NCBI RefSeq assembly: GCF_900091615.1
Contig: NZ_FMIA01000002.1
Location: 6,245,001 to 6,309,000 of the forward strand
Direction: 5' to 3'
Origin: Micromonospora yangpuensis
Lineage (GTDB): Bacteria; Actinomycetota; Actinomycetes; Mycobacteriales; Micromonosporaceae
DNA: 64,000 nt
Positions within the stretch are counted from its first letter, which is position 1; each line of letters begins with the position of its first letter. The position numbers and the translations under genes were made by a program. Under the pieces are notes generated by a model. That model made no database searches. It was not told where the DNA came from and saw only the letters and a list, made by a program, of their open reading frames with translations. Below are positions 1-64,000 of the stretch, piece after piece.

Positions 1-146
1 TCTCCCGCAAGCTCGCCCGGTGCTCTGCCGGTCGACAACGTTACCCGGTCGGCTCCGCCGCGCCAAATCGGCCTCGTCGACCGCTTCAGGGGCACCGCCC
101 GCCCGCTGTCGTCGGGGTTGACCCCCGCCGACCTCGGCGTTGTCAC
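1..146 (-). CDS. Possible 5' end of a leftward gene (cut by window edge)
   Basis: On the minus strand a frame stays open from a GTG at 146 to the left edge of the window (48 codons). It is preceded by a purine-rich ggag about 9 bases upstream and by a good sigma-70-like promoter at 206-235. The predicted start is Arg/Pro-rich with no recognisable domain, so only the N-terminus would be visible. An SCO4848-like gene follows on the same strand upstream. This could equally be an untranslated leader. Confidence 0.3.
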   Translation of the reverse strand, partial: MTTPRSAGVNPDDSGRAVPLKRSTRPIWRGGADRVTLSTGRAPGELAG

Positions 147-205
147 CGCGCTCCGGCCTCTCGGGGTGTTCGCCCCGGTTCGTCCGTTCCGCGCTGGCAG
201 AGAGA

Positions 206-235
206 AAGTTACGCGTACCCGGGTTTGATCGTCAA
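206..235 (-). promoter_or_regulatory. Sigma-70-like promoter firing leftward
   Basis: Read on the minus strand, TTGACG (230-235) is followed after 18 bases by TAACTT (206-211). Transcription would leave the window on the left, giving a leader of about 50 bases before the GTG at 146. Confidence 0.45.
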
Positions 236-256
236 ATCGGGGGGTAACGTCGCGCG

Positions 257-514
257 TCACACGCCCGGTGAGCTGGCCTTGCGCGCTCGCCAGCCGCGTA
301 TCCCGAGCAGTCCCACCGTGGTGCCGACGGCCAGCGAGGTACCGATCAGCAGCGCGTGGATCCACAGAAAGCCGGTTGCCGGCCAGTCCCCGACGGTGCC
401 GCTCACCCAGGCCCGGGGGTCCTGCCAGATCGCGACCGCGAACCTGGGCCAGATCACCCAGGTCCAGACGCCGACCCCGACCAGGAACAGCGACCAGCCA
501 CGCGACAGCACCAT
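257..514 (-). CDS. SCO4848-like small integral membrane protein
   Basis: An 85-residue protein with two membrane helices. The first starts right at the N-terminus (MVLSRGWSLFLVGVGVW) and contains the W-x-W-V-I-W pattern; the second lies near the C-terminus (ALLIGTSLAVGTTVGLLGIRG). This pattern and length match the actinobacterial SCO4848 family, whose function is unknown. The frame extends further upstream (to 643), but that part is made of three 22-bp DNA repeats and is unlike the family, so the ATG at 514 is preferred. Confidence 0.65.
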   Translation of the reverse strand: MVLSRGWSLFLVGVGVWTWVIWPRFAVAIWQDPRAWVSGTVGDWPATGFLWIHALLIGTSLAVGTTVGLLGIRGWRARKASSPGV

Positions 515-583
515 GGCAGCCGAGTATGCCAGCGCCGCCGACCACCGACCGCCGCCTTCCCCGCACCGACCACCCGTCTCCGC

Positions 584-649
584 CAGCCCGCCGGGACACT
601 GCCGGCAGCCCGCCGGGACAGTGCCAGCAGCCCACCGGGACACTGCCGG
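584..649. repeat. Three tandem copies of a 22-bp unit
   Basis: Units at 584-605, 606-627 and 628-649 share the core cagcccgccgggacactgcc with one to three changes each. They lie just upstream of the small membrane gene and between two divergent genes. Confidence 0.8.
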
Positions 650-727
650 TCCGCGAACGGACGGTTGCCTCCGTCGATCGATCCGGTTCTTCGCGTGACA
701 CCATCATCAGGACGAGCGGGAGGACCG

Positions 728-1150
728 ATGGAGCATCGCACCAGCGTTCTGACCACAGCCGGACCGACGGAGCTCTGGCGGGCGCTTACCGATCCGACCG
801 AATGGCCCCGGTGGACGGCCTCGATGACCCGGGTGGAGGCCCTCGACGGTCCGGTGGCGCCGGGGAACCGGTTCCGGATCGTTCAGCCGGGCCTGCGTCC
901 GATGGTGTGGACCGTCACCGGGTACGTCGACGGCTCCTCCTACGAGTGGACCGCGAGCCTGCCCGGGGTGACCAGCGTCGCGTGGCATGCCGTCGGGTCG
1001 GCACCGGACGGCCGGTTCCGGATCGAGCTGGGGATCCGCCAGTCCGGTCCGCTGGCACCGCTGGTGGGACTGCTGGTCGGCCGCCGAACCCGTCGCTACG
1101 TCGACGCCGAGGCCGAGGGACTCGTCCGGTACGCCGAACACGCCGGGTGA
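728..1150 (+). CDS. SRPBCC (polyketide cyclase/dehydrase-type) protein
   Basis: A 140-residue single-domain protein. The N-terminus (TTAGPTELWRALTDPTEWPRW) shows the helix-grip start pattern of the SRPBCC superfamily, in which a beta strand is followed by a W-x-x-l-t-D-x-x-x-W-p-x-W segment. A Gly/Trp-rich sheet follows, then the long C-terminal helix (GRRTRRYVDAEAEGLVRYAE). Members bind hydrophobic ligands; no ligand can be inferred. The ATG at 728 follows a gggagg site. The gene is followed after 35 bases by a membrane protein gene and may be cotranscribed with it. Confidence 0.75.
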   Translation: MEHRTSVLTTAGPTELWRALTDPTEWPRWTASMTRVEALDGPVAPGNRFRIVQPGLRPMVWTVTGYVDGSSYEWTASLPGVTSVAWHAVGSAPDGRFRIELGIRQSGPLAPLVGLLVGRRTRRYVDAEAEGLVRYAEHAG

Positions 1151-1184
1151 GCGCCGGGTTGCCGGCTGCTGCCACGATGCCGGC

Positions 1185-1994
1185 ATGGCAGCAGCGGGGT
1201 CGGACGGTCGTCGATGGTGGCCGCCGAACTGGTGGTCGGTACTGCGGGTCGGACTGGTCGTCGTCTGGGTGGTCTGGGCGGCGGCGACCTGGTGGTGCAT
1301 GCCGCGACCCGGCACGTTGGCCGAGGCCCGGGCGGACCTGGCAGCCGGACGCTTGGTCGCCTACGCCTGGGGTAACTCGTGGCAGACCTCCTCGACCGGT
1401 TGGTGGCACGACGAGTTCCAGCTGATCCAGGGCAGCAACGAGGGCCCGGTGTTCGTCTGGCGGACCTCCGATCACCGGGTACGACACGTCGAGCCGGACC
1501 AGTCGACACCGGTGCGGGATCCGGTGCAGCTCGACGGGGTCTGGTCCGCGGGGCCGGAGGTTGTGGGGCCGGAGGCTGTGGAGCTGGCGACGCGGCTGCG
1601 GGCGGCCGGTACGCCGGTGCGCTCGCCCGTCTCCGGGTTGCCCGGGCCGGTGCCGCTGCTGGTCACGCTCGCCGCGGTGGTCGTACTCGGGGTGCTGGTC
1701 TTCGGGCCGGCGCCGGTGACCGGTACCCGGTGGTTCTGGTTCTGGTTGTTCGGTCTGTCGATGGGTCTCGGGGTGCTCTACTGGCTGGCCCGTGAGCATC
1801 CCTGGCGGGTTGCCGCCCGCCGGCCGACGGGCCCGGTCGGTACGGATCCGCCTGGTACGGATCCACGACGGCGCTGGTACCTCGGCCTGGCGGTGGCGAT
1901 CGTGGGCTCGCTCGCGGTGAGTCTGCTGGTGTTCAGCCTGCAACGGGTGCTGGGTGAACAGCTCGTGCCCTGCGGGCCGGACGGCTGCGGGTGA
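1185..1994 (+). CDS. Membrane protein of unknown function
   Basis: A 269-residue protein I do not recognise. It has one hydrophobic helix near residues 18-38 (VLRVGLVVVWVVWAAATWW), an external or soluble Trp-rich segment to about residue 145, then two helices close together (LLVTLAAVVVLGVLVFG and a Trp/Phe-rich WFWFWLFGLSMGLGVLY), and a last helix before a Cys-containing C-terminus. Its stop overlaps the GTG of the ABC ATPase gene, so the three genes through 4083 probably form one transcription unit and this may be an accessory subunit. Confidence 0.6.
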   Translation: MAAAGSDGRRWWPPNWWSVLRVGLVVVWVVWAAATWWCMPRPGTLAEARADLAAGRLVAYAWGNSWQTSSTGWWHDEFQLIQGSNEGPVFVWRTSDHRVRHVEPDQSTPVRDPVQLDGVWSAGPEVVGPEAVELATRLRAAGTPVRSPVSGLPGPVPLLVTLAAVVVLGVLVFGPAPVTGTRWFWFWLFGLSMGLGVLYWLAREHPWRVAARRPTGPVGTDPPGTDPRRRWYLGLAVAIVGSLAVSLLVFSLQRVLGEQLVPCGPDGCG

Positions 1995-2659
1995 CCCGGT
2001 GCGGGGTCCGCGGCCCGGGGCGGTCTGGCAGAGTGGCCGCTGTGGACGCGCTCACGGTACGGGGGTTGAGCCGCAGCTTCGGCGATCTGGTCGTGCTCGA
2101 CCAGGTCAGCTTCACGGTGGCGCCGGGTCGGATCGCTGTCGTGGTGGGCCCGAACGGCTCCGGCAAGACCACCCTGCTGCGGTGTGTCGTCGGTGCCGAC
2201 CGGCCCGACGACGGTGAGGTGCTGGTGGACGGCCGACGGGCGTACGAGACAGATCCGTGGGTGCGGGCCTTCGTCGCCGCCGCCCTGGACGACATCGACT
2301 TCTTCCCCGATCTCTCCGTGGTCGAGCACCTGGAACTGCTCTCGTACGCGCACGGCGGCAGCGGTGCGGACGTGGCAGAGGTGCTGGCCGAGTTGGGGCT
2401 GGAGCGGGCCCGCGACCAGCTGCCCGCCACGCTCTCCAGCGGCCAGCGGCGACGCCTCGCGCTGGCGTCGTGTTTCGTCCGGCCGCGCCGGCTGCTGATC
2501 CTGGATGAGCCGGAGCAGCGCCTGGACGTCCGGGGTCGGGCGTGGCTGGCCGAGAGGTTACGCGGCGAGCGGGACGCCGGTACGGCGGTCCTGATGGCCT
2601 CGCACGACGCCGACCTGATCGGGGCGGTCGCCGACACCCAGGTCGAGATCGGCACGTGA
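1991..2659 (+). CDS. ABC transporter ATP-binding protein
   Basis: A 222-residue nucleotide-binding subunit. It shows Walker A (GPNGSGKTT), a signature LSSGQRRR and Walker B (LLILDEP followed by EQRLD), and an H-loop histidine (ASHD). The order matches multidrug/bacitracin-type exporters rather than importers, but the substrate is unknown. The GTG at 1991 overlaps the previous stop in a GTGA; GTGs at 2033 and 2042 are in frame and would remove a low-complexity N-terminus, so the true start may be either. The DUF6297-like membrane gene downstream overlaps by 4 bp and is the likely permease partner. Confidence 0.88.
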   Translation: MTRCGVRGPGRSGRVAAVDALTVRGLSRSFGDLVVLDQVSFTVAPGRIAVVVGPNGSGKTTLLRCVVGADRPDDGEVLVDGRRAYETDPWVRAFVAAALDDIDFFPDLSVVEHLELLSYAHGGSGADVAEVLAELGLERARDQLPATLSSGQRRRLALASCFVRPRRLLILDEPEQRLDVRGRAWLAERLRGERDAGTAVLMASHDADLIGAVADTQVEIGT

Positions 2660-4083
2660 CCGCCGCACCGGCGGCGAGCCGGACCGTACCGCCGTCGGGC
2701 GTGCCCAGCGCCCGGCAGCTGCGGTCCCGGCTGCGTCGGGCCCGTCGCCGGCACCATCCGCCGTCCCTGGGCGACCTGCTCACCGACATCTACATGGCGG
2801 TGCTCTTCACCGCGATGTACGGCTGGGCGTTCGTCAGCAACGTCCGGGAGTACCTGCACTCCCCGTCGGCCGACCCGGCCGATCCGGCGGAGCGGTACTG
2901 GCTGGCCGGGGCCGCGTTGCTGGCCGTGGCCGGGCTCGGTTGGCAGGGGCTGCGGGCGCTGGGGCCGGTGCTGGTCACCCCGGCGACCCAGGCCTGGGCG
3001 GTGAGCGCCCCGGTCGACCGGCGGGCCTGGTTGTTGCCCCGGGCCGGGTTGCTGATCGGGCTGGCCGCCGGTGCCGGGGCACTGCTCGGCGCCGCGCTGG
3101 GTGCGGTCGGCACCGCCCTGGTCGACCGCGCCGACCTGGGGCTGGCGGCGCTGGCCGGTGCGGCGTGCGGTGCGGCGGGGGTCGGGTTGAGCATCGTCGC
3201 CCAGGGCAGCCTGCCCGGTCGCCGTTGGCCACGGTTGCTCGGTACGGGGGCGACGGTCGCGGGTGCGCTCGGCGCGGTCACCGTGGTCGTCGCGCACTTC
3301 ACCGGTCTCGGGTTGGTCCGGCCGTCCGTACCGGTGGCCGGGTTGGTGGTCGTGGTGGCGCTGCCGCTGGCGGTGCTGACCGGCGCACTGGCGCTGCGGG
3401 CGCTGCCCCGGGTGGACCGGGCGTCGCTGACCACCGGGGCGCAGTTCGCCAACGCCGCCGCCACCGCGGCGGTGCTGTTGGATCCGTCCCTGCTCTTCGG
3501 GCTGGTGGAGAGCCGCCGGTGGCGCGGGGTGGGCCGGGTCCGCAGCCGCCGGTTCCTGGCCGGGCGTCGCTGGTGGGTGCTGTTGCAGGCCGAGGCACGC
3601 CGGTTGCGTCGGCATCCGAGTGCCCCCACGGCGTGGGTGGCCCTGGTGCTGCTGCAGTACGCGGTGGCCGTGGCGGTGCCGGTGGCGGCCGGTACGGCCC
3701 AGGTGGTCGGGGCGTTCCTGGCCGCGGGCCGGCTCGCCGGTGGGCTGCGGGCGGTGAGCCGTTCGCCGGGTCTACGGCGGGTGTTGGGCGGTGACGACAC
3801 CGCCGTCCGGCTGGTGCACCTGGTCTGGCCGGCGGTCGGGGCGGCGCTCTGGTGGGTGGTCACCCTGCCGGTCGGTGGGGCGCAGCCGGGCTGGCTGACG
3901 GTGGTGCTGGTGCTCGGGGTGGTGGCTGGCGCGTACCGGGCCGCCACCAAGCCACCCATGTCGTACGACACGGCGATGGTGGACACCCCGTTCGGGATGA
4001 TCCCGGTCGGTCTGCTGAGTCAGCTGCTGCGGGGCTGGGACGTGGTGGCCGTGGTGGTCGTCGCGCGCCTGCTGCTCACCTGA
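2656..4083 (+). CDS. DUF6297-like membrane protein, probable ABC permease
   Basis: A 475-residue polytopic protein with roughly 10 hydrophobic segments, a basic N-terminal tail (SRLRRARRRHHPPSLGDLL) and a conserved-looking YMAVLFTAMYGWAFVSN segment after it. Central basic loops (RRFLAGRRWWVLLQAEARRL) separate two membrane halves. It resembles the DUF6297 family found beside single ABC ATPases in Micromonosporaceae. The GTG at 2656 overlaps the ATPase stop as GTGA, indicating translational coupling. Substrate unknown. Confidence 0.7.
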   Translation: MTAAPAASRTVPPSGVPSARQLRSRLRRARRRHHPPSLGDLLTDIYMAVLFTAMYGWAFVSNVREYLHSPSADPADPAERYWLAGAALLAVAGLGWQGLRALGPVLVTPATQAWAVSAPVDRRAWLLPRAGLLIGLAAGAGALLGAALGAVGTALVDRADLGLAALAGAACGAAGVGLSIVAQGSLPGRRWPRLLGTGATVAGALGAVTVVVAHFTGLGLVRPSVPVAGLVVVVALPLAVLTGALALRALPRVDRASLTTGAQFANAAATAAVLLDPSLLFGLVESRRWRGVGRVRSRRFLAGRRWWVLLQAEARRLRRHPSAPTAWVALVLLQYAVAVAVPVAAGTAQVVGAFLAAGRLAGGLRAVSRSPGLRRVLGGDDTAVRLVHLVWPAVGAALWWVVTLPVGGAQPGWLTVVLVLGVVAGAYRAATKPPMSYDTAMVDTPFGMIPVGLLSQLLRGWDVVAVVVVARLLLT

Positions 4084-4130
4084 CCCGCCCCTGAACTGCG
4101 CCAACAGGCCTCTATATAGGCATTGGCCGA

Positions 4131-4159
4131 TTGACAAAGTTTGACTCCCCAACTTAACC
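4131..4159 (+). promoter_or_regulatory. Candidate promoter of the first GH5 cellulase
   Basis: TTGACA (4131-4136) with a 17-base gap to TTAACC (4154-4159) sits in the only AT-rich stretch between the genes, about 35 bases before the start codon. The -10 match is weak. I see no CebR-type or LacI-type palindrome here, unlike in front of the paralogue at 57 kb. Confidence 0.4.
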
Positions 4160-4192
4160 TGCCGGTCCGGTAGTCCACAGGCGAGGAGCGTC

Positions 4193-6304
4193 ATGGCCGG
4201 CACAACAGGCACGTCGATGCGAGCACGATGGCGACTCGGTCTGATCACCGGCACCCTGACGGTGCTGATGGTCAGCCTCGGAATGACCTTCGCGGTGAGC
4301 GCCCAGGCAGCGGCCGGCTGCCGGGTGGCGTACACCGCCAACCAGTGGCCCGGTGGCTTCACCGCCAACGTGGCCGTGACCAACCTCGGCGATCCGGTCA
4401 ACGGCTGGCGGCTGACCTGGACGTTCCCCTCCGGACAGCAGGTGACCTCGGCGTGGAACGCCACCGTCACCGCCGCCGGCGCCAACGTCACCGCCACCAG
4501 CCTGAGCTACAACGCCAGCCTGGCCACCAACGGCAGCACGTCGTTCGGCTTCAACGGCTCCTGGTCGGGCAGCAACACCGCGCCCACCACGTTCGCCCTC
4601 AACGGGGTCACCTGCACCGGCAACGTCGGCCCCACCACCCCGCCGCCGACCACCCCGCCGGTCACGCCACCGCCGACGACCCCGCCGCCGGCCGGTGACG
4701 CGATGTCCTACGTGGCGGCGATGCAACCGGGCTGGAACCTCGGCAACACCTTCGACGCGGTCGGCGACGACGAGACGGCCTGGGGCAACCCCCGGGTCAC
4801 CGAGGCACAGCTGGACAACATCCGCGCCCAGGGCTTCAAGAGCATCCGGATCCCGGTCACCTGGAGCAACCACCACGGGGCCGGCCCGGACTACACCATC
4901 GACCCGGTCTGGCTGAACCGGATCAAGGAGGTGGTCGGCTGGGCGCTGGACGACGGCTTCTACGTGATGATCAACCTGCACCACGACTCGTGGCAGTGGA
5001 TCAACGCGATGCCTACCGACCGGACCACCGTGCTCAACCGGTACAACGCGTTGTGGACCCAGATCGCCGCCGCGTTCCAGGACGCCTCACCGAAGCTGCA
5101 CTTCGAGAGCGTCAACGAACCGCAGTTCGCCAACAGCTCCGGCGACGCGCAGAACGCCCAGCTGCTGCACGAGCTGAACGTCAACTTCCACCGGATCGTG
5201 CGCGCCTCCGGCGGCAACAACGCGACCCGGATGCTGGTCCTGCCGACCCTGCACACCTCGTCCGAGCAGCCCCGCATCGACGAGCTGACCGCCACCTTCA
5301 ACCAGCTCAACGACCGCAACCTGATCGCCACGGTGCACTTCTACGGGTACTGGCCGTTCAGCGTGAACGTCGCCGGGGGCACCCGCTTCGACGCCACCAC
5401 CCAGAAGGATCTCACCGACGCCTTCGACCGGGTGCACAACGCCTTCGTCGCCAAGGGCATCCCGGTGGTCATCGGCGAGTACGGTCTGCTCGGCTTCGAC
5501 CGGCACACCGGCACCATCCAGCAGGGCGAGAAGCTCAAGTTCTTCGAGTTCCTCGGCCACTACGCGAGGTCCAAGCGGCTGACCACCCAGCTCTGGGACA
5601 ACGGGCAGCACTTCGACCGGACCACCTTCCAGTGGCGCGACCCGGAGCTGTGGGGGCAGATCAGGTCGAGCTGGACCACCCGCTCCGGCACCGCCTCGTC
5701 CGACCAGGTGTACGTGCCGCGTACCGGGTCGATCAGCGCCAGGTCGCTGACCCTGAACCTGAACGGCACCACCTTCACCGGGCTGCGCCAGGGCAACACC
5801 GAGCTGGTCCGGGGCACCGACTACACGGTCTCCGGCGACCAGCTCACCCTCACCGCGGGCGCGTTGACCCGACTGGTCGGCAACCGGGCGTACGGGGTGC
5901 GGGCCACCCTGTCGGCCCGGTTCTCCGCCGGGGTGCCGTGGCGGATCGACGTGATCTCGTACGACCCGCCGACGGTGTCCAACGCCACCGGGGCGACCAG
6001 CGCCTTCACCGTCCCGACCCAGTTCCGGGGTGACCAGCTCGCCACCATGGAGGCCAGGTACGCCGACGGCAGCAACGCCGGCCCGCACAACTGGACGTCG
6101 TACAAGGAGTTCGACGTCGCCTTCTCACCCGACTACGCGGCCAACACCATCGAGCTGACCCCGGAGTTCTTCGCCGAGGTCAACGACGGTGCGCGGGTGA
6201 CCCTCACCTTCCACTTCTGGAGCGGTGCGACGGTCACCTACCACGTCACCAGGTCGGGTGACACCGTCACCGGCACCACCGCCAGCGCCGCCCGGGTGGG
6301 CTGA
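4193..6304 (+). CDS. Secreted cellulase: CBM2-GH5-X2-CBM46
   Basis: A 703-residue secreted glycoside hydrolase, likely endo-beta-1,4-glucanase or xyloglucanase. A Sec signal ends near AVSAQAAAG (residues 35-42). It is followed by a CBM2 cellulose-binding module (about 42-140, Cys at both ends, Trp-rich), a Pro/Thr linker (about 145-165) and a GH5 domain (about 170-500) with acid/base Glu309 in ESVNEPQF and nucleophile Glu429 in VIGEYG. Then come an X2-type Ig-like module (GLRQGNTELVRGTDYTVSG) and a CBM46-like end (FRGDQLATMEARYADGSN). This order resembles GH5 subfamily 4 enzymes such as Bacillus halodurans Cel5B. A closely similar gene is at 57090-59189. The ATG at 4193 has a gaggag site. Confidence 0.9.
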   Translation: MAGTTGTSMRARWRLGLITGTLTVLMVSLGMTFAVSAQAAAGCRVAYTANQWPGGFTANVAVTNLGDPVNGWRLTWTFPSGQQVTSAWNATVTAAGANVTATSLSYNASLATNGSTSFGFNGSWSGSNTAPTTFALNGVTCTGNVGPTTPPPTTPPVTPPPTTPPPAGDAMSYVAAMQPGWNLGNTFDAVGDDETAWGNPRVTEAQLDNIRAQGFKSIRIPVTWSNHHGAGPDYTIDPVWLNRIKEVVGWALDDGFYVMINLHHDSWQWINAMPTDRTTVLNRYNALWTQIAAAFQDASPKLHFESVNEPQFANSSGDAQNAQLLHELNVNFHRIVRASGGNNATRMLVLPTLHTSSEQPRIDELTATFNQLNDRNLIATVHFYGYWPFSVNVAGGTRFDATTQKDLTDAFDRVHNAFVAKGIPVVIGEYGLLGFDRHTGTIQQGEKLKFFEFLGHYARSKRLTTQLWDNGQHFDRTTFQWRDPELWGQIRSSWTTRSGTASSDQVYVPRTGSISARSLTLNLNGTTFTGLRQGNTELVRGTDYTVSGDQLTLTAGALTRLVGNRAYGVRATLSARFSAGVPWRIDVISYDPPTVSNATGATSAFTVPTQFRGDQLATMEARYADGSNAGPHNWTSYKEFDVAFSPDYAANTIELTPEFFAEVNDGARVTLTFHFWSGATVTYHVTRSGDTVTGTTASAARVG

Positions 6305-6320
6305 CGCCCGAGCCCGCCCA

Positions 6321-6357
6321 CGACGGGCCGTGACCGCCAGCCGGTCACGGCCCGTCG
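6321..6357. terminator. Bidirectional hairpin terminator
   Basis: Perfect 16-bp arms (6321-6336 and 6342-6357) around a 5-base loop lie between the convergent cellulase and MAB_1171c-like genes. There is no U-tract, as is usual in actinomycetes. Confidence 0.75.
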
Positions 6358-6382
6358 CCCGGTCGAGGCGCGACCGGGGCGG

Positions 6383-7561
6383 CTACGACCGCTCGGCGTG
6401 GTCTGCGGCAGTGGCCGCTTCGGCGGCGAGGTGCCGGACCCGGTCGACCTCCGCCGAGTCGGTGAACTGCCGGGCCACCCGGGCCAGCCAGGCGCTCTCC
6501 GAGGCCACCGAGGCGTCCACGTCCTGGAAGGGGTGCTCGGCCCGGTAGTCCCGCCCGTGGGCGTGACCGACCAGGGCGGCGGCGATCACCGCCGCCTCCA
6601 CGGTGGCCGGGTCAGCCGCCGGGCCGACCCAGCGGGGCACGTCCGGATGCGCGTACGACCGCAGCGTCAGCTGGGCGTCGCGGACCTCGATCACCCGCCG
6701 GTAGAGCGCGAACTCCGCACCGGGCAGCGGCCAGCCGCCGCTGGTGTTGAGCGTGATCTGCGGCAGCGCGGCCCGCAGCGCCCGCCAGAGCGGGTCGATC
6801 CGGCGCAGCCGACGCACCGCCCGCAGCCAGCGCAGTGGCGCGGTGATCCGGTCGCCCCAGGCGGTCAGGGTCGCCCCGATCAGCCAGAGCAGCATGCAGA
6901 TCGAACCCAGGGTGCTGCCGATCGGCAACGTGGTGGCCAGGGACCGGCCGGTGACCAGGGTGACCACCGGCCGGACCCCGGACCAGGCCGCCCAGACGAT
7001 GCCGAGCGCGGCCCCGGTGACCACCAGCGCCAGTCCGGTCCGCAGCACCGGTTCGGTCACGTGCCGTAGGTAGCCGCCCACGCTGGTGATGAAGGTGACC
7101 AGGCAGAGCGCGATGTAGCTGAAGAAGACGACGAGGTAGCCGACCACCAGCGGGTCCCGGGAGTACGCGTTGACGAAATTCAACGTGAAGGCGGTGTCCG
7201 CGCCGGCCAGCAGCGCCCCCATCAGCAGGACCGTGCCGACCAGCAGGACCGTGTGCCGGCGCAGCCACCGACGGGTGCCGGCCGGGCGGGCGATGCTCTG
7301 GCCGAGCGCGCCGAGGAAGTACGCGGCGAGCATCTCCAGGCCGTTGCCGAGCAGCCGACCGAGGTTCGGTACCGGCTCGACGTGGCTGATCGCGACCAGC
7401 ACCGGGTGTGCCATCACGGCCAACCCGAGACCGATGCAGAGGAAGAACGCGGAGAGGTACCGGGTGCCGGCGGCGCGCCGCCGGCCGCGTACCGGCACGA
7501 GTTTGTAGCCGGCGACCCCGACGGCCAGCGCCAGGGCGGTGAAGTTCAGCCAGGTCAACAC
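6383..7561 (-). CDS. MAB_1171c-family membrane protein
   Basis: A 392-residue protein whose first half carries about seven membrane helices (LNFTALALAVGVAGYKLVPV onward) and whose C-terminal half is soluble and Trp/Arg-rich. It matches the MAB_1171c putative transporter family, which actinobacteria typically encode beside an ImmA/IrrE peptidase and an XRE regulator; exactly those two genes lie upstream here on the same strand. Start is GTG 7561, 15 bases after the peptidase stop. Role unknown; the trio faces the linaridin genes and may regulate or protect against the product. Confidence 0.75.
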   Translation of the reverse strand: MLTWLNFTALALAVGVAGYKLVPVRGRRRAAGTRYLSAFFLCIGLGLAVMAHPVLVAISHVEPVPNLGRLLGNGLEMLAAYFLGALGQSIARPAGTRRWLRRHTVLLVGTVLLMGALLAGADTAFTLNFVNAYSRDPLVVGYLVVFFSYIALCLVTFITSVGGYLRHVTEPVLRTGLALVVTGAALGIVWAAWSGVRPVVTLVTGRSLATTLPIGSTLGSICMLLWLIGATLTAWGDRITAPLRWLRAVRRLRRIDPLWRALRAALPQITLNTSGGWPLPGAEFALYRRVIEVRDAQLTLRSYAHPDVPRWVGPAADPATVEAAVIAAALVGHAHGRDYRAEHPFQDVDASVASESAWLARVARQFTDSAEVDRVRHLAAEAATAADHAERS

Positions 7562-7576
7562 GGTGCCCGGCCCCGC

Positions 7577-8089
7577 TCAGCCGGCGTCGAAGATCGAGCC
7601 GAGTCGGGCCAGCCCGTCGGCGACCTCGGGGGTGACCGGGCCGGGACCGCCGGTCGGTAGCCGGCGGGCGCGTTGGGCGATCATCGAGGCGACCAGCTCG
7701 GCCTCCTGCTCCTGGGCGGCCGAGTAGTCGGAGCGGCCGAGCACCCGACGGACCAGGTCGGCGGAGAGGTTCGGCAGCAGCAGGGCGGGCAGGGCGGCCA
7801 GCGAACGGTCGTCGACGTGGCCGCAGAGCAGGTGCCCGACCTCGTGCAGCAGGATGTGCTCCTGGTGCAGTCGGGTGGTGCTGGTGGCGTAGAAGAGGTA
7901 GTCGGCCTGATCGGTGGCGACCAACGCGCCGCACTGGGTGGCGCCGCCGGGCATCGGCACCAGCTCGACCGGCCGGCCCCGCTGACGGGCCAGCCCGTCG
8001 ACGAACCGGGTCGGCTCGAACGGCGTCGGGATGCTCAGCGCGTCGACGATCCGCTGGCACCGGCGCCACATGCCCCGGTCAACCGCCAT
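7577..8089 (-). CDS. ImmA/IrrE-family metallopeptidase
   Basis: A 170-residue protein with the zinc peptidase motif HEVGH in ILLHEVGHLLCGH (about residues 78-90) and a downstream Glu-rich helix (AAQEQEAELVASM) that would supply the third ligand. In known systems such proteases cleave a partner XRE-family repressor. The partner gene ends inside this one: the ATG at 8089 overlaps the XRE stop by 11 bp. A longer frame to 8149 exists but is only the out-of-frame image of the XRE repeat region. Confidence 0.85.
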   Translation of the reverse strand: MAVDRGMWRRCQRIVDALSIPTPFEPTRFVDGLARQRGRPVELVPMPGGATQCGALVATDQADYLFYATSTTRLHQEHILLHEVGHLLCGHVDDRSLAALPALLLPNLSADLVRRVLGRSDYSAAQEQEAELVASMIAQRARRLPTGGPGPVTPEVADGLARLGSIFDAG

Positions 8090-8579
8090 CGCGCTCCACC
8101 GGCGCGACCGGGGCGGCACCGCGCTCCACGGGAGCGCCGGGAGCGGCACCGCGCTCCACCGGCGCGCCGGCGCGACGGGCCTCGCGCCGCCCGATGGCCT
8201 CGATCATGTCGCTGATGGTGTCCAGCCCCTCCGGTGAGAGGGTGACCGCGCGCAGCGCGATCTGCCGGACCGCGCTGTCGCGCAGCGCGCCGAGCAGCTC
8301 CAGCTCCTCGACGATGCGGGCGCTGCGCTCGTCGTCGAAGAAGTAGGCCGCCGGCACCTGGAAGAACTGGGCGAGGGCTTCCAGGTGCCGCTTGGTGGGG
8401 TTGGTCCGTCGGCCGTTGCGCAGCTGCCAGAGGTACGTCGTGGAGAAGCTCTCCCCGGTGGCCTCGCGGCAGGCGGTGGCCACCTCCTCGTTGCGGTACG
8501 GCTCCCGGTCGGGGCGGCGGACCACCTCGAAGAGTCTGTTGATCTTGTCGGCGAGGGTGCCCGCGCTCGGGTGGTCCAT
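8079..8579 (-). CDS. XRE-family helix-turn-helix regulator
   Basis: A 166-residue regulator. The N-terminal HTH (about residues 25-80) reads ATACREATGESFSTTYLWQL then RNGRRTNPTKRHLEALAQFF, followed by PAAYFFDDE, a typical XRE/ImmA-partner pattern. The C-terminus holds two copies of APVERGAAP plus a partial third, encoded by tandem DNA repeats at about 8085-8165, so its length may vary between strains. It is divergent from the linaridin precursor genes and probably controls the shared 160-base intergenic region. Confidence 0.85.
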   Translation of the reverse strand: MDHPSAGTLADKINRLFEVVRRPDREPYRNEEVATACREATGESFSTTYLWQLRNGRRTNPTKRHLEALAQFFQVPAAYFFDDERSARIVEELELLGALRDSAVRQIALRAVTLSPEGLDTISDMIEAIGRREARRAGAPVERGAAPGAPVERGAAPVAPVERDGG

Positions 8580-8661
8580 GCGGTGCCCCTCCCCTCGCCG
8601 GATCGGGTGGATCCCGTGCTCCGTGGTTGACGGCGGCGACCCCCTCGGACATCCTAGCGAT

Positions 8662-8678
8662 TCAGAAATTTTAGCTGA
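8662..8678. promoter_or_regulatory. Candidate operator in the divergent XRE/linaridin region
   Basis: TCAG (8662-8665) and CTGA (8675-8678) form an inverted repeat around an AT-rich core (AAATTTTAG), the only AT-rich stretch between the XRE gene and the first precursor gene. It could be the XRE operator or contain promoter elements. The arms are short. Confidence 0.35.
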
Positions 8679-8741
8679 GATGAATGGCGAGCGCGCCGCC
8701 TTTCATGCTGGCTGAGAGCTGTCCGGGAGGAGGTGAAACAG

Positions 8742-8969
8742 ATGACCGCACTTGTCGACCACACCAACGACGTCTCCCTGGAGATGTTCGGCGAGCTCAA
8801 CGAGGCCGACCGGACCGCACAGGGCCTGGCCGGGCTCACCCCGGTGCTCGCCACCCCGACGGCGGTGGCGCTCGGCGTCGCCGTCGGCGCCGTGGCGTTC
8901 CACGCCGGCTACATGGTGGGCATCGTCCGCAACATGGCCGAGGGCACCGTCACGCCCCGGCCGAAGTAG
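8742..8969 (+). CDS. Linaridin-like precursor peptide 1
   Basis: A 75-residue peptide. The acidic leader (about 1-33) ends at PVLATP (34-39), which fits the PxxxTP motif described for linaridin leaders (cypemycin has PAMATP). It is followed by a Gly/Ala/Val-rich hydrophobic core (TAVALGVAVGAVAFHAGYMVG) and a basic TPRPK tail. Core Thr residues would be the candidates for conversion to dehydrobutyrine. A strong ggaggagg site lies 7-15 bases before ATG 8742; a GTG at 8733 falls inside that site. The next gene encodes a paralogue of identical length and ending. No Cys, so no cypemycin-type decarboxylated C-terminus is expected. Confidence 0.75.
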   Translation: MTALVDHTNDVSLEMFGELNEADRTAQGLAGLTPVLATPTAVALGVAVGAVAFHAGYMVGIVRNMAEGTVTPRPK

Positions 8970-9002
8970 TCGCTGACCAGCCACCCAATCAGGAGGTGAC
9001 CC

Positions 9003-9230
9003 ATGTCCGTTCTCGCCACGAAGGTGAACGCGGACCCCGCCCTCGCCGCGATCCCGATCCACAGCGACGAGGCGTGCAACCAGGTCGGTGGGATGCCGGT
9101 GCTGGCCACTCCGGCGACCATCGTCGGGGTGGCGGCCGGAGTCGGCCTGGTCGGCTCGGTGGCGGCGCTCTTCGGTGCCGGCTACGTCGTCGGGCGCAAC
9201 CTCGGCGGCACCACGCCCCGACCGAAGTGA
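9003..9230 (+). CDS. Linaridin-like precursor peptide 2
   Basis: A 75-residue paralogue of precursor 1. PVLATP occupies residues 32-37, followed by a hydrophobic Gly-rich core with GxxxG-like spacing (TIVGVAAGVGLVGSVAALFG) and the same GYxVG and TPRPK elements. The leader holds one Cys (DEACNQVGG, residue 25), absent in precursor 1 and outside the likely core. Ribosome site is aggaggtg, 4 bases before the ATG. Two precursors in one operon suggest two products or a two-component product. Confidence 0.75.
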   Translation: MSVLATKVNADPALAAIPIHSDEACNQVGGMPVLATPATIVGVAAGVGLVGSVAALFGAGYVVGRNLGGTTPRPK

Positions 9231-9326
9231 CGAACCGGATCCGATAGCACCACCCGGGCCGGTGTGCCGTCACGGTGGTACGCCGGCCCGTCCACCCCGG
9301 CCCGCACCATCAGGAAGCGCAACCTC

Positions 9327-11333
9327 ATGAAGCGAGCACCCTGGCACCGACGGCTCCGGCCGCCCGCCGCGTTCGACCGCTCCGCCGTGCTGAACTGGAC
9401 CGAGCGGATCAGCTCGGTGACCCACCTCTTCGCCAGCCTGGAGTACCTCACCCGACGCCGGGACCGGCAGCGGGGCGGGGCGAACAACTGGGCGGTGAAC
9501 CGGCGTACCTTCCACGAGCACGCCCCCCGCCTGACCCGGGCGCTGGACCTGGCCGCCAACGACCGGGTGGTCACCGCGCTGCACGTCAGCCGGGCCGTCG
9601 CGGCAGCCGCGCTCTGGCTGCCGCTCAGCCGCCGGCAGCGGGTCGCCGCCAACGCGGTGCTCACCGGCAGCCAGGCCGCACTGCACGCCCAGCACCTCTA
9701 CGGCAGCGACGGCGCCGACCAGGTCTCCTTCCTCGTCCAGGCGCTCACCACCGCCGCCCGCGTCGGCCAGCGCCGACCCGCCGTGGTCGACGCCTGCCTC
9801 TGGTTCGTCGCCCTCCAGTCGGTGCTGTCGTACACCGTCTCCGGCTGGGTCAAGCTGCCCAGCGAGACCTGGCGCAGCGGACGGGCCCTGCCCGGCATCG
9901 CCCGGACCCTCACCTACGGCGACCCGCAGGTCTGGCAGCTGATGCGCCGCTACCCCCGGCTGACCAGGCTCGCCGCCCACGGCGTACTGGCGATGGAGTG
10001 CGCCTTCCCGCTGGCGTACGCCGCCCGGGGCCGCCCCGCGCCGTACCTGCTCGCCACCGCCGGCGCGTTCCACCTGGTGAACGCGAGGGTGATGGGGCTG
10101 GGTCGGTTCTTCTGGGCGTTCACCTCCACCTACCCGGCGGTCGCCTACACCACCCGGGACTGGCGACGGACCGGCGACGCCGACGGCGTACGCCGGGACG
10201 ACACCCTGCCCGCGGTGGCCGCCGCCGCCGGACTGGCGCTGCTCACCGCCGGCCAGGTCGCCCGGGTCCGCCGCCGCCGGCTGATCGAGCGGGGGCGCGG
10301 CGACGAGCACACCTTCACCACCACCGCCGGCAACGTCCTCTCCTACCGGTACGCCGGCACGGGAGCCCAGCCCGGTGGGGCCGTCCGCACCGGAGCCCAG
10401 CCCGATGGGGCCGTCGACGCGGGGCCGGTGGTGCTGTTGGAGAGCGGGATGGCCGCGACCGCCGAGCACTGGGAACGGATCGCCGGTCCCCTCGGTGGCC
10501 GGTTCACCACGGTCACCTACCAGCGGGCCGGCTACGGGGCCAGCCGGTACCGGGGCACCGGGCCGTACCGGTTCGAGACCATGGTGGACGATCTGGTCGA
10601 GCTGACCCGGCACGTCGCCGGCGAGCGCCCGGTGGTCCTGGTCGGGCACTCCCTCGGCGGGTACCTCGCGCTGCTCGCCGCCGAGCGGCTCGGCACCCGG
10701 GTACGCGGGGTGGCCCTGGTCGACTCCAGCCACCCGGCCGAGCTGCGCCGGTCGCTGCGTCAGGCCGAGGGGGGCCGGGCGTTGACCAGCACGCTGGCCA
10801 TCATGCCCGGCTCGCTGCGGATCGGCTTCGGTTCGCTGCTGCCCCGGGCCGCCTGGATCGACCGGCTGCCCGAGCCGGTGCGCCCGCTCGCCCTGGCCCA
10901 GTACCGCGACCCGGAACTGTGGGCCGCCGCCCGGCGGGAGTGGCAGGTGGTGCGGGAACGGTTCGAGGACGGGTCGACCGGGCTGCCCCGGATCGACGTA
11001 CCGCTGGTGGTGGTGACAGCCGGCCGGACGGCGCGGACCGACGCGGTCCAGGCCGACCTGCACGACGAGTTCGCCGCGGCGGCGCCCCGGGCCGAGCGGC
11101 ACGTGGTCGCCGACGCCGACCACGACGAGATCCTCACCGACGCCGACCGGGCCGAGGAGGTCGTCAAGATCCTCACCGCCTTCGTCGACGACGTCACCGA
11201 AGCGGGCGACGGTACCGGGCCGGGCGACGGTGCCGGCACGGACAACGGTGCCGGGCCGAGTGACACCGCCGGGCCAGGCGACACCGCCGGGCCCGGTGAC
11301 GTGACCGGACGCGGCACGGAGGTCGGCCGGTGA
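9327..11333 (+). CDS. HTTM-like membrane domain fused to alpha/beta hydrolase (CypH-like)
   Basis: A 668-residue protein with two parts. Residues 1-300 form a polytopic domain with HTTM/SdpB-like features (SYTVSGWVKLPSETWRSGRA, then AAHGVLAMECAFPLAYA). Residues about 320-620 are an alpha/beta hydrolase with nucleophile elbow GHSLGG, oxyanion region LLESGMA and a catalytic-His candidate in DADHDE. This matches the class-defining linaridin protein CypH, required for Thr dehydration in cypemycin. The C-terminal 40 residues are Gly/Pro/Asp repeats. ATG 9327 has an aggaag site at 9312-9317; a longer frame to 9264 lacks one. Its stop overlaps the next gene as GTGA. Confidence 0.75.
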   Translation: MKRAPWHRRLRPPAAFDRSAVLNWTERISSVTHLFASLEYLTRRRDRQRGGANNWAVNRRTFHEHAPRLTRALDLAANDRVVTALHVSRAVAAAALWLPLSRRQRVAANAVLTGSQAALHAQHLYGSDGADQVSFLVQALTTAARVGQRRPAVVDACLWFVALQSVLSYTVSGWVKLPSETWRSGRALPGIARTLTYGDPQVWQLMRRYPRLTRLAAHGVLAMECAFPLAYAARGRPAPYLLATAGAFHLVNARVMGLGRFFWAFTSTYPAVAYTTRDWRRTGDADGVRRDDTLPAVAAAAGLALLTAGQVARVRRRRLIERGRGDEHTFTTTAGNVLSYRYAGTGAQPGGAVRTGAQPDGAVDAGPVVLLESGMAATAEHWERIAGPLGGRFTTVTYQRAGYGASRYRGTGPYRFETMVDDLVELTRHVAGERPVVLVGHSLGGYLALLAAERLGTRVRGVALVDSSHPAELRRSLRQAEGGRALTSTLAIMPGSLRIGFGSLLPRAAWIDRLPEPVRPLALAQYRDPELWAAARREWQVVRERFEDGSTGLPRIDVPLVVVTAGRTARTDAVQADLHDEFAAAAPRAERHVVADADHDEILTDADRAEEVVKILTAFVDDVTEAGDGTGPGDGAGTDNGAGPSDTAGPGDTAGPGDVTGRGTEVGR

Positions 11334-11899
11334 GCCGCCGAGTCGGTTCGGATCTGCGCCCGCTGACCACGGCGATCACCGCCGGCCTGGTCGGCTGGTT
11401 CGGGGTGACCGTGCTCAGCCAGCACCCGCAGCAGGTCTTCGACCGGTTCCGCCGGTACGACGTACCCGGGCTGTTGATCGGCAACTGGCGGTTCTTCGCC
11501 CCCGAGCCGGCGCAGCACGACTTCCACGTCCTGCACCGGGTGCTCACCGCCGACGGCGAGCAGACCCGCTGGGTGGAGACCACGCACATCCCACGCCGGC
11601 ACTGGCGGCAGGTGGTCTGGTTCCCGGAACGCCGGCAGGACAAGGCGATCTTCGACATCTGCGCCGACCTGATCGTGCACCTGGGCACCCCCGGTGTCGA
11701 GATCACCACCACCCCGCCGTACGAGGTGCTGCGGGACTTCGTCGAGCACGCCGTACGCCGGCAGTACACCGGTGCGGACGTACCCCGGGGGTTCCAGTTC
11801 GTGATCGCCCGCAGCGCCGGCTACGACGAGTCGCACAAGCCGGACTACCTGCTCGTCTCCCCGTTCGAACCACTGCCGGAGGGCAGCACAGATGACTGA
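11330..11899 (+). CDS. CypL/SdpA-like small membrane protein
   Basis: A 189-residue protein with one N-terminal membrane helix (AITAGLVGWFGVTVLS) and then GNWRFFAPEPAQHDFHVLHR. A W-x-F-F-x-P-x-P motif after a single helix is shared with SdpA, the partner of the HTTM protein SdpB in the sporulation-delay peptide system. In linaridin clusters the second essential protein (CypL) occupies this place. Start GTG overlaps the previous stop; its end overlaps the methyltransferase start by 8 bp. Function probably acts with the HTTM-hydrolase in precursor dehydration, by inference. Confidence 0.6.
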   Translation: MSRRVGSDLRPLTTAITAGLVGWFGVTVLSQHPQQVFDRFRRYDVPGLLIGNWRFFAPEPAQHDFHVLHRVLTADGEQTRWVETTHIPRRHWRQVVWFPERRQDKAIFDICADLIVHLGTPGVEITTTPPYEVLRDFVEHAVRRQYTGADVPRGFQFVIARSAGYDESHKPDYLLVSPFEPLPEGSTDD

Positions 11900-12662
11900 G
11901 ATCGCCGACATCGGCTACGGACGGCAGTTCGTCGACTTCTACGACCGGCTCTTCCCGGGCGGGACGGCGGCCGAGCCGGCCGTCGGGTACCTCGCCGCCC
12001 TGCACCCCGGTGGCGACGCGCCCACCCTGGAGTTCGGCGTCGGCACCGGCCGGATCGCCCTGCCGCTGGCCGACCGGGTGGGCGAGATCGTCGGGGTGGA
12101 CTCCTCACCGGAGATGCTCGACGCGCTGCGGGCCCAACTGGCCGACCGGCCCCGCCCGGTCACCCCGGTGCACGGCGACATCCGCGACTGGGCCGACGAC
12201 CGCCGGTACGGGCTGGTCTACTGCGTCTGCGGCACGTTGTCGATGCTGCTGGACCCGCAGGAGCAGCAGCGGGTCGTGACGGCCGCCGCCGCCCGGCTGG
12301 CCCCCGGCGGAACCCTGGTGGTGGAGACCCACAACCCGGAGTTCGCGCTGGCCGTGCTCAACCAGGGCCGGGCCCGGGACTCCTTCTTCGTGCCCTACCC
12401 GGGCCCCGACACCGGACTGCTCTCCTACTCCACGATCGACGTGCAGAACGGCATCTGGCACCTGGCACACATCTGGATCGAGCAGGGCCGCTCCCGGATC
12501 GCCACCGAACTGAGCCGGCTGACCACCCCCGACGAGATCGACGGGTACGCCGAACAGGCCGGCCTGGTCCCGGTCGCCCGGCACGGCGACTGGGCCGGCA
12601 ACGACTTCACCGGCGTGGAGCCGATGTACGTCACCGTCTACCGCGCCCCGGGTGACAAGTGA
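11892..12662 (+). CDS. SAM-dependent methyltransferase (CypM-like)
   Basis: A 256-residue class I methyltransferase with motif I LEFGVGTGR (about residues 41-49), acidic loop GVDSSPEML, and motif PGGTLVVETHNPEF. The N-terminal YGRQFVDFYDRLF and the long lid resemble small-molecule and peptide alpha-N-methyltransferases. In cypemycin CypM dimethylates the N-terminal amine; the same role on the two peptides here is an inference from position. ATG 11892 overlaps the previous gene by 8 bp and the next by 4 bp. Confidence 0.85.
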   Translation: MTEIADIGYGRQFVDFYDRLFPGGTAAEPAVGYLAALHPGGDAPTLEFGVGTGRIALPLADRVGEIVGVDSSPEMLDALRAQLADRPRPVTPVHGDIRDWADDRRYGLVYCVCGTLSMLLDPQEQQRVVTAAAARLAPGGTLVVETHNPEFALAVLNQGRARDSFFVPYPGPDTGLLSYSTIDVQNGIWHLAHIWIEQGRSRIATELSRLTTPDEIDGYAEQAGLVPVARHGDWAGNDFTGVEPMYVTVYRAPGDK

Positions 12663-14461
12663 GTACGCCGGCCGCCGGTGAGCGGCACTGGCTGCGCATG
12701 ATCAGCGACTACGTCCGGCCGCACCGGGGGCCGTTCGTGGCCGCCGGCGTGCTGCTGCTCGCCTCCAGCCTGCTCGGGCTGGCCCAGCCGCTGGCCGCCA
12801 AGGCGCTGATCGACGGCCTCACCGCCGGGCAGGGCGTGGGTGGGGCGCTGGCCGTCCTGACCGGGCTGGTGCTCCTGGCCGCCCTGCTGCTCGGCGTCGG
12901 CAACTACCTGATCCTGCGGACCGCCGAGGCGGTCGCCCTGGACGGCCGGCGCGGCCTGGTCCGGCACCTGCTGCGGCTCACCGTGCCGGCGTTGCAGCGG
13001 CAGGCCCCCGGTGACCTGCTGGCCCGGGTCGCCGGGGACACCATGCTGCTGCGGCAGATCGCCAGCCAGTCCCTGATCGACCTCTTCACCGGCGGCGTCA
13101 TGCTGCTCGGCGCGGTGGCGCTGATGGCCGTGGTCGACCTGGCCCTGCTCGGGGTGACCGCGATCGTGGTGGTGCTGCTGGTGGTCATCATGGGGCTGCT
13201 GATGCCCCGGATCCGGTCGGCCGCGCTGCGCTCACAGGAGTCGGTGGGCGAGATGGGTGCCGCCCTGGAGCGGGCGCTGGGCGCCTTCACCACCATGAAG
13301 GCCTCCGGCACCGAGGCCACCGAGGCGGCCCGGATCGACGCGGCGGCGCTGGCCGCGTACCGGCAGGGGGTGAGCCTGGCCCGCTGGGGCTCGGTCGCCG
13401 GCACCAGTGCCGGCCTGGCCATCCAGGTCGCGTTCCTGGTGGTGCTCGGCGTCGGCGGCGCGCGGGTGGCCAGCGGCGCGATGCCGGTCTCGGCGCTGGT
13501 GGCCTTCCTGCTCTACGTGGCCTACCTGACCCATCCGGTGATGCAGCTCATCGGCGCCAGCACCTACCTGCAGATCGGGCGGGCGGCGCTGACCCGGATC
13601 GCCGAGATCGACGCGCTGCCCACCGAGCCGATCGACCTGCCCCCTGCGGCGGAGCCGGCTGGGGCCGCCGCTGTTGCGGTCGTGCCGGCTGGAGCCGCTG
13701 CCGCAGGGGTTCACGAGCGGGGCGGCGGGCCGGCGGAGGTGGTCTTCGAAGGGGTCTGCTTCGGGTACCCGGACCGGGACGAACCGGCGCTGCGCGAACT
13801 CACCCTGCGGGTGCCGGCGGGCGGGCTGACCGCCCTGGTCGGCCCCTCCGGCTCGGGAAAGACCACGGTGCTCGCCCTGATCGAACGCTTCGTCGAGCCG
13901 CAGCAGGGCCGGATCCTCCTCGACGGCCGGCCGCTGGCCGACTGGCCGCTCACCGAACTGCGGGCCGCCATCGGGTACGTCGAGCAGGACGTCGCCGTGC
14001 TCGCCGGCACGCTCCGGGAGAACGTCGCGTACGCCACCCCCGGCGCCACCGACGAGGAGATCCGGGAGGTACTGCAGACCACCCGGCTGCACACCCTGCT
14101 GGACCGCCTCGGCGGCGACCTGGACGCGCCGATCCGGCACCGGGGCCTCTCCCTCTCCGGCGGCGAACGGCAGCGGATCGCGGTGGCCCGCGCGTTGCTG
14201 CGCCGACCCCGGCTGCTGCTGCTCGACGAGGTGACCTCACAACTGGACGCCGCCAACGAGGCCGCGTTGCGCGAGGTGATCCAGGAGGTGTCCCGGCGGA
14301 CCACGGTGGTCGTGGTGGCGCACCGGCTCTCCACGGTCCTCGCCGCCGAGCAGATCGTGGTGCTGGAGAATGGCACGGCCCGTTCCGTGGGTTCGCATCC
14401 GGACCTGGTCCGCACCGACGCGCTCTACGCCAGCCTGGCCGCGGAACAGGCGCTGGTCTGA
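12659..14461 (+). CDS. ABC exporter, fused permease and ATPase (CypT-like)
   Basis: A 600-residue half-transporter. The N-terminal six-helix type 1 exporter domain (about 25-310) is followed by an Ala/Pro linker and an ATPase domain (about 355-600) with Walker A GPSGSGKTT, signature LSGGERQR, Walker B LLLLDEV and H-loop AHRLS. Position inside the linaridin operon makes export of the modified peptide the likely job. No peptidase domain is present, so leader removal needs another enzyme. The GTG overlaps the methyltransferase stop. Confidence 0.88.
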   Translation: MSTPAAGERHWLRMISDYVRPHRGPFVAAGVLLLASSLLGLAQPLAAKALIDGLTAGQGVGGALAVLTGLVLLAALLLGVGNYLILRTAEAVALDGRRGLVRHLLRLTVPALQRQAPGDLLARVAGDTMLLRQIASQSLIDLFTGGVMLLGAVALMAVVDLALLGVTAIVVVLLVVIMGLLMPRIRSAALRSQESVGEMGAALERALGAFTTMKASGTEATEAARIDAAALAAYRQGVSLARWGSVAGTSAGLAIQVAFLVVLGVGGARVASGAMPVSALVAFLLYVAYLTHPVMQLIGASTYLQIGRAALTRIAEIDALPTEPIDLPPAAEPAGAAAVAVVPAGAAAAGVHERGGGPAEVVFEGVCFGYPDRDEPALRELTLRVPAGGLTALVGPSGSGKTTVLALIERFVEPQQGRILLDGRPLADWPLTELRAAIGYVEQDVAVLAGTLRENVAYATPGATDEEIREVLQTTRLHTLLDRLGGDLDAPIRHRGLSLSGGERQRIAVARALLRRPRLLLLDEVTSQLDAANEAALREVIQEVSRRTTVVVVAHRLSTVLAAEQIVVLENGTARSVGSHPDLVRTDALYASLAAEQALV

Positions 14462-14472
14462 AAGGGGGGCCC

Positions 14473-15930
14473 ATGGTGGACGCGGTGGTGGTCGGCTCCG
14501 GCCCGAACGGGCTGGCCGCCGCGCTGGTGCTCGCCTCGGCGGGGCTGCGGGTGCAGGTGCACGAGGCCGCCCCGACCACCGGCGGTGGCACCCGCACCGA
14601 GGAGCTGACCCTGCCCGGGTTCCGGCACGACGTCTGCTCGGCGGTGCACCCGATGGCGCTCGCCTCGCCGTTCTTCCGCGCCTTCGACCTGGCCGCCCAC
14701 GGCGTACAACTACGACAACCCGAGATCCCGTACGCCCACCCGCTGGACGGTGGCCGGGCGGTGCTGGCCTGGCGGGACCTGGACCGTACCGCCGAGGGGT
14801 TGGGTCCGGACGGGGCGGCCTGGCGGTCCCTGCTCGGCCCGCTGGTCCGGCGCTGGTCGCAGGTGGTCGACACGGCCATGTCCGACCTGCGCCGGTTGCC
14901 GCGCGACCCGTTCGCCGCGCTGCTGCTCGGGTTGCGCACCCTCGAACAGGGCACCCCGGCGGCAGCGGCCCGGTTCCGGGGCACCGAGGCCGCCGCGTTG
15001 CTGGCCGGGGTGGCCGCGCACGCGATCGCCCCACCGCGCCGGCTCGCCCCGGCCGGGGCCGGGCTGCTGCTGGCCACCCTCGGACACGCGGTCGGCTGGC
15101 CGGTTCCCGCCGGCGGCAGCCAGGCGATCACCGACGCGATGGTGGCCCGGCTGGAACAGCTCGGCGGCCGGGTCGTCACCGGGGACCGGATCGACGACCT
15201 GGCCCAACTGCCGCCGGCCCGCGCGGTCCTGCTCGACGTATCCCCCGCCGGGCTGCTGCGCATCGCCGGTGACCGGCTGCCCGCCGGCTACGTGCGCCAA
15301 CTGCGCTCCTTCCGGTACGGCGGGGCGGCGTGCAAGGTGGACTTCGCGCTCGCCGGCCCGGTGCCGTGGGCCGATCCGGCATGCGCCCGCGCCGGCACCC
15401 TGCACCTGGTCGGTTCCGCCGCCGAGGCGCGGACCGCCGAGCACGCGGTGGTCCGGGGCCGGCACGCACAGCGCCCGTACGTGCTGGCGGTGCAGCCCGG
15501 CGTCGTCGACCCGTCCCGCGCCCCCGCCGGCAAGCAGGTGCTCTGGACGTACGCGCACGTGCCGAACGGCTCCCCGCGGGACGTCAGCGACCAGATCGTC
15601 GCCCAGGTGGAACGCTTCGCACCGGGCTTCCGCGACCTGATCCTGGCCACTCACGTGGTGCCGGCGGCACAGGCCGGCGGGCACAACCCGAACTACGTCG
15701 GCGGGGACATCTCCGGCGGGGCGGTCACCCCATGGCAGCTGGTGATGCGGCCGACGGCCCGCTGGGACCCGTACCGGACCCCGCTACCCGGGGTCTACCT
15801 CTGCTCAGCCTCCACCCCGCCCGGTCCGGCCGTACACGGCATGTCCGGCCTGCACGCCGCCGGTCGGGCGCTGCGTCACCGGTTCGGCGTCCGCACCGAC
15901 CCCCTCGCCCTGCTCCGCGCCGCACGTTGA
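14473..15930 (+). CDS. FAD-dependent oxidoreductase, phytoene-dehydrogenase type
   Basis: A 485-residue flavoprotein with an N-terminal dinucleotide-binding motif (VVVGSGPNGLAAALVLASAG, residues 5-24) and a C-terminal FAD contact region (GVYLCSAST then GPAVHGMSGLHAAGRAL), as in the phytoene desaturase/CrtD-like family. Genes of this type occur in type-B linaridin clusters such as legonaridin, as far as I recall, whereas cypemycin uses a Cys decarboxylase instead. Start ATG 14473, 11 bases after the exporter stop; last gene of the operon. Confidence 0.82.
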   Translation: MVDAVVVGSGPNGLAAALVLASAGLRVQVHEAAPTTGGGTRTEELTLPGFRHDVCSAVHPMALASPFFRAFDLAAHGVQLRQPEIPYAHPLDGGRAVLAWRDLDRTAEGLGPDGAAWRSLLGPLVRRWSQVVDTAMSDLRRLPRDPFAALLLGLRTLEQGTPAAAARFRGTEAAALLAGVAAHAIAPPRRLAPAGAGLLLATLGHAVGWPVPAGGSQAITDAMVARLEQLGGRVVTGDRIDDLAQLPPARAVLLDVSPAGLLRIAGDRLPAGYVRQLRSFRYGGAACKVDFALAGPVPWADPACARAGTLHLVGSAAEARTAEHAVVRGRHAQRPYVLAVQPGVVDPSRAPAGKQVLWTYAHVPNGSPRDVSDQIVAQVERFAPGFRDLILATHVVPAAQAGGHNPNYVGGDISGGAVTPWQLVMRPTARWDPYRTPLPGVYLCSASTPPGPAVHGMSGLHAAGRALRHRFGVRTDPLALLRAAR

Positions 15931-15965
15931 TCGCCCGCGCCGCGCTGCAGCGCACCGGTCCATGG

Positions 15966-16102
15966 CGCGCCGCCGGGCCGGGCTGCGCCGCCGGGCCGCG
16001 CCGCCGGGCCGGGCCGCGCCGCCGGGCCGGGCCGCGCCGCCGGGCCGGGCCGCGCCGCCGGGCCGCGCCGCCGGGCCGCGCCGCCGGGCCGCGCCGCCGG
16101 GC
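15966..16102. repeat. GC-only tandem repeat
   Basis: Eight imperfect copies of gcgccgccgggc, some extended by ccgggc, run through 137 bases without an A and with a single T. It follows the last linaridin gene. All apparent reading frames across it are by-products of the repeat. Confidence 0.85.
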
Positions 16103-16180
16103 AAGTTCCGGGAAACAGGGGCCTCGGCTGACCCTCGACACCACTGTTTCCACGATGTGGCGCCGATCTGGGTGCGGGGT

Positions 16181-16888
16181 TCAGTTGCCGCGGAGGGCGT
16201 CCTGGAGGGCGGGGGTGGCGGGCGAGTGGACCGCTGGGGGCCGGGCCAGTACGGCGTCCCAGGCCGCCTTCGGAGCGGCCAGGTAGTCGCGGACCGCCTT
16301 GCCGGCCAGCAGACCGGTGCCGCAGCCGGCGCAACGGGCGGCCACCCCGTCGACGTCCATCCCGACGGTGCGGCAGAGCGTCACCGCCCGCGACAGGTGG
16401 TAGGACTGGGTCACGATCAGCGCCCGCCGGACGCCATACACGTCCCGGGCGCGGACACAGCTGTCGTAGGTGTCCAGGCCGGCCGGATCACCCACGATCC
16501 GCTCCGGGTCGACCCCGAGCGCCCCGGTCAAGTGCCGGGTCATCGCCACCGGCTCGTCGCCGGAGACACCGTTGCCGTCCCCCGAGACGAGGACCACCCT
16601 GGCCCGACCGGAGTGCACCAGCTCGGCGGCGGTGGCCAACCGGCCGGCCAACCGGACCGACGGCCGGCCGTCCGCCAGGACCTCGGTACCCAGCACGATC
16701 ACCACGTCCGCACGGGGTGCCCCGGTCTCGTCGTACCGGTGACCGTGGGCGGCCACCACCGTCCACAGCCAGGGGGCGCTGACCAGCAACAACCCGACGA
16801 TTCCCGCGACGACCAGCTGCCGGAGGAGACGACGCCGCCGGATCGCGCGAGTTGGCCGGTCGGTCGTCGGCGAGGGACTCACCGGCAC
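16181..16888 (-). CDS. SanA/YdcF-like DUF218 membrane protein
   Basis: A 235-residue protein: a basic N-terminal tail, one membrane helix (LVVAGIVGLLLVSAPWLW), then a DUF218 domain with VVIVLGTEVLADGRPS, VLVSGDG and a DTYDSCVRARDVYGV segment leading to LIVTQSYHLSRAV. This layout is that of SanA-type proteins linked to envelope barrier function. Start ATG 16888. It is isolated from its neighbours. Confidence 0.85.
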   Translation of the reverse strand: MPVSPSPTTDRPTRAIRRRRLLRQLVVAGIVGLLLVSAPWLWTVVAAHGHRYDETGAPRADVVIVLGTEVLADGRPSVRLAGRLATAAELVHSGRARVVLVSGDGNGVSGDEPVAMTRHLTGALGVDPERIVGDPAGLDTYDSCVRARDVYGVRRALIVTQSYHLSRAVTLCRTVGMDVDGVAARCAGCGTGLLAGKAVRDYLAAPKAAWDAVLARPPAVHSPATPALQDALRGN

Positions 16889-16968
16889 ACCCTAACGACC
16901 TGACGAAACGTGCCCGCGCAACAGCGCGCCGGATCCCCGGGCCGGGGGCCGGGGGCCGGGGGCCGGGT

Positions 16969-17010
16969 GACTTGGCAACAGAGCCCCCAGGGGCCGTTTT
17001 CTTCCCCATC
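16969..17010. repeat. Palindromic repeat element, diverged copy
   Basis: A sequence with an acttggcaac start and a ccaggggccgttttcttccc end resembles the element at 17264-17313 (cttggaagcaacg ... ccgtttgcttccaa). Both sit in a gene-free stretch of about 480 bases that otherwise holds a run of gggggcc units (16937-16968). Confidence 0.5.
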
Positions 17011-17173
17011 ACCCGGCCTGTTGCCGACACCTACGGAGACCCGGCGGGACAGCTGGGTGCGAGGTGGTTCGGTTTCCCGGTCACCACCACCAACCCCGCC
17101 CCGTCGACAGCCTCCGCCCCCGCCCTCCTCCACAGCCGATGCGCTTGCTCTCTCCGTACCCGATCGGCTGTAG

Positions 17174-17218
17174 ATCTTGGACACTTACCGTCCAAATAGA
17201 ACGGTAAGTGTCCAAGAT
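17174..17218. repeat. Perfect inverted repeat, 18-bp arms
   Basis: Arm 17174-17191 (atcttggacacttaccgt) is the exact reverse complement of 17201-17218, with a 9-base A/T-rich loop. It could be a terminator or a mobile palindromic element; no gene ends immediately beside it. Confidence 0.85.
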
Positions 17219-17263
17219 TCACATCGGGGCCCGCCGCAGCGGTGACGGGGCCGCGTGGCGCAA

Positions 17264-17313
17264 AGATCTTGGAAGCAACGTACCCCTGGAGGGGCCGTTT
17301 GCTTCCAATATCT
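17264..17313. repeat. Palindromic repeat element
   Basis: Arms agatcttggaagcaa and ttgcttccaatatct are complementary except at one position, enclosing a second small stem (cccctgg/ggggcc). Start of the arm matches the start of the 17174 palindrome (gatcttgg), so the two may be related. Confidence 0.7.
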
Positions 17314-17343
17314 TGCGGCACACCCTGCGGGCACCATCCCCTG

Positions 17344-17371
17344 GGGCACACCCAGAGGTCACACCCCGCGG
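17344..17371 (-). repeat. 28-bp inverted copy at the left inversion junction
   Basis: Read on the minus strand this 28-base sequence (starts ccgcggggtgtgacc, ends gggtgtgccc) is identical to 37941-37968 on the plus strand. Each copy abuts one half of the same broken methyltransferase gene. Similar ggtgtgccc units lie next to both. Confidence 0.9.
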
Positions 17372-17992
17372 TTCGTCGAACGCGCCGGTCCCCCGGAGCC
17401 CGTCGGCGGCCGTGGCGCGCAGCGGGTCGTACGCGTCCGGACCGACCACGGGTGTCTGGTCGGCCATGGGTGAGTCGGGCAGCACCCGCCGGTACACCTC
17501 GCCGAAGGCCGCGGCGAGTTCGGCCGGCGGCTGGCCGATGTTCCAGCAGGCGACGAAGCGACCGCCGGGGCGCAACGCCTCGGCCGCCCGGACCGCGCCG
17601 ACGACCGGATCGACCCAGTGTCAGGTCTGGCCGGCGACGATCCCGTCGAACCGCCGACCGGCCGGTTCCCACTCCTCGAACGTCGCGACCTCGACGTCGA
17701 GGCCGCGCTCGCGGGCCCAGGCGGCCATCCGGGCGTCCGGTTCGACACCGAGTACGGCGCAGCCGGCGGACTGCAGCTGCCGGGCCACGATGCCGGTGCC
17801 GCAGCCGACGTCGAGCAGCCGCGACCCGGCCGTACCGGCGACGATCCGCCGGATCAGCTCGTCGGGGTAGCCGGGTCGGCACCGGTCGTACCGGGCGGGA
17901 TCGACACCGAACGACTCGGCCACCTGGCGGTGGTGGTGCGGCCGGCCGGTGGCTGCCTGCGGGTCGTCCCCACCGGGCGCGATAATGGGCAT
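17372..17992 (-). pseudogene. Methyltransferase, N-terminal part, split by inversion
   Basis: Reads as 207 codons of a class I SAM methyltransferase from ATG 17992: AESFGVDPARYDRCRPGYP, motif I LLDVGCGTGIVARQL, acidic loop LGVEPD and LRPGGRFVACWN. Codon 124 is TGA (17621-17623) in AGQT-stop-HWVDP, where this family has Trp (TGG). The frame leaves the family at 17371, exactly where the 28-bp repeat begins; the missing C-terminal third is at 37970-38170 on the other strand. The two lesions together make a functional protein unlikely. Confidence 0.85.
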
Positions 17993-18020
17993 GCGCCCAC
18001 CATAGTGGGCACGTGCCCAC
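17986..18020. promoter_or_regulatory. Paired palindromic operators between methyltransferase and TetR genes
   Basis: GTGGGCACGTGCCCAC (18005-18020) is a perfect 16-bp palindrome, and TGGGCATGCGCCCA (17986-17999) is an imperfect version overlapping the methyltransferase start codon. The divergent TetR gene next door makes it the likely binder and autorepressor. Confidence 0.65.
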
Positions 18021-18064
18021 TCGGCAACGACCGAGCCAGGAACGCGACCGGAACGAGGTGGGTT

Positions 18065-18655
18065 GTGCCGACCGGGGTTGCCCTTCGAGACCCACGTGAG
18101 CAGCTGTTCGAAGCCGCCGAGCGGATTCTGCTCCGGGCCGGCCCCGAGGCGCTGACGTCGCGGGCGGTCACCACGGAGGCGGGCTGCGCCAAGGGAGTGT
18201 TGCACCGGCACTTCACGGACTTCGACGCCTTCCTGGCCGAACTCGTCCTCGCCCACCTCGCCCACCTCGGCGATCGGGCCACCGAGCTGCGGCAGGCCGC
18301 CGGAAGTCGTACCGTCGTGGCCAACCTCACCGAGGCGGTGATCGACCTGTTCGGGCCGGTGACCGCGGCGCTCATCCGGCTCGTCATCGCCCGGGACGAG
18401 CTGCGTCGCCGGCTCCGACAGGCCCGTCCGAGCGGTCTGCCGATCGCCACCGAGGTGACCGGGATGATCTCCGACTACCTCGCCGCCGAGCGGGACCTGG
18501 GCCGGATCGCGGCCGACGCCGACCTGGCCACCCTCGCGCCGACGCTGGTCGGAGCGGCCTCGTTGTCGTTCACCGACCGCGAGAGCGGCCCACCCGACGT
18601 CGCGGCGGTCGGCCGGATGGTGGCCACCGTTCTCGCCGGCGTCACGCCGGGCTGA
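18065..18655 (+). CDS. TetR-family transcriptional regulator
   Basis: A 196-residue regulator. N-terminal HTH: LFEAAERILLRAGPEALTSR then AVTTEAGCAKGVLHRHFTDF. The C-terminal ligand domain (about 75-196) is helical with no recognisable ligand signature. The GTG at 18065 follows gaggtggg; much longer open frames upstream are images of the methyltransferase gene on the other strand. It probably represses the methyltransferase and itself through the palindromes at 17986-18020. Confidence 0.88.
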   Translation: MPTGVALRDPREQLFEAAERILLRAGPEALTSRAVTTEAGCAKGVLHRHFTDFDAFLAELVLAHLAHLGDRATELRQAAGSRTVVANLTEAVIDLFGPVTAALIRLVIARDELRRRLRQARPSGLPIATEVTGMISDYLAAERDLGRIAADADLATLAPTLVGAASLSFTDRESGPPDVAAVGRMVATVLAGVTPG

Positions 18656-18688
18656 GGCACCGACGCCCGGCCGGCGGAGCGGGCCGGA

Positions 18689-19246
18689 TCAGTTCGTCGG
18701 ATCGGCCGGGCCGGCAGCGAGGTCGGCGTAGCGCGCCATCTGCCAGGTCAGGACGCCGACCGCGCCCAGCTCGACGAGCGAGACGGCGACGAAGAGGGCG
18801 TCATAGGGCCCGTTGACCCAGTACACGACCAGGGCAGCCACCGGGGGCAGGACGAAGGTGCCCAGGTCCACGGCGAGCTGGAGGTACTTGCGTGAGCTTC
18901 GCCGTGGGTCGCTGCGGTGCGCCGACTCCCAACCGAAGGCCGGTTGGCCATCGGGGGTGAGGGCGACCAGCCGTGGCCCGAGGTCGGTGCGGACGTACCG
19001 GCCGATCGCGGAGATCTTCTCGTCGTTGACCAGGTACGTCCAGCCCAGGACCAGGGTGACCGCCGGCAACAGGAGAAGCAGGTTGGCCCGGTCCTTGCTG
19101 GACAACACGGCGGCCAGGACGGCGGCCATCGAGGCGAGCGTGGCGTATATGAGGTTGTCCCGGAACCCGATCCGGTTGCGCTGTTCCTCCTTGATCTGTG
19201 CGTACTCCGCGAGCAGCAGCCCGCCCGTGGTGATCTCACTGGCCAC
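18689..19246 (-). CDS. Four-helix membrane protein of unknown function
   Basis: A 185-residue protein. Two helices (LIYATLASMAAVLAAVLSS and LLLLLPAVTLVLGWTYLVND) are followed by a soluble loop with KISAIGRYVR and GWESAHRSDPRR, then two more helices. The pattern is shared with uncharacterised actinobacterial membrane proteins; no enzyme motif is visible. GTG 19246 has a gggagg site 5 bases ahead and is preferred to the GTG at 19279. It is divergent from the Hsp70-like operon. Confidence 0.7.
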   Translation of the reverse strand: MASEITTGGLLLAEYAQIKEEQRNRIGFRDNLIYATLASMAAVLAAVLSSKDRANLLLLLPAVTLVLGWTYLVNDEKISAIGRYVRTDLGPRLVALTPDGQPAFGWESAHRSDPRRSSRKYLQLAVDLGTFVLPPVAALVVYWVNGPYDALFVAVSLVELGAVGVLTWQMARYADLAAGPADPTN

Positions 19247-19319
19247 GTGACCTCCCGGAGTCGTACCGACAGCGTTCACCCATCATCCAGGCAGTGGGCA
19301 ACTATCGGTCCGGTCAACT

Positions 19320-19333
19320 CGTCCGTACGGACG
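19320..19333. promoter_or_regulatory. Palindrome upstream of the Hsp70-dynamin operon
   Basis: CGTCCGTACGGACG is a perfect 14-bp palindrome about 70 bases before the Hsp70-like start and between two divergent genes. It does not resemble HrcA/CIRCE or HspR sites, so the regulator is unknown. Confidence 0.4.
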
Positions 19334-19400
19334 GTGATCGGGCGCGAGGGCTTGCATAGCCTGCCATCACGCGTCGTGTAACCGAACACAAGGGACTGTC

Positions 19401-21422
19401 GTGATCGCCTCCATCGACTTCGGTGCGTCCGCCACCAAGGCCGCCGTGCTCGTTGCGGCCTCGGACACCGCCCGACTGGTCGCCTTCGACGCGACGAACC
19501 ACCTGCCGACCGCCGTACACCGGCATCGCGGTGGAAGATTGCTGGTCGGTCGGACCGCCCTGGCGTACCTGGACCGCCGACCGCACCAGGTCCGCACCGA
19601 CCTCAAGCAACGACTGAACCAGGCCGCCGTGGTACGCGCCGACAGCCCGCTCGTGGACGTCGGCGGTGCCCGGCCGATGCCGCTGCTGGAGGCCGTCGCG
19701 GCGGTGTTGGCACACGCGTACCGGGCCATCGAGTCGAGCCTGTCCGGTCCACCCGGCCAGCTGCTGCTCACGTACCCGGTGATCTGGGACGCCGCCCGGC
19801 GCGACGCGCTGCGACAGGCCGCGCGCCTCGGCGGGATCGAGGCGCGCGTCGAGTTGGTGAGCGAGCCGGAGGCCGCCGCCTGGCAGCTGTCCGCCACCCA
19901 CGACCGCCTGCCGACGCCGATCGCCATGCTGGACCTCGGCGCGTCCACCTTCGACCTGGCCGTGCTCGACCGGGATTCCGACGGCCGGCTCCGGCGGCTG
20001 CACGCCGACGGCCGGGCTGTCGGCGGGGACGACTTCGACGTGGCCCTGCTCGACCTGGTCGAGGACGGCCTGACCGGAGCGGTGAAACGACGCTTCGTCG
20101 AGCTGCGCGCCGAGGCCGCACACGAGGTCAGCCGGGAGGCCCAGGCGGTGAAGATCCGGCTCACCGTCGAGCCACGGGCCACCTTCGCATATCGCGACGT
20201 CGAGCGGGACATCACCCGGGAGGAGTTCGACGAGGCCGTCGCGCCGCTGGTCGAGGAGTGCGTCGAGACCGCCGCACAGGCGGTGGAGACGGTGCACGGG
20301 ACCCGGCCGGTCCGGACCATCGGGCTCTGTGGTGCCGCGTCCCGCGTGCCGTCCTTCCGCGACGAGGTGGCGGCGCTGGCCTGCCGGCTGGGTGCCGGCT
20401 TCGTCGAGGTGGGCGGGCCCGGCGGCGGCCCGGCGCGGGTCGCCGCCGTCGCACTCGGTGCGGTACGGGTTGCCCGTCGGCCGGTCCTGCGATCCGACGG
20501 CGACTGGGTGCCGACCTTCGACAAGTTCCCCACTGTTCCGCCGCTGACCCCGACGGCCGACGGCTTCGCCTACCCGACCACCAACGCCGCCGACATCGGG
20601 CTGGCCCGGCCCGGTGGCAACCGGCTCGCGGCCAAGGTCGGCAACCTGTCCAGCCTCACCCGCGTCTGGTGGCTCGGTTACGACCTCGACCAGCGGCTCC
20701 TGGTCAGCGGCAGCGACAACGGTCTGGTCGAGCTCTGGGAGCACGGCGAGGAACTGACCCTGCGGCACCGCGGCTTTCTCGGCCGATCGGCGTCGGTGCT
20801 GGGCTTCCTGCGTGATCAGGAGGTGACCGCGCTGGCCATCCGGGGTGACCAGATCGCCTCGGTCGAGAAGCGTGGCACGGGTGCCGTGTACCGCCGGCGT
20901 GGGAGTCGGTGGTCGCTGCACCGCCGCCTCAGTTTCACCGGTCCCACGCAAGGGCTGGCGTTCCTCGAACGGGACGGGTTGCTGCTCCGCTGGGGAGGCA
21001 CGCGGCTCGAACTCGTCGACCCCGACACCGGCCGTGATCTCGTCACCGAGGCGATGCCGGCGGAGGACGGGGTGGTCCGGGTGGAGCCCCGGCACGGGTG
21101 GGCCTACCTGCGCTCCGCCGACCTGCTGGCCGCCTACCGGATCGACGGGCGGTCCATCCGGGCAGGGTTCCGCCGGGAGATCGCCGGGACGGGCGCGCTC
21201 TGCTGTGGCACGTACGCCGGTCGCCCGCTGGTGCTCACCGTCGCTCCGGCCGAGTCTGCGGTGCTGGCCCTCGACGGTTGCACCGGTGCGGAACTCGCCC
21301 GACTCGTCGTGCCGGATCCGGCGGCGGTCAGCCAGCTCACCCCTACCGCCTGGCCGGACCGCTTCTTCGTCGCGATCGGTAACGAGGTCCGGTTCCTGAC
21401 CCTGACGGGCGGCCCGAGGTGA
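19401..21422 (+). CDS. Hsp70-family protein with C-terminal propeller-like domain
   Basis: A 673-residue protein. Residues 1-345 form an actin-like ATPase fold with phosphate 1 (ASIDFGASATKAAV), phosphate 2 (AMLDLGASTFDLAVLD) and adenosine (GLCGAASRVPSFRDEV) motifs. There is no classical substrate-binding domain; residues about 400-673 contain WD-like strands (LLVSGSDNGLVELWEHG and similar) suggesting a beta propeller. The GTG start follows agggac. It is translationally coupled (GTGA) to a dynamin-like GTPase, and a GrpE-like gene follows, so it likely acts as a nucleotide-dependent switch in that system rather than a general chaperone. Confidence 0.8.
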   Translation: MIASIDFGASATKAAVLVAASDTARLVAFDATNHLPTAVHRHRGGRLLVGRTALAYLDRRPHQVRTDLKQRLNQAAVVRADSPLVDVGGARPMPLLEAVAAVLAHAYRAIESSLSGPPGQLLLTYPVIWDAARRDALRQAARLGGIEARVELVSEPEAAAWQLSATHDRLPTPIAMLDLGASTFDLAVLDRDSDGRLRRLHADGRAVGGDDFDVALLDLVEDGLTGAVKRRFVELRAEAAHEVSREAQAVKIRLTVEPRATFAYRDVERDITREEFDEAVAPLVEECVETAAQAVETVHGTRPVRTIGLCGAASRVPSFRDEVAALACRLGAGFVEVGGPGGGPARVAAVALGAVRVARRPVLRSDGDWVPTFDKFPTVPPLTPTADGFAYPTTNAADIGLARPGGNRLAAKVGNLSSLTRVWWLGYDLDQRLLVSGSDNGLVELWEHGEELTLRHRGFLGRSASVLGFLRDQEVTALAIRGDQIASVEKRGTGAVYRRRGSRWSLHRRLSFTGPTQGLAFLERDGLLLRWGGTRLELVDPDTGRDLVTEAMPAEDGVVRVEPRHGWAYLRSADLLAAYRIDGRSIRAGFRREIAGTGALCCGTYAGRPLVLTVAPAESAVLALDGCTGAELARLVVPDPAAVSQLTPTAWPDRFFVAIGNEVRFLTLTGGPR

Positions 21423-22756
21423 CCGCGGACAGGTCGAGGCCGCCCGGTCCCGGGCCAGCCTCGGCCCTGCTCGGTGAGTTGTGCCGGCGGTTGGCCGGGC
21501 GGGCCGAGCTACGCGGTGAGGCGACTCTCGCGGACCTGGCGGCGCAGTGCGCCGAGCCGCTGCGGGTGGCGGTGGTGGGTGACGTTTCGACCGGCAAGTC
21601 GACGCTGGTGAACGCGTTGGTGAGGCGGTTCGTGGCGGCCGTCGACCGGCCCGAGACGACCGCCGGGGTGACCTGGTACCGCCATCCGGCGCTGCCCGTG
21701 CCGCCGGCAATCGGCCCCCACCACCGGCACCAGCCCGCAGCGTTCCCGCTCGCCGACCGCATCGTGCTGGCCGACAGCCCCGGCACGAACACCGCCTCCG
21801 GTGCCGACCGGTTCACGGAGGAGTTGGTGCACACCGCCACCGAGACCGCCGGCAGTGTCGCGGCTCTGGTGTACCTGACGCGCGGCGGCCTGCTGTCCGA
21901 GCGCGCCCGGCGGCAGCTGAGGCGCTACACCTCGTTGACCGCAGGTCCGCTGGGCGGCGGCGGCAACGTCGTCGCCGTGGTGGGCAAGCTGGACGAACTG
22001 GCCGTGGCCGGCCCGGAGGAGGCCGAGGCGACCCTGTCCGAGCAGACCGGGCTCCCGCCGGACCGGGTGGTGGCGGTCAACCAGCGGTTGGCGATGGCGG
22101 TGCGGCTCGGTGCGGTCACCGACCGGCACCTGCGCGTCATCGCGGCCGTCGCCGCAGACCCGGTGCTGTCCGTCCTGGCGGCTGCCGGACCGGAGGCGTT
22201 GCTGAGCGGTCTGCCGGCCGACGGCCCGGACGCGGAGACCCTGGCGGAGATCGCCGACCTGCTCCAGCCCTTGGCCGTGGCGCTGCCCGGACTCGCCGGC
22301 GCCGACCACCGGAAGATCCTCGAACGGTTGGACGAGGCGTCCCGGGTGCCGGTGCTGGAGCGCGTCCTGGCGGAGTTGGCGGCCGACGCCGACGTGCTGA
22401 CCGTCTGTGCCGTCGTCGGTCGGCTCCGGCGGTTCGCCGCCCGGCTCGGCCCGGAACGGGGGGCGGTCGTCTGGTCGGGGCTCGCCGAGACCACCCGGGC
22501 CCAACCGTTCCGTCGGATCGAGCGCCGGGAGGCGGCGCTGGCGCTGGAGTCACCGCCGCTACGCCGCAGCGTCGAGGCGGCGCAGCGACAGGCGGCGGCA
22601 CACCTGCTCGCCAGCTCCGGCACGAGCCCCGATCCCGAGATCGCACACCGCTGGTCGTTGATCGCCGCCCGACCGGGCCGTCCGACCGTCGTCCGGCGGG
22701 TGGCCGAGATCGTCGCCGACGCCGCCCGTGCCGAGCCGACCGGGAGCCGACCGTGA
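21419..22756 (+). CDS. Dynamin-like GTPase (first copy)
   Basis: A 445-residue P-loop GTPase. G1 is GDVSTGKST (about residues 57-65), a Thr region ETTAGVTW serves as switch I, G3 is DSPGT and a VVGKLDEL segment is the G4 position (normally TKxD). The C-terminal half is helical. No strong membrane helix is visible, unlike the larger partner at 23243-25225. Overlaps both neighbours by 4 bp. Bacterial dynamin-like proteins are commonly encoded in tandem pairs. Confidence 0.78.
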   Translation: MTADRSRPPGPGPASALLGELCRRLAGRAELRGEATLADLAAQCAEPLRVAVVGDVSTGKSTLVNALVRRFVAAVDRPETTAGVTWYRHPALPVPPAIGPHHRHQPAAFPLADRIVLADSPGTNTASGADRFTEELVHTATETAGSVAALVYLTRGGLLSERARRQLRRYTSLTAGPLGGGGNVVAVVGKLDELAVAGPEEAEATLSEQTGLPPDRVVAVNQRLAMAVRLGAVTDRHLRVIAAVAADPVLSVLAAAGPEALLSGLPADGPDAETLAEIADLLQPLAVALPGLAGADHRKILERLDEASRVPVLERVLAELAADADVLTVCAVVGRLRRFAARLGPERGAVVWSGLAETTRAQPFRRIERREAALALESPPLRRSVEAAQRQAAAHLLASSGTSPDPEIAHRWSLIAARPGRPTVVRRVAEIVADAARAEPTGSRP

Positions 22757-23238
22757 AAACCCTGTGGAGCAGTCTCGTGCTCCTGCTCGCCGCAGTGCCG
22801 ACGGTCCTCTGGCGTCGCCGTTGCCGTGGTCCGCACCAACGGCCGGTCTCCCCGGCGGTCCCGCCACCGTCCCCGCCGGTCGTCCCGCCCGCGCCGGGGG
22901 CCGGGACGGACCCGGACCCCGTCCGCCCGGTCAGGTCACCCGAGCTGGACGCGCGGGTGGCGGCGGCCGTGCTCGACGTCGTCGCCGCGATGACCAGTGT
23001 CGAGCTGCGGCGGCGGCTGATCGAGGCGGTCGCCCTGCTGCCGGACATCGGGCTCGTGGATCCGGCCCCGGGCACCGTCTTCGACCCCGAACGGCATGCC
23101 TGGGCCGAGACCCGTCCGGCCCCGGAAGCCGTCGATCGCGACACCGTTGCCGTCACCCTCTCCGTCGGCCTCACCGACCACCTCGGTCGGGTCGTGCGTC
23201 CGGCGCGGGTGGCCGTCTACGACCAGGAAGGTGAGTGA
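22753..23238 (+). CDS. GrpE-like protein with N-terminal membrane anchor
   Basis: A 161-residue protein. It has an N-terminal hydrophobic helix (LWSSLVLLLAAVPTVLW), a Pro-rich spacer, then a short helix and a sheet domain with VFDPERHAW and GLTDHLGRVVRPARVAVYD. The last segment matches the beta domain of GrpE nucleotide-exchange factors (F-x-P-x-x-H-x-A ... G-x-x-L-R-P-A-x-V-x-V). The long coiled coil of true GrpE is missing. The partner is presumably the Hsp70-like protein two genes upstream. Confidence 0.6.
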   Translation: MKTLWSSLVLLLAAVPTVLWRRRCRGPHQRPVSPAVPPPSPPVVPPAPGAGTDPDPVRPVRSPELDARVAAAVLDVVAAMTSVELRRRLIEAVALLPDIGLVDPAPGTVFDPERHAWAETRPAPEAVDRDTVAVTLSVGLTDHLGRVVRPARVAVYDQEGE

Positions 23239-23242
23239 CGCC

Positions 23243-25225
23243 ATGAGTCAGCCGGAGGAACTCTTGGACGAGTCTCTGCGAGCCATCACCGAACGGACCG
23301 TCGAGCTGGCGAACCCGGGGTCCGGGCGGGCGGTCGCGGCGTTGCGGCGGTTGACCGCCCGGCGGCGTACTCCGGCGCTGCCGGTGGTGGTGGTCGGTGA
23401 GGTCTCCCGTGGCAAGTCGACACTGGTCAACGCCCTCGTCGGGCAGCGTGTCCTGCCGGCAGACCGCACGGTCACCACCTCGACGTGGACGTTGATCAAA
23501 CACGGGCCCTCGCTCGCCGGGCAGGCCACCGTCCAGTGTGGTGACGGGACGATCGAGACGGTGCCGGTCAACACCGTGGCGGCGCTGGGGACCTACCTCG
23601 CCGTGGACGGCCAGCAACAGCTGGAGGACCTGCACGGGGCAGGAGCGCGGTGTGTCTCGATGGTGCTCGAAGTGCCCTCTCCCCTCCTGGAGTCGGGTCT
23701 GCAACTGATCGACACGCCAGGTGTGGGTGGTCTGCGGGCCACCCACCGGCAGGCCACCCTCACCGCGTTGGCCGAGGCCGACGCCGTCGTCTTCGTCATC
23801 CGGCCCGGGGAGCCCATCTCGGCCAGTGAGCGACTCTTCCTGGCCGAGGCGAGTGAGCAGATCGGCACGTGCGTCGTCGTGCAGACCCACCGGGACCAGA
23901 CGCTCAAGGCGAAGGCGGCGCTCGACGCGGATCTCGCCAGCCTCACCGACCGGCAGCAGTGGTGCGCCCTGCTCGGTGACCAGGAACGAGCCGACCGGGT
24001 CGTGGCGTACTTCCGGGACGTCAAGGGGATCTCGGTGTCCAGTCGGAACGCCCTACTGGCACAGGACGAGCCACCCGGTCCGGTCCGGGACACGCTCCTG
24101 CGTTCCTCGGGCCTGCAGATGTTGACCGAGGTGCTCCAGCACGACGTGGTGGCCGCCCGACGGCGGGTCCGGCAGCGTACCGAACTGCAACTGGTGGAGT
24201 TGGTGCTACGGCAGACCCGCGACCGGACCCGGGAGACCGTCGCCCTGCTCAGCGGGGACGCCGAGGCGGCCCGGATCCTCGAGGACCGGCGGGCCACCAT
24301 CGGCCGTTGGGTGGCCCACGGCGGTGACCTGTGGCGTCGGAGGTACCGCGCGGGTTGTGCCCGGATCCCGGACGAGCTCCAAGTGATCGTCGACCGGCGG
24401 TGCGCGGAGTTGAACACCGACGTCGGCCGGCAACTCGCCGCCATGAAGCCCACGGAGATAGAGAAGGCCATGAAAGGGGTGCTCGGCCTGCCGGCACAGG
24501 TGTTCACCGAACTGCTCACCGAGGTCGACACGAAGATCGCCGCCGCTGCCGCCGGGGTGCGTGAACTCCTGGAGCGGGACGGGCTGGCCCAGCAGGCGCA
24601 TCAGACGGACGATGACGGCGTGACCTTCGAGCGTCTCGGTGACGGGACCTTCACCAGAGCCTCCACCAACCTGTCCGTCGAGGACCTGAAACACGCGACG
24701 CTCGGCGGAATGGCCGGGGTGGGCATCGCCTCCTCCGGTGCCCTCGTGCTGGCTCACGCCGGCATCCTGCCGGGTGCCCTGGCCGCTGCGGCGGCCGCCG
24801 GAACCGCCGGTGGGGCCGCCGGGACCGGCCTGGCCGCCACCGCCGCGACGATCGCCGCGCCGATCTTCTGGCCGTTCGTCGTCGGTGCGGTGGCGTTCGT
24901 CGCCATCCACCAGGTCTCCCGGGTCCGTGCCCGGACCCGGGAACAGGCCCGTACGGTGCTCGCCACCGTTCGCGAGGAGATCGCGGGAACTGCGCTGACC
25001 CGGGCCCTCGACGCCGCGAAGGAGGTCGGGCGGATGGTGGAGGAGGACATCGAGGCAGGGATCCGGGAACTGCACGACGAGGCGGACCGGGCGCGCCGGG
25101 ACCTCGCCGACGCCACCACCCTCACCCCTGCCGCCCGACTGGCCCGGATCAGCGACGCTGAGGACCTGCTGGCCCGGGTCGAGGATCTCCGCGCCGAGGC
25201 AGCCGCCCTGGCCGGTCGCATCTGA
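23243..25225 (+). CDS. Dynamin-like GTPase (second, membrane-type copy)
   Basis: A 660-residue protein. GTPase motifs: G1 GEVSRGKST, switch Thr in DRTVTTSTW, G3 DTPGVGG, G4-like QTHRDQ. A long helical middle region is followed by Gly/Ala-rich hydrophobic hairpins (about residues 490-560, ending PIFWPFVVGAVAFVA) as in membrane-inserting paddle regions, then coiled-coil-like helices rich in Glu/Arg. ATG 23243 is 4 bases after the GrpE-like stop; a GTG at 23231 is also in frame. Last gene of the operon. Confidence 0.82.
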   Translation: MSQPEELLDESLRAITERTVELANPGSGRAVAALRRLTARRRTPALPVVVVGEVSRGKSTLVNALVGQRVLPADRTVTTSTWTLIKHGPSLAGQATVQCGDGTIETVPVNTVAALGTYLAVDGQQQLEDLHGAGARCVSMVLEVPSPLLESGLQLIDTPGVGGLRATHRQATLTALAEADAVVFVIRPGEPISASERLFLAEASEQIGTCVVVQTHRDQTLKAKAALDADLASLTDRQQWCALLGDQERADRVVAYFRDVKGISVSSRNALLAQDEPPGPVRDTLLRSSGLQMLTEVLQHDVVAARRRVRQRTELQLVELVLRQTRDRTRETVALLSGDAEAARILEDRRATIGRWVAHGGDLWRRRYRAGCARIPDELQVIVDRRCAELNTDVGRQLAAMKPTEIEKAMKGVLGLPAQVFTELLTEVDTKIAAAAAGVRELLERDGLAQQAHQTDDDGVTFERLGDGTFTRASTNLSVEDLKHATLGGMAGVGIASSGALVLAHAGILPGALAAAAAAGTAGGAAGTGLAATAATIAAPIFWPFVVGAVAFVAIHQVSRVRARTREQARTVLATVREEIAGTALTRALDAAKEVGRMVEEDIEAGIRELHDEADRARRDLADATTLTPAARLARISDAEDLLARVEDLRAEAAALAGRI

Positions 25226-25273
25226 CCGGACCCGGCCGACCGGCACAGCCACTCGTCCGCGGGTGCGGGGAGG

Positions 25274-26437
25274 TCACGAGGCGTCGCCGTCGTCGACGTC
25301 CGGATCGTCGGTGTCGTCGGGTCCCTCCTGGTCCGGCCCGCCCCGATCGCCGAGGCGGTGGCGGGGCGGACTCCGGCGGGTGCCGTGCCGCCAGTCCTCG
25401 CCGCCGCCGTCGGGGCCCGGGTGGGTGGGACCCACGTCCGGTCCCGGCGGCGTCGGCGTGGTGGTGGGATCCGGCGCCGGGGAACCGTTCACCGCCACGC
25501 CGAGCGCCAACAGGGAGATGCCGATCGCGGCGGCTTCGGCGGGTGACAGCCCGGTGCCCGAAACACCGGCGTCGGCCGAGGGCGCCCTGGTCGGCAGCGT
25601 CGACCAGGGAAAGTCGGGGTCGGACACCAGACAGCCGAGCAGCATGACCGCGTTGGTGGTGGCGTACCGGCGCCACACGTTGGGAGCCCCGCTCCCGTCG
25701 GACTGCGCGTCCAGCGCCGCCTTTCCCGGGTCGGCGTGGTCGGAGACCCCGCGCAGCACGAGCAGATCGACCCCCTCGTGCCAGTCCACCGCCGCCGCCG
25801 CGCCGGCCGCCTCACACTCGAGCGCGGTGAACGCCCGGTTGCGACCCCTCAGCCAGGCGGTGAACTGCTCCGCGGCCCCGACCAGGTCACCGCTGGCGAC
25901 CGGCCCCACCAGCGCCTTCGGTGGGTCAGCCGCGCCGTCGGGATGGTCCGCGACCCGGTCGGCGCGCCACCGTCGGTACGTCGGACCGGACCATTCGCCG
26001 AACGGGAAGTTGTTTACGAAGGCGGCCAGTTGGCCGCGCAACCGCCATGAGGTGCCGGCCGTACGCAGCGCGAAGCTCGTACCGTCGGGGGTGGGCACCG
26101 CTTTTGCCCGGTACAGGTAGGAGTCGACCTCGGCGGCGATCACCACGTCACCCAGTCGCAGGTCGGGGTCGAGCCCGCCGGCGGTGCCGACCAGTGCCAC
26201 CACCGACACCCCGTACGACCGGACCAGCAGGTCGGCGCCGAGCGCGGCGGCGACCGGCCCCATCGCGTGCAACGGCAACGCGAGGCCCCTGGTCCGGCTG
26301 CCGGGAAAGGTGAACCGGTACATCTGGCGACCCTGGTCCACGAAGGACGACATCGGGCCGACGGTGTCCTGGACGTACCGGAACTCCTCGCCGAGCGCGA
26401 CGAGCAGGCCCAGTCGGTAACCACCCTCGCTGCTCAT
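25274..26437 (-). CDS. Nucleosidase/phosphorylase-family protein with membrane tail
   Basis: A 387-residue protein. Residues 1-285 show the MTA/SAH nucleosidase and purine phosphorylase fold: LLVALGEEF, GTAGGLDPDLRLGDVVIA, the ALECEAAG base and ribose site, and LRGVSDHADPGK with the catalytic Asp. A single hydrophobic helix (AAAIGISLLALGVAVNG) and a Pro/Asp-rich hydrophilic tail follow. Membrane-anchored members of this family occur as effectors in bacterial conflict systems. It converges on the dynamin operon with 48 bases between stops. A longer upstream frame belongs to the image of the CobW-like gene. Confidence 0.75.
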   Translation of the reverse strand: MSSEGGYRLGLLVALGEEFRYVQDTVGPMSSFVDQGRQMYRFTFPGSRTRGLALPLHAMGPVAAALGADLLVRSYGVSVVALVGTAGGLDPDLRLGDVVIAAEVDSYLYRAKAVPTPDGTSFALRTAGTSWRLRGQLAAFVNNFPFGEWSGPTYRRWRADRVADHPDGAADPPKALVGPVASGDLVGAAEQFTAWLRGRNRAFTALECEAAGAAAAVDWHEGVDLLVLRGVSDHADPGKAALDAQSDGSGAPNVWRRYATTNAVMLLGCLVSDPDFPWSTLPTRAPSADAGVSGTGLSPAEAAAIGISLLALGVAVNGSPAPDPTTTPTPPGPDVGPTHPGPDGGGEDWRHGTRRSPPRHRLGDRGGPDQEGPDDTDDPDVDDGDAS

Positions 26438-26532
26438 GAACAGCACGATAGTGCGGGTACCCGGTGGAGATCGACGGTCGGACCACCAGGTGTCGGATAC
26501 CCGGCGCGGCGGCGGACGCGGAGTGGAACCGG

Positions 26533-27819
26533 TCAGGCCGGGCTGTCTCCGGCGCGGTTCGGGTCGAGGTGGGCGAGCGGGAAGCAGCCGGCCAACGGGT
26601 CGTCGTAGTGCCGCCAGGTGTCCTCCCCGTCGGCCAGCTCGGCGTCGGTGAGCAGGCAGTCGGCGAGCGTACGGTGCAGCGCGTCGGGGTCGAGGTCCAT
26701 GCCGACGAAGACCAGCAGTTGGTGCCGGTCGCCGTAGTAAGGGTCCCAGTCGAGAGCGGCGGCGAGCCGCCGATGGTCGGAGATCCCGTCCCAGTGCGCG
26801 TCGGGCAGGGCGACCAGCCAGCGGCCGAGGGAACCGAGCCGGAGGCCGCCACCGGCGAACTCCCAGGCGACGACCGTCTCGGGTTGGCTGGCCAACCAGA
26901 GATGCCCACGGGAGCGGACGACGTCGGAGTTGACGTCCTCCAACACGTCGTGCAGCCGGCGGGGGTGGAACGGCCGGCGGGCGCGGAAGACCACCGAGAC
27001 CACCCCGCAGTCGGACTGCGGCTCGTGCCGGCCCAGGCTGCGGCCTTCCAGTCCCCGGGCCAGCACCGCGGGTGTCTCGGGACGGTGCCGGTGGGTGCCG
27101 CGCAGACGCCGGGTCAACGCGTCGGCGTCGACGACGTCGCCGTCGACCCGGACCTGGGTCGCCCACGGGGCCATCCGTTCCAGCAGCACGGCCGAACCGT
27201 CGAGGCCGTACGCCCCGTCCCGGGACCGTCCCCAGAGGACCAGGGTGTCGGCGTACTCGATCTGCCGGGCGATGACGTCGGCGAGTGCCCGGTCGTCGTT
27301 GTCGGCGGCCTGGATGCCGAGGGCCTTGAGACCCTCGGTGCTGGCCAGGCCGTCGAGCAGGTGTTCGGCGTCGACCACGGTCAGGTACGAGTCGATCCGG
27401 ACGAGGTCGGTCAGTGGCACCTCGTCGACCCGGCAGTGCGCGCAGACGGCGGCGACCGCCTCTGGCTCGACCACCTCGGGCAGCATCAGCACCAGGTCCC
27501 GTCGGGGGTGGGCGCGGGCCAACCGGGCGAGGGTGGGCAGTACGTCCTCGCGCAGGGTGCAGGAGGCGCAGCCGTGCGCCAGGGTGATCCGCTCGTCCTC
27601 CAGGCGGCCGCCGGAGTCGCGGACGATCCGGTGCACGGTGCCGTTGCCGAGGTCGGCGAGGTCGTGCCGGATGAGGATCAGCGTCGGGTCCGCGGCGAGC
27701 AGGGCCCGGGCGACGGCATACGTCGCAGCCGGCCAGAAACCGCTGAGCACGGTCAACGACGGGCGGGTGTCGCCCGGCGGGGTGCCGGTGTCGGTGGGCG
27801 CGAGCGGCGACGACGACAT
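26533..27819 (-). CDS. CobW-family protein with degenerate P-loop, Zur-type locus
   Basis: A 428-residue COG0523/CobW-like protein. The N-terminal strand LTVLSGF is intact, but the P-loop that should read GxxGAGKTT is WPAATYAVA, with no Lys or Thr. The metal motif is GCASCTLRED (family GCICCTLRED). The C-terminal CobW domain (about 280-400) is present (SRGHLWLASQPETVVAWE). ATG 27819 follows agagga. It shares a Zur-box-like operator with ribosomal protein genes for zinc-free paralogues, so a role in zinc allocation is likely, but GTP binding looks lost. Confidence 0.75.
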   Translation of the reverse strand: MSSSPLAPTDTGTPPGDTRPSLTVLSGFWPAATYAVARALLAADPTLILIRHDLADLGNGTVHRIVRDSGGRLEDERITLAHGCASCTLREDVLPTLARLARAHPRRDLVLMLPEVVEPEAVAAVCAHCRVDEVPLTDLVRIDSYLTVVDAEHLLDGLASTEGLKALGIQAADNDDRALADVIARQIEYADTLVLWGRSRDGAYGLDGSAVLLERMAPWATQVRVDGDVVDADALTRRLRGTHRHRPETPAVLARGLEGRSLGRHEPQSDCGVVSVVFRARRPFHPRRLHDVLEDVNSDVVRSRGHLWLASQPETVVAWEFAGGGLRLGSLGRWLVALPDAHWDGISDHRRLAAALDWDPYYGDRHQLLVFVGMDLDPDALHRTLADCLLTDAELADGEDTWRHYDDPLAGCFPLAHLDPNRAGDSPA

Positions 27820-27839
27820 CACAGTCCTCTCGACTTAGT

Positions 27840-27854
27840 TGAAAACGATTGTCA
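27840..27854. promoter_or_regulatory. Zur box
   Basis: TGAAAACGATTGTCA fits the actinobacterial Zur consensus (TGaaAAtgATttTCA) at most positions and lies in the divergent region between the CobW-like gene and the bL28/bL33 genes, the classic Zur regulon members. Confidence 0.8.
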
Positions 27855-27897
27855 TTATAAACAGGTTCTTGACCCTGCTCGACCTCCAGGAGTGCCC

Positions 27898-28043
27898 GTG
27901 TCCACCAGAGCCACCGCTACTGGCTGCCCTCGGAGCGGCGCTGGGTCAGGCTGACCCTGACCGCCAAGGCGCTGCGGACCGTGGACCGCAGGGGCATCGA
28001 GAGGGTGGTCGCCGAGTTGCGTACCCGGGGGGTGAAGGTCTGA
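27898..28043 (+). pseudogene. rpmB: Truncated zinc-independent bL28 gene
   Basis: The frame ending at 28043 encodes [19 protein letters not shown] then [20 protein letters not shown], the C-terminal 45 residues of bL28. The first 30 or so residues (normally with the TG-KPGFG segment) are missing and no start codon lies in that frame. A ribosome site (caggag) and GTG at 27898 remain, but they open a different frame that ends after 18 codons. An internal deletion that also shifted the frame explains both facts. The bL33 start overlaps this stop. Confidence 0.75.
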
Positions 28044-28210
28044 TGGCCCGGCAGACCGCGCTGCATCCGATCGTGCGGCTGCGCAGCACCGCCGGCACCG
28101 GCTACACCTACGTGATCCGCAAGAACCGGCGCAACGACCCGGACCGCCTGGTCCTGCGCCGGTACGACCCGATCGTGCGCCGGCATGTCGAGTTCCGCGA
28201 GGTGCGTTGA
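28043..28210 (+). CDS. rpmG: Zinc-independent ribosomal protein bL33
   Basis: A 55-residue bL33 ([20 protein letters not shown]). The four zinc-binding Cys of the standard form are absent (C-minus type), which fits the Zur box upstream: this paralogue replaces the zinc-containing one when zinc is scarce. Its ATG overlaps the remnant bL28 stop, so it may depend on translation of that broken frame. Confidence 0.92.
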
Positions 28211-28276
28211 CGCCCGTGTGCGATCCGACCGGGCCGCCCACCGTCCGCGAGGCGTCCCGGTGACCAGATGAGCGAT

Positions 28277-28310
28277 GGTGGGGGTGCCGACCGCGGTCGG
28301 CACCCCCACC
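28277..28310. terminator. Bidirectional terminator, perfect 34-bp palindrome
   Basis: The 34 bases are self-complementary (arm ggtgggggtgccgaccg), between the convergent bL33 and xylanase genes. Confidence 0.85.
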
Positions 28311-28322
28311 GGTGGGGTCGGC

Positions 28323-29327
28323 TCAGCTGGCCGAGCAGGTCGCGGTCGGGGTGGTGTTGTTGCCGTTCTTGTAGAGCGTGATGCCGAAGTTGTTGCCGTT
28401 GCCGTTCGGTCGGGCGGTGAGGGTGCCGCTGGAGCCGCTGACCGACGCGTTCCAACTGCTCTGTACGCTCTGGCCGCCGTTGGTGCGGATGGTGACGGTC
28501 CAGTTGTTGCTGCCGCTCACCGAGAAGGTGGTGTTGAACCGGTCGCTCCAGTCCTCGGCCCGGCTCACACTCACCGAGCAGCCACCACCCGGCGGCGGGT
28601 TGGTGGGGTTGGTGGGGTTGCCGCCGGTCGTGCCGCCGACCGTGATGTTGGAGCTACCGCTGCTCTGGTAACCCTCGGTGGCCATGATCTGGTAGTAGTG
28701 GTTGCCCAGGTTCATGCCCCGGCTGGCCCACGCGTCGAAGTGGTTGCCGGTGGTGATGGTGCCGCCGACCCGCTTCGAGGTGCGGACGCTCCAGTACTGG
28801 TAGAAGGTCTGGATGCCGTCGATCGAGGGCTGCTGCACCCGCTGGGTCCGGTAGATGTCGTAGGTGCCGCCGTCGGTGTTGATCGTGCCCATCGAGCTGG
28901 CGCCCGGGGGCCGCCAGGAGCCCCAGCTGTCCACGATGTAGTACTCGACGAGCGGGTTACGCGTCCAGCCGTACAGGGTCAGGTAGGAGTTGCCGTTCGG
29001 GTTGAAGGTGCCCGAGTAGGTCACGTTCCGACGGGTGCCCGGGTTCCAGCCCTTGCCGGCGACGAAGTTGTTGACGTTGCTCCACTGGGTGCTGTACTGC
29101 CCGCCGTTGCCCATGGTCATGGAGACGTTGCCGCTGTCCTTCCAGAAGGAGAAGAAGTACCCGTTGTGGGTGCCCTCCTGGTTGGACGTCACGGTCTGGG
29201 CGTGGGCGGGGCTGGAGACGATCGCCGTGGTCCCGGTGGTGGCCAGTATCGCGGCGCAGGCGGCGCCGAGGAGCAACCTGAGACGTCGGCGCCTGCGGTT
29301 GTTCGAGTGGACGGGGGTCTCGGGCAT
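28323..29327 (-). CDS. Secreted GH11 endo-1,4-beta-xylanase with CBM2
   Basis: A 334-residue enzyme. A long twin-basic signal ([20 protein letters not shown]) ends near AHAQT (residue 45). GH11 jelly-roll domain spans about 46-225 with nucleophile Glu128 ([12 protein letters not shown]) and acid/base Glu218 ([10 protein letters not shown]), followed by a Pro/Asn linker and a C-terminal CBM2-type module (about 240-334, [11 protein letters not shown] to the last Cys). Hydrolyses xylan outside the cell. Palindromes of the type seen before streptomycete xylanase genes lie upstream (29357-29583). Confidence 0.93.
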
Positions 29328-29356
29328 GGACGAACCTTCCTCCTCGTTATGGATTG

Positions 29357-29374
29357 CATCGACAAAAATCGATG
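29357..29374. promoter_or_regulatory. Inverted repeat in the xylanase leader
   Basis: CATCGA and TCGATG (6-bp perfect arms, spacer caaaaa) lie 30 bases upstream of the xylanase start codon, positioned to block transcription or translation. Confidence 0.5.
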
Positions 29375-29421
29375 TCTTATTGGGCGACAGTATTGGCTCC
29401 GTCGAGTCGGGTTGTCAACAA

Positions 29422-29443
29422 GTTTCGGAAAAACTGCCGAAAC
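29422..29443. promoter_or_regulatory. GTTTCGG/CCGAAAC inverted repeat, xylanase promoter region
   Basis: Perfect 7-bp arms (29422-29428 and 29437-29443) with an 8-base spacer, about 95 bases upstream of the xylanase start. Confidence 0.5.
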
Positions 29444-29572
29444 CTCTGCCGGGTGACCGGTCGCCGGATTAACGGTGTCGTCCCTGCTGAACGCGCATGT
29501 TCTGGTGGTCGTCACCCGGAACGGGTTCACCAGAACCAGGGGCATTCCAATCGGGGTTCGGAGGAGGTTTAT

Positions 29573-29583
29573 CGAAAGTTTCG
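29573..29583. promoter_or_regulatory. CGAAAGTTTCG palindrome, xylanase-type operator
   Basis: Perfect palindrome CGAAA-g-TTTCG. A motif of this kind (CGAAACTTTCG) has been described upstream of Streptomyces xylanase genes. It lies 246 bases before the xylanase start and downstream of the next gene's end. Confidence 0.55.
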
Positions 29584-29610
29584 GACTCTTTGATCAAGCC
29601 TGAACCCGCC

Positions 29611-29644
29611 GTGGTCCCGGGCCGACGAGCCGGCCCGGGACCAC
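29611..29644. terminator. Hairpin terminator of the secreted repeat-protein gene
   Basis: Perfect 14-bp arms (29611-29624, 29631-29644) with a 6-base loop, immediately downstream of the stop at 29660 on the minus strand. Confidence 0.7.
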
Positions 29645-29659
29645 GGGTACGGAGGTCGG

Positions 29660-30535
29660 TCAGGTCGCGCAGACGGCGTACGCGCGCACCTTCCAGCTGC
29701 CGCTGAAGCCGTTCTCGTCCTCGGCGGCGCGAACGGTCACCGTGGTCGACGAGGTGGGCCGCAGCTCGGTCAGGCGCACCTGGCCGTCGCCGCCGACGAC
29801 CTCACCACCCACCCCGTGTACCCGGGTGCCCGCCGGGCAGGTCGCGGTGACCGACTGGCTGGCCAGCGAGCCGAAGGCGCTGTCGGTGGACAGCCGCTGC
29901 TCGCCCGGGAGCGGGTCGGCGCAGATGACGGCGATGTCCAGCGACCAGTTGCCGGCGAAGTCGCCGCCCGCCTCGACGCCGGCCACCGTCACGCTGTTCA
30001 GGTGGATCCGGACGTCCTCCAGGAGCACGTCGCTGGCGCCGGAGCCGAGCGCCAGAGCGGCGCCGCCGCCGCCGATGGCGCGCTTGCCGATCGGGCACGA
30101 CACCTCCCGGAACTTCGGGTTGACCGAGTCGGTCGCCGAGTGACCGGTGACCACCTCCAGCCCGGTGGGCGCGGGAGCGCAGATCGCGCTGGTGGTCACC
30201 GCCCAGTTGCCGGCCACCCCGTTGGGATCCTCGCGGCCGGTCACCGAGTAGAGGTTGGCGTCGGCCAACGGCAGCATGATGTCCAGGCCGACCTGGCCGA
30301 GACCCGACCCGGTGAGCACGGCCCCACCACCGATGACCTTGGTGCCCGCCGGGCAGACGGTGTTCTGCGTCTTGGCGGAGCTGGTGCTGGGCCCGACACT
30401 CGTCTTGACCACCAGGCCGGGCACGGCCGCCACCGGTGCGGTGAGGGCGAGCTGGCCGAGTACGACCGCGCTCAGCGCGGCCCCGCCCACGGCGGCCGTC
30501 CGACGTGCCCAGCAGCGGTTCGACGTGTCTCGCAT
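29660..30535 (-). CDS. Secreted protein with three Cys-containing repeats
   Basis: A 291-residue exported protein, not recognised. The signal peptide ends near PVAAVPG (residue 39). The rest consists of three similar blocks of about 85 residues, each starting with CPAGTKVIGGGA-like sequence (CPAGTKVIGGG, CPIGKRAIGGG, CPAGTRVHGVGG) and ending with a GNWAV/GNWSLDI/GSWKVRAYAVC strand, giving one disulfide pair per block. The gene follows the subtilase by 43 bases on the same strand and may be cotranscribed with it. Confidence 0.7.
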   Translation of the reverse strand: MRDTSNRCWARRTAAVGGAALSAVVLGQLALTAPVAAVPGLVVKTSVGPSTSSAKTQNTVCPAGTKVIGGGAVLTGSGLGQVGLDIMLPLADANLYSVTGREDPNGVAGNWAVTTSAICAPAPTGLEVVTGHSATDSVNPKFREVSCPIGKRAIGGGGAALALGSGASDVLLEDVRIHLNSVTVAGVEAGGDFAGNWSLDIAVICADPLPGEQRLSTDSAFGSLASQSVTATCPAGTRVHGVGGEVVGGDGQVRLTELRPTSSTTVTVRAAEDENGFSGSWKVRAYAVCAT

Positions 30536-30578
30536 GGTTTTTTCCTCTCCTCGGTTCGATTCGATTCGGTTCGGCCGG

Positions 30579-33167
30579 TCAGGGCGTGACCACCTGGATC
30601 TGGACCGGTACGGAATCCACGCCGATCAGGCCCGTCGAGTCGAAAACCTCCAGCCACACCGACCAGGTGGTGCCGGTGTGTCCGCTGTCCAACTGGCCCA
30701 GCTGGGCGGTGAAGCTGGCGCAGCTCTTCGGCAGGACCACGTCGTCGATCGGGCCGTCGGTCGGCACCGCGCTGCCCTGGCAGAGCACCTTCTTGACCCC
30801 GCCGTCGCCGTAGGCGGTCCACCGGTAGCGGGTTCCGGAGACCGCACCGTCCTCGACGTCGGTGCCGGCGCCGGCGAACGTGACCGACTTCGGCTTGCCG
30901 TCGGCCATGGTCAGCTGCAGCGGCGTCGCCGGCTGGGTGATCGTGGCAGCCGGCGGATGCTGCCCGGCCAGCAGCGCGGTGACCGTGAAGGCTCGTTGCG
31001 CGCTGGTACCACCAGCCGTGAACGTCACCGTGTACGCCCCCGCCGTGACCGTGCCCGCCGGCAGGAGGGCCTGGTGACCGGTGGCCTGGAAGACCACCGT
31101 GCCGCCCCGCCGGACCGTCCAGGACGCCTCGGTGTCGGGGACCGGTCCGAAGGCGTCGGGGTCGTTGGAGGCACCGACCAGGCTGACCGACTGGCCCGGG
31201 GTGAGCGTCAGTCCGGCCGGCGGCGAGATGATGGCCGTGGTCGTCGGGCTGTCCACCACCGTGACGGTGACCGTCGCCGAGCCGGTACGCCCCAGGCTGT
31301 CGGTGGCGCTGGCGGTGATGACGTGGGTTCCGGCCGACAGCGAGGGCACGACGGTGACCGAGGTGTCACCCAGTACGCCGTCGATGCTGCTGGTCCAGGT
31401 GATCGGGATCTGCTTACCGAGGAAGTCGGTGGCCGTACCCCACAGGTCGACCGTCTGGTGCACACCGAACTGCTGCTTGGTCTTCGGCGTACTGATGCTC
31501 ACGGTCGGCTTGTCGATCTTGACCCCCAGCGCCCGGGCGACCGCGGCGAGGGCGTCGATCCGACGTTGGCTGCCGGTCACCTTGGCGCCGAGCCCGCCGA
31601 CGTGCGCGGTGCTGTTGAGGATGTCCCGGACCTCCGCCGAGGTCAGGCTCGGGTCGGCGGCCAGCACCAGGGCGGCGACCCCGCCCACGAACGGCGCGGC
31701 GACGCTGGTGCCGCAGGTGCGCTTCGTCGCGTCACCTACCGGCTTGCCGGAGTCGGCGAGCGTCCGCACGCACATCGGTCCGTAGATCTCCACCGAGGTG
31801 GTGAGGTCGTTGGTGCCGAAGTTCGACCCGGCAGCCACCGTCGCGTCGGTGTTCATGCCACCGACGCAGATCACGTGGGTGCTCTCGCAGGGCACGTAGA
31901 GCAGGTCACCGTCGATGTTCTTCCCGTTGTTGCCGGCGGACGCGACGATCACCGCACCGGTGGCCCGGACGTGCTCCATCCGCCGGTCGGTCCAGGTCCG
32001 GGCCCAGGCCTTGCCGAGATCGACGTCGCGGGTGAAGCTCAGATTGACCACGTCCGGGTGGGTCTCCTCGGCGGCCTTCTCCAACCGGCGCAGGACCGTC
32101 CAGTAGTCGATGCCGTTGCGCACGGCGACCAGCTCCTCGACCACCGGCCCCGCCGGGCCGGCGGTGCCGTAGCCGTTGTCGACCCGACCCATCCCGGCGA
32201 GCACCACGTCGGTGCCGTGGAAGGGGCAGGGCGTGCCGTTCGTACAGTCGTTGGTGTTGGGCTTGCCCCACTCCACCTTGTGCAGGGAAACCTTGCTCGG
32301 AAAGTCGAGGTTGGACTGGAAACCGCCGTCCTGGACGAGATACTTGACCTGCTTGCTCAGCCGGCCCTTGGATTCGAGCAACTGCCAGGCCGGTGCGACC
32401 CCGGTGTCCATCGCGCCGCCGGCCCGCATGAACGACCAGTCGAAGACGTTCAGCGGGATGTCGGCGGACTCGTACACCTCGCCGTCGACGATGCCGGTCG
32501 GCTCCACCAGCCAGTCGAGGACCAGTTCGGTGCCGGACCGCCATTCGGCGGCGGCCAGCGCGAGCAGCCGCAACGCCCGCTCGTCACCGACCCGGTACAC
32601 CCCGGACCGGCCCGGCTCGGCGGCGAGCAGATCGGCGACCAGCCCGGCCGGGTCGGCGCGCCCGACGTCGACCCGTACCAGGTGGTCCTGACCCTGCTCG
32701 TCCGGAGCGAACGAGTCGAGTACCTGGCCGCCCCAGCGGGCCAGGAAGGCGTCCAGTTCGGTCTGGGCGGCGACCCGCACCATCACCTCGTCGAGAACCA
32801 GGCCGACCGGCGAATCGTCCGGCCCGGCCACCACGCCGAGCTTCCGGTCGGTGCCGAGTCGACCGACGGGGTCGACCGTCAGTCGAGGTGCGGACAGCGC
32901 GGGGTCGACCCGGAAGGCCAACGGTCCGGAAACCGTGCTGCCGGGCGTCCCGGTGGGGACGGTGCTGCCGGGCGTCCCGGTGGGGACGGTGCTGCCGGGC
33001 GTCCCGGTCGGGACGGTGCTGCCGGGCGTCGCGGTGGGCGCCGGTACGACGGTGGCGTCGGCGGTGGTGGGGGCGACGAGTCCGCCGGCAAGCACCGCGA
33101 CCACGGTGGCGACCAGCCAGCGGTGCCCGGCTGTGCCCTTCCGGTGGGCGGAACGAGTCGGATTCAT
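30579..33167 (-). CDS. Secreted S8 subtilisin-like protease with Ig-like tail
   Basis: An 862-residue protein from ATG 33167 (site gaggag). Signal peptide (about 1-38), four copies of the 9-residue unit VPTGTPGST (about 47-79; 27-bp DNA repeats), a pro-region, then the protease domain (about 270-580) with Asp280, His317 (FHGTDVV) and Ser488 (GTSVAAPF); the oxyanion Asn lies in SAGNNG. The C-terminal 290 residues hold three or so Ig-like domains. Many longer frames further upstream on this strand are not coding. It is divergent from the ECF sigma-fusion gene. Confidence 0.9.
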   Translation of the reverse strand: MNPTRSAHRKGTAGHRWLVATVVAVLAGGLVAPTTADATVVPAPTATPGSTVPTGTPGSTVPTGTPGSTVPTGTPGSTVSGPLAFRVDPALSAPRLTVDPVGRLGTDRKLGVVAGPDDSPVGLVLDEVMVRVAAQTELDAFLARWGGQVLDSFAPDEQGQDHLVRVDVGRADPAGLVADLLAAEPGRSGVYRVGDERALRLLALAAAEWRSGTELVLDWLVEPTGIVDGEVYESADIPLNVFDWSFMRAGGAMDTGVAPAWQLLESKGRLSKQVKYLVQDGGFQSNLDFPSKVSLHKVEWGKPNTNDCTNGTPCPFHGTDVVLAGMGRVDNGYGTAGPAGPVVEELVAVRNGIDYWTVLRRLEKAAEETHPDVVNLSFTRDVDLGKAWARTWTDRRMEHVRATGAVIVASAGNNGKNIDGDLLYVPCESTHVICVGGMNTDATVAAGSNFGTNDLTTSVEIYGPMCVRTLADSGKPVGDATKRTCGTSVAAPFVGGVAALVLAADPSLTSAEVRDILNSTAHVGGLGAKVTGSQRRIDALAAVARALGVKIDKPTVSISTPKTKQQFGVHQTVDLWGTATDFLGKQIPITWTSSIDGVLGDTSVTVVPSLSAGTHVITASATDSLGRTGSATVTVTVVDSPTTTAIISPPAGLTLTPGQSVSLVGASNDPDAFGPVPDTEASWTVRRGGTVVFQATGHQALLPAGTVTAGAYTVTFTAGGTSAQRAFTVTALLAGQHPPAATITQPATPLQLTMADGKPKSVTFAGAGTDVEDGAVSGTRYRWTAYGDGGVKKVLCQGSAVPTDGPIDDVVLPKSCASFTAQLGQLDSGHTGTTWSVWLEVFDSTGLIGVDSVPVQIQVVTP

Positions 33168-33299
33168 GAGGTACTCCTCGGTGTCGGTGGTGGATGTGAC
33201 ACCGGTGGGAGCGCGGGCGGGTCGGCATGCCAACAGAAAGACCTCAGGAAAGTCTTCCTTCGTTCTACTGGACCCCGTAGTCGGATGACTGGGGGACGG

Positions 33300-35102
33300 A
33301 TGGACGCCGCCGCGCAGAACGACCGCACGCTCGTCGAGGCGGTTCGCCGGGGCGACCGGGCCGGCCTGGAAGCCATGTACCGGTGCTACGCCGACCGGCT
33401 CCACACGTACGCCCGGGTGCTGCTGCGTGAGCCGGAGGCCGCCGCGGACGCCGTCCACGACGCCTTCCTCACCGCCAGCCAGCGCATCGGTCAGCTCCGC
33501 GACCCTGACCGGCTGCGCCCCTGGCTGTACACGATCGTGCGCAACGAGTGTCTCCGGCAGCTGCGGGAACGGTCCCGCTCCGCGCCGTTGGCCGAGGCGG
33601 CGGAGCCGGTGGCCGACACCGCCGACCCGGGCACGGGCGTCAACGCCGACCAGGTACGCGACCTCGTGCACGCCGCAGTGGCCGCCCTCAACCCCGGCGA
33701 CCGCGAGGTGGTCTATCTGGCGATCCGCCACGAGTTGTCCGCCGTCGACATCGGCGTGGCCCTCGGGGTGTCCGCCAACCACGCCCACGCTCGCCTGTCC
33801 CGGGCCCGCTCGCAGCTCGAACGGGCCCTCGGCGCGCTGCTCGTGGCCCGGAGCGGAGCGGGGGACTGCCCGGTGCTGGCCGATCTTCTCGACGGTTGGC
33901 AGGGCCGCTTCACCCCGACCCTGCGCAAGCGCGTCTCCCGGCACATCGACGGCTGCCCCGCCTGCGGTCTGCTCCGGCGCGAGCAGTTCAACCCGGCGGC
34001 GCTGTTGACCGCGTACACGGCCCCGGGTTTCCTCGTCGCCGCGGACCCGGTGTGGTCGAGGCTCACCGAGGTTCAAGCCCAAGTCGACGCCGACGCCGAC
34101 ACCGAGGCCGACACCGAGGCCGACGCCGAGGCCGACACCGAGGCCGACGCCGACACCGAGGCCGACGCCGACGCCGAGGCCGACGCCGACGCGTCGGACG
34201 GCCGGATCGACCCGGTCGACGCGGGGCGCGCACCCAACGGGCCCCCCGCTCCGGCGGTGGCGGCGGGTGGGGTCCCGGAGGCTGCTGCGGAAGCACGGCG
34301 GACCGTGGCCCACCCGGTCCGGGTGACCTCGGTGTCGGCGCGGCAGGCCCCGACCGGCCGCGACCGGCATCGACGCCGGTTGGCCACGACCGCTGTGCTG
34401 TTGGTGCTCCTGGCCATCGGCGGAACCTGGGCGTTGGTCATCGGACACCCGGCCGCCGAGCAGGTCGGGACCTCCGGCGCGCAGGCGCTGCCACTGACGA
34501 GTCCGGGTGGCACAGCTCCCGGTGGCACGGCGGTGTCCGGATCGCCACCCCATGGTGTACCGCGATCCGGGCCGGCCAGCACCGACGGTACGACCGACAA
34601 CCAGGCCGCCTCGACAGCGGCGGGTGCGGCGGCACCCGACCACGGGCCGGCCGGCCCGGATCCGGCGATCACCCCGGCAGGGCCGTCGGTACCGACCACG
34701 ACCAGCTCGCCGGCCAGGCCCCGGCCGACCGTGCCCTCGCCGACCGTGCCCTCGCCGACCGTGCCCTCGCCGACCGTGCCCCGGCCGGCCGCCTCGCCGC
34801 AACTGGCCGCTCCGTTCACGGTCACCGCCGATGCGCACACCCGTTGCGGGTCGGACAGCTACCTCCTGGTGGTACGGGTCACCGGCAGCGCCGCGCTCGG
34901 CGACGCCCAGCTGAGCATCACGCCAACCGGTGGTGCCCCGTCGACCCGGGCGATGACCGTGACGGGACCGTCCGCGTCGGTGACCGTGGGACAGTTGCGG
35001 GCTACCGGCCTGACCTGGCGGGTACGGGCGACCGCCGCCGACGGCCGTACCGCCCGCAGCCCGTCGTACCCGATCAGCGATCCCTGCGTCCGGCCGGGCT
35101 AG
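33300..35102 (+). CDS. ECF sigma factor fused to a membrane and extracytoplasmic tail
   Basis: A 600-residue protein. Sigma region 2 (about 10-75: AMYRCYADRLHTYARVLL, WLYTIVRNECLRQL) and region 4 (about 120-175: NPGDREVVYLAIRHELSAVD) are followed by a HIDGCPACGLL zinc-finger-like segment (about 220), an acidic ADTEAD repeat (about 262-300), one membrane helix (ATTAVLLVLLAIGGTWALV, about 362-380), a Pro/Thr repeat (SPTVP four times) and an outer Ig-like domain. A sigma factor carrying its own anti-sigma-like anchor is implied. ATG 33300 has a ggggga site; ATG 33285 is an alternative. Confidence 0.8.
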   Translation: MDAAAQNDRTLVEAVRRGDRAGLEAMYRCYADRLHTYARVLLREPEAAADAVHDAFLTASQRIGQLRDPDRLRPWLYTIVRNECLRQLRERSRSAPLAEAAEPVADTADPGTGVNADQVRDLVHAAVAALNPGDREVVYLAIRHELSAVDIGVALGVSANHAHARLSRARSQLERALGALLVARSGAGDCPVLADLLDGWQGRFTPTLRKRVSRHIDGCPACGLLRREQFNPAALLTAYTAPGFLVAADPVWSRLTEVQAQVDADADTEADTEADAEADTEADADTEADADAEADADASDGRIDPVDAGRAPNGPPAPAVAAGGVPEAAAEARRTVAHPVRVTSVSARQAPTGRDRHRRRLATTAVLLVLLAIGGTWALVIGHPAAEQVGTSGAQALPLTSPGGTAPGGTAVSGSPPHGVPRSGPASTDGTTDNQAASTAAGAAAPDHGPAGPDPAITPAGPSVPTTTSSPARPRPTVPSPTVPSPTVPSPTVPRPAASPQLAAPFTVTADAHTRCGSDSYLLVVRVTGSAALGDAQLSITPTGGAPSTRAMTVTGPSASVTVGQLRATGLTWRVRATAADGRTARSPSYPISDPCVRPG

Positions 35103-35280
35103 CGCCGGGCATCCAGCACCGCCAACCGGTACGCCTGCCCGGGGCGACGACCGCATGACGTGGATCACAGCGCTCGGCTTGCCGATGCCGCCTCGCTGCC
35201 TATTCTTGGCTGATGTCCGCTGACAGTGATCCTCCCAGTCCGAGCCGCCGTGCCGACCTGCCCGAGGTGGCCCGGTGGTG

Positions 35281-36702
35281 ATGGAGTGGTTCCTGCTGGC
35301 GATCGTGGTGCTGCTCATCGCGGCCAACGCGATCTTCGTGGCGGCGGAGTTCGCCTTCGTCACGGTGGACCGCGCGACCGTGGAACGCGAGGCGAAAGCC
35401 GGTGACGGCCGCTCGGCCAGCCTGCTCAAGGGCCTGCGGACGCTGTCGACCCAGCTCTCCGGAGCGCAGCTGGGCATCACCGTCACCAGCCTGATCACCG
35501 GTTTCCTGGCCGAGCCGTCCCTGGCCGCGCTGCTGCGCGGCCCACTCGGACTGACCGGCCTGTCCGACAGCGCGACCACCGCGCTCTCGATCTCACTGGC
35601 GCTGGTGCTGGCGACCGTCTTCCAGATGGTCCTCGGTGAGCTGGTGCCGAAGAACTGGGCGATCTCCGAACCGCTGCGGGTGGGTCGGGCGGTCGCCGGG
35701 GCGCAACGCGGCTTCACCACCGCCGCCGGCCCGCTGATCCGTTTCCTCAACGGCGCGGCCAACTGGATCCTGCACCGGATGGGTATCGAGCCGACCGAGG
35801 AACTGGCCTCGGCCCGTTCCCCGCAGGAGCTCTCCTCCCTGGTCAGCCGCTCGGGTCGGGAGGGCACCCTGGACGCCCGGACGGCCGAGCTGGTGGCCCG
35901 CTCGATCGACTTCGGTGAGCGTACCGCCGACGACGTGATGACTCCCCGGACCAGGGCCCGGTTCGTCTCCGCCGACGCCTCCGCCGCCGAGATCCTGGCG
36001 TTGGCCGCCGACACCGGGCACGCCCGGTTCCCGGTGACCGCCTCCGGCGCGGACGAGGTCCTCGGCGCGGTGCACTTCAAGCACGCCCTGGCCGTGCCCA
36101 CCGCCGAGCGGGCCCAGCGACCCGTACGCAGCATCATGGTCGACCTGCCCGAGGTTCCCGAGACGATGGAGCTCGACCCGTTGCTGGCCGTGCTGCGCGA
36201 ACCGGGCCTGCAGATGGCGGTCGTGCTCGACGAGTACGGCGGCACCGCCGGCATCGTCACCCTGGAGGACCTGGTGGAGGAGATCGTCGGGGAGATCGCC
36301 GACGAGCAGGACCGGCCGGTACGCCGGCACCACCGGGCCGCCGACGGCACCTGGACGCTGTCCGGGCTGCTCCGCCCGGACGAGGCGTCCCGGCTGATCG
36401 ACCTCGACCTGCCCGAGGCGCGCAGCGCCGAGACCCTCGGCGGACTGGTCACCGAACAGCTCGGCCGCTTTCCCGAGGTCGGTGACAGCGTGCTGGTGAC
36501 CGCCGCCGACCGGGCCCATCCCGACGACGACGGCCTGCCCACCCCGGCCGACGTGGAGCTCACCGTCACCCGGCTCGACGGGCGCCGGGTCGACCGGCTC
36601 ACCCTGCGCCAGGTCGCACCCACCACCGACGCCAGACCCACCCCCGGCACCGTGCCCGCGCCCGCCGGCGACGCCGAGAAGATCGAGGAAGTACGGTCAT
36701 GA
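35281..36702 (+). CDS. CNNM/CorC-type hemolysin-family membrane protein (first)
   Basis: A 473-residue protein with an N-terminal DUF21/CNNM membrane domain (about 1-190, starting MEWFLLAIVVLLIAANAIFV and including GELVPKNWAI), a CBS domain pair (about 205-330, with ADDVMTPR and DEYGGTAGIVTLEDLVEEIV) and a C-terminal transporter-associated CorC domain. The family is linked to Mg2+/Co2+ efflux. In-frame GTGs at 35275 and 35278 are alternative starts. It overlaps the second copy by 4 bp. Confidence 0.9.
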   Translation: MEWFLLAIVVLLIAANAIFVAAEFAFVTVDRATVEREAKAGDGRSASLLKGLRTLSTQLSGAQLGITVTSLITGFLAEPSLAALLRGPLGLTGLSDSATTALSISLALVLATVFQMVLGELVPKNWAISEPLRVGRAVAGAQRGFTTAAGPLIRFLNGAANWILHRMGIEPTEELASARSPQELSSLVSRSGREGTLDARTAELVARSIDFGERTADDVMTPRTRARFVSADASAAEILALAADTGHARFPVTASGADEVLGAVHFKHALAVPTAERAQRPVRSIMVDLPEVPETMELDPLLAVLREPGLQMAVVLDEYGGTAGIVTLEDLVEEIVGEIADEQDRPVRRHHRAADGTWTLSGLLRPDEASRLIDLDLPEARSAETLGGLVTEQLGRFPEVGDSVLVTAADRAHPDDDGLPTPADVELTVTRLDGRRVDRLTLRQVAPTTDARPTPGTVPAPAGDAEKIEEVRS

Positions 36703-37760
36703 GCGACGTCACCGCCCTGCTGCTGGCCGTGGCGCTGCTGATCGGCAACGCCTTCTTCGTCGGCGCGGAGTTCGCCCTGATCTCGGCCCGCCGTACCCAG
36801 ATCGAACCGCGCGCCGCAGCTGGCTCCACCATCGCCCGGGTCACCCTGCGGGCGATGGAGAACGTCTCGCTGATGATGGCCGGCGCGCAGCTCGGCATCA
36901 CCGTCTGTTCGCTGGGCCTGGGCGCCGTCGGCGAACCGGCCGTGGCACACCTGCTGGAACGGCCGTTCGCCGCGATGGGCGTACCGGACGGGCTGCTGCA
37001 TCCGATCGCCTTCGCGATCGCCCTGGTCGTGGTGGTCTTCCTGCACATGGTCCTCGGCGAGATGGTGCCCAAGAACATCGCCCTGGCCGGCCCGGAACGC
37101 TCCGCGCTGATCCTCGGGCCGGTGCTCTACGGCATCGTCACCGTGCTGCGGCCGCTGATCTGGCTGCTCAACCAGCTCGCCAACGCCGTGCTCCGGCTGC
37201 TGCGGGTCACCCCGAAGGACGAGGTCGCGTCGGCCTTCACCAGCGAGGAGGTGGCCGGCTTCATCAGCCAGTCCCGCCAGGAAGGCCTCCTCGACCAGCA
37301 GGAACACGACCTGCTCACCGGCGCGCTCAGCTTCAACGAGCAGACCGCCGAGAAGGTGGCCCTGCCGCTGTCGTCGCTGGTCACCGTCGCTCAGGACAGC
37401 ACCCCCGTCGAACTGGAGGAGCAGTGCGCCAGCACCGGCTTCTCCCGCTTCCCGACCACCGGGCCCGACGGAACGCTCACCGGCTACGTACACGTCAAGG
37501 ACATCCTCGGCGTCCCCGACGAGGACCGGGACCGGCCGGTCGACCGGCAGCGGATCCGCGACCTGGCCACGGTGGACGCCGGGCAGCCGCTGCGCGACGT
37601 GCTGGCCGTCATGCAGCAGCAGGGCGCGCACCTGGCCAGGGTGGTGGAGCCGGGTACGGACCGGCTACTGGGCCTGGCCGCCCTGGAGGACGTGATCGAG
37701 GAGCTGGTCGGCGAGGTCCGCGACGCCACCCAGCGCGTCCCCGAGCCAGCCCGCGCCTGA
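36699..37760 (+). CDS. CNNM/CorC-type hemolysin-family membrane protein (second)
   Basis: A 353-residue relative of the previous protein: DUF21/CNNM domain (about 1-190, with GEMVPKNIALAGPERSAL) and a CBS pair (about 205-335), but no C-terminal CorC domain. ATGA overlap with the first gene. Tandem pairs of this kind are common in actinobacteria and probably form a heteromeric ion transporter. Confidence 0.9.
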   Translation: MSDVTALLLAVALLIGNAFFVGAEFALISARRTQIEPRAAAGSTIARVTLRAMENVSLMMAGAQLGITVCSLGLGAVGEPAVAHLLERPFAAMGVPDGLLHPIAFAIALVVVVFLHMVLGEMVPKNIALAGPERSALILGPVLYGIVTVLRPLIWLLNQLANAVLRLLRVTPKDEVASAFTSEEVAGFISQSRQEGLLDQQEHDLLTGALSFNEQTAEKVALPLSSLVTVAQDSTPVELEEQCASTGFSRFPTTGPDGTLTGYVHVKDILGVPDEDRDRPVDRQRIRDLATVDAGQPLRDVLAVMQQQGAHLARVVEPGTDRLLGLAALEDVIEELVGEVRDATQRVPEPARA

Positions 37761-37762
37761 CC

Positions 37763-37906
37763 GCCCCGCTCCGCTCCGCGCCCCGCTCCGCCCCGCTCCG
37801 CTCCGCCCCGCCCCGCTCCGCCCCGCCCCGCCCCGCTCCGCTCCGCTCCGCCCCGCTCCGCTCCGCTCCGCCCCGCTCCGCTCCGCTCCGCCCCGCTCCG
37901 CTCCGC
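37763..37906. repeat. Five-base simple repeat (cgctc / cgccc)
   Basis: About 28 units of ccgct or ccgcc in mixed order over 144 bases, just downstream of the hemolysin pair and ending about 35 bases before the inversion repeat. All six frames are open by composition only. Confidence 0.85.
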
Positions 37907-37940
37907 CGAGCGTCCCCCGGGGTGTGCCCTGTGGGCGTGC

Positions 37941-37968
37941 CCGCGGGGTGTGACCTCTGGGTGTGCCC
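37941..37968 (+). repeat. 28-bp copy at the right inversion junction
   Basis: Identical to the reverse complement of 17344-17371. It directly precedes the orphan C-terminal third of the methyltransferase. Confidence 0.9.
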
Positions 37969-37969
37969 G

Positions 37970-38170
37970 CGGTACTGGTGCGACGACTGGCAGCACACGT
38001 ATCACCGGGACGACTGGTTGGACCTGCTGCCCACCCAGGGCCTGCACACCCGGCTTCCCGCCGACACGCTCGACCGGATCCTCGACGGCACCGGTGCCGC
38101 GATCGACGCGGTCGGCGGCAGCTTCCCGATGCGCTACAGCACGGTCACCGTCACGGCCGTCCGCACCTGA
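37970..38170 (+). pseudogene. Methyltransferase, orphan C-terminal part
   Basis: The frame from CGG 37970 reads RYWCDDWQHTYHRDDWLDLL followed by PTQGLHTRLP, then AAIDAVGGSFPMRYSTVTVT, the typical end of the class I methyltransferase family whose start lies at 17992-17372. Joining GAACCG of that part to CGGTACTGG here gives an uninterrupted family-like ...DEPRYWCDDWQ. It has no start codon or ribosome site of its own. Confidence 0.85.
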
Positions 38171-38287
38171 TCCGGCCCGCTCCGCCGGGCGGCGTTCCCG
38201 TGCCCCGACCCGCGCGGCGCGGACCCCGACCCGCGCGGCGCGGATCCCGGAGCGCACCAGCACCCGGAGGCGCCCCGCGACGGCCGG

Positions 38288-38737
38288 TCAGGCGAGCAGC
38301 GTACGCAGGATGCGGGCGAGCTGTTCCCGGTCGGCCGGCGGCAGGTCCCCGAAGAGATCGTCGGCGGCGGCCCGGCGGGCGGCGTACATGGCGGCACCGG
38401 CGCGGGTGCCCTCCTCGGTCGGCGTGACCAGGGTGGCGCGCCGGTCCGTCGGGTCGGCCTGCCGCCGCACCAGACCCCGGGCCTGAAGGTCGTCGACGAC
38501 CTCGGTGGCCGAGCGGGGGGCGATCCGCAGGTGCTCGGCGATCGCACTGAGCCGCAGCGGACCGTGCCGGTTGAGCACGCCGAGCGCCCGGGACTGGGCG
38601 GGCGTGACGTCCCACGGCGCGAGCGCCTGACGGGTGCGGTGGCGCAGCCGTCGGGTCACCGCCCAGAACGCCTCGGCGAGGCCGTCCTCGGGCTGGTGCG
38701 GGTCCGTGGTCACGGGGACCGGCGGGTCTTCGGGCAC
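38288..38737 (-). CDS. MarR-family regulator
   Basis: A 149-residue winged-helix regulator: VTPAQSRALGVLNRHGPLRL then SAIAEHLRIAPRSATEVVDD, wing DLQARGLVRRQADPTDRRAT. GTG start. It is divergent from an ABC exporter gene; the palindrome at 38777-38789 lies between them, so it likely represses the exporter and itself and responds to a small molecule. Confidence 0.9.
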   Translation of the reverse strand: MPEDPPVPVTTDPHQPEDGLAEAFWAVTRRLRHRTRQALAPWDVTPAQSRALGVLNRHGPLRLSAIAEHLRIAPRSATEVVDDLQARGLVRRQADPTDRRATLVTPTEEGTRAGAAMYAARRAAADDLFGDLPPADREQLARILRTLLA

Positions 38738-38776
38738 GGGAACAACCTACCAGGAGAAGGTGTTGTTCCCTCATGT

Positions 38777-38789
38777 TGAGGTAACCTCA
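38777..38789. promoter_or_regulatory. Likely MarR operator
   Basis: TGAGGT-a-ACCTCA, a perfect 6-bp inverted repeat with a one-base centre, 29 bases upstream of the exporter start codon. Confidence 0.65.
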
Positions 38790-38817
38790 GCATTAGTCGA
38801 AGGTAAGGGAGCATCCC

Positions 38818-40656
38818 TTGGAACCCGTCCCCTCCGGCCGCGACCGCGGCTCCCACAAGCCCGGCCGCGACCACAAGCCCGGCCGCGACCGCGGCTCCCA
38901 CGAGCTCAGCGCCGAGGAGCAGGCGCAGGCCCGCCAGGTGTCCCTGCGTCGCATCGGCGGACTCTTCGCCCGGCACCGGGGCGCGCTCGCCACCGTCACC
39001 GCGATCATCGTGGCCTCCTCGGTGCTCGCCACGGCCACGCCCTTCCTGCTCCGCGCGGTGATCGACCGGGCCCTGCCCGAGCGCGACCTGCCGCTGCTGG
39101 CCTGGCTGGTGGCCGGCCTGGTCGTGGTCGCCGCCGTCACCTCCGTGCTGGGCGTGGCGCAGACCTGGATCTCCACCCGGGTGGGCCAGCAGGTCATGCA
39201 CCGGCTGCGCACCGACGTCTTCACCCACCTGCAGCGACAGTCACTGGCGTTCTTCACCCGGACCCGCACCGGCGAGGTCCAGTCCCGGATCACCAACGAC
39301 ATCGGTGGCATGCAGTCGGTGGTCACCTCGACCGCCACCTCGATCGCGGCCAACCTGACCACCGTGATCGCCACCGGGGTGGCCATGCTCGCCCTGTCCT
39401 GGCGACTGTCGCTGGTCTCCCTCGTCGTGCTGCCACCGGCCATCTGGCTGACCCGCCGGGTCGCCCAGCTCCGTCGGGAGATCACCGCGCGGCGGCAACG
39501 TGAACTCGCCGACCTCAACGTCACGGTCGAGGAAGGGCTCTCGGTCAGCGGCGTACACCTGGCCAAGACCCTCGGCACCGGCCCCGCCCTGGCCGCGCGC
39601 TTCACCGCCTCCTCGGCCCGCCTGGTCGACCTGGAGCTGCGCTCCGAGCTCGCCGGCCGCTGGCGGATGGCCACGATGAGCGTCGTCTTCGCCGCCATTC
39701 CGGCGGTGATCTACCTCAGCGCCGGACTGCCCGGCACCGCCGGGACGCTCAGCATCGGCACCCTGGTCGCCTTCACCGCGTTGCAGGGCGGGTTGTTCCG
39801 GCCGCTGACCGGGCTGCTCAACGTGGCCGTCTCGGTCACCGCCTCGCTGGCGCTCTTCGCCCGGATCTTCGAGTACCTGGACCTGCCGGTCGAGGTGGCC
39901 GACCCGGCCGAGCCGGTCGAGATCGACAGGCGCCGGGTCCGGGGCGAGCTACGCCTGACCGACGTCACCTTCCACTACCCGGGCAGTGACACCGCCGCCG
40001 TAGCCGGGATCAATCTCGACGTCCCCGCCGGCACCAGCCTGGCCCTGGTCGGCGAGACCGGGTCCGGCAAGAGCACCCTGGCCGCGCTGCTGAGCCGGCT
40101 CCACGACCCGACCAGCGGCCGGATCACCGTCGACGGCGTCGACCTGCGCCAGCTGCGCCTGGCTGATCTCGCCGCCATCGTCGGGGTGGTCAGCCAGGAG
40201 ACGTACCTGCTGCACACCACCGTCCGGGAGAACCTGCGCTACGCCCGTCCTGACGCCACCGACGCCGAGATCGAGGCCGCCGCCCGCGCCGCCCAGATCC
40301 ACGACCTGATCGCCGGCCTGCCCGACGGGTACGACACGGTGGTCGGGTCGCGGGGGCACCGCTTCTCCGGCGGCGAGAAGCAGCGCCTGGCGATCGCCCG
40401 GACGCTGCTGCGCGACCCGCGGGTGCTGATCCTCGACGAGGCCACCAGCGCCCTGGACACCGAGACCGAGCGCGCCGTGCAACGGGCGTTCGACGAGGTG
40501 GCCCGGGGTCGTACCACCGTCACCATCGCCCATCGGCTGGCCACCGTGCGCGACGCCGACCGGATCGCGGTGCTCGACCACGGGCGGATCGTGGAGTCCG
40601 GCGACCACGCCGACCTGCTGGCGCGGGCCGGCCGCTACGCCGCCCTCGCCGCCTGA
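38818..40656 (+). CDS. ABC multidrug-type exporter, fused permease and ATPase
   Basis: A 612-residue half-transporter from TTG 38818 (site aaggga, about 8 bases ahead). The N-terminus has a repeated GRDRGSHKPGRDHKPGRD element, then a type 1 exporter membrane domain (about 50-330) and an ATPase domain (about 375-610) with Walker A GETGSGKST, signature FSGGEKQRLAI and Walker B VLILDEATSALD. Under MarR control; probably drug efflux, substrate unknown. Confidence 0.9.
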   Translation: MEPVPSGRDRGSHKPGRDHKPGRDRGSHELSAEEQAQARQVSLRRIGGLFARHRGALATVTAIIVASSVLATATPFLLRAVIDRALPERDLPLLAWLVAGLVVVAAVTSVLGVAQTWISTRVGQQVMHRLRTDVFTHLQRQSLAFFTRTRTGEVQSRITNDIGGMQSVVTSTATSIAANLTTVIATGVAMLALSWRLSLVSLVVLPPAIWLTRRVAQLRREITARRQRELADLNVTVEEGLSVSGVHLAKTLGTGPALAARFTASSARLVDLELRSELAGRWRMATMSVVFAAIPAVIYLSAGLPGTAGTLSIGTLVAFTALQGGLFRPLTGLLNVAVSVTASLALFARIFEYLDLPVEVADPAEPVEIDRRRVRGELRLTDVTFHYPGSDTAAVAGINLDVPAGTSLALVGETGSGKSTLAALLSRLHDPTSGRITVDGVDLRQLRLADLAAIVGVVSQETYLLHTTVRENLRYARPDATDAEIEAAARAAQIHDLIAGLPDGYDTVVGSRGHRFSGGEKQRLAIARTLLRDPRVLILDEATSALDTETERAVQRAFDEVARGRTTVTIAHRLATVRDADRIAVLDHGRIVESGDHADLLARAGRYAALAA

Positions 40657-40779
40657 CAGCCCCGCTCCGGCGGCGCTCCGCGCACCGTCCCGGACCGGCC
40701 GATCCGGCCAGATGCGTTCGTGGTGGCCGGCACCAGGGGCAGGAGCAGCGGCAGGACGTCGGCTGCGACGTACGACGCA

Positions 40780-40809
40780 TTGACACGCCCTGTCGTCGCT
40801 GGCCAGACT
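40780..40809 (+). promoter_or_regulatory. Promoter of the B12 uptake operon
   Basis: TTGACA (40780-40785) with an 18-base spacer to CAGACT (40804-40809); transcription would start just before the cobalamin riboswitch. The 120 bases upstream, back to the exporter stop, hold nothing else I can identify. Confidence 0.5.
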
Positions 40810-40827
40810 GACGGCACAAGTCCACAA

Positions 40828-40935
40828 GCGCGTACGTGCGGGGGAAGTCCGGTCTGAGTCCGGCGCTGGCCCGCAACGGTAGGCCGTCGAGGTGATCCAC
40901 TTTCGACGGCGAGCCCGAATACCCGCCGTACGCGT
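40828..40935 (+). ncRNA. Cobalamin riboswitch
   Basis: Closing stem P1 pairs 40829-40836 with 40927-40934. Between them are the conserved blocks gggggaagtccggtctgagt, then ccggcgctggcccgcaacgg and gagcccgaatacccgcc, as in actinobacterial AdoCbl riboswitches. Downstream stems (gacggtcgtc / gacgaccgcc, 41000s) and a gccggaaagg site before ATG 41043 suggest translational control. Genes downstream would be off when cobalamin is abundant. Confidence 0.85.
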
Positions 40936-41042
40936 GAATTCGTTCCCCCACCCGTCGTGGCCCACGGGTCGGAGTCCCGGTCCTCCGCGTCACGACGGTC
41001 GTCCGGGTTTCTGACGACCGCCGGGCCGGAAAGGCGCTTCCG

Positions 41043-42083
41043 ATGGTCGTCCGCCTGAGCCGGCACCACCTGCTCGTCCTCCTCTGCGGTCTGCTCGCCG
41101 CCCTCACCCTCACCACCCCCGCGCTCGCCGCGCCCGCGCCCGCCGGCCCGGTGCCGACGGGCCCGACCCGCGCCGAGGCCGCCGCCGGTTGGCTGGCCCG
41201 TCAACTCGTCGACGGCGAACGCCTCGAAGTGGTCTTCGACGGCGTCGCCTACCCCGACCAGGGGCTCACCCTCGACGCGGTCCTCGCCTTCGCCGCCGCC
41301 GGCGTCGCCGACGACTTCGGTGCGTCGGCACTGGCCTGGGTCACCCGGCCGGACATCCGCGACGGTTACGTCGGCGACGGCAGCACCGAGGCGTACGCCG
41401 GCGCCACCGCGAAGCTCGCCCTCGCCGTCGCGGTACGCGGCGCGGATCCGACCGATGTGGGCGGGGTCGACCTGACCGCCCGGCTGCGTTCGCTGCAGTC
41501 GACCGACGGCCGGTTCACCGACCGGTCCGCGTTCGGCGACTACAGCAACGCCTTCAGCCAGTCCCTGGCGATCCTCGCCCTGCACCGCACCGCGCCGGGG
41601 GTGCCTCCGGCGGCGGCGTCCTGGCTGGCCGGTACCCGGTGTGCCGACGGCGGTTATCCGCTGCTGCCCGCCCAGCCGGTCTGTACCTCCGACGTGGACG
41701 CCACCGCGCTCGCGGTGCAGGCGCTGCGGGCCGCCGGCCGCCCGGCCGACGCCGCCGCCGGGCTGCGCTGGCTGGTCTCCGTGCAGGGCACCGACGGCGG
41801 ATTCGGCAACGCCAACAGCACCGGTCTCGCCGCGCAGGCGCTACGCGCCGGCGGCCGGCCGCTGGCCTGGGCTCGGGCCCGCACCTTCCTCACCGGACTC
41901 CAGGTGGGCTGCGCCGGTGCGCCGGCCGACCGGGGCGCGGTCGACTTCGACGGCGGCACCTTCGATCCGCAGACCGCCGTCCGCGCGACCGCACAGGCCG
42001 TCCTCGGCCTGACCGGCACCGGGTACGCCCAGCTCTCGGCCACTGGGGCGACCGCCGGGGCACCGGTGACCTCCTGCCCCTGA
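41043..42083 (+). CDS. Secreted prenyltransferase-fold protein, transcobalamin alpha-like
   Basis: A 346-residue exported protein. Signal peptide ends near ALAAPAP (residue 30). The rest is a repeat alpha/alpha-barrel with characteristic QSTDGRF, DGGYPLL, QGTDGGFGNANSTGLAAQAL segments, as in prenyltransferase/squalene-oxidase repeats. The alpha domain of animal intrinsic factor and transcobalamin has this same fold. With a cobalamin riboswitch in front and DUF4430 genes behind, B12 capture at the cell surface is the best guess. It has no anchor, so it is secreted or associates with a partner. Confidence 0.75.
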   Translation: MVVRLSRHHLLVLLCGLLAALTLTTPALAAPAPAGPVPTGPTRAEAAAGWLARQLVDGERLEVVFDGVAYPDQGLTLDAVLAFAAAGVADDFGASALAWVTRPDIRDGYVGDGSTEAYAGATAKLALAVAVRGADPTDVGGVDLTARLRSLQSTDGRFTDRSAFGDYSNAFSQSLAILALHRTAPGVPPAAASWLAGTRCADGGYPLLPAQPVCTSDVDATALAVQALRAAGRPADAAAGLRWLVSVQGTDGGFGNANSTGLAAQALRAGGRPLAWARARTFLTGLQVGCAGAPADRGAVDFDGGTFDPQTAVRATAQAVLGLTGTGYAQLSATGATAGAPVTSCP

Positions 42084-42213
42084 GCGGCCCCGGTGCGCCA
42101 CCCGTCCGGTCCCCGCTCGTCCCAGCTCAGCTCGCCGTGCCCCAGCTCGCCTCACCCAACTCCCCTCACCTCAGCTCGTCTCACCTCGGCTCGTCCGACC
42201 ACAGGAGGACGTC

Positions 42214-42702
42214 ATGTTCCGTCACCGTTGCGCCATCCGCCGCCGGCTCGCCGGGCTGCTGGCCGCCGCCGTCGCCGCCGTCGCACTGACCGCGGTCGAA
42301 CCCGCACCCCGGGCGGCGCACGCCGCCGCCTGCACCGGCACCACCGGAGTGACCGTGGTCGTCGACTTCGCCGCCCTCGGCGGGGGCGTCCAGGTCGCCT
42401 GCGCCCTCGGCGATCCGGCCACCGGGGTGGCCGCCCTGCAGGGCGCCGGCTTCACCGTCACCGGCACCTCGCGCTGGGGGCTGGCCTTCGTCTGCCGGAT
42501 CAACGGCAAGCCCACCGCCGCGACCGACCCGTGCGTCAACACCCCGCCCGCCACGGCGTACTGGTCGTACTGGCACGCCTCCGGCAGCGGCGCGGCCTGG
42601 TCGTACAGCACCTCCGGCGCGTCCAGCTACAACCCCGCGCCGGGCAGCGTCGAGGGCTGGTCCTTCGGCGCGGGCGCCGCACCGAGCATCACCGCTCCCT
42701 GA
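42214..42702 (+). CDS. Secreted DUF4430 protein, transcobalamin beta-like
   Basis: A 162-residue exported protein. Signal peptide ends near AAHAAAC (residue 38), then a DUF4430 domain (TGVTVVVDFAALGGG, CRINGKP, TAYWSYWHAS, GSVEGWSF) with paired Cys. DUF4430 is the fold of the C-terminal beta domain of transcobalamin/intrinsic factor. ATG 42214 has an aggaggac site. The 130 bases before it contain only ctcacctcagctcg-type low-complexity repeats. Confidence 0.8.
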   Translation: MFRHRCAIRRRLAGLLAAAVAAVALTAVEPAPRAAHAAACTGTTGVTVVVDFAALGGGVQVACALGDPATGVAALQGAGFTVTGTSRWGLAFVCRINGKPTAATDPCVNTPPATAYWSYWHASGSGAAWSYSTSGASSYNPAPGSVEGWSFGAGAAPSITAP

Positions 42703-42758
42703 CCTGCCGCCCCGGGGTGGACCGGGCGTCGACCGACCACACTGCGAAAGGCACCCTC

Positions 42759-44372
42759 ATGCCACTGTCCGCGCCACGGCCACCCGGGCCCCGGCCACCG
42801 TCCCGACCGCCCGTACCCCGGCCACCCGTCTCCCCGGCACCCGCGTCCCAACGGCTCGTGTCCCGACGGCTCATCTCTCGGCGGCTCGTGTCCCGGCGGC
42901 ACATTTCTCGGCGGTTCGGTGCCGGTCTCGCGGCCAGCACGGCGGTGACCCTGGCCGCGCTCAGCGCCGTACCCCTGAGCGGGGTGGCCGCACCGGCGGC
43001 GGCCGATACCGCCGCCGGGCGCGCCGCCGCGACCTGGCTGGCCGGGGAGTTCGACGACGGGGCGCTGCCCGGACCGTTCGGCGGCCCGGACTGGGGCCTG
43101 ACCATCGACGGGATCCTCGCGCTCTCCGCGACCGGGGTCGCCGCACCGACCCGGCAGGCGGCAACCGCGCAGGTCGCGGCGCACGTACGGGCCTACAACA
43201 GCTACGACGACTGGGGTATCCCCGGCTTCACCGACGGTGGGGCGACGGCCAAACTGCTGTACGCCGCCGCAGCCGCCGGAGCCGATCCCACCGCATTCGG
43301 CGGCTTCGACCTGCGGGCCGAGACGCTGTCCCTGATCGCCGGGGCGGACGCCGGGCACCAGCGGGGGCGGATCACCAGCCGGACCACCGCCGACAGTGGA
43401 CCGGACGCCAGCAACACCTTCGACCAGTCCTTCGCCGTGCTGGGCCTGGCCCGCAGTGGTGACCTGCCACCGGCCACCGTCGACTTCCTGCTCCGGCAGC
43501 AGTGCGCGGCGGGCGGGTTCCGGCTCTACCCGGACACCGTGGACGGGCCGTCACCCTCCTGCGACGAGCAGGCCGACGCGCTCCTCGACGTCGACTCGAC
43601 CGCGATGGCCGTCCAGGCGCTGTTGGCCGCCGCCGACGCCGGTGCCGGCGGTGCCGCCGACGCGGCCGGCCGGGCGGCGGACTGGCTGGTCGCCCAGCAG
43701 CACCCGGACGGGTCGTTCGGTGGTTCGGGGCCGACCACCGGCGCGAACTCCAACAGCACCGGCCTGGCCGGGCAGGCCCTCGCCGCCGCGGGGCGCGACA
43801 CCGCGGCCACCCGGGCCGCCGATGCGCTGCGCGCGCTGCAACTGACCACGGCGAACGGCGGGGCGGCCGCCGCCGACGCGGGAGCCGTCGCGTACAACAC
43901 CACCGAGTTCACGGCGGGAGTTCAGGCCGGTATCGCCGACACCGGCCGGGACCAGTGGCGTCGGGCCACCGCGCAGGCGCTGCTCGGGCTGGTCCAGGTG
44001 CCGCTCGGCCGGATCGGCCTCGACCCGCCGCCGTCGCCGGAGCCGACCCCGACCGGCACCGTCACCCCGACCTCCTCGCCGACCGCCACGGCCACCCCGA
44101 CCGGCACCGCCCCGCCCACGCCCACCGGGTCGCCGACCCCGGGCACACCGACACCGACCGGTACGGCCCCGGCCAGCCCGACACCGAGCGGCTCGGCCGG
44201 TGCCACACCGCAGACCCCGGCCCCCACCACGCCGGCCGTCGTGCCGGAGCCGACACCGACCGGTGGGCTGCCCAGGACCGGTGCGGCGATCGTCAGCTAC
44301 GTACTGGTCGCGGCCCTGCTGGTCGGGGTGGGCGTACTGCTGCTGGTGCTGACCCGACGGCGGGCGACATGA
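42759..44372 (+). CDS. Prenyltransferase-fold protein with LPXTG anchor, alpha-like
   Basis: A 537-residue protein. An unusual N-terminus of Pro/Arg repeats (RLVSRRLISRRLVSRRHISR) precedes the signal helix (about 48-70). An alpha/alpha-barrel follows (about 75-400; QHPDGSFGGSGPTTGANSNS), then a long Pro/Thr stalk and LPRTG, a hydrophobic helix (VLVAALLVGVGVLLLVL) and RRR: a sortase sorting signal. So this second alpha-like protein is probably wall-linked. The true start may be downstream of the Arg repeat. It overlaps the next gene by 4 bp. Confidence 0.78.
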   Translation: MPLSAPRPPGPRPPSRPPVPRPPVSPAPASQRLVSRRLISRRLVSRRHISRRFGAGLAASTAVTLAALSAVPLSGVAAPAAADTAAGRAAATWLAGEFDDGALPGPFGGPDWGLTIDGILALSATGVAAPTRQAATAQVAAHVRAYNSYDDWGIPGFTDGGATAKLLYAAAAAGADPTAFGGFDLRAETLSLIAGADAGHQRGRITSRTTADSGPDASNTFDQSFAVLGLARSGDLPPATVDFLLRQQCAAGGFRLYPDTVDGPSPSCDEQADALLDVDSTAMAVQALLAAADAGAGGAADAAGRAADWLVAQQHPDGSFGGSGPTTGANSNSTGLAGQALAAAGRDTAATRAADALRALQLTTANGGAAAADAGAVAYNTTEFTAGVQAGIADTGRDQWRRATAQALLGLVQVPLGRIGLDPPPSPEPTPTGTVTPTSSPTATATPTGTAPPTPTGSPTPGTPTPTGTAPASPTPSGSAGATPQTPAPTTPAVVPEPTPTGGLPRTGAAIVSYVLVAALLVGVGVLLLVLTRRRAT

Positions 44373-45331
44373 CGGGGTCCCGGCGGGCCGGGCTGGTCGT
44401 CGTCGGGGTGCTGGCGGGCACGGTGGGCGTGCCGGGGCCGGCCGCGTCGGCGGCCGGCTCCGCCGGGTACTGCCCGGACGCCTCCGGCGTCACCGTCGTG
44501 GTCGACTTCAACGAGCTCGGCGGCGGCACCGTGGTGCGGTGTGCCCCCGGCGCGCAGAGCACCGGCCTGACCGCACTCAAGGACGCCGGTTTCCAGGTCA
44601 CCGGCACCCTGCGCTGGGGTGAGGGGTTCATCTGCCGGATCGAGGGCAAGCCGTCGGCGGCCGCGGAGAAGTGCGTCGACACGCCACCGGCCAGCGCCTA
44701 CTGGTCGTACTGGCACGCGCAGGACGGCGGCAGCTGGGCGTACAGCGACAAGGGGGTGCTCAACCGCAGGCCACCGGCGGGCAGCTTCGAGGGCTGGTCG
44801 TTCTCGCTGAACCGCAGCGGCAACGACGCGCCCCGACCGGACGTGGCACCGAAACGCCCCGCCCCGCCACCGCCCGCACCGCCACCGCCGGGCCCGGTCG
44901 CACCCCCGCCTGGACCGGTCGCGCCTCCGCCGGCCGGCGACGACGGGCCGGTCGCGCCACCACCGCCGGCCGCCGACGGTGGACCGGTCGTACCGCCGGC
45001 CGCCGGCGGCGCGCCGGTCGGTCCGCCACCGGCAGCCGACGGTCGGCCCGCTCCGGCACCGACGGCCGGGACCGCCGGACCCACACCCCCCACCGGTACG
45101 CCGCCGACCGGTGCACCGACGCCGAGCGGGGCGGCACCGACCGCACCGGCCGGTGGTGCCGGTACGTCGGCCGACCCCGCCGGTCAGCCGCCGCTGACGC
45201 CGATCGCCGGACGCCGGGACGGTGGCGGGCTCCCCCTGGGTACGGTGGCCGGCGTCCTGGTGCTGGCCGTACTCGCCGCCGGTGGCCTGGTCGCCGCCCG
45301 ACGACGACGGACCGCCGAGCCGGATGACTGA
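44369..45331 (+). CDS. DUF4430 protein with C-terminal membrane anchor, beta-like
   Basis: A 320-residue protein: signal peptide (to about residue 30), DUF4430 domain (about 33-150: SGVTVVVDFNELGGG, CRIEGKP, SAYWSYWHAQ, GSFEGWSF), a 130-residue Pro-rich stalk, and a membrane helix (GTVAGVLVLAVLAAGGLVAA) with RRRR. This is a tethered counterpart of the free protein at 42214. It overlaps both neighbours. Confidence 0.8.
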   Translation: MTGSRRAGLVVVGVLAGTVGVPGPAASAAGSAGYCPDASGVTVVVDFNELGGGTVVRCAPGAQSTGLTALKDAGFQVTGTLRWGEGFICRIEGKPSAAAEKCVDTPPASAYWSYWHAQDGGSWAYSDKGVLNRRPPAGSFEGWSFSLNRSGNDAPRPDVAPKRPAPPPPAPPPPGPVAPPPGPVAPPPAGDDGPVAPPPPAADGGPVVPPAAGGAPVGPPPAADGRPAPAPTAGTAGPTPPTGTPPTGAPTPSGAAPTAPAGGAGTSADPAGQPPLTPIAGRRDGGGLPLGTVAGVLVLAVLAAGGLVAARRRRTAEPDD

Positions 45332-46502
45332 GCCGTCCCGGCGCTCGGCGCGGCTGCCCCGGGCGCTGCACCCCGGCGCGTGGTGGCTGTGGGCGCTCGG
45401 CCTGGCCACCGCCGCCAGCCACACCACCAGTCCGCTGCCGCTGGGGCTCTTCGTCGCCGTCGCCGCGCTGGTGGTGGTCCGCCGACGCGGGGACGCGCCG
45501 TGGGCGCTGGCCTTCCGGATGTACCTGGTCCTGGGCGCGGTGATCGTGGCGATGCGGGTGGTGTTCCGGATCGTGTTCGGCGGTGGGCAGGGCGAGACCG
45601 TGCTGGTCCGGCTGCCGGAGATCCCGCTGCCCGAGTGGGCCGCCGGCATCCGGCTCCTCGGGCCGGTCGCCGCCGAACAGCTCCTCGGCGGGTTCTACGA
45701 CGGGCTGCGGCTGGCCACCATGCTGGTCTGCCTCGGCGCGGCGAACGCGTTGGCCAACCCGAAGCGGCTGCTCAAGGCCGTACCCGGGGCGCTCTATGCG
45801 GTGGGTACGGCGGTGGTGGTGGCCCTGTCGGTGGCCCCGCAGCTGGTGGAGAGCGTGCTGCGGGTCCGCCGGGCCCGGCGGCTGCGCGGGGCCTCCGGCC
45901 GGGGCGTCCGGGCGTTGCGGGGCATCGCGTTGCCGGTGCTGGCCGACGCGCTGGACCGGTCCCTGGCGCTGGCCGCCGCGATGGACTCCCGGGGGTACGG
46001 CCGCACCGCGGCGGTGCCGGCCGGCCAGCGTACGGTCACCGGCGCGCTGGTGCTCGGCGGTCTGGTCGGGGTCTGCGCCGGTACCTACGGGTTGTTGGAC
46101 GCCACCGGGCCCGGTTACCTGGGCCTGCCGATGCTGCTCGCCGGGCTGGCCACCGCCGTGACCGGGATGGTGCTGGCCGGCCGTCGGGTCCGGCGGGGCC
46201 GCTACCGCCCGGACCGTTGGCGTACCGCGGAGTTGCTGGTGGCCGGCTGCGGTGCGACGGTCGCCGGGCTGACGGTGCTGGCCGGCTCGCTCGACCCGGA
46301 GCTGCTGTATCCGCCGGTCAGCCCGCTCACCTGGCCCGAGCTGACGCCGTTGACGCTGCTCGCGGTAGCGGTCGCGGCGGCACCGGCCTGGCTGGCACCG
46401 CCACCGGTGCTGACCCGGTCGACCCCGCCGCCCGCACCGACCCCGGCCGGTGGCACGAGCCGCCTGCCGGTCCCGTCCGGAGCCCGGGGAGGCCCACGGT
46501 GA
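45324..46502 (+). CDS. ECF transporter T component (EcfT/CbiQ-like)
   Basis: A 392-residue membrane protein with six or more helices and the two coupling motifs with Ala-Arg cores (RRARRLRG and MDSRGYGRT), which contact the ATPases. The C-terminus is Pro-rich. Its ATG lies inside the previous gene (8-bp overlap). Confidence 0.88.
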   Translation: MTEPSRRSARLPRALHPGAWWLWALGLATAASHTTSPLPLGLFVAVAALVVVRRRGDAPWALAFRMYLVLGAVIVAMRVVFRIVFGGGQGETVLVRLPEIPLPEWAAGIRLLGPVAAEQLLGGFYDGLRLATMLVCLGAANALANPKRLLKAVPGALYAVGTAVVVALSVAPQLVESVLRVRRARRLRGASGRGVRALRGIALPVLADALDRSLALAAAMDSRGYGRTAAVPAGQRTVTGALVLGGLVGVCAGTYGLLDATGPGYLGLPMLLAGLATAVTGMVLAGRRVRRGRYRPDRWRTAELLVAGCGATVAGLTVLAGSLDPELLYPPVSPLTWPELTPLTLLAVAVAAAPAWLAPPPVLTRSTPPPAPTPAGGTSRLPVPSGARGGPR

Positions 46503-48178
46503 TCGAGTTCGACCGGGTGACCGTCCGGTACGCCGACAGCGACCAACCGACGCTGCGGAACGTGACGCTCCGCATCGACGAGGGCGAACTCTGCCTGGTC
46601 GTCGGGCGCACCGGCACCGGCAAGTCCACCCTGCTGCGGGCGGTCAACGGGCTGGTGCCGCACTTCACCGGCGGCACCCTGCACGGCACCGTCACGGTGG
46701 ACGGCCGGGACACCCGCCACCATCCGCCGCGTGACCTCGCCGACGTGGTGGGCGTGGTCGGACAGGATCCGCTCGCCGGGTTCGTCACCGACACGGTCGA
46801 GGAGGAACTCGCCTACGGGATGGAACAGCTCGCCCTGCCGGCGACGGTGATGCGCAAACGGGTGGAGGAGACCCTGGACCTGCTCGGCATCGCCGAGCTG
46901 CGGGACCGGCCGCTGCGGACCCTCTCCGGCGGGCAGCAGCAGCGGGTCGCCATCGGCGCGGTGCTCACCGCCCACCCCCGGGTGCTGGTGCTCGACGAGC
47001 CCACCTCCGCGCTGGACCCGACCGCCGCCGAGGACGTTCTGGCCGTGGTGACCCGGCTGGTGCACGACCTCGGGGTGACCGTGGTGCTGGCCGAGCACCG
47101 GCTGGAGCGGGTGGTGCAGTACGCCGACCGGCTGCTCCACCTGCCCGGCGACGGCCGGGTGGTGTCCGGGGACCCGGCCACCGTCCTGGCCGGCGTCGAC
47201 ATCGTGCCGCCGCTGATCGAGCTGGGTCGCCTCGCCGGCTGGACGCCGCTGCCGCTGTCGGTCCGCGACGCCCGCCGCCACGCCACCGACCTGCGCCACC
47301 GACTCACCGCGACCGCTTCGGGGACGGCGGCTCCGGGCGCGGCAGCTTCCGGCGGGACGGTTCCGTCCGGACCGACTCCCGGCGCGGCGGCTCCGCCCGC
47401 CGTGCTGACCGCGCGGAAGATCGTGGTGCGGTATCCGGGCACCGTCGCCGTGGCCGGGGTCGACCTCGACCTGCACCCGGGGCGGATCGTGGCGCTGATG
47501 GGGCGCAACGGCTCCGGCAAGTCCAGCCTGCTCTGGGCGGTGCAGGGCAGCGGCCCCCGGCAGGGCGGCACGGTCACCGTGGTCGGCCCGCAGGGGGCCG
47601 TGGACCCGAAGGCCCTGCCGCCGGGCCGGGCCCGACGACAGGTGGGGCTGGTCCCGCAGACCCCCGGTGACCTGCTGTACCTGGAGACCGTGGACGCCGA
47701 GTGCGGCCAGGCCGACCGGGAGACCGGTACGCCGGCCGGCAGCTGCCGGGCGCTGCTGGACCAGCTCGCCCCCGGGCTGCCCGGCGACCGGCACCCCCGG
47801 GACCTGTCCGAGGGGCAGCGGTTGGCGCTCGCCCTCGCCGTCCAGCTCACCGCCGCCCCACCGGTGGTGCTGCTGGACGAGCCGACCCGGGGCCTGGACT
47901 ACCGCGCCAAACGGCAGTTCGCCGCGATCGTCCGCCGGTTGGCCGCCGACGGGCGGGCGGTGGTGGTCGCCACGCACGACGTGGAACTCGTCGCCTCCCT
48001 CGCCGACCGGGTGGTGGTGCTGGCCGAGGGGGAGATCGTCGCCGACGGCAGCACCACCGAGGTGATGCTCGCCTCGCCGGCCTTCGCCCCGCAGGTGGCC
48101 AAGGTCCTCGCCCCCGCGCCCTGGCTGACCGTGGACCAGGTCACCGCCGCCCTCGGTACGGACGGGTCGCCGTCGTGA
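46499..48178 (+). CDS. ECF transporter fused A-A' ATPase
   Basis: A 559-residue protein made of two ABC ATPase domains. First: Walker A GRTGTGKST, signature LSGGQQQRVAI, Walker B VLVLDEP. Second (from about residue 300): Walker A GRNGSGKSS, degenerate signature LSEGQRLAL, Walker B VVLLDEP. An Ala/Pro/Gly linker separates them. This is the fused EcfA1-A2 arrangement. GTGA overlap upstream and downstream. Confidence 0.9.
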   Translation: MIEFDRVTVRYADSDQPTLRNVTLRIDEGELCLVVGRTGTGKSTLLRAVNGLVPHFTGGTLHGTVTVDGRDTRHHPPRDLADVVGVVGQDPLAGFVTDTVEEELAYGMEQLALPATVMRKRVEETLDLLGIAELRDRPLRTLSGGQQQRVAIGAVLTAHPRVLVLDEPTSALDPTAAEDVLAVVTRLVHDLGVTVVLAEHRLERVVQYADRLLHLPGDGRVVSGDPATVLAGVDIVPPLIELGRLAGWTPLPLSVRDARRHATDLRHRLTATASGTAAPGAAASGGTVPSGPTPGAAAPPAVLTARKIVVRYPGTVAVAGVDLDLHPGRIVALMGRNGSGKSSLLWAVQGSGPRQGGTVTVVGPQGAVDPKALPPGRARRQVGLVPQTPGDLLYLETVDAECGQADRETGTPAGSCRALLDQLAPGLPGDRHPRDLSEGQRLALALAVQLTAAPPVVLLDEPTRGLDYRAKRQFAAIVRRLAADGRAVVVATHDVELVASLADRVVVLAEGEIVADGSTTEVMLASPAFAPQVAKVLAPAPWLTVDQVTAALGTDGSPS

Positions 48179-49044
48179 GCGGGCGGACCGACCGGGCCGG
48201 CACGAACGTGCTGCGGGTCGCGCCGCGCACGGCGGTCGTGCTGCTGCTCGCCTCGGTCGCCGCGCTGGCCACCTTCACCTGGCCGTTCTTCGTCCCCGCC
48301 CAGCCCGAGGGGACGGCCAGGACCGGGGAGGCGCCGCTGGTGTTCCTGGTGGTGCTGCCGGTCCTGGTGGCGTTGGTGTTGGCCGAACTCAGCTCCGGCG
48401 GCATCGACAGCAAGGCGTTGGCGATGCTCGGCGTACTCGCCGCCGTCAACGCCGCGTTGCGCCCGCTCGGTGCCGGTACCGCCGGCATCGAGACGGTCTT
48501 CTTCCTGCTCGTCCTCGCCGGCCGGGTGTTCGGGCCCGGCTTCGGCTTCCTGCTCGGCTCGACGTCGTTGTTCGCCTCCGCGCTGCTCACCGCCGGGGTG
48601 GGGCCGTGGCTGCCGTTCCAGATGCTGGCCGCGTCCTGGATCGGCCTGGGCGCCGGCCTGCTGCCGGCCGGGCTGCGTGGCCGGGCGGAGGTCGCCGTCC
48701 TGGCCGGCTACGGCGTGCTGGCCGCGTACGGCTACGGCCTGCTGATGAACCTGTGGTTCTGGCCGTTCAGCATCGGCGCGGACACCCAGCTCTCCTACGT
48801 GGCGGGTGCCCCGCTGCTGGAGAACCTGCACCGCTTCGCCGTCTTCACCGCGGTCACCTCCACCTTCGGCTGGGACACCGGCCGCGCCGTCACCACCGCT
48901 GTGGCGATCGTCCTGGCCGGCCCGGCGGTGCTCGCCGCGCTGCGCCGGGCCGCCCGCCGGGCCGCCTTCGGCGCACCTGTCACCTTCGCCGACCCCGCCC
49001 ATCCGGGTACGATGTCACCTCTTGGTCCGGACCGTAGGCGCTGA
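48175..49044 (+). CDS. ECF transporter S component, probably cobalamin-specific
   Basis: A 289-residue membrane protein with six helices, including ALAMLGVLAAVNAALRPLG and GFLLGSTSLFASALLTAGVG, the pattern of ECF substrate-binding proteins. The riboswitch at the operon start and the transcobalamin-like genes point to cobalamin (CbrT-like) as substrate. GTGA overlap with the ATPase gene; last gene of the operon. Its 3' end overlaps the convergent gene at 49015 by 30 bases. Confidence 0.8.
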   Translation: MSGRTDRAGTNVLRVAPRTAVVLLLASVAALATFTWPFFVPAQPEGTARTGEAPLVFLVVLPVLVALVLAELSSGGIDSKALAMLGVLAAVNAALRPLGAGTAGIETVFFLLVLAGRVFGPGFGFLLGSTSLFASALLTAGVGPWLPFQMLAASWIGLGAGLLPAGLRGRAEVAVLAGYGVLAAYGYGLLMNLWFWPFSIGADTQLSYVAGAPLLENLHRFAVFTAVTSTFGWDTGRAVTTAVAIVLAGPAVLAALRRAARRAAFGAPVTFADPAHPGTMSPLGPDRRR

Positions 49045-49305
49045 GCTACCAGCGCGTCGTGGCCCCGGCACTCCGTCGGGTTCCAGCCGGGGGCCGATCA
49101 GCCGGAGCCCGTCCCACCGCACGAGAACCTCTCGCCTCCGGGTGGCGTCGCCGACCTGGTCCAACTCGTAACCCTCAAGCCACACCCACCCGTGGTAGGT
49201 GACAAGATCTTCCCGGACCCGGATCAACCGGAACATGATCGGCTTGACGAACTGCACGCTCGCCGCCCGAGTGAGGTGCAGAACATCCCCCGCCCTGATC
49301 GCCAT
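49015..49305 (-). CDS. Conserved hypothetical protein
   Basis: A 96-residue protein (AGDVLHLTRAASVQFVKPIM, VTYHGWVWLEGYELD, VRWDGLRLI) resembling small actinobacterial proteins of unknown function. No membrane helix or signal. ATG 49305 follows gtgagg; an upstream extension is basic and unlikely. The C-terminus overlaps the 3' end of the EcfS gene on the other strand. Confidence 0.6.
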   Translation of the reverse strand: MAIRAGDVLHLTRAASVQFVKPIMFRLIRVREDLVTYHGWVWLEGYELDQVGDATRRREVLVRWDGLRLIGPRLEPDGVPGPRRAGSSAPTVRTKR

Positions 49306-49418
49306 CCTCACGGTTCGAACCGCCGCCGGGCGATGATCCGCGCTCGGGCCACCCGCACCTGCCAGCAACCGCCGACCTCGCAGGCGGGACACTGGCGGTG
49401 GCGGTGGATCAACCTACG

Positions 49419-49520
49419 TTGACCGTCATCAGGTTCACGATGATCCAGCTCAAGGCCCGTGGTCTCGTGTACGGTCAGCCGGGCCCGGGCGTGTACGTCA
49501 CGAGCGGTGAATCAGCCTGA
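49419..49520 (+). pseudogene. Remnant of a GntR-family regulator
   Basis: The frame LTVIRFTMIQLKARGLVYGQ then PGPGVYVTSG ending at TGA 49520 is the last part of a GntR winged helix (typical TV-x-x-A-x-x-x-L-x-x-x-GLV-x-x-x-x-GxGxFV). The earlier half of the DNA-binding domain is not present upstream, so this is a decayed fragment. Confidence 0.65.
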
Positions 49521-49573
49521 GCACCTGCGCCGAGGCCGGCTGAACAGCATCGATCGACGAGCGGACGCAGGGA

Positions 49574-50236
49574 TCACCTGACCGAATCCGCAGGCCCGAC
49601 CAGACCCAACAGCTCACGGCGCCAAGCCGCGAACCGGCCACGCAGACTCTCCAATGCCCGACCGGTGACCTTGTACTGGGCGAAGTCATCGGCATCAAGC
49701 AGATCGGCCTGCCCGAGAGCATCGGCGAAGAGACGCCGATCAAAGCCACGGTCGGCACGTTCGATGAGACCCAAGAGATTCTCTCGGGTGTATCGGCTGG
49801 ATCGCAGCGCGGCATCGATGTCGACGAAGTCACGGGCGAAGGCTCGTCCGTAGAGCGCGCCCATCTTGTTCGCGACTGCGTCATCCGGATGCAGGACCGG
49901 CCCAATCGCCATGAGGATCGGTTCGTTTGCCCGCCAGTCCACGCCGAGTTCGACCTTGGAAACGCGGCAGCCGTCCGTGATTGTCAACCGAGCGAAGGTG
50001 TCGTACTGCCGCTCGATTCCAACGGTGAGGCCGTCGAGGCGATAGGCGTGCAGAACGGCCTCGACCGCAGCGGTGAACTCTTCGCGACGGTCCCAGGCAG
50101 TGAACAGATCGACATCCTCACTGGGCCGCTCGACAAGCCCGGCAGCCTGGACCGCGTAGCCGCCAGCGAGAGCGAACCCGTAACGATGAGTGGCCGCGAG
50201 GCCGATACGGGCGAGTCGTTCGTGAAAGGGATCCAC
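49574..50236 (-). CDS. AbiEii/AbiGii-type nucleotidyltransferase toxin
   Basis: A 220-residue protein with the nucleotidyltransferase motifs FALAGGYAVQAAG and RPSEDVDLF and later FARDFVDIDAAL, as in type IV AbiEii toxins. GTG 50236 is two bases after the stop of the upstream gene, its likely antitoxin. AbiEii toxins modify tRNA or block growth during phage infection. Confidence 0.8.
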   Translation of the reverse strand: MDPFHERLARIGLAATHRYGFALAGGYAVQAAGLVERPSEDVDLFTAWDRREEFTAAVEAVLHAYRLDGLTVGIERQYDTFARLTITDGCRVSKVELGVDWRANEPILMAIGPVLHPDDAVANKMGALYGRAFARDFVDIDAALRSSRYTRENLLGLIERADRGFDRRLFADALGQADLLDADDFAQYKVTGRALESLRGRFAAWRRELLGLVGPADSVR

Positions 50237-50238
50237 CG

Positions 50239-50604
50239 TTACGCGGCGTCAACCTGGGTGGCAGCGAGCTCGGGAAAGGTCTCTTCCCAGCGACGGCGTA
50301 GCTGAGGTGGCAGCCAGAGGCTGGGCCAGAGCTGTAGGAGAAGGTCGGCGTTGAGCCACCTGTTCAGATCGCCGACGGTGCCGGCTTCGGCGAGCACCAC
50401 CTTGTACATGCTGGCCAAGCGTCCGGGCCGGCTCAGGTCGTACTCGGCGTGACCCGACCAGTCCAGGTGGCGCGGAAGCGAGACCACTCCACCGGTGGGG
50501 CCACCCAGCGCGGCAAGGCTTTCGGCCACGACGTACGGCTTCCGATCGCCATACGAACGGTAGTCCGTCGGTGGCCGGAGAGAGGTCTCGGATCTACGGC
50601 CCAT
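50239..50604 (-). CDS. Probable antitoxin of the AbiEii-type pair
   Basis: A 121-residue protein (GRRSETSLRPPTDYRSYGDR, HLDWSGHAEYDLSRPGRLA, DLNRWLNADLLLQLWPSLWL). No clear DNA-binding domain is visible; the middle resembles proteins commonly encoded immediately upstream of AbiEii toxins in actinobacteria. ATG 50604 is used; ATG 50613 is also possible. Confidence 0.6.
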   Translation of the reverse strand: MGRRSETSLRPPTDYRSYGDRKPYVVAESLAALGGPTGGVVSLPRHLDWSGHAEYDLSRPGRLASMYKVVLAEAGTVGDLNRWLNADLLLQLWPSLWLPPQLRRRWEETFPELAATQVDAA

Positions 50605-50706
50605 GACCAGCATTCTATCTGGCTGGGCCGAGCATGACGGCACTGTGGCGACGGCGGGTCCCGTGGACGACTGAGGCGCCCACGGTGGCCCGCACGTCCT
50701 GCCGGG

Positions 50707-50973
50707 TCAGGGGCCGGCCGGTGGTTGGCCCGCGGTGGTTGCGACGAGCAGGGACAGCTCCCGGACCAGGTCGTCCATGGGTTGCCCGCTGCCCGCTCGG
50801 ACCAGACCGAGCGCCAGGTCGGCGAGCAGGTAGAACCCGAGGGTACGGGCCGGCTCGCTGGGGAAGGCCGCGAGCAGTTCCTCGGCACCGGCCAGGTCAC
50901 CACGGTGTTTGGCGGCGATGACCCCGGCGGCGCGTTGGACCAGCTCCGCGGCGGCCGGGGTGGCTGCGCTCAT
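50707..50973 (-). CDS. Small helical hypothetical protein
   Basis: An 88-residue protein (ELVQRAAGVIAAKHRGDLAG then SEPARTLGFYLLADLALGLV) that looks like a small helical bundle. It starts four bases after the superoxide dismutase gene on the same strand and may be cotranscribed. Function unknown. Confidence 0.6.
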   Translation of the reverse strand: MSAATPAAAELVQRAAGVIAAKHRGDLAGAEELLAAFPSEPARTLGFYLLADLALGLVRAGSGQPMDDLVRELSLLVATTAGQPPAGP

Positions 50974-50977
50974 CGGA

Positions 50978-51592
50978 TCAGATCTTCGGGCCGCTGGCCC
51001 GGGCGGCGTCGAACCGGGCGATCACGTCCGACCAGTTGACCAGCCCCCACAGCCGGTCCACGTAGTCCGGCCGGACGTTGCGGTACTGCAGGTAGTAGGC
51101 GTGCTCCCAGGCGTCGAAGACCAGCAGCGGGGTGGACCCCTGCCCGACGTTGCCGTGGTGGTCGTAGACCTGTTCCACGATGAGCCGCCGCCCGAGCGGT
51201 TCCCAGGCCAGGACGCCCCAGCCGGAGCCCTGCACGCCCTTGGTCGCCGCCGACAGCTGACCGGCGAAGGCGTCGAAGGAGCCGAAGTGCTCGTCGATCG
51301 CCGCGGCCAGCTCGCCGTCGGGGCGGTCGCCGCCGTCCGGGGACAGGTTGCCCCAGAAGATCGAGTGCAGGACGTGACCGGAGAGGTTGAACGCGAAGGT
51401 CTTCTCCAGCCCGACGAGCGTGCCGAAGTCACCCTTGGCGCGGGCCTCGGCGAGCTGTTCCAGTCCGTCGTTGGCACCCTTGACGTACGCGGCGTGGTGC
51501 TTGTCGTGGTGCAGTTCCAGGATCTGTCCGGACATGGCCGGTTCCAGCGCGCCGTAGTCGTAGGGCAGGTCGGGCAGGGTGTAGGACGTCAT
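50978..51592 (-). CDS. sodA: Fe/Mn superoxide dismutase
   Basis: A 204-residue SOD. Metal ligands are visible in [13 protein letters not shown], in [15 protein letters not shown], and in [16 protein letters not shown] (Asp and His). [10 protein letters not shown] is a typical core segment. It removes superoxide in the cytoplasm. Choice of Fe or Mn cannot be decided from sequence alone. ATG 51592; inverted repeat upstream at 51620-51651. Confidence 0.93.
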
Positions 51593-51619
51593 CGACTCTC
51601 CTCAGCCAGTTTCGCTATT

Positions 51620-51651
51620 CTCTTGCTATTGCCCATAGTTTGCAACAAGAG
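51620..51651. promoter_or_regulatory. Dyad upstream of superoxide dismutase
   Basis: CTCTTG (51620-51625) and CAAGAG (51646-51651) plus inner TTGC/GCAA form a spaced inverted repeat in the SOD promoter. The TTGC...GCAA spacing is reminiscent of Nur/Fur-family boxes known before some actinobacterial SOD genes, but the match is loose. Confidence 0.35.
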
Positions 51652-51695
51652 CATCGGTTTCGGGAGGCCCATCCGGGGCAAACAGGAGCAGGCAC

Positions 51696-51725
51696 TAGAC
51701 AAGCGAAGTGCGATTCGTGAATAAT
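51696..51725 (+). promoter_or_regulatory. Candidate promoter of the riboswitch-TerC unit
   Basis: TAGACA (51696-51701) with an 18-base spacer to AATAAT (51720-51725), about 12 bases ahead of the riboswitch P1 stem. Confidence 0.45.
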
Positions 51726-51736
51726 CGAGCGTAGTT

Positions 51737-51842
51737 CGAGGGGGAGTACCCGCCACCGGCCGCGCGGCCGTCAGTACGGACCAGTCCGGTCCCGGTCGCG
51801 CGAACCGCCCACCAGCGGTTCGGGGAGACCTTCGACCCCTCG
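51737..51842 (+). ncRNA. yybP-ykoY manganese riboswitch
   Basis: P1 pairs cgagggg (51737-51743) with cccctcg (51836-51842). Conserved blocks gggggagtacccgcc and gtcagtacgg near the 5' side and ggggagaccttcgacc near the 3' side match this class, which senses Mn2+ and typically precedes TerC/Alx-like genes, as here. The ribosome site (gaaggagg) follows within 30 bases, suggesting translational control. Confidence 0.8.
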
Positions 51843-51878
51843 CCGACGGTGTGCGTCGGCCCGGTCGAAGGAGGCGGC

Positions 51879-52820
51879 ATGTCGGTGTCCGTACCGTGGT
51901 GGGCCTGGTTGGCGTTGAGCGCCGCGATCGCCGCGATGCTCGCGATCGACCTGTTCCTGCACCGCGACAACCATGTCATCGGGTTCCGGGAGGCGGCCAC
52001 CTGGTCGGCGGTCTGGATCGCGGCGGGCCTGGCCTTCGGCGTGGTGCTCTGGCTCTGGCAGGGCGACGAGGCCGCCGGCGCCTACTTCGCCGGTTACCTG
52101 ATCGAGAAGGCGCTGTCGATCGACAACGTCTTCGTCTTCGCCCTCATCTTCACCTACTTCTCGGTGCCGGCGGCCTTCCAGCACAAGGTGCTCTTCTGGG
52201 GCGTCATCGGCGCCCTGCTCTTCCGCCTCGTTTTCATCTTCGTCGGCGCGGGACTGCTGGAGACCTTCTTCTGGACCGCGTACCTGTTCGGCGCATTCCT
52301 GATGTACACCGGCTGGAAGATGGCCTTCCAGCACGGCCAGGAGATGCACCCGGACCGCAACATCGTGGTCCGGACGGTCCGCCGGATCATCCCCACCGAC
52401 AGCCGGTACCACGGGGACCGGTTCTTCACCCGGGTCGACGGCAAGCGGGTAGCCACCCTGCTCTTCGTCGTCCTGATCGCGGTGGAGGCCACCGACCTGA
52501 TCTTCGCGATCGACTCGGTAGCGGCGATCCTGGCGATCACCACCAGCACCTTCATCGTCTGGACCGCCAACGCCTTCGCCGTACTCGGCCTGCGCAGTCT
52601 CTACTTCTGTCTCGCCGGGCTGCTGCGCCGCTTCGTGCACCTGCACTACGGCCTGGCCTTCCTGCTCGCCTTCGCCGGGATCAAGCTGATCCTCTCCGAG
52701 ACCCCGGTGGGCAAGCTGCCCATCCCGCTCACCCTCGGCGTCATCGTCGCCACCCTCGCGGTGACCATCGGCTGGAGCATGGTCAGCACCCGCAACGATC
52801 CCGACCGGCAGCAGTCGTGA
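51879..52820 (+). CDS. TerC-family membrane protein, likely manganese exporter
   Basis: A 313-residue protein with about eight helices and acidic membrane motifs typical of TerC/Alx (AGYLIEKALSIDNVFVFAL and VEATDLIFAIDSVAAILAIT). Conserved Asp/Glu in these helices bind the metal. ATG 51879 with strong gaaggaggc site. The Mn riboswitch supports Mn2+ efflux rather than tellurite resistance. Confidence 0.9.
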   Translation: MSVSVPWWAWLALSAAIAAMLAIDLFLHRDNHVIGFREAATWSAVWIAAGLAFGVVLWLWQGDEAAGAYFAGYLIEKALSIDNVFVFALIFTYFSVPAAFQHKVLFWGVIGALLFRLVFIFVGAGLLETFFWTAYLFGAFLMYTGWKMAFQHGQEMHPDRNIVVRTVRRIIPTDSRYHGDRFFTRVDGKRVATLLFVVLIAVEATDLIFAIDSVAAILAITTSTFIVWTANAFAVLGLRSLYFCLAGLLRRFVHLHYGLAFLLAFAGIKLILSETPVGKLPIPLTLGVIVATLAVTIGWSMVSTRNDPDRQQS

Positions 52821-52870
52821 GCACGTGCGGAGCCCGCACCCGGATCGGCTATCGTGGGCAGGTGAGGCGT

Positions 52871-53060
52871 TGATGGGGACGAGTACCGCCGCACGCAGCC
52901 AGGAGCGACCCGGGGACGGTGGAAGCCCGGGGGTGTGCGCGTCGGGAAGATCACCCCGGAGCCGTCGGAGGAAAGGCCACCCGGCCGAGTAGAACCGACC
53001 GCACGACAACGAGAGGGCCGTACGCGGCCAAGGAGGGTGGTACCGCGGGGCCCCGGCCTC
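52871..53060 (+). ncRNA. T-box leader of ileS
   Basis: The T-box bulge sequence agggtggtaccgcgg is at 53034-53048, and a gatggggacgagtacc start (52872 on) matches the actinobacterial Stem I. A specifier candidate ATC (52950-52952, in gggaagatcaccc) fits tRNA-Ile. Downstream pairing can expose or hide the ggagga site at 53095-53100, the translational type of T-box known in actinobacteria. Confidence 0.85.
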
Positions 53061-53103
53061 GTCCCTCCGCCGGAGCACCGCACGCGCATCCGACGGAGGA
53101 GCC

Positions 53104-56100
53104 ATGTACCGCAGCGTCCCCACCCAGGTCGCTCTGCCCGCCCTCGACCACGAGGTTCTCGACTTCTGGCAGGCCAACAGCGTCTTCGAGCGCAGCCTGG
53201 AGCAGTCCGAGGGCCGCCCGGAGTGGGTGTTCTACGAGGGGCCGCCGACGGCCAACGGGATGCCCGGCACCCACCACATCGAGGCCCGGGTCTTCAAGGA
53301 CGTCTTCCCCCGCTACCGGACGATGAAGGGCTTCCACGTGGCCCGCAAGGCGGGCTGGGACTGCCACGGCCTGCCGGTCGAGCTGGCCGTGGAGCGGGAG
53401 CTGGGCTTCGCCGGCAAGCAGGACATCGAGAAGTTCGGCATCGCCGAGTTCAACGCCCGTTGCCGCGAGTCGGTGACCCGGCACACCGACGCGTTCGCCC
53501 AGCTCACCGAGCGGATGGGCTACTGGGTCGACATGGCCGACGCGTACCGGACGATGGATCCGCAGTACATCGAGTCGGTCTGGTGGTCGCTCAAGCAGAT
53601 CTTCGACAAGGGCCTGCTGGTCGAGGACTTCCGGGTCGCGCCGTGGTGCCCGCGCGACGAGACCGGGCTCTCCGACCACGAGCTGGCCCAGGGGTACGAG
53701 ACGGTCGTCGACCCGTCGGTCTACGTCCGGTTCCCGCTCACCTCCGGCCCGCTGGCCGACCGGGCCTCGCTGCTGGTCTGGACCACCACCCCGTGGACGC
53801 TGCCCTCGAACGTCGCGGTGGCCGTGCACCCGGACGTCCGGTACGTGGTCGCCACCGACGGCAACGAGCAGCTCGTGGTGGCCGAGCCGCTGCTGGCGTA
53901 CGCGCTGGGTGACGGTTGGGACCTGACCGGGGAGTCGTTCCGGGGCAAGGAGCTGGAGCGGTGGAGCTACCGGGCCCCGTTCGACCTGGTCGAGGTCCCC
54001 GACGCGCACATCGTGATCCTGGCGTCCTACGTGACCACGGACAGCGGCACCGGCCTGGTCCACCAGGCACCCGCCTTCGGCGCGGACGACCTGGCCAGCA
54101 GCCGCGCGTACGGGCTGCCGATGGTCAACCCGGTGCAGCCCAACGGCCGCTTCGAGGCGGGCCTGCCGCTGGTCGGTGACCTGTTCTTCAAGGCTGCCGA
54201 CCAGCCGCTGGTGGAGGACCTGGCCGCCCGGGGGCTGCTCTTCAAGCACGTGCCCTACGAGCACAGCTACCCGCACTGCTGGCGCTGCCACACCGCGCTG
54301 ATCTACTACGCCCAGCCCTCCTGGTACGTACGCACCACGGCCGTCCGCGACGAGCTGCTGCGGGAGAACGAGCGGACCACCTGGCAGCCGGCCACCGTCA
54401 AGCACGGCCGGTACGGCGACTGGCTGAACAACAACGTCGACTGGGCGCTGTCCCGGCGGCGGTACTGGGGCACCCCGCTGCCCATCTGGCGGTGCGAGCA
54501 GGAGCACCTGACCTGCGTCGGGTCGCTCGCCGAGCTGAGCGAGCTGACCGGCACCGACCTGACCGACCTCGACCCGCACCGGCCGTACATCGACGAGGTG
54601 ACCTTCGCCTGTCACTGCGGCGCGACGGCCCGTCGGGTGCCGGAGGTCATCGACGCCTGGTACGACTCCGGGGCGATGCCGTTCGCGCAGTTCGGCTACC
54701 CGTACCACAACACCGAGCTGTTCGAGCGGCGCTACCCGGCGCAGTTCATCTCCGAGGCCATCGACCAGACCCGGGGCTGGTTCTACACCCTGATGGCGAT
54801 CGGCACGCTGGTCTTCGACCGCTCGTCCTACGAGACGGTGGTCTGCCTGGGGCACATCCTGGCCGAGGACGGCCGGAAGATGTCCAAGCACCTGGGCAAT
54901 ATCCTGGAGCCGATGCCGCTGATGGAGCAGCACGGCGCGGACGCGGTGCGCTGGTTCATGGCCGCGGTCGGCTCACCCTGGTCGGCCCGTCGGGTCGGGC
55001 ACACCGCCCTCCAGGAGGTGGTCCGCAAGATCCTGCTGACCTACTGGAACACCGTCGCCTTCCAGTCGTTGTACGGCCGTACCGCCGGTTGGTCGCCGTC
55101 GGCGGCGGACCCGGCGCCGCAGGACCGTCCGGTGCTGGACCGGTGGCTGCTCTCCGAGCTGAACACGCTGGTGCAGCAGGTGGACACGGCGATGGCCGCC
55201 TTCGACACCCAGCAGGCCGGCCGGCTGCTCTCGGCCTTCATCGACGACCTGTCCAACTGGTACGTCCGGCGCAGCCGTCGCCGGTTCTGGCGGGGCGACC
55301 CGGCGGCGCTGGCCACCCTGCACGAGGCGCTGCGCACGCTGACCCTGCTGATGGCCCCGCTCACCCCGTTCGTCACCGAGCGGGTCTGGCAGGACCTGGT
55401 GGTGCCGGTAGCCCCGGACGCCGCGTCGTCGGTGCACCTGGCCGGGTACCCGGAGGCCGACGCCGCGTTGATCGACCCGGCGCTCTCCGGGCAGATGGCG
55501 CTGGCCCGGCGGCTGGTCGAGCTGGGCCGGGCGGCCCGCGCCGACTCCGGGATGAAGGTACGCCAGCCGCTGTCCCGCGCGCTGGCCTCGGCCACCGGCT
55601 TCGCCGACCTGCCGGACGAGCTGCTGGCCGAGATCGCGGCCGAGTTGAACGTCGGGTCGGTGACCGCCGTGGGCGCCACCGGCACCTCGCTCGTCGACAC
55701 CACCGCGAAGGCCAACTTCCGTACCCTGGGTCGGCGGTTCGGCAAGGGGGTGCAGCAGGTGGCCGCGGCGATCGCGGCGGCCGACGCGGCGGCGTTGAAG
55801 GACTCGCTGCGCTCGACCGGTTCGGCGACCGTCGTGGTGGGCGACGAGCAGGTGACGCTCGGCCCGGACGAGGTGGTCGTGGTGGAGACCCCCCGGGAGG
55901 GTTGGGCGGTGGCCACCGACTCCGGTGCCACCCTGGCGCTGGACCTGCACCTCACCCCGGAGCTGCGCCGCGCCGGTACGGCCCGGGACGCGATCCGGCA
56001 GATCCAGGAGGCCCGCAAGTCCAGCGGGCTGGAGGTGGCCGACCGGATCGAGCTGCGGTACCGGCCGAGCCGGGAGGAGACCGCGTTGGCCCTGGCCGAG

Positions 56101-56226
56101 CACCGGGAGCTGGTCGCCGAGGAGGTGCTGGCCACCGACTGCGCCGAGGGTGAGCCGTCCTGGCCGGACGCCGAGCCGTTCACCGACGAGGCGCTCGGCC
56201 TGACCTTCTGGCTGCGCCGGGTCTGA
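53104..56226 (+). CDS. ileS: Isoleucyl-tRNA synthetase, type 2
   Basis: A 1040-residue class I synthetase that charges tRNA-Ile. The ATP site HIGH motif appears as HHIE at residues 57-60 (GMPGTHHIEARVF), and KMSKS as KMSKH at 592-596. A large editing domain (about 190-400) and anticodon-binding domain (about 640-800) follow. The length and these motif variants are those of the eukaryote-like IleRS2 group, often mupirocin-insensitive and standard in actinobacteria. ATG 53104 with ggagga. Confidence 0.95.
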   Translation: MYRSVPTQVALPALDHEVLDFWQANSVFERSLEQSEGRPEWVFYEGPPTANGMPGTHHIEARVFKDVFPRYRTMKGFHVARKAGWDCHGLPVELAVERELGFAGKQDIEKFGIAEFNARCRESVTRHTDAFAQLTERMGYWVDMADAYRTMDPQYIESVWWSLKQIFDKGLLVEDFRVAPWCPRDETGLSDHELAQGYETVVDPSVYVRFPLTSGPLADRASLLVWTTTPWTLPSNVAVAVHPDVRYVVATDGNEQLVVAEPLLAYALGDGWDLTGESFRGKELERWSYRAPFDLVEVPDAHIVILASYVTTDSGTGLVHQAPAFGADDLASSRAYGLPMVNPVQPNGRFEAGLPLVGDLFFKAADQPLVEDLAARGLLFKHVPYEHSYPHCWRCHTALIYYAQPSWYVRTTAVRDELLRENERTTWQPATVKHGRYGDWLNNNVDWALSRRRYWGTPLPIWRCEQEHLTCVGSLAELSELTGTDLTDLDPHRPYIDEVTFACHCGATARRVPEVIDAWYDSGAMPFAQFGYPYHNTELFERRYPAQFISEAIDQTRGWFYTLMAIGTLVFDRSSYETVVCLGHILAEDGRKMSKHLGNILEPMPLMEQHGADAVRWFMAAVGSPWSARRVGHTALQEVVRKILLTYWNTVAFQSLYGRTAGWSPSAADPAPQDRPVLDRWLLSELNTLVQQVDTAMAAFDTQQAGRLLSAFIDDLSNWYVRRSRRRFWRGDPAALATLHEALRTLTLLMAPLTPFVTERVWQDLVVPVAPDAASSVHLAGYPEADAALIDPALSGQMALARRLVELGRAARADSGMKVRQPLSRALASATGFADLPDELLAEIAAELNVGSVTAVGATGTSLVDTTAKANFRTLGRRFGKGVQQVAAAIAAADAAALKDSLRSTGSATVVVGDEQVTLGPDEVVVVETPREGWAVATDSGATLALDLHLTPELRRAGTARDAIRQIQEARKSSGLEVADRIELRYRPSREETALALAEHRELVAEEVLATDCAEGEPSWPDAEPFTDEALGLTFWLRRV

Positions 56227-56233
56227 CCTGACC

Positions 56234-56273
56234 GGTGTCCCGGGCCGTGGTCGTCACCGTGGCCCGGGACACC
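56234..56273 (+). terminator. ileS terminator
   Basis: Perfect 13-bp arms (56234-56246, 56261-56273) with an inner mini-stem, starting 8 bases after the ileS stop. Confidence 0.8.
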
Positions 56274-56292
56274 GCACGCCTATGCTCGACGG

Positions 56293-56420
56293 GTGGCGGA
56301 GAGCGAACCGGCCGTGCTGGCCGAGATACTGCAGTCGGCCGAGGACGCCGCACCGGTCGAGGCGGTCGAGGCCGTCACCGGGGCCGTCGCGCGGGCGCTT
56401 CGACAGCGTGAAGTTCACGA
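56293..56420 (+). pseudogene. N-terminal remnant of a PP2C/SpoIIE-type phosphatase gene
   Basis: From GTG 56293 the frame reads SEPAVLAEILQSAEDAAPVE then AVEAVTGAVARALRQREVH, which looks like the start of actinobacterial SpoIIE-domain phosphatases (where a G-A-R-E-V strand follows). The similarity stops there; the frame runs to a stop at 56508 without any further domain. Most likely a truncated gene; it could also be a short unknown protein. Confidence 0.4.
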
Positions 56421-56585
56421 CAGCCCCTCCGTTCCGGAAACCGGAAAACTCGGTTCTCGGTTGTCACCGTACCTACGCTGCCAGACCCGGGCCTCGATCG
56501 CCCGTTGACCAACGGTGATCGACGGGGCGAAAGGGAAAGACGCCTGGCAGCGGCCCAAGTCGGCCGACACCAGGCGCCGGGAGTG

Positions 56586-56867
56586 TCAGAGGTCGATGAT
56601 GTTGCCCTGCTCGTCGATGCCGTGATCGCGCCAGTAGACGTCCCACTCGTCGTCGACGTGCTTCGGGACCTTGCCCTCCGGGTAGTGCACCCACCCGGCG
56701 GGTGGCTCCTGGCCCTTCGGGATGCAGTCGGAGCCGTTGTTCACCCCGACCGCGAGGATCGGGTAGTCGCCGTCGCCGCAGATGCTGTCCTGGAAGGAAC
56801 AGCCGCTGGTCGCCATCGAGCCGACCAGCCCGAGGGTGGCGAGGAGGATCGTCATCCGGTTACGCAT
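56586..56867 (-). CDS. SCO0607-like small lipoprotein
   Basis: A 93-residue lipoprotein. Signal peptide MRNRMTILLATLGLVGSM is followed by lipobox TSGC; the mature part has SICGDGDYPILAVGVNNGSD and GWVHYPEGKVPKHVDDEWD, a pattern I associate with the SCO0607 lipoprotein family of unknown function. ATG 56867; ATG 56876 is an alternative. Confidence 0.65.
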   Translation of the reverse strand: MRNRMTILLATLGLVGSMATSGCSFQDSICGDGDYPILAVGVNNGSDCIPKGQEPPAGWVHYPEGKVPKHVDDEWDVYWRDHGIDEQGNIIDL

Positions 56868-56990
56868 GGGAAGCATTCTGCTGCCCGCGACCGGGTCGGC
56901 CATCGGTACAGGTACTCAGTCCTCTCCATGACCTACGTCACTCCTTGGTGGAGTGCCGACCGACCTTGCCGGAGCAGACATCGATGGCTA

Positions 56991-57004
56991 TGTTATCGGT
57001 AACA
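56991..57004. promoter_or_regulatory. LacI-family operator in front of the second cellulase
   Basis: TGTTATCGGTAACA: arms TGTTA and TAACA are perfect around a central CG, the classic LacI/GalR-family format. It lies 86 bases upstream of the cellulase start codon. No LacI-family gene is present in the window. Confidence 0.7.
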
Positions 57005-57089
57005 CGGGAGCCTCTTCGCTCGGCGCGGACGTCACGGGCAGCGTCCGCACACCCCATCACCACGCGCCAGCATGGCGAGGAGTCTCCTG

Positions 57090-59189
57090 ATGAGTGCGTA
57101 CGACGTTCGAAGAACCCGAGGACGGATCGGCCTGGTCGCCGGCGCGGTGGCGCTGATGATGACGGCCGGCCTGATGGTCGCCGGCAACGCCCAGGCCGCA
57201 GCCGGTTGCCAGGTGGCGTACACCGTGTCGGCGCAGTGGCAGGGTGGTTTCACCGCCGACGTGAAGGTCACCAACCTCGGTGACCGGGTCGACGGCTGGA
57301 GCCTTACCTGGGCCTTCCCGTCCGGCCAGCGGGTGACCCAGGCGTGGAACGCCACGGTCACCTCCGCCGGGGCCCAACACACCGCGAAGAACCTGAGCTA
57401 CAACGCCGCGATCGGCACGAACGCGGCGGTCTCCTTCGGCTTCAACGGGTCCTGGTCGGGCGGCAACACGGCACCTACCTCGTTCGCCCTCAACGGCGTC
57501 ACCTGCACCGGCAGCGTGGGCACGCCGACCCCACCCCCCACCACCGGGCCCCCGTCCCCTACGCCGACGAATTCACCGTCACCGTCACCGTCGCCCGGTG
57601 GCGACGCGATGGCGACGGTGGCCGCGATGCAACCGGGTTGGGGGCTGGGCAACACCCTCGACGCCATCCCCGACGAGACCGCCTGGGGCAACCCGCTGGT
57701 CACCCAGGCCCTGCTACGCCAGATCCGCTCGCAGGGGTACAACAGCATCCGGATCCCGGTGACCTGGACCGACCACACCGGTCCGGCCCCCTCGTACACC
57801 ATCGACCCGGTCTGGTTGAACCGCGTCCGCCAGGTGGTCGACTGGTCCCTCGCGGAGGGCCTGTACGTGATGATCAACCTGCATCACGACTCCTGGCAGT
57901 GGCTCAACGGTTACCTCGCCGACCGCACCACGGTGATGAACCGTTACACCGCGCTCTGGACCCAGCTCGCCACCACCTTCCGGGGCCACTCGTCGAAGCT
58001 GACCTTCGAGAGCATCAACGAGCCGCAGTTCGCCGGCACCTCCGGCGAGGCCCAGGGCGACGAGCTGCTGCACGAGCTGAACCTCGCGTTCGTCCGCCTG
58101 GTACGCGCCTCCGGTGGCAACAACGCCACCCGGCTGCTCGTGCTACCCACCCTGTACACCACCTCCGATCAGGCCCGACTCGACGCACTGACGACCACGC
58201 TCGACCAGCTCCGGGACCCCAACATCGCCGCGACCGTGCACTTCTACGGCTGGTGGCCGTTCAGCGTCAACATCGCCGGCGGCATCCGCTACGACGCCAC
58301 CGTGGAGAAGGACCTGGTCGACGGCTTCGACCGGGTCCACGACACCTTCGTCGCCCGGGGGATCCCGGTGATCATCGGCGAGTGGGGCCTGCTCAGCTAC
58401 GACTACACCCGGCCCGGCATCATCCAGCGGGGCGAGCTGCTGAAGTTCTTCGAGGCGGTCGGCCACCACGCCCGGACCAGGAAGCTCACCACCATCCTCT
58501 GGGACGCCGGGTCCTTCCTCAACCGCAACACCCTGCAATGGCGTGACCAGGGCCTCTACCAGCTGATGAAGGCGAGTTGGACCACCCGCTCCGCCACCGC
58601 CGCCACGGACCAGCTCTACCTGCCCCGCACCGGCACCATCGCCAGCAGGGCCCTCACCCTGAACCTGAACGGGGTCTCATTCCAGGGGCTGCGCCAGGGC
58701 AGCACCAACCTGGTCGCCGGCACCGACTACACCGTGTCGGGCAACACCCTCACGCTGACTGCCGCCGCGTTGACCCGGCTGGCGGGCAACCGCGCGCCGG
58801 GCGTCAACGCCACCCTCGAAGCCCACTTCTCGGCGGGTGTGCCCTGGCAGATCAGCGTCATCTCGTACGACCCGCCGACCCAGGCCGCGGCCACCGGCAC
58901 CACCAGCTCGTTCGCCGTCCCCACCCAGTTCCGCGGCGACCAGCTCGCCACCATGGAGGCCAGGTACGCCGACGGCAGCAACGCCGGCCCGGCGAACTGG
59001 ACCTCGTACAAGGAGTTCTGGACGCACTTCCAACCCGACTACACCGCGAACACCATCCTGCTGAAGCCCGAGTTCTTCGCCGAGGTCAACGACGGTCCGG
59101 TCGTCCTGACCTTCCACTTCTGGAGCGGTGCCCGGCTCACCTACCGGCTGACCAGGTCCGGCGGCACCGTCACCGGCAGCGTCGGCTGA
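57090..59189 (+). CDS. Secreted cellulase: CBM2-GH5-X2-CBM46 (paralogue)
   Basis: A 699-residue paralogue of the enzyme at 4193-6304 with the same module order. Signal peptide to about residue 35 (GNAQAAAG), CBM2 (about 36-135), Pro/Ser/Thr linker, GH5 with acid/base Glu311 (ESINEPQF) and nucleophile Glu431 (IIGEWG), X2-like Ig module and CBM46-like end (FRGDQLATMEARYADGSN). ATG 57090 has gaggag 8 bases ahead; ATG 57072 is in frame but lacks a site. Confidence 0.9.
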   Translation: MSAYDVRRTRGRIGLVAGAVALMMTAGLMVAGNAQAAAGCQVAYTVSAQWQGGFTADVKVTNLGDRVDGWSLTWAFPSGQRVTQAWNATVTSAGAQHTAKNLSYNAAIGTNAAVSFGFNGSWSGGNTAPTSFALNGVTCTGSVGTPTPPPTTGPPSPTPTNSPSPSPSPGGDAMATVAAMQPGWGLGNTLDAIPDETAWGNPLVTQALLRQIRSQGYNSIRIPVTWTDHTGPAPSYTIDPVWLNRVRQVVDWSLAEGLYVMINLHHDSWQWLNGYLADRTTVMNRYTALWTQLATTFRGHSSKLTFESINEPQFAGTSGEAQGDELLHELNLAFVRLVRASGGNNATRLLVLPTLYTTSDQARLDALTTTLDQLRDPNIAATVHFYGWWPFSVNIAGGIRYDATVEKDLVDGFDRVHDTFVARGIPVIIGEWGLLSYDYTRPGIIQRGELLKFFEAVGHHARTRKLTTILWDAGSFLNRNTLQWRDQGLYQLMKASWTTRSATAATDQLYLPRTGTIASRALTLNLNGVSFQGLRQGSTNLVAGTDYTVSGNTLTLTAAALTRLAGNRAPGVNATLEAHFSAGVPWQISVISYDPPTQAAATGTTSSFAVPTQFRGDQLATMEARYADGSNAGPANWTSYKEFWTHFQPDYTANTILLKPEFFAEVNDGPVVLTFHFWSGARLTYRLTRSGGTVTGSVG

Positions 59190-59196
59190 CGCCTCG

Positions 59197-59227
59197 GGTC
59201 CGACCGCGCCGCCGGCGTGGTCGGACC
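59197..59227 (+). terminator. Cellulase terminator hairpin
   Basis: GGTCCGACC (59197-59205) and GGTCGGACC (59219-59227) form a 9-bp stem 8 bases after the stop. Confidence 0.65.
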
Positions 59228-59239
59228 GCCCGACGACCA

Positions 59240-59280
59240 GGTACGGCCGTCCCGGCGCGGGGCGTCGGAACGGCCGTACC
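59240..59280. terminator. Hairpin between convergent cellulase and ABC permease genes
   Basis: ggtacggccgt (59240-59250) pairs with acggccgtacc (59270-59280), 11-bp perfect arms; likely serves the ABC operon ending at 59300. Confidence 0.65.
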
Positions 59281-59299
59281 GGCGTGGTCGGGTGACCGG

Positions 59300-60607
59300 C
59301 TACTCGTAGCGCAGCGAGTCCACCGGGTCGGCCCGGGCCGCCCGCGCCGCCGGCAGGGTGCCGGCCAGGAAGGCGATCGTCATGACCAGCAGGATGATCG
59401 CCGCGATGGAGAGCGGGTCGAAGGCGATCAGGGTGAGTCCGGGCAGGTCCGCGAGGAACGAATCGGCGAGCATGGAGCTGATCACGGTACCGGCCAGCAT
59501 GGCCAGCGCCGCGCCGACGGCGCTGCCGACGAAGCCGATGAAGGTGGCTTCGAGGCTGAACAGGCCGAACACCCGGCCGCTGCCCATGCCCATCGCCTTC
59601 ATCAGCCCGATCTCGCGGGTACGTTCCTGCACCGACATGAACAGGGTGTTGACGATGCCGAAGCTCGCCGCGAGCAGGGCGATGACGGCGAAGGCGTTGA
59701 GCACCAGGACGATTCCGTCGATGATGCTCTTGAAGGTGCCGAGTTGGTCGTCGACGGTGACCCCGTTGTATCCGGCGTCGGCGAGGCGGCCCTTCAGGGC
59801 GTCGACCTCCTGTTCCGTGGCGTCCGGGTCGAACCAGACGCTGGCCTGGGCGTACCGCTGCGCCTCGGCGGCGGACAAACCGGTGTTCTGGGCGTCGAAG
59901 AGCGTGTCGGTGAGCGTGGCGTTGGGGAGGACACTGGCGCCCTCCGGGGACGCGAAGGACTCCTCGGCCACTCCGACGATCGTCGCCTCGACCACCTGGG
60001 CGGTGCGCTCCGCGTCGGTGATCGCGATCGACACGGTCTGCCCGAGCGCCGCGCCGGCGTCGGCGAAGCCGAGCGGCTCGACGTACGAGGTGGGGAGCAC
60101 GACCTGCGGCTCGGTGGAGGAGTCGTCGGGTTCGGCCCCGGCGGCGAGCTGGATCTGCTGCCCGGCGACGATCCCACCGACGGTGACGACGTACTTCGGG
60201 CCCGTGCCGGCCTGGATGTAGTCGGGCCGGACCGCCTTGCTCGCCTGCACGTCGCGCACGCCGTCGATGGCGGCCAACGAGTCGAGATCCGCCGGGGTGA
60301 GCGCCACGACCGTCTGCCCCGGCGGGCCGGGCTGCGCGGACGCCACGGTGTCCGGGTCGTACTCGACGGGCCCGGAGGAGTTTCCGAAGCCTTCGGAGCC
60401 CTCCGAGGGCTTGACGACGGTCATCACGTCCGAGGCGCCGATGGCGGTCACGGTGTCGTCGATGTAGTCGTTGATGCCGGTGCCGAGCCCGTTCGTCAGG
60501 GTCAGCGTGAACGCGCCGATGAAGATCGCGAGGATGGTCAGCAGGGTACGGGTCTTGGCGCGGAAGGCGTTGCCGGCGGCCGAGCCGACGAGGTCGGAGA
60601 TTTTCAT
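59300..60607 (-). CDS. FtsX/MacB-type ABC transporter permease
   Basis: A 435-residue permease. One N-terminal helix (AKTRTLLTILAIFIGAFTLT), a large extracytoplasmic MacB periplasmic-core domain (about 45-290), then three helices at the C-terminus (GIVLVLNAFAVIALLAASFG; QERTREIGLMKAMGMGSGRV loop; LSIAAIILLVMTIAFLAGTL) and the closing RAARADPVDSLRYE. The family exports lipophilic compounds or works in envelope stress. ATGA overlap with its ATPase. Confidence 0.9.
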   Translation of the reverse strand: MKISDLVGSAAGNAFRAKTRTLLTILAIFIGAFTLTLTNGLGTGINDYIDDTVTAIGASDVMTVVKPSEGSEGFGNSSGPVEYDPDTVASAQPGPPGQTVVALTPADLDSLAAIDGVRDVQASKAVRPDYIQAGTGPKYVVTVGGIVAGQQIQLAAGAEPDDSSTEPQVVLPTSYVEPLGFADAGAALGQTVSIAITDAERTAQVVEATIVGVAEESFASPEGASVLPNATLTDTLFDAQNTGLSAAEAQRYAQASVWFDPDATEQEVDALKGRLADAGYNGVTVDDQLGTFKSIIDGIVLVLNAFAVIALLAASFGIVNTLFMSVQERTREIGLMKAMGMGSGRVFGLFSLEATFIGFVGSAVGAALAMLAGTVISSMLADSFLADLPGLTLIAFDPLSIAAIILLVMTIAFLAGTLPAARAARADPVDSLRYE

Positions 60608-61302
60608 GCCGGCACCGCCACGGTGTCGTCCACCAGCTGACCGTCCCGGACCAGGACGCGGCGGTCGCAGCGCGCGGCCAACTCGTCGTCGTGGGTGACC
60701 ACGATGAGCGTGATGCCGTGCTGCCGGTTGAGGTCGAAGAGAATGTCCTCGACCACCGCGCCGGTGGCGGAGTCGAGATTGCCGGTGGGTTCGTCGGCGA
60801 AGATGACCCGAGGATTGTTCACCAGTGCCCGGGCGATCACCACCCGTTGTTTCTGGCCACCGGAGAGATTCGCGGCCTTGTTCTTCGCCTTGTCGCCGAT
60901 TTCGAGCTGCTCCAGCGCTGCCAGGCCCCGGCGTTTACGTTCGGCACGGCCCACTCCGGCGATTTTCAACGGTAGCGTCACGTTTTCCAGCACCGAGGCG
61001 CCCGGGGTCAGGAAGAACTGCTGGAAGACGAAGCCGAACGTCTTGTTGCGGGTCTCGTTGAGCCGCTTACCACGCAGCGTACGGGTGTCGACACCGCCCA
61101 GGGTGACGGTGCCCGAGGTGGGCGCGTCCAGCAGTGCGAGAATATGCATGAGGGTCGACTTTCCGGACCCGCTCTTACCAAGGATCGCGATGCTCTCACC
61201 ATCGGCGATGTCGACGCTGACGCCCTTCAGGGCGTCGAAGCTGTTCGCCCCGCGACCGTATGTCTTGCGCACGTCCGCGGCCGAGATGATCGGGCTTTCC
61301 AT
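60604..61302 (-). CDS. ABC transporter ATP-binding protein (MacB/LolD type)
   Basis: A 232-residue ATPase: Walker A GKSGSGKST, QQFF, signature LSGGQKQRVVIARAL, Walker B VIFADEPTGNLDS, H-loop VTHD. Motifs match the MacB/LolD group. ATG 61302 with aaggaaccct ahead. Precedes and overlaps the permease gene; divergent from the two-component genes that probably control it. Confidence 0.92.
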   Translation of the reverse strand: MESPIISAADVRKTYGRGANSFDALKGVSVDIADGESIAILGKSGSGKSTLMHILALLDAPTSGTVTLGGVDTRTLRGKRLNETRNKTFGFVFQQFFLTPGASVLENVTLPLKIAGVGRAERKRRGLAALEQLEIGDKAKNKAANLSGGQKQRVVIARALVNNPRVIFADEPTGNLDSATGAVVEDILFDLNRQHGITLIVVTHDDELAARCDRRVLVRDGQLVDDTVAVPA

Positions 61303-61396
61303 AGGGTTCCTTTCGCAGTTCGGCCAGCGGCTGGCTGGCGACTCCATCGTTGCCCTGCACCCACCTCCTCGACGTCCCCCCGCTGCGGATACCCGA

Positions 61397-61414
61397 ATAC
61401 CGCGTTCGCGGTAT
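61397..61414. promoter_or_regulatory. Palindrome between ABC operon and two-component genes
   Basis: ATACCGCG (61397-61404), TT, CGCGGTAT (61407-61414): a perfect 8-bp inverted repeat in the 168-base divergent region. Likely binding site of the LuxR-type response regulator encoded here. Confidence 0.55.
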
Positions 61415-61470
61415 CCCGGTTGCCGCGGAAGGAGTACGCACACCGCCGGGGGGAGCGGCAGAATGAGGCG

Positions 61471-62670
61471 GTGACGTCGACAGCCACCGCGGCGGACCCC
61501 AGGATTCCGCGCCGCAGAGCACCCTGTTGGGTGGGGGACGTCGTCGCCGGGGTGGCCATCGTCGCTGCGGCGTTCACCCCGTTCGACATCGGGGAGTTCC
61601 GGCCGGGCAGTCACGCCGTCACGGCGGTGGTGATCGCCCCGGCCGCGCTGCTACCGCTGCGACGGCGGTGGCCGATCCCGGTGCTCGCCGGCTGCCTCCT
61701 GCTCTACGGCGTCGCGGCGTCCACCGGCATCCTGGCCCCTGGTGCCGTGCTGGCCACGGCGATCGCCCTGTTCCACGTCGCCAACCGGATGGACCGCCGG
61801 ACCACCCTCACCGTGACCTGTGCGACCGTCGTGGCGATGGCCCTGCTCAGCCTGCTGTCGGTGATCGGGAACGTCTTCGATCCCCGGTCCCTGCAGTTCG
61901 CCGTGATGATCGCGTTCGCCGCTGCCGCCGGTGACGCGACCCGGTCCCGACGGGAGTACCTGATCGCCGTCATCGAGCGCGCCGAGCGCGCCGAGCAGAC
62001 CCGTGAGTCGGAGGCCCGCCGGCGGGTGACCGAGGAACGGCTGCGGATCGCGCGTGACCTGCACGACGTCGTCGCCCACCAGATCTCCGTGATCAGCCTC
62101 AACGCCGGGGTGGCCTCGTCCACCCTGCGAACGCGGCCGGAGCGGGCGGAGCAGTCCCTCGGTGTGATCCGAAGCGCCGCCCGGACGGTGCTCACCGAGA
62201 TCGGCGACCTGCTCCGGGTGCTGCGCGCCTCCGACGACGACCCGGCCAACCGGGCAGCCGTCCCACAGCCCGGTCTCGACCAGCTCGACCGGCTGGTCCG
62301 CGGGTTCGTCGAAGCCGGACTCAGCGTCTCGGTACGGACCACGGGAGATCTCTCGACGGTCACCGGCGCCGTCGACGTGGTCGCGTACCGCGTCGTCCAG
62401 GAAGGCCTCACCAACGCGCACAAGCACGGCACCGGGCACCGGGCACACGTCCTGATCGAGCTCGGTGACCAGCAAGTCACGGTGGTCGTCACCAATCCCG
62501 CCCCGCTCGGGGCGGCGGACGACCGGCCGGAGGCGGCATCGGGCGGCCACGGCCTCGTCGGCCTGCGGGAACGCGTCGCCTCCGTCCGCGGCGTCGTGGA
62601 GACCGGGTTGTCGACCAGCGGCTTCCGGCTCGCCGCCTGCCTACCCCTACCGAAAGAGGATCCGCGGTGA
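61471..62670 (+). CDS. NarL-type two-component sensor histidine kinase
   Basis: A 399-residue HisKA_3-type kinase. Four or five membrane helices occupy about 25-150; the dimerisation/phosphoacceptor motif is RIARDLHDVVAHQISVISL; the ATPase region has YRVVQEGLTNAHKHG and GGHGLVGLRERV. GTG 61471 start. GTGA overlap with the response regulator gene. Confidence 0.9.
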   Translation: MTSTATAADPRIPRRRAPCWVGDVVAGVAIVAAAFTPFDIGEFRPGSHAVTAVVIAPAALLPLRRRWPIPVLAGCLLLYGVAASTGILAPGAVLATAIALFHVANRMDRRTTLTVTCATVVAMALLSLLSVIGNVFDPRSLQFAVMIAFAAAAGDATRSRREYLIAVIERAERAEQTRESEARRRVTEERLRIARDLHDVVAHQISVISLNAGVASSTLRTRPERAEQSLGVIRSAARTVLTEIGDLLRVLRASDDDPANRAAVPQPGLDQLDRLVRGFVEAGLSVSVRTTGDLSTVTGAVDVVAYRVVQEGLTNAHKHGTGHRAHVLIELGDQQVTVVVTNPAPLGAADDRPEAASGGHGLVGLRERVASVRGVVETGLSTSGFRLAACLPLPKEDPR

Positions 62671-63362
62671 CGACCGTGCTTGTGGTCGACGACCAGCCAC
62701 TCATCCGTCAGGCCGTGACAGACATCCTGGTCGACCAGGCAGGCATCAGGGTCGTCGGGGAAGCGGTAAACGGCACGGAGGCGGTGGCGCTGGCCGCCTC
62801 GCTCCGCCCCGACGTCGTGTTGATGGACATCCGGATGCCGGAACTCGACGGCATCGGGGCCACCGCCGCGATCTGCGCCGACCCGACGTTGGCCGAGACC
62901 CGGGTGCTCATCCTCACCACCTTCGAGGAGGACGAGTACCTGGTGGCGGCCCTGCGGGCCGGTGCGAGCGGGTTCATCGGCAAGGGCGCGGAGCCCGAGG
63001 AGATCGTCCGGGCCGTACGCGCGGTGCACGCCGGCGACGCGCTGCTCTCGCCGGCTGCCACCCGCAGCCTCATCGAGAAGTACGTGCTGGCCGCCCCCGA
63101 CCTGGCCCTGGCCAGGACGCACCGGCCGAACCCCGCCGCCGAGAAGCTGGAGCAGTTGACCGACCGGGAACGGGAGGTGCTGCTGCTGGTGGCGCGGGGC
63201 CGGTCGAACCAGGAGATCGCCCGGGAACTCGTCATCTCACCGCACACGGCGAAGACCCACGTGAACCGCATCATGGCCAAGCTGTACGCGCACGACCGGG
63301 CCCAGCTGGTCGTGCTCGCCTACGAGAGCGGCCTGCTTCCCGTACCCGGGCAGTCAGCCTGA
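62667..63362 (+). CDS. LuxR/NarL-type response regulator
   Basis: A 231-residue regulator. Receiver domain with acidic pocket (VVDDQPLIR), phosphoacceptor Asp in VLMDIRMPELDG, Thr in ILTTFEED and Lys in IGKGA. C-terminal HTH: LTDREREVLLLVARGRSNQE then IARELVISPHTAKTHVNRIM. Partner of the kinase upstream and probable activator of the divergent ABC genes. Confidence 0.92.
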   Translation: MTTVLVVDDQPLIRQAVTDILVDQAGIRVVGEAVNGTEAVALAASLRPDVVLMDIRMPELDGIGATAAICADPTLAETRVLILTTFEEDEYLVAALRAGASGFIGKGAEPEEIVRAVRAVHAGDALLSPAATRSLIEKYVLAAPDLALARTHRPNPAAEKLEQLTDREREVLLLVARGRSNQEIARELVISPHTAKTHVNRIMAKLYAHDRAQLVVLAYESGLLPVPGQSA

Positions 63363-63450
63363 GTGGCGGCGGGACGCGGGTCGGGCAGCACCGTCCGCCG
63401 GCAGGCGCCGTGACCAGGGACAACCACCCCGCAACAGCACCGCAACACCC

Positions 63451-63480
63451 TTGACATCGATTGGTGTGTCCGGCGACACT
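63451..63480 (+). promoter_or_regulatory. Promoter of the esterase-like gene
   Basis: TTGACA (63451-63456), 18-base spacer, GACACT (63475-63480). Confidence 0.55.
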
Positions 63481-63483
63481 ACC

Positions 63484-63505
63484 GACGCTAATTCGATTTA
63501 GCGTC
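63484..63505. promoter_or_regulatory. Operator overlapping the esterase transcription start
   Basis: GACGCTAA (63484-63491), ttcgat, TTAGCGTC (63498-63505): perfect 8-bp arms right after the -10 element, an ideal repressor position. Confidence 0.65.
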
Positions 63506-63564
63506 CGAACCAGACCAGGAGATCCGCAACCGGCCACGCACCCCCCACAGAGGAGTTCCTTCAG

Positions 63565-64000
63565 TTGAGGACAACGATCGGAAGACGCCGACTCGGGCGC
63601 GCCGTCACGGTGCTCGCCTGCCTGTCCCTCGGCGCGGGCGCCGTCGCCCCCGCTCCGGCCGTCGCCGGCAAACCCCGGCCCGCGACCGCCGAGGGGGCGA
63701 CCGTCACGGCGGACCGCCACTCGCCGACCGGGTACACCGTCACGTTCGTCTACCGCAACCCGAACGCCACCCAGGTACGCCTGGCCGGCGACCTGACCCT
63801 GCTCGACGTCGGCACCGGCACCACCCGGTACCAGCCGGAGGAATGGAAGCCGGGGCGGTACCACGCCGGCGGGACCGAGTTCCTGCGGGACATGACCAGG
63901 GACAAGCGGGGAAACTGGACGGTCTCGCTCCCGCTGCACGCCGGCGGCCTCAGTTACTGGTACCGGGTCTGGGACCCGAGCCGAGGCTGGGAGAACAAGC
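63565..64000 (+). CDS. Secreted esterase-like protein, N-terminal part (cut by window edge)
   Basis: From TTG 63565 (gagga about 10 bases ahead) the frame is open to the window end (145 codons). Signal peptide: RRRLGRAVTVLACLSLGAGA, ending near AVAGK. An Ig-like early-set domain follows (TPTGYTV-type: TGYTVTFVYRNPNATQVRLA, GGLSYWYRVWDP), as at the N-terminus of CE1-type feruloyl/enterochelin-like esterases. The catalytic domain would lie beyond the window, so the assignment rests on the N-terminal domain only. Confidence 0.6.
   Translation, partial: MRTTIGRRRLGRAVTVLACLSLGAGAVAPAPAVAGKPRPATAEGATVTADRHSPTGYTVTFVYRNPNATQVRLAGDLTLLDVGTGTTRYQPEEWKPGRYHAGGTEFLRDMTRDKRGNWTVSLPLHAGGLSYWYRVWDPSRGWENK

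Follow-up and report, generated by a model that had tools for sequence, protein, structure and literature searches.

A seven-gene operon of Micromonospora yangpuensis, encoded downstream of a cobalamin riboswitch, is best read as a scavenging system for B12 (cobamides), a reading to which we assign a probability of about 0.82. The operon lies in the window, the whole 64 kb stretch of DNA that was analysed (GCF_900091615.1, NZ_FMIA01000002.1, positions 6,245,001-6,309,000 of the forward strand), and its genes follow one another on the plus strand in the order A1, B1, A2, B2, T, double EcfA and S (Table 1). The original prediction had described two folds, each present twice, followed by a full ECF transporter under a single cobalamin riboswitch, and both the gene calls and the RF00174 match agree with this layout. 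It had opened the locus at 40828; a riboswitch is indeed found there, but it begins 33 bases earlier. The A2/B2, B2/T, T/EcfA and EcfA/S junctions overlap by 4, 8, 4 and 4 bases, respectively.

Table 1. Features of the operon, in positions of the window.
Feature	Position	Strand	Evidence
RF00174 cobalamin riboswitch aptamer, short actinobacterial form	40795..40944	+	covariance model 41.2 bits (gathering threshold 31.5), E 5.5e-7
A1, alpha/alpha-toroid protein without C-terminal anchor (putative soluble alpha half)	41043..42083	+	346 aa; export signal by eye
B1, transcobalamin-type beta-grasp domain without anchor (putative soluble beta half)	42214..42702	+	162 aa; export signal by eye
A2, alpha-toroid, Pro/Thr-rich linker, LPRTG, C-terminal hydrophobic stretch (putative anchored alpha half)	42759..44372	+	537 aa
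B2, beta-domain protein, Pro-rich linker, C-terminal hydrophobic stretch (putative anchored beta half)	44369..45331	+	320 aa
EcfT, CbiQ-type transmembrane component	45324..46502	+	PF02361 27.4 bits (cut-off 25)
Double EcfA, two fused ABC ATPase domains	46499..48178	+	PF00005 in two stretches, 1.6e-48; ECF_ATPase_1 1.7e-83
EcfS, proposed B12-specific substrate component	48175..49044	+	PF12822 30.6 bits (cut-off 30.7), E 4e-7; conserved, co-occurs with beta

RF00174 was the sole Rfam family over threshold within the window, and the other two over-threshold cobalamin riboswitches of the genome precede metE and class I nrdA. Folding of the leader revealed no excess stability (z 0.12), and we therefore make no claim on terminator or ribosome-site control. 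Related loci came from a gene scan in which loci were picked for the beta domain; the best 80 of 270 included 73 distinct loci, which together with the window make up the 74 considered here. Our own riboswitch model, R1, was trained on nine sequences from four of the loci and the window, and with these five not independent in its tallies, it gave a same-strand match ahead of an alpha or beta domain, less than 900 bases away, in 71 of the 74 loci with a beta protein; 112 of the 143 matches that scored at least 26 bits in these loci (166 matches overall) lay upstream of such a domain. The score of R1 in the window, 121.8 bits, belongs to one of its nine training rows. Rfam's own model found the riboswitch in 6 of 7 loci tried, and in 5 of the 7 it lay upstream in the same orientation. 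The T and S components were both present in 63 of the 74 loci, and together these counts make the arrangement more than chance.

The host seems unable to make vitamin B12. No CbiC was found in its genome, nor any CobJ over the cut-off, and the genome holds the B12 domain of MetH (with one in-frame stop within the match) and two mutase-family genes. Across the genus, 23 of 81 genomes were tallied as carriers, of which G162 was dropped (E 8e-5, one stop inside); CbiC was absent in 15 of the remaining 22 carriers versus 20 of 59 non-carriers (Fisher p 0.011, a value that overstates the evidence, as the genomes are related by descent).

The AF2 model of B1 (mean pLDDT 77.5, core blocks mostly 80-95) is a predicted beta-grasp fold with an extra hairpin after the helix, a feature of the transcobalamin-like SLBB (soluble-ligand-binding beta-grasp) clade, and structural comparison identified it with the beta domain of transcobalamin, haptocorrin and intrinsic factor, at 15-19% identity to the animal carriers in the structural alignment. 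The original description of this domain as "DUF4430-type" holds for the predicted fold and fails as a sequence label: PF14478 matched neither B1, B2 nor any protein of the genome in Pfam scans, and its best score among divergent relatives used as bridges was 11.1 bits (cut-off 23.8). We thus dropped DUF4430 as a sequence label and kept it as a fold; PF14478 is the present-day HMM label, whereas the clade described in 2007 was defined by structure and insert. Both proteins are related to SCO2322_fam (NF040672) without being members, scoring 30.7 bits (B1) and 36.1 bits (B2) against a cut-off of 85. Most of the 120 beta relatives listed carry PF28005 as their precomputed Pfam accession, and this model was not among the matches of the window proteins in the Pfam copy used. 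Searches with hhalign and against PDB profiles, including core alignments without the proline-rich tails, found no sequence link to transcobalamin; hhalign returned 0.2% and 0.9% against a single human sequence, an insensitive template. By our reading, the second of these alignments follows the register suggested by the fold.

The same machine could serve another cargo, with the pairs and the S component favouring incomplete corrinoids such as cobinamide, other cobamides or the lower base over complete cobalamin. The riboswitch would still fit, because salvage raises cobalamin, and, in the parts of the sources available to us, a Lactobacillus B12 ECF transporter accepts cobinamide (Kd 36 nM) as well as cobalamin (Kd 9 nM) (PMC5997447) and haptocorrin binds cobinamide too (PMC5599065). 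However, the animal toroid and beta domain sandwich whole cobalamin, according to the available text of PMC1796856, and Pfam and NCBIfam scans detected no corrinoid-remodelling family among the seven genes. We consider such a cargo unlikely and take cobalamin as the probable ligand.

The transporter genes encode an ECF T component and two ABC ATPase domains, which Pfam and NCBIfam place in the CbiQ/CbiO kind. This kinship would also suit a riboswitch-controlled Co2+ importer that has accessory proteins at the surface, and C. difficile has, according to the consulted part of PMC11477304, a cobalt CbiMNQO operon under a cobalamin riboswitch. Against cobalt, the same scans put S just below the cut-off of PF12822 and matched it to no CbiM model, the predicted beta fold corresponds to a B12-binding domain, and in a genome without CbiC cobalt for corrin synthesis would have no evident use, making this alternative very improbable. 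A profile search with S recovered no PDB relative, including the solved CbrT; ECF S components diverge strongly in sequence.

Consistent with a dedicated B12 importer, S co-occurs with the beta protein. Among 296 genomes searched, 49 of the 50 with a beta protein carried a strong S match (at least 156 bits, a limit fixed after seeing the gap down to 95 bits), within 10 kb of the beta gene in 42 of the 49; S matches of any strength occurred in 86 of the 296. An earlier genome query with full-length B2 (19 of 61) was probably biased by the proline-rich tail and was replaced by domain-only searches. In relatives such as locus L060, alpha and beta are fused in one chain, the toroid preceding the beta domain as in the animal carriers, and Rfam's own model also matches at the fused L060 gene. 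The fusion search scored the 7999 candidates with the most words in common, and 34 of the 120 proteins listed had only one domain (28 beta, 6 alpha). Trees were built with FastTree, and long branches, L060 included, were flagged.

The AF2 model of A1 is an alpha/alpha toroid (pLDDT 93.9). A1 and A2 are related to SCO2321_fam (NF053823) without being members (111.4 and 90.3 bits, cut-off 300), and A1 scored 15.7 bits against PF01122, the animal intrinsic factor/transcobalamin family (cut-off 25). Transcobalamin ranked 16th among the Foldseek matches of A1 (E 9.2e-5) and was absent among the 50 matches listed in a further search, so we do not claim the alpha fold alone as a pointer to B12. In structure and sequence, A1 lay closest to squalene-hopene and drimenyl cyclases, then to GH76 mannanases, yet it is scarcely plausible that the toroids are secreted terpene-cyclase- or glycosidase-like enzymes with an unrelated beta ligand and an incidental riboswitch, given that DxDD, the acid motif of class II terpene cyclases, occurred at any position in just 3 of 111 alpha domains, and given the apparent export signals, the one-chain fusions and the recurrent upstream R1 match.

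Extracellular B12 scavenging, as originally predicted, is therefore supported by the content and order of the genes, the riboswitch, the predicted folds, conservation, co-occurrence, fusions, the lack of CbiC and the presence of B12 enzymes. The proteins had also been called separate and secreted. This suits A1 and B1, which lack an anchor and whose signal peptides, like those of the other window proteins, were called by eye; A2 and B2 do not appear simply secreted, given their linkers and hydrophobic C-terminal stretches. In A2 the latter follows LPRTG, and Pfam Gram_pos_anchor scored 17.7 bits (cut-off 20); its start codon is uncertain and its N-terminus rich in repeats.

We infer the following course for B12 scavenging by this operon. 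At low intracellular cobalamin, the leader riboswitch would permit expression, acting as an OFF switch. A1 and B1 would be exported and diffuse freely, whereas A2 and B2 would be exported and retained at the cell surface. The separate chains of each pair would assemble around the ligand like the halves of transcobalamin, beta taking cobalamin first and the toroid then closing over it. Indeed, in the portions of the literature available, the separately produced halves of human transcobalamin co-elute only if cyanocobalamin is present (PMC5599065), and beta is the first to bind (PMC11107200). The anchored pair may keep its bound B12 close to the dedicated EcfS, which would take it over and import it with the T-A-A motor. 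More tentatively, and rather doubtfully, Gram-positive actinomycetes might run a two-tier B12 economy, in which a diffusible pair or one-chain protein is the carrier and the anchored pair recovers it and delivers to the dedicated S. If so, the released carrier would be the vitamin counterpart of a siderophore, in protein form, and the architecture of intrinsic factor would exist in Actinomycetota both split and fused, beyond DUF4430 detection. In architecture, the one-chain alpha-beta protein would be a bacterial intrinsic factor.

Microbial communities are shaped by B12 exchange, and little is known of the ways in which Gram-positive bacteria acquire B12, when scarce, outside the membrane. 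The locus offers a compact, testable system: its exported domains are small, a riboswitch gives the read-out and the transporter is dedicated. Its natural split and fused versions can be used to ask how the animal B12 carriers arose.

Among known systems, BtuG/BtuH-type lipoproteins of Bacteroides reportedly capture B12 at the surface before membrane import, as we propose here, but are said to have other folds and an outer-membrane context. The nearest named families of the alpha and beta proteins, SCO2321_fam and SCO2322_fam, carry no function in their names and now gain function hypotheses. Rodionov et al. 2009 reportedly name actinobacterial CbrTUV systems; our literature search on SCO2321-SCO2325 and cbrTUV returned nothing relevant, and with subscription papers outside its reach, we do not claim that the actinobacterial system is missing from print. 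ECF-CbrT of Lactobacillus delbrueckii is likewise an ECF importer, with cobalamin shown there and proposed here; its S component showed no sequence similarity to the window S in the profile search, its motor is common to several S components, and the available account describes no extracellular binding protein (PMC5997447). Animal intrinsic factor, transcobalamin and haptocorrin carry toroid and beta domain on one chain and rely on receptors, CD320 or cubilin for example, whereas the window encodes two chains with an ECF transporter adjoining the pairs.

The closest precedent is the bacterial B12 scavenging that Burroughs, Balaji, Iyer and Aravind predicted in 2007 for the transcobalamin-like SLBB clade (PMC1796856). 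As far as the available text of that paper shows, the clade and this locus have in common the beta-grasp with a hairpin after the helix, a toroid partner, signal peptides, Gram-positive anchors, paralogous pairs, CbiO/CbiQ operons and hosts usually without B12 synthesis (PMC1796856). That text names low-GC Gram-positives, planctomycetes and some euryarchaea as holders of the clade and does not place it in actinobacteria, and "riboswitch" is absent from the main text (PMC1796856), whereas a cobalamin riboswitch heads this locus. B12 scavenging by such proteins was thus a known prediction for other bacteria; new is an actinobacterial branch missed by the DUF4430 label, with alpha and beta in most cases encoded as separate chains, one putatively soluble and one putatively anchored pair, and an S component conserved alongside, which extends the 2007 prediction to a large phylum.

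The two alpha/alpha-toroid (alpha) proteins A1 and A2, the two transcobalamin-type beta-grasp (beta) proteins B1 and B2, and an ECF transporter form a single array. A Pfam scan resolved the transporter into T (EcfT, CbiQ-type), a double ABC ATPase (EcfA) and S (EcfS, the proposed B12-specific subunit), the last scoring 0.1 bit below its cut-off. Gaps of 130 bases (A1-B1) and 56 bases (B1-A2) are followed by overlaps of 4 (A2/B2), 8 (B2/T), 4 (T/EcfA) and 4 bases (EcfA/S), so that the junctions from A2 to S overlap as in a translationally coupled operon.

Features of the proposed B12-scavenging operon in the window
Feature	Position	Strand	Remarks
Cobalamin riboswitch	40795-40944	+	RF00174 match, 41.2 bits
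Seven genes (A1, B1, A2, B2, T, EcfA, S)	41043 to 49044	+	same strand as the riboswitch, downstream

Export signals of the operon proteins were called by eye alone. The A1 and B1 chains stop 16 and 9 residues after their domains, A2 ends in LPRTG and a hydrophobic stretch, and the B2 tail consists of a proline-rich linker and then a hydrophobic stretch. The A2 N-terminus (42759-42930) is proline- and arginine-rich and built from 15-base tandem repeats, and its start codon is uncertain. Upstream of the locus lies a low-complexity, CCGCT-rich tandem array (37761-37906; 20-base unit, 7.2 copies).

Below cut-off, A1 and A2 are relatives of the NCBIfam family SCO2321_fam, and B1 and B2 of SCO2322_fam. 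The original prediction had called the beta domain DUF4430-type; as a sequence label this fails, with no match to PF14478 (Pfam DUF4430) in the proteins or in the M. yangpuensis genome. Divergent relatives left the gap unbridged (top score 11.1 bits against a cut-off of 23.8). Profiles aligned to a fragment of human transcobalamin gave no significant score; the second alignment was nonetheless in the register suggested by the fold.

Of 270 matching stretches in a contig scan, the best supplied 73 loci, 74 with the window, from Micromonospora, Salinispora, Dactylosporangium, Streptomyces, Kitasatospora, Saccharothrix, Lentzea, Kribbella, Nocardiopsis and other hosts. T and S were both present in 63 of the 74. 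R1, a riboswitch model made for this analysis, matched ahead of an alpha or beta domain at a distance of less than 900 bases in 71, window included (median about 222 bases); no qualifying match was found in L048 (16.7 bits) or on the short contigs L082 and L087. Rfam's own model reached its gathering threshold or above in six of seven loci tried, and in five the match preceded alpha/beta in the same orientation; L055 had no match and L024 one solely on the opposite strand. At least two riboswitch matches preceded alpha/beta domains in 37 of the 74 loci. In L017, among other relatives, one of them separates B1 from A2; the corresponding gap in the window is just 56 bases long and holds no riboswitch, and there is a single riboswitch for all seven genes. 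In L028 (8238-8580) and L032 (8434-8803), divergent cobalamin riboswitches stand back-to-back before oppositely running soluble and anchored genes.

Among 20 further regions, often from deep-branching genomes, 11 held the full set of alpha, beta, T, A and S, ten of these with a riboswitch match; R1 or Rfam matched in 16 of the 20, and the Rfam model alone in 6/11 and 3/9, with one of these matches on the opposite strand. Six of the 20 (L110, L111, L115, L125-L127) had no alpha match. In L125-L127 (for example L125, 2937-6522) a beta protein, lipoprotein-like by eye, sits beside ECF genes with neither a toroid nor a cobalamin riboswitch match, possibly a beta-only ECF-coupled ligand binder. A single 1006-aa frame in L125 covers T-like, A, A and S parts. 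Across 296 genomes from the phylum, 50 carried beta and 59 a strong S. Among the beta genomes, 49 of 50 also had a strong S, at most 10 kb from beta in 42 of those 49, and ten strong-S genomes had no beta match.

Proteins whose tail contained a hydrophobic stretch by a simple scale were classed as anchored. The 111 alpha domains comprised 58 anchored, 39 soluble, 12 in fusions and 2 unclear; the 130 beta domains divided into 68, 53, 7 and 2. The soluble label required 3 changes on the alpha tree and 5 on the beta tree (shuffled means 32 and 41), and the anchored label 10 and 4 (36 and 43). One group held 37 of the 39 soluble alphas, and anchored alphas fell in several. The states thus mostly track clades, which speaks for a stable split of roles between soluble and anchored forms.

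Alpha and beta also occur in a single open frame, in 8 of the 74 loci, which is good evidence that the separate chains act jointly. The L060 protein (Amycolatopsis suaedae) runs from a putative signal through toroid and linker to beta, without an anchor, its domains ordered as in intrinsic factor and transcobalamin; its gene lies behind a cobalamin riboswitch (37.6 bits with the Rfam model), and neither T nor S was found in the 20 kb of L060. When the best 120 of 491 relatives from a protein search with the L060 protein were examined with our alpha/beta models, 86 had both domains, in every case with the toroid ahead of beta and no membrane stretch at the C-terminus. Other fusions run beta-toroid (L057, L068) or beta-toroid-toroid (L079). 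Under an upstream cobalamin riboswitch, L122 (5069-7381) joins toroid, beta and three cell-wall-binding (CWB2) stretches in one chain, a predicted third mode of anchoring the same module.

Human transcobalamin halves expressed apart co-elute only with cyanocobalamin (PMC5599065, which cites the same cobalamin dependence for intrinsic factor), and the beta half binds first before the alpha half closes over (PMC11107200). Because those halves assemble on cobalamin, a split alpha/beta pair would by analogy be a workable B12 trap. The soluble pair would collect B12 at some distance from the cell surface, and its anchored counterpart would keep it at the membrane for S; a hand-over step, and retrieval of the soluble pair, are conjectured.

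The host genome has three above-threshold cobalamin riboswitches, before the operon, metE and class I nrdA, which appear to control B12-independent enzymes and the importer operon. A fourth, sub-threshold match (25 bits; G000:C2:468992-469047) lies near a BtuF-like binding protein (PF01497), which may belong to a further B12 importer, of BtuF type. Searches of the genome for two B12 synthesis genes returned no CbiC and no CobJ above cut-off, yet the genome has a MetH B12 domain and two methylmalonyl-CoA-mutase-family genes, so the host appears dependent on external B12. The MetH match (G000:C2:3698171-3698803) contains one in-frame TAG, which may reflect the edge of the alignment or a true break in the gene. 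Within Micromonospora, carriage of the locus tended to go with lack of CbiC (absent in 15/22 carriers vs 20/59 non-carriers; odds ratio 4.2, p 0.011, relatedness ignored).

This kind of system is already known by prediction, since Burroughs et al. 2007 (PMC1796856) reported beta domains of the transcobalamin type from bacteria, with a toroid fused before or after them. Their proteins were anchored or secreted, in some cases paralogous pairs, encoded alongside CbiO and CbiQ in operons of hosts usually without key B12 synthesis enzymes; the authors predicted that such proteins scavenge B12 and that the architecture passed to animals. The distribution given in the portions of that paper used here covers low-GC Gram-positives, planctomycetes and some euryarchaea, whereas the present system is actinobacterial; the same portions do not mention riboswitches, which are present at this locus. 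The present analysis adds a divergent actinobacterial branch missed by DUF4430, together with its split chains, soluble/anchored pairing, riboswitch, conserved S component and fusions.
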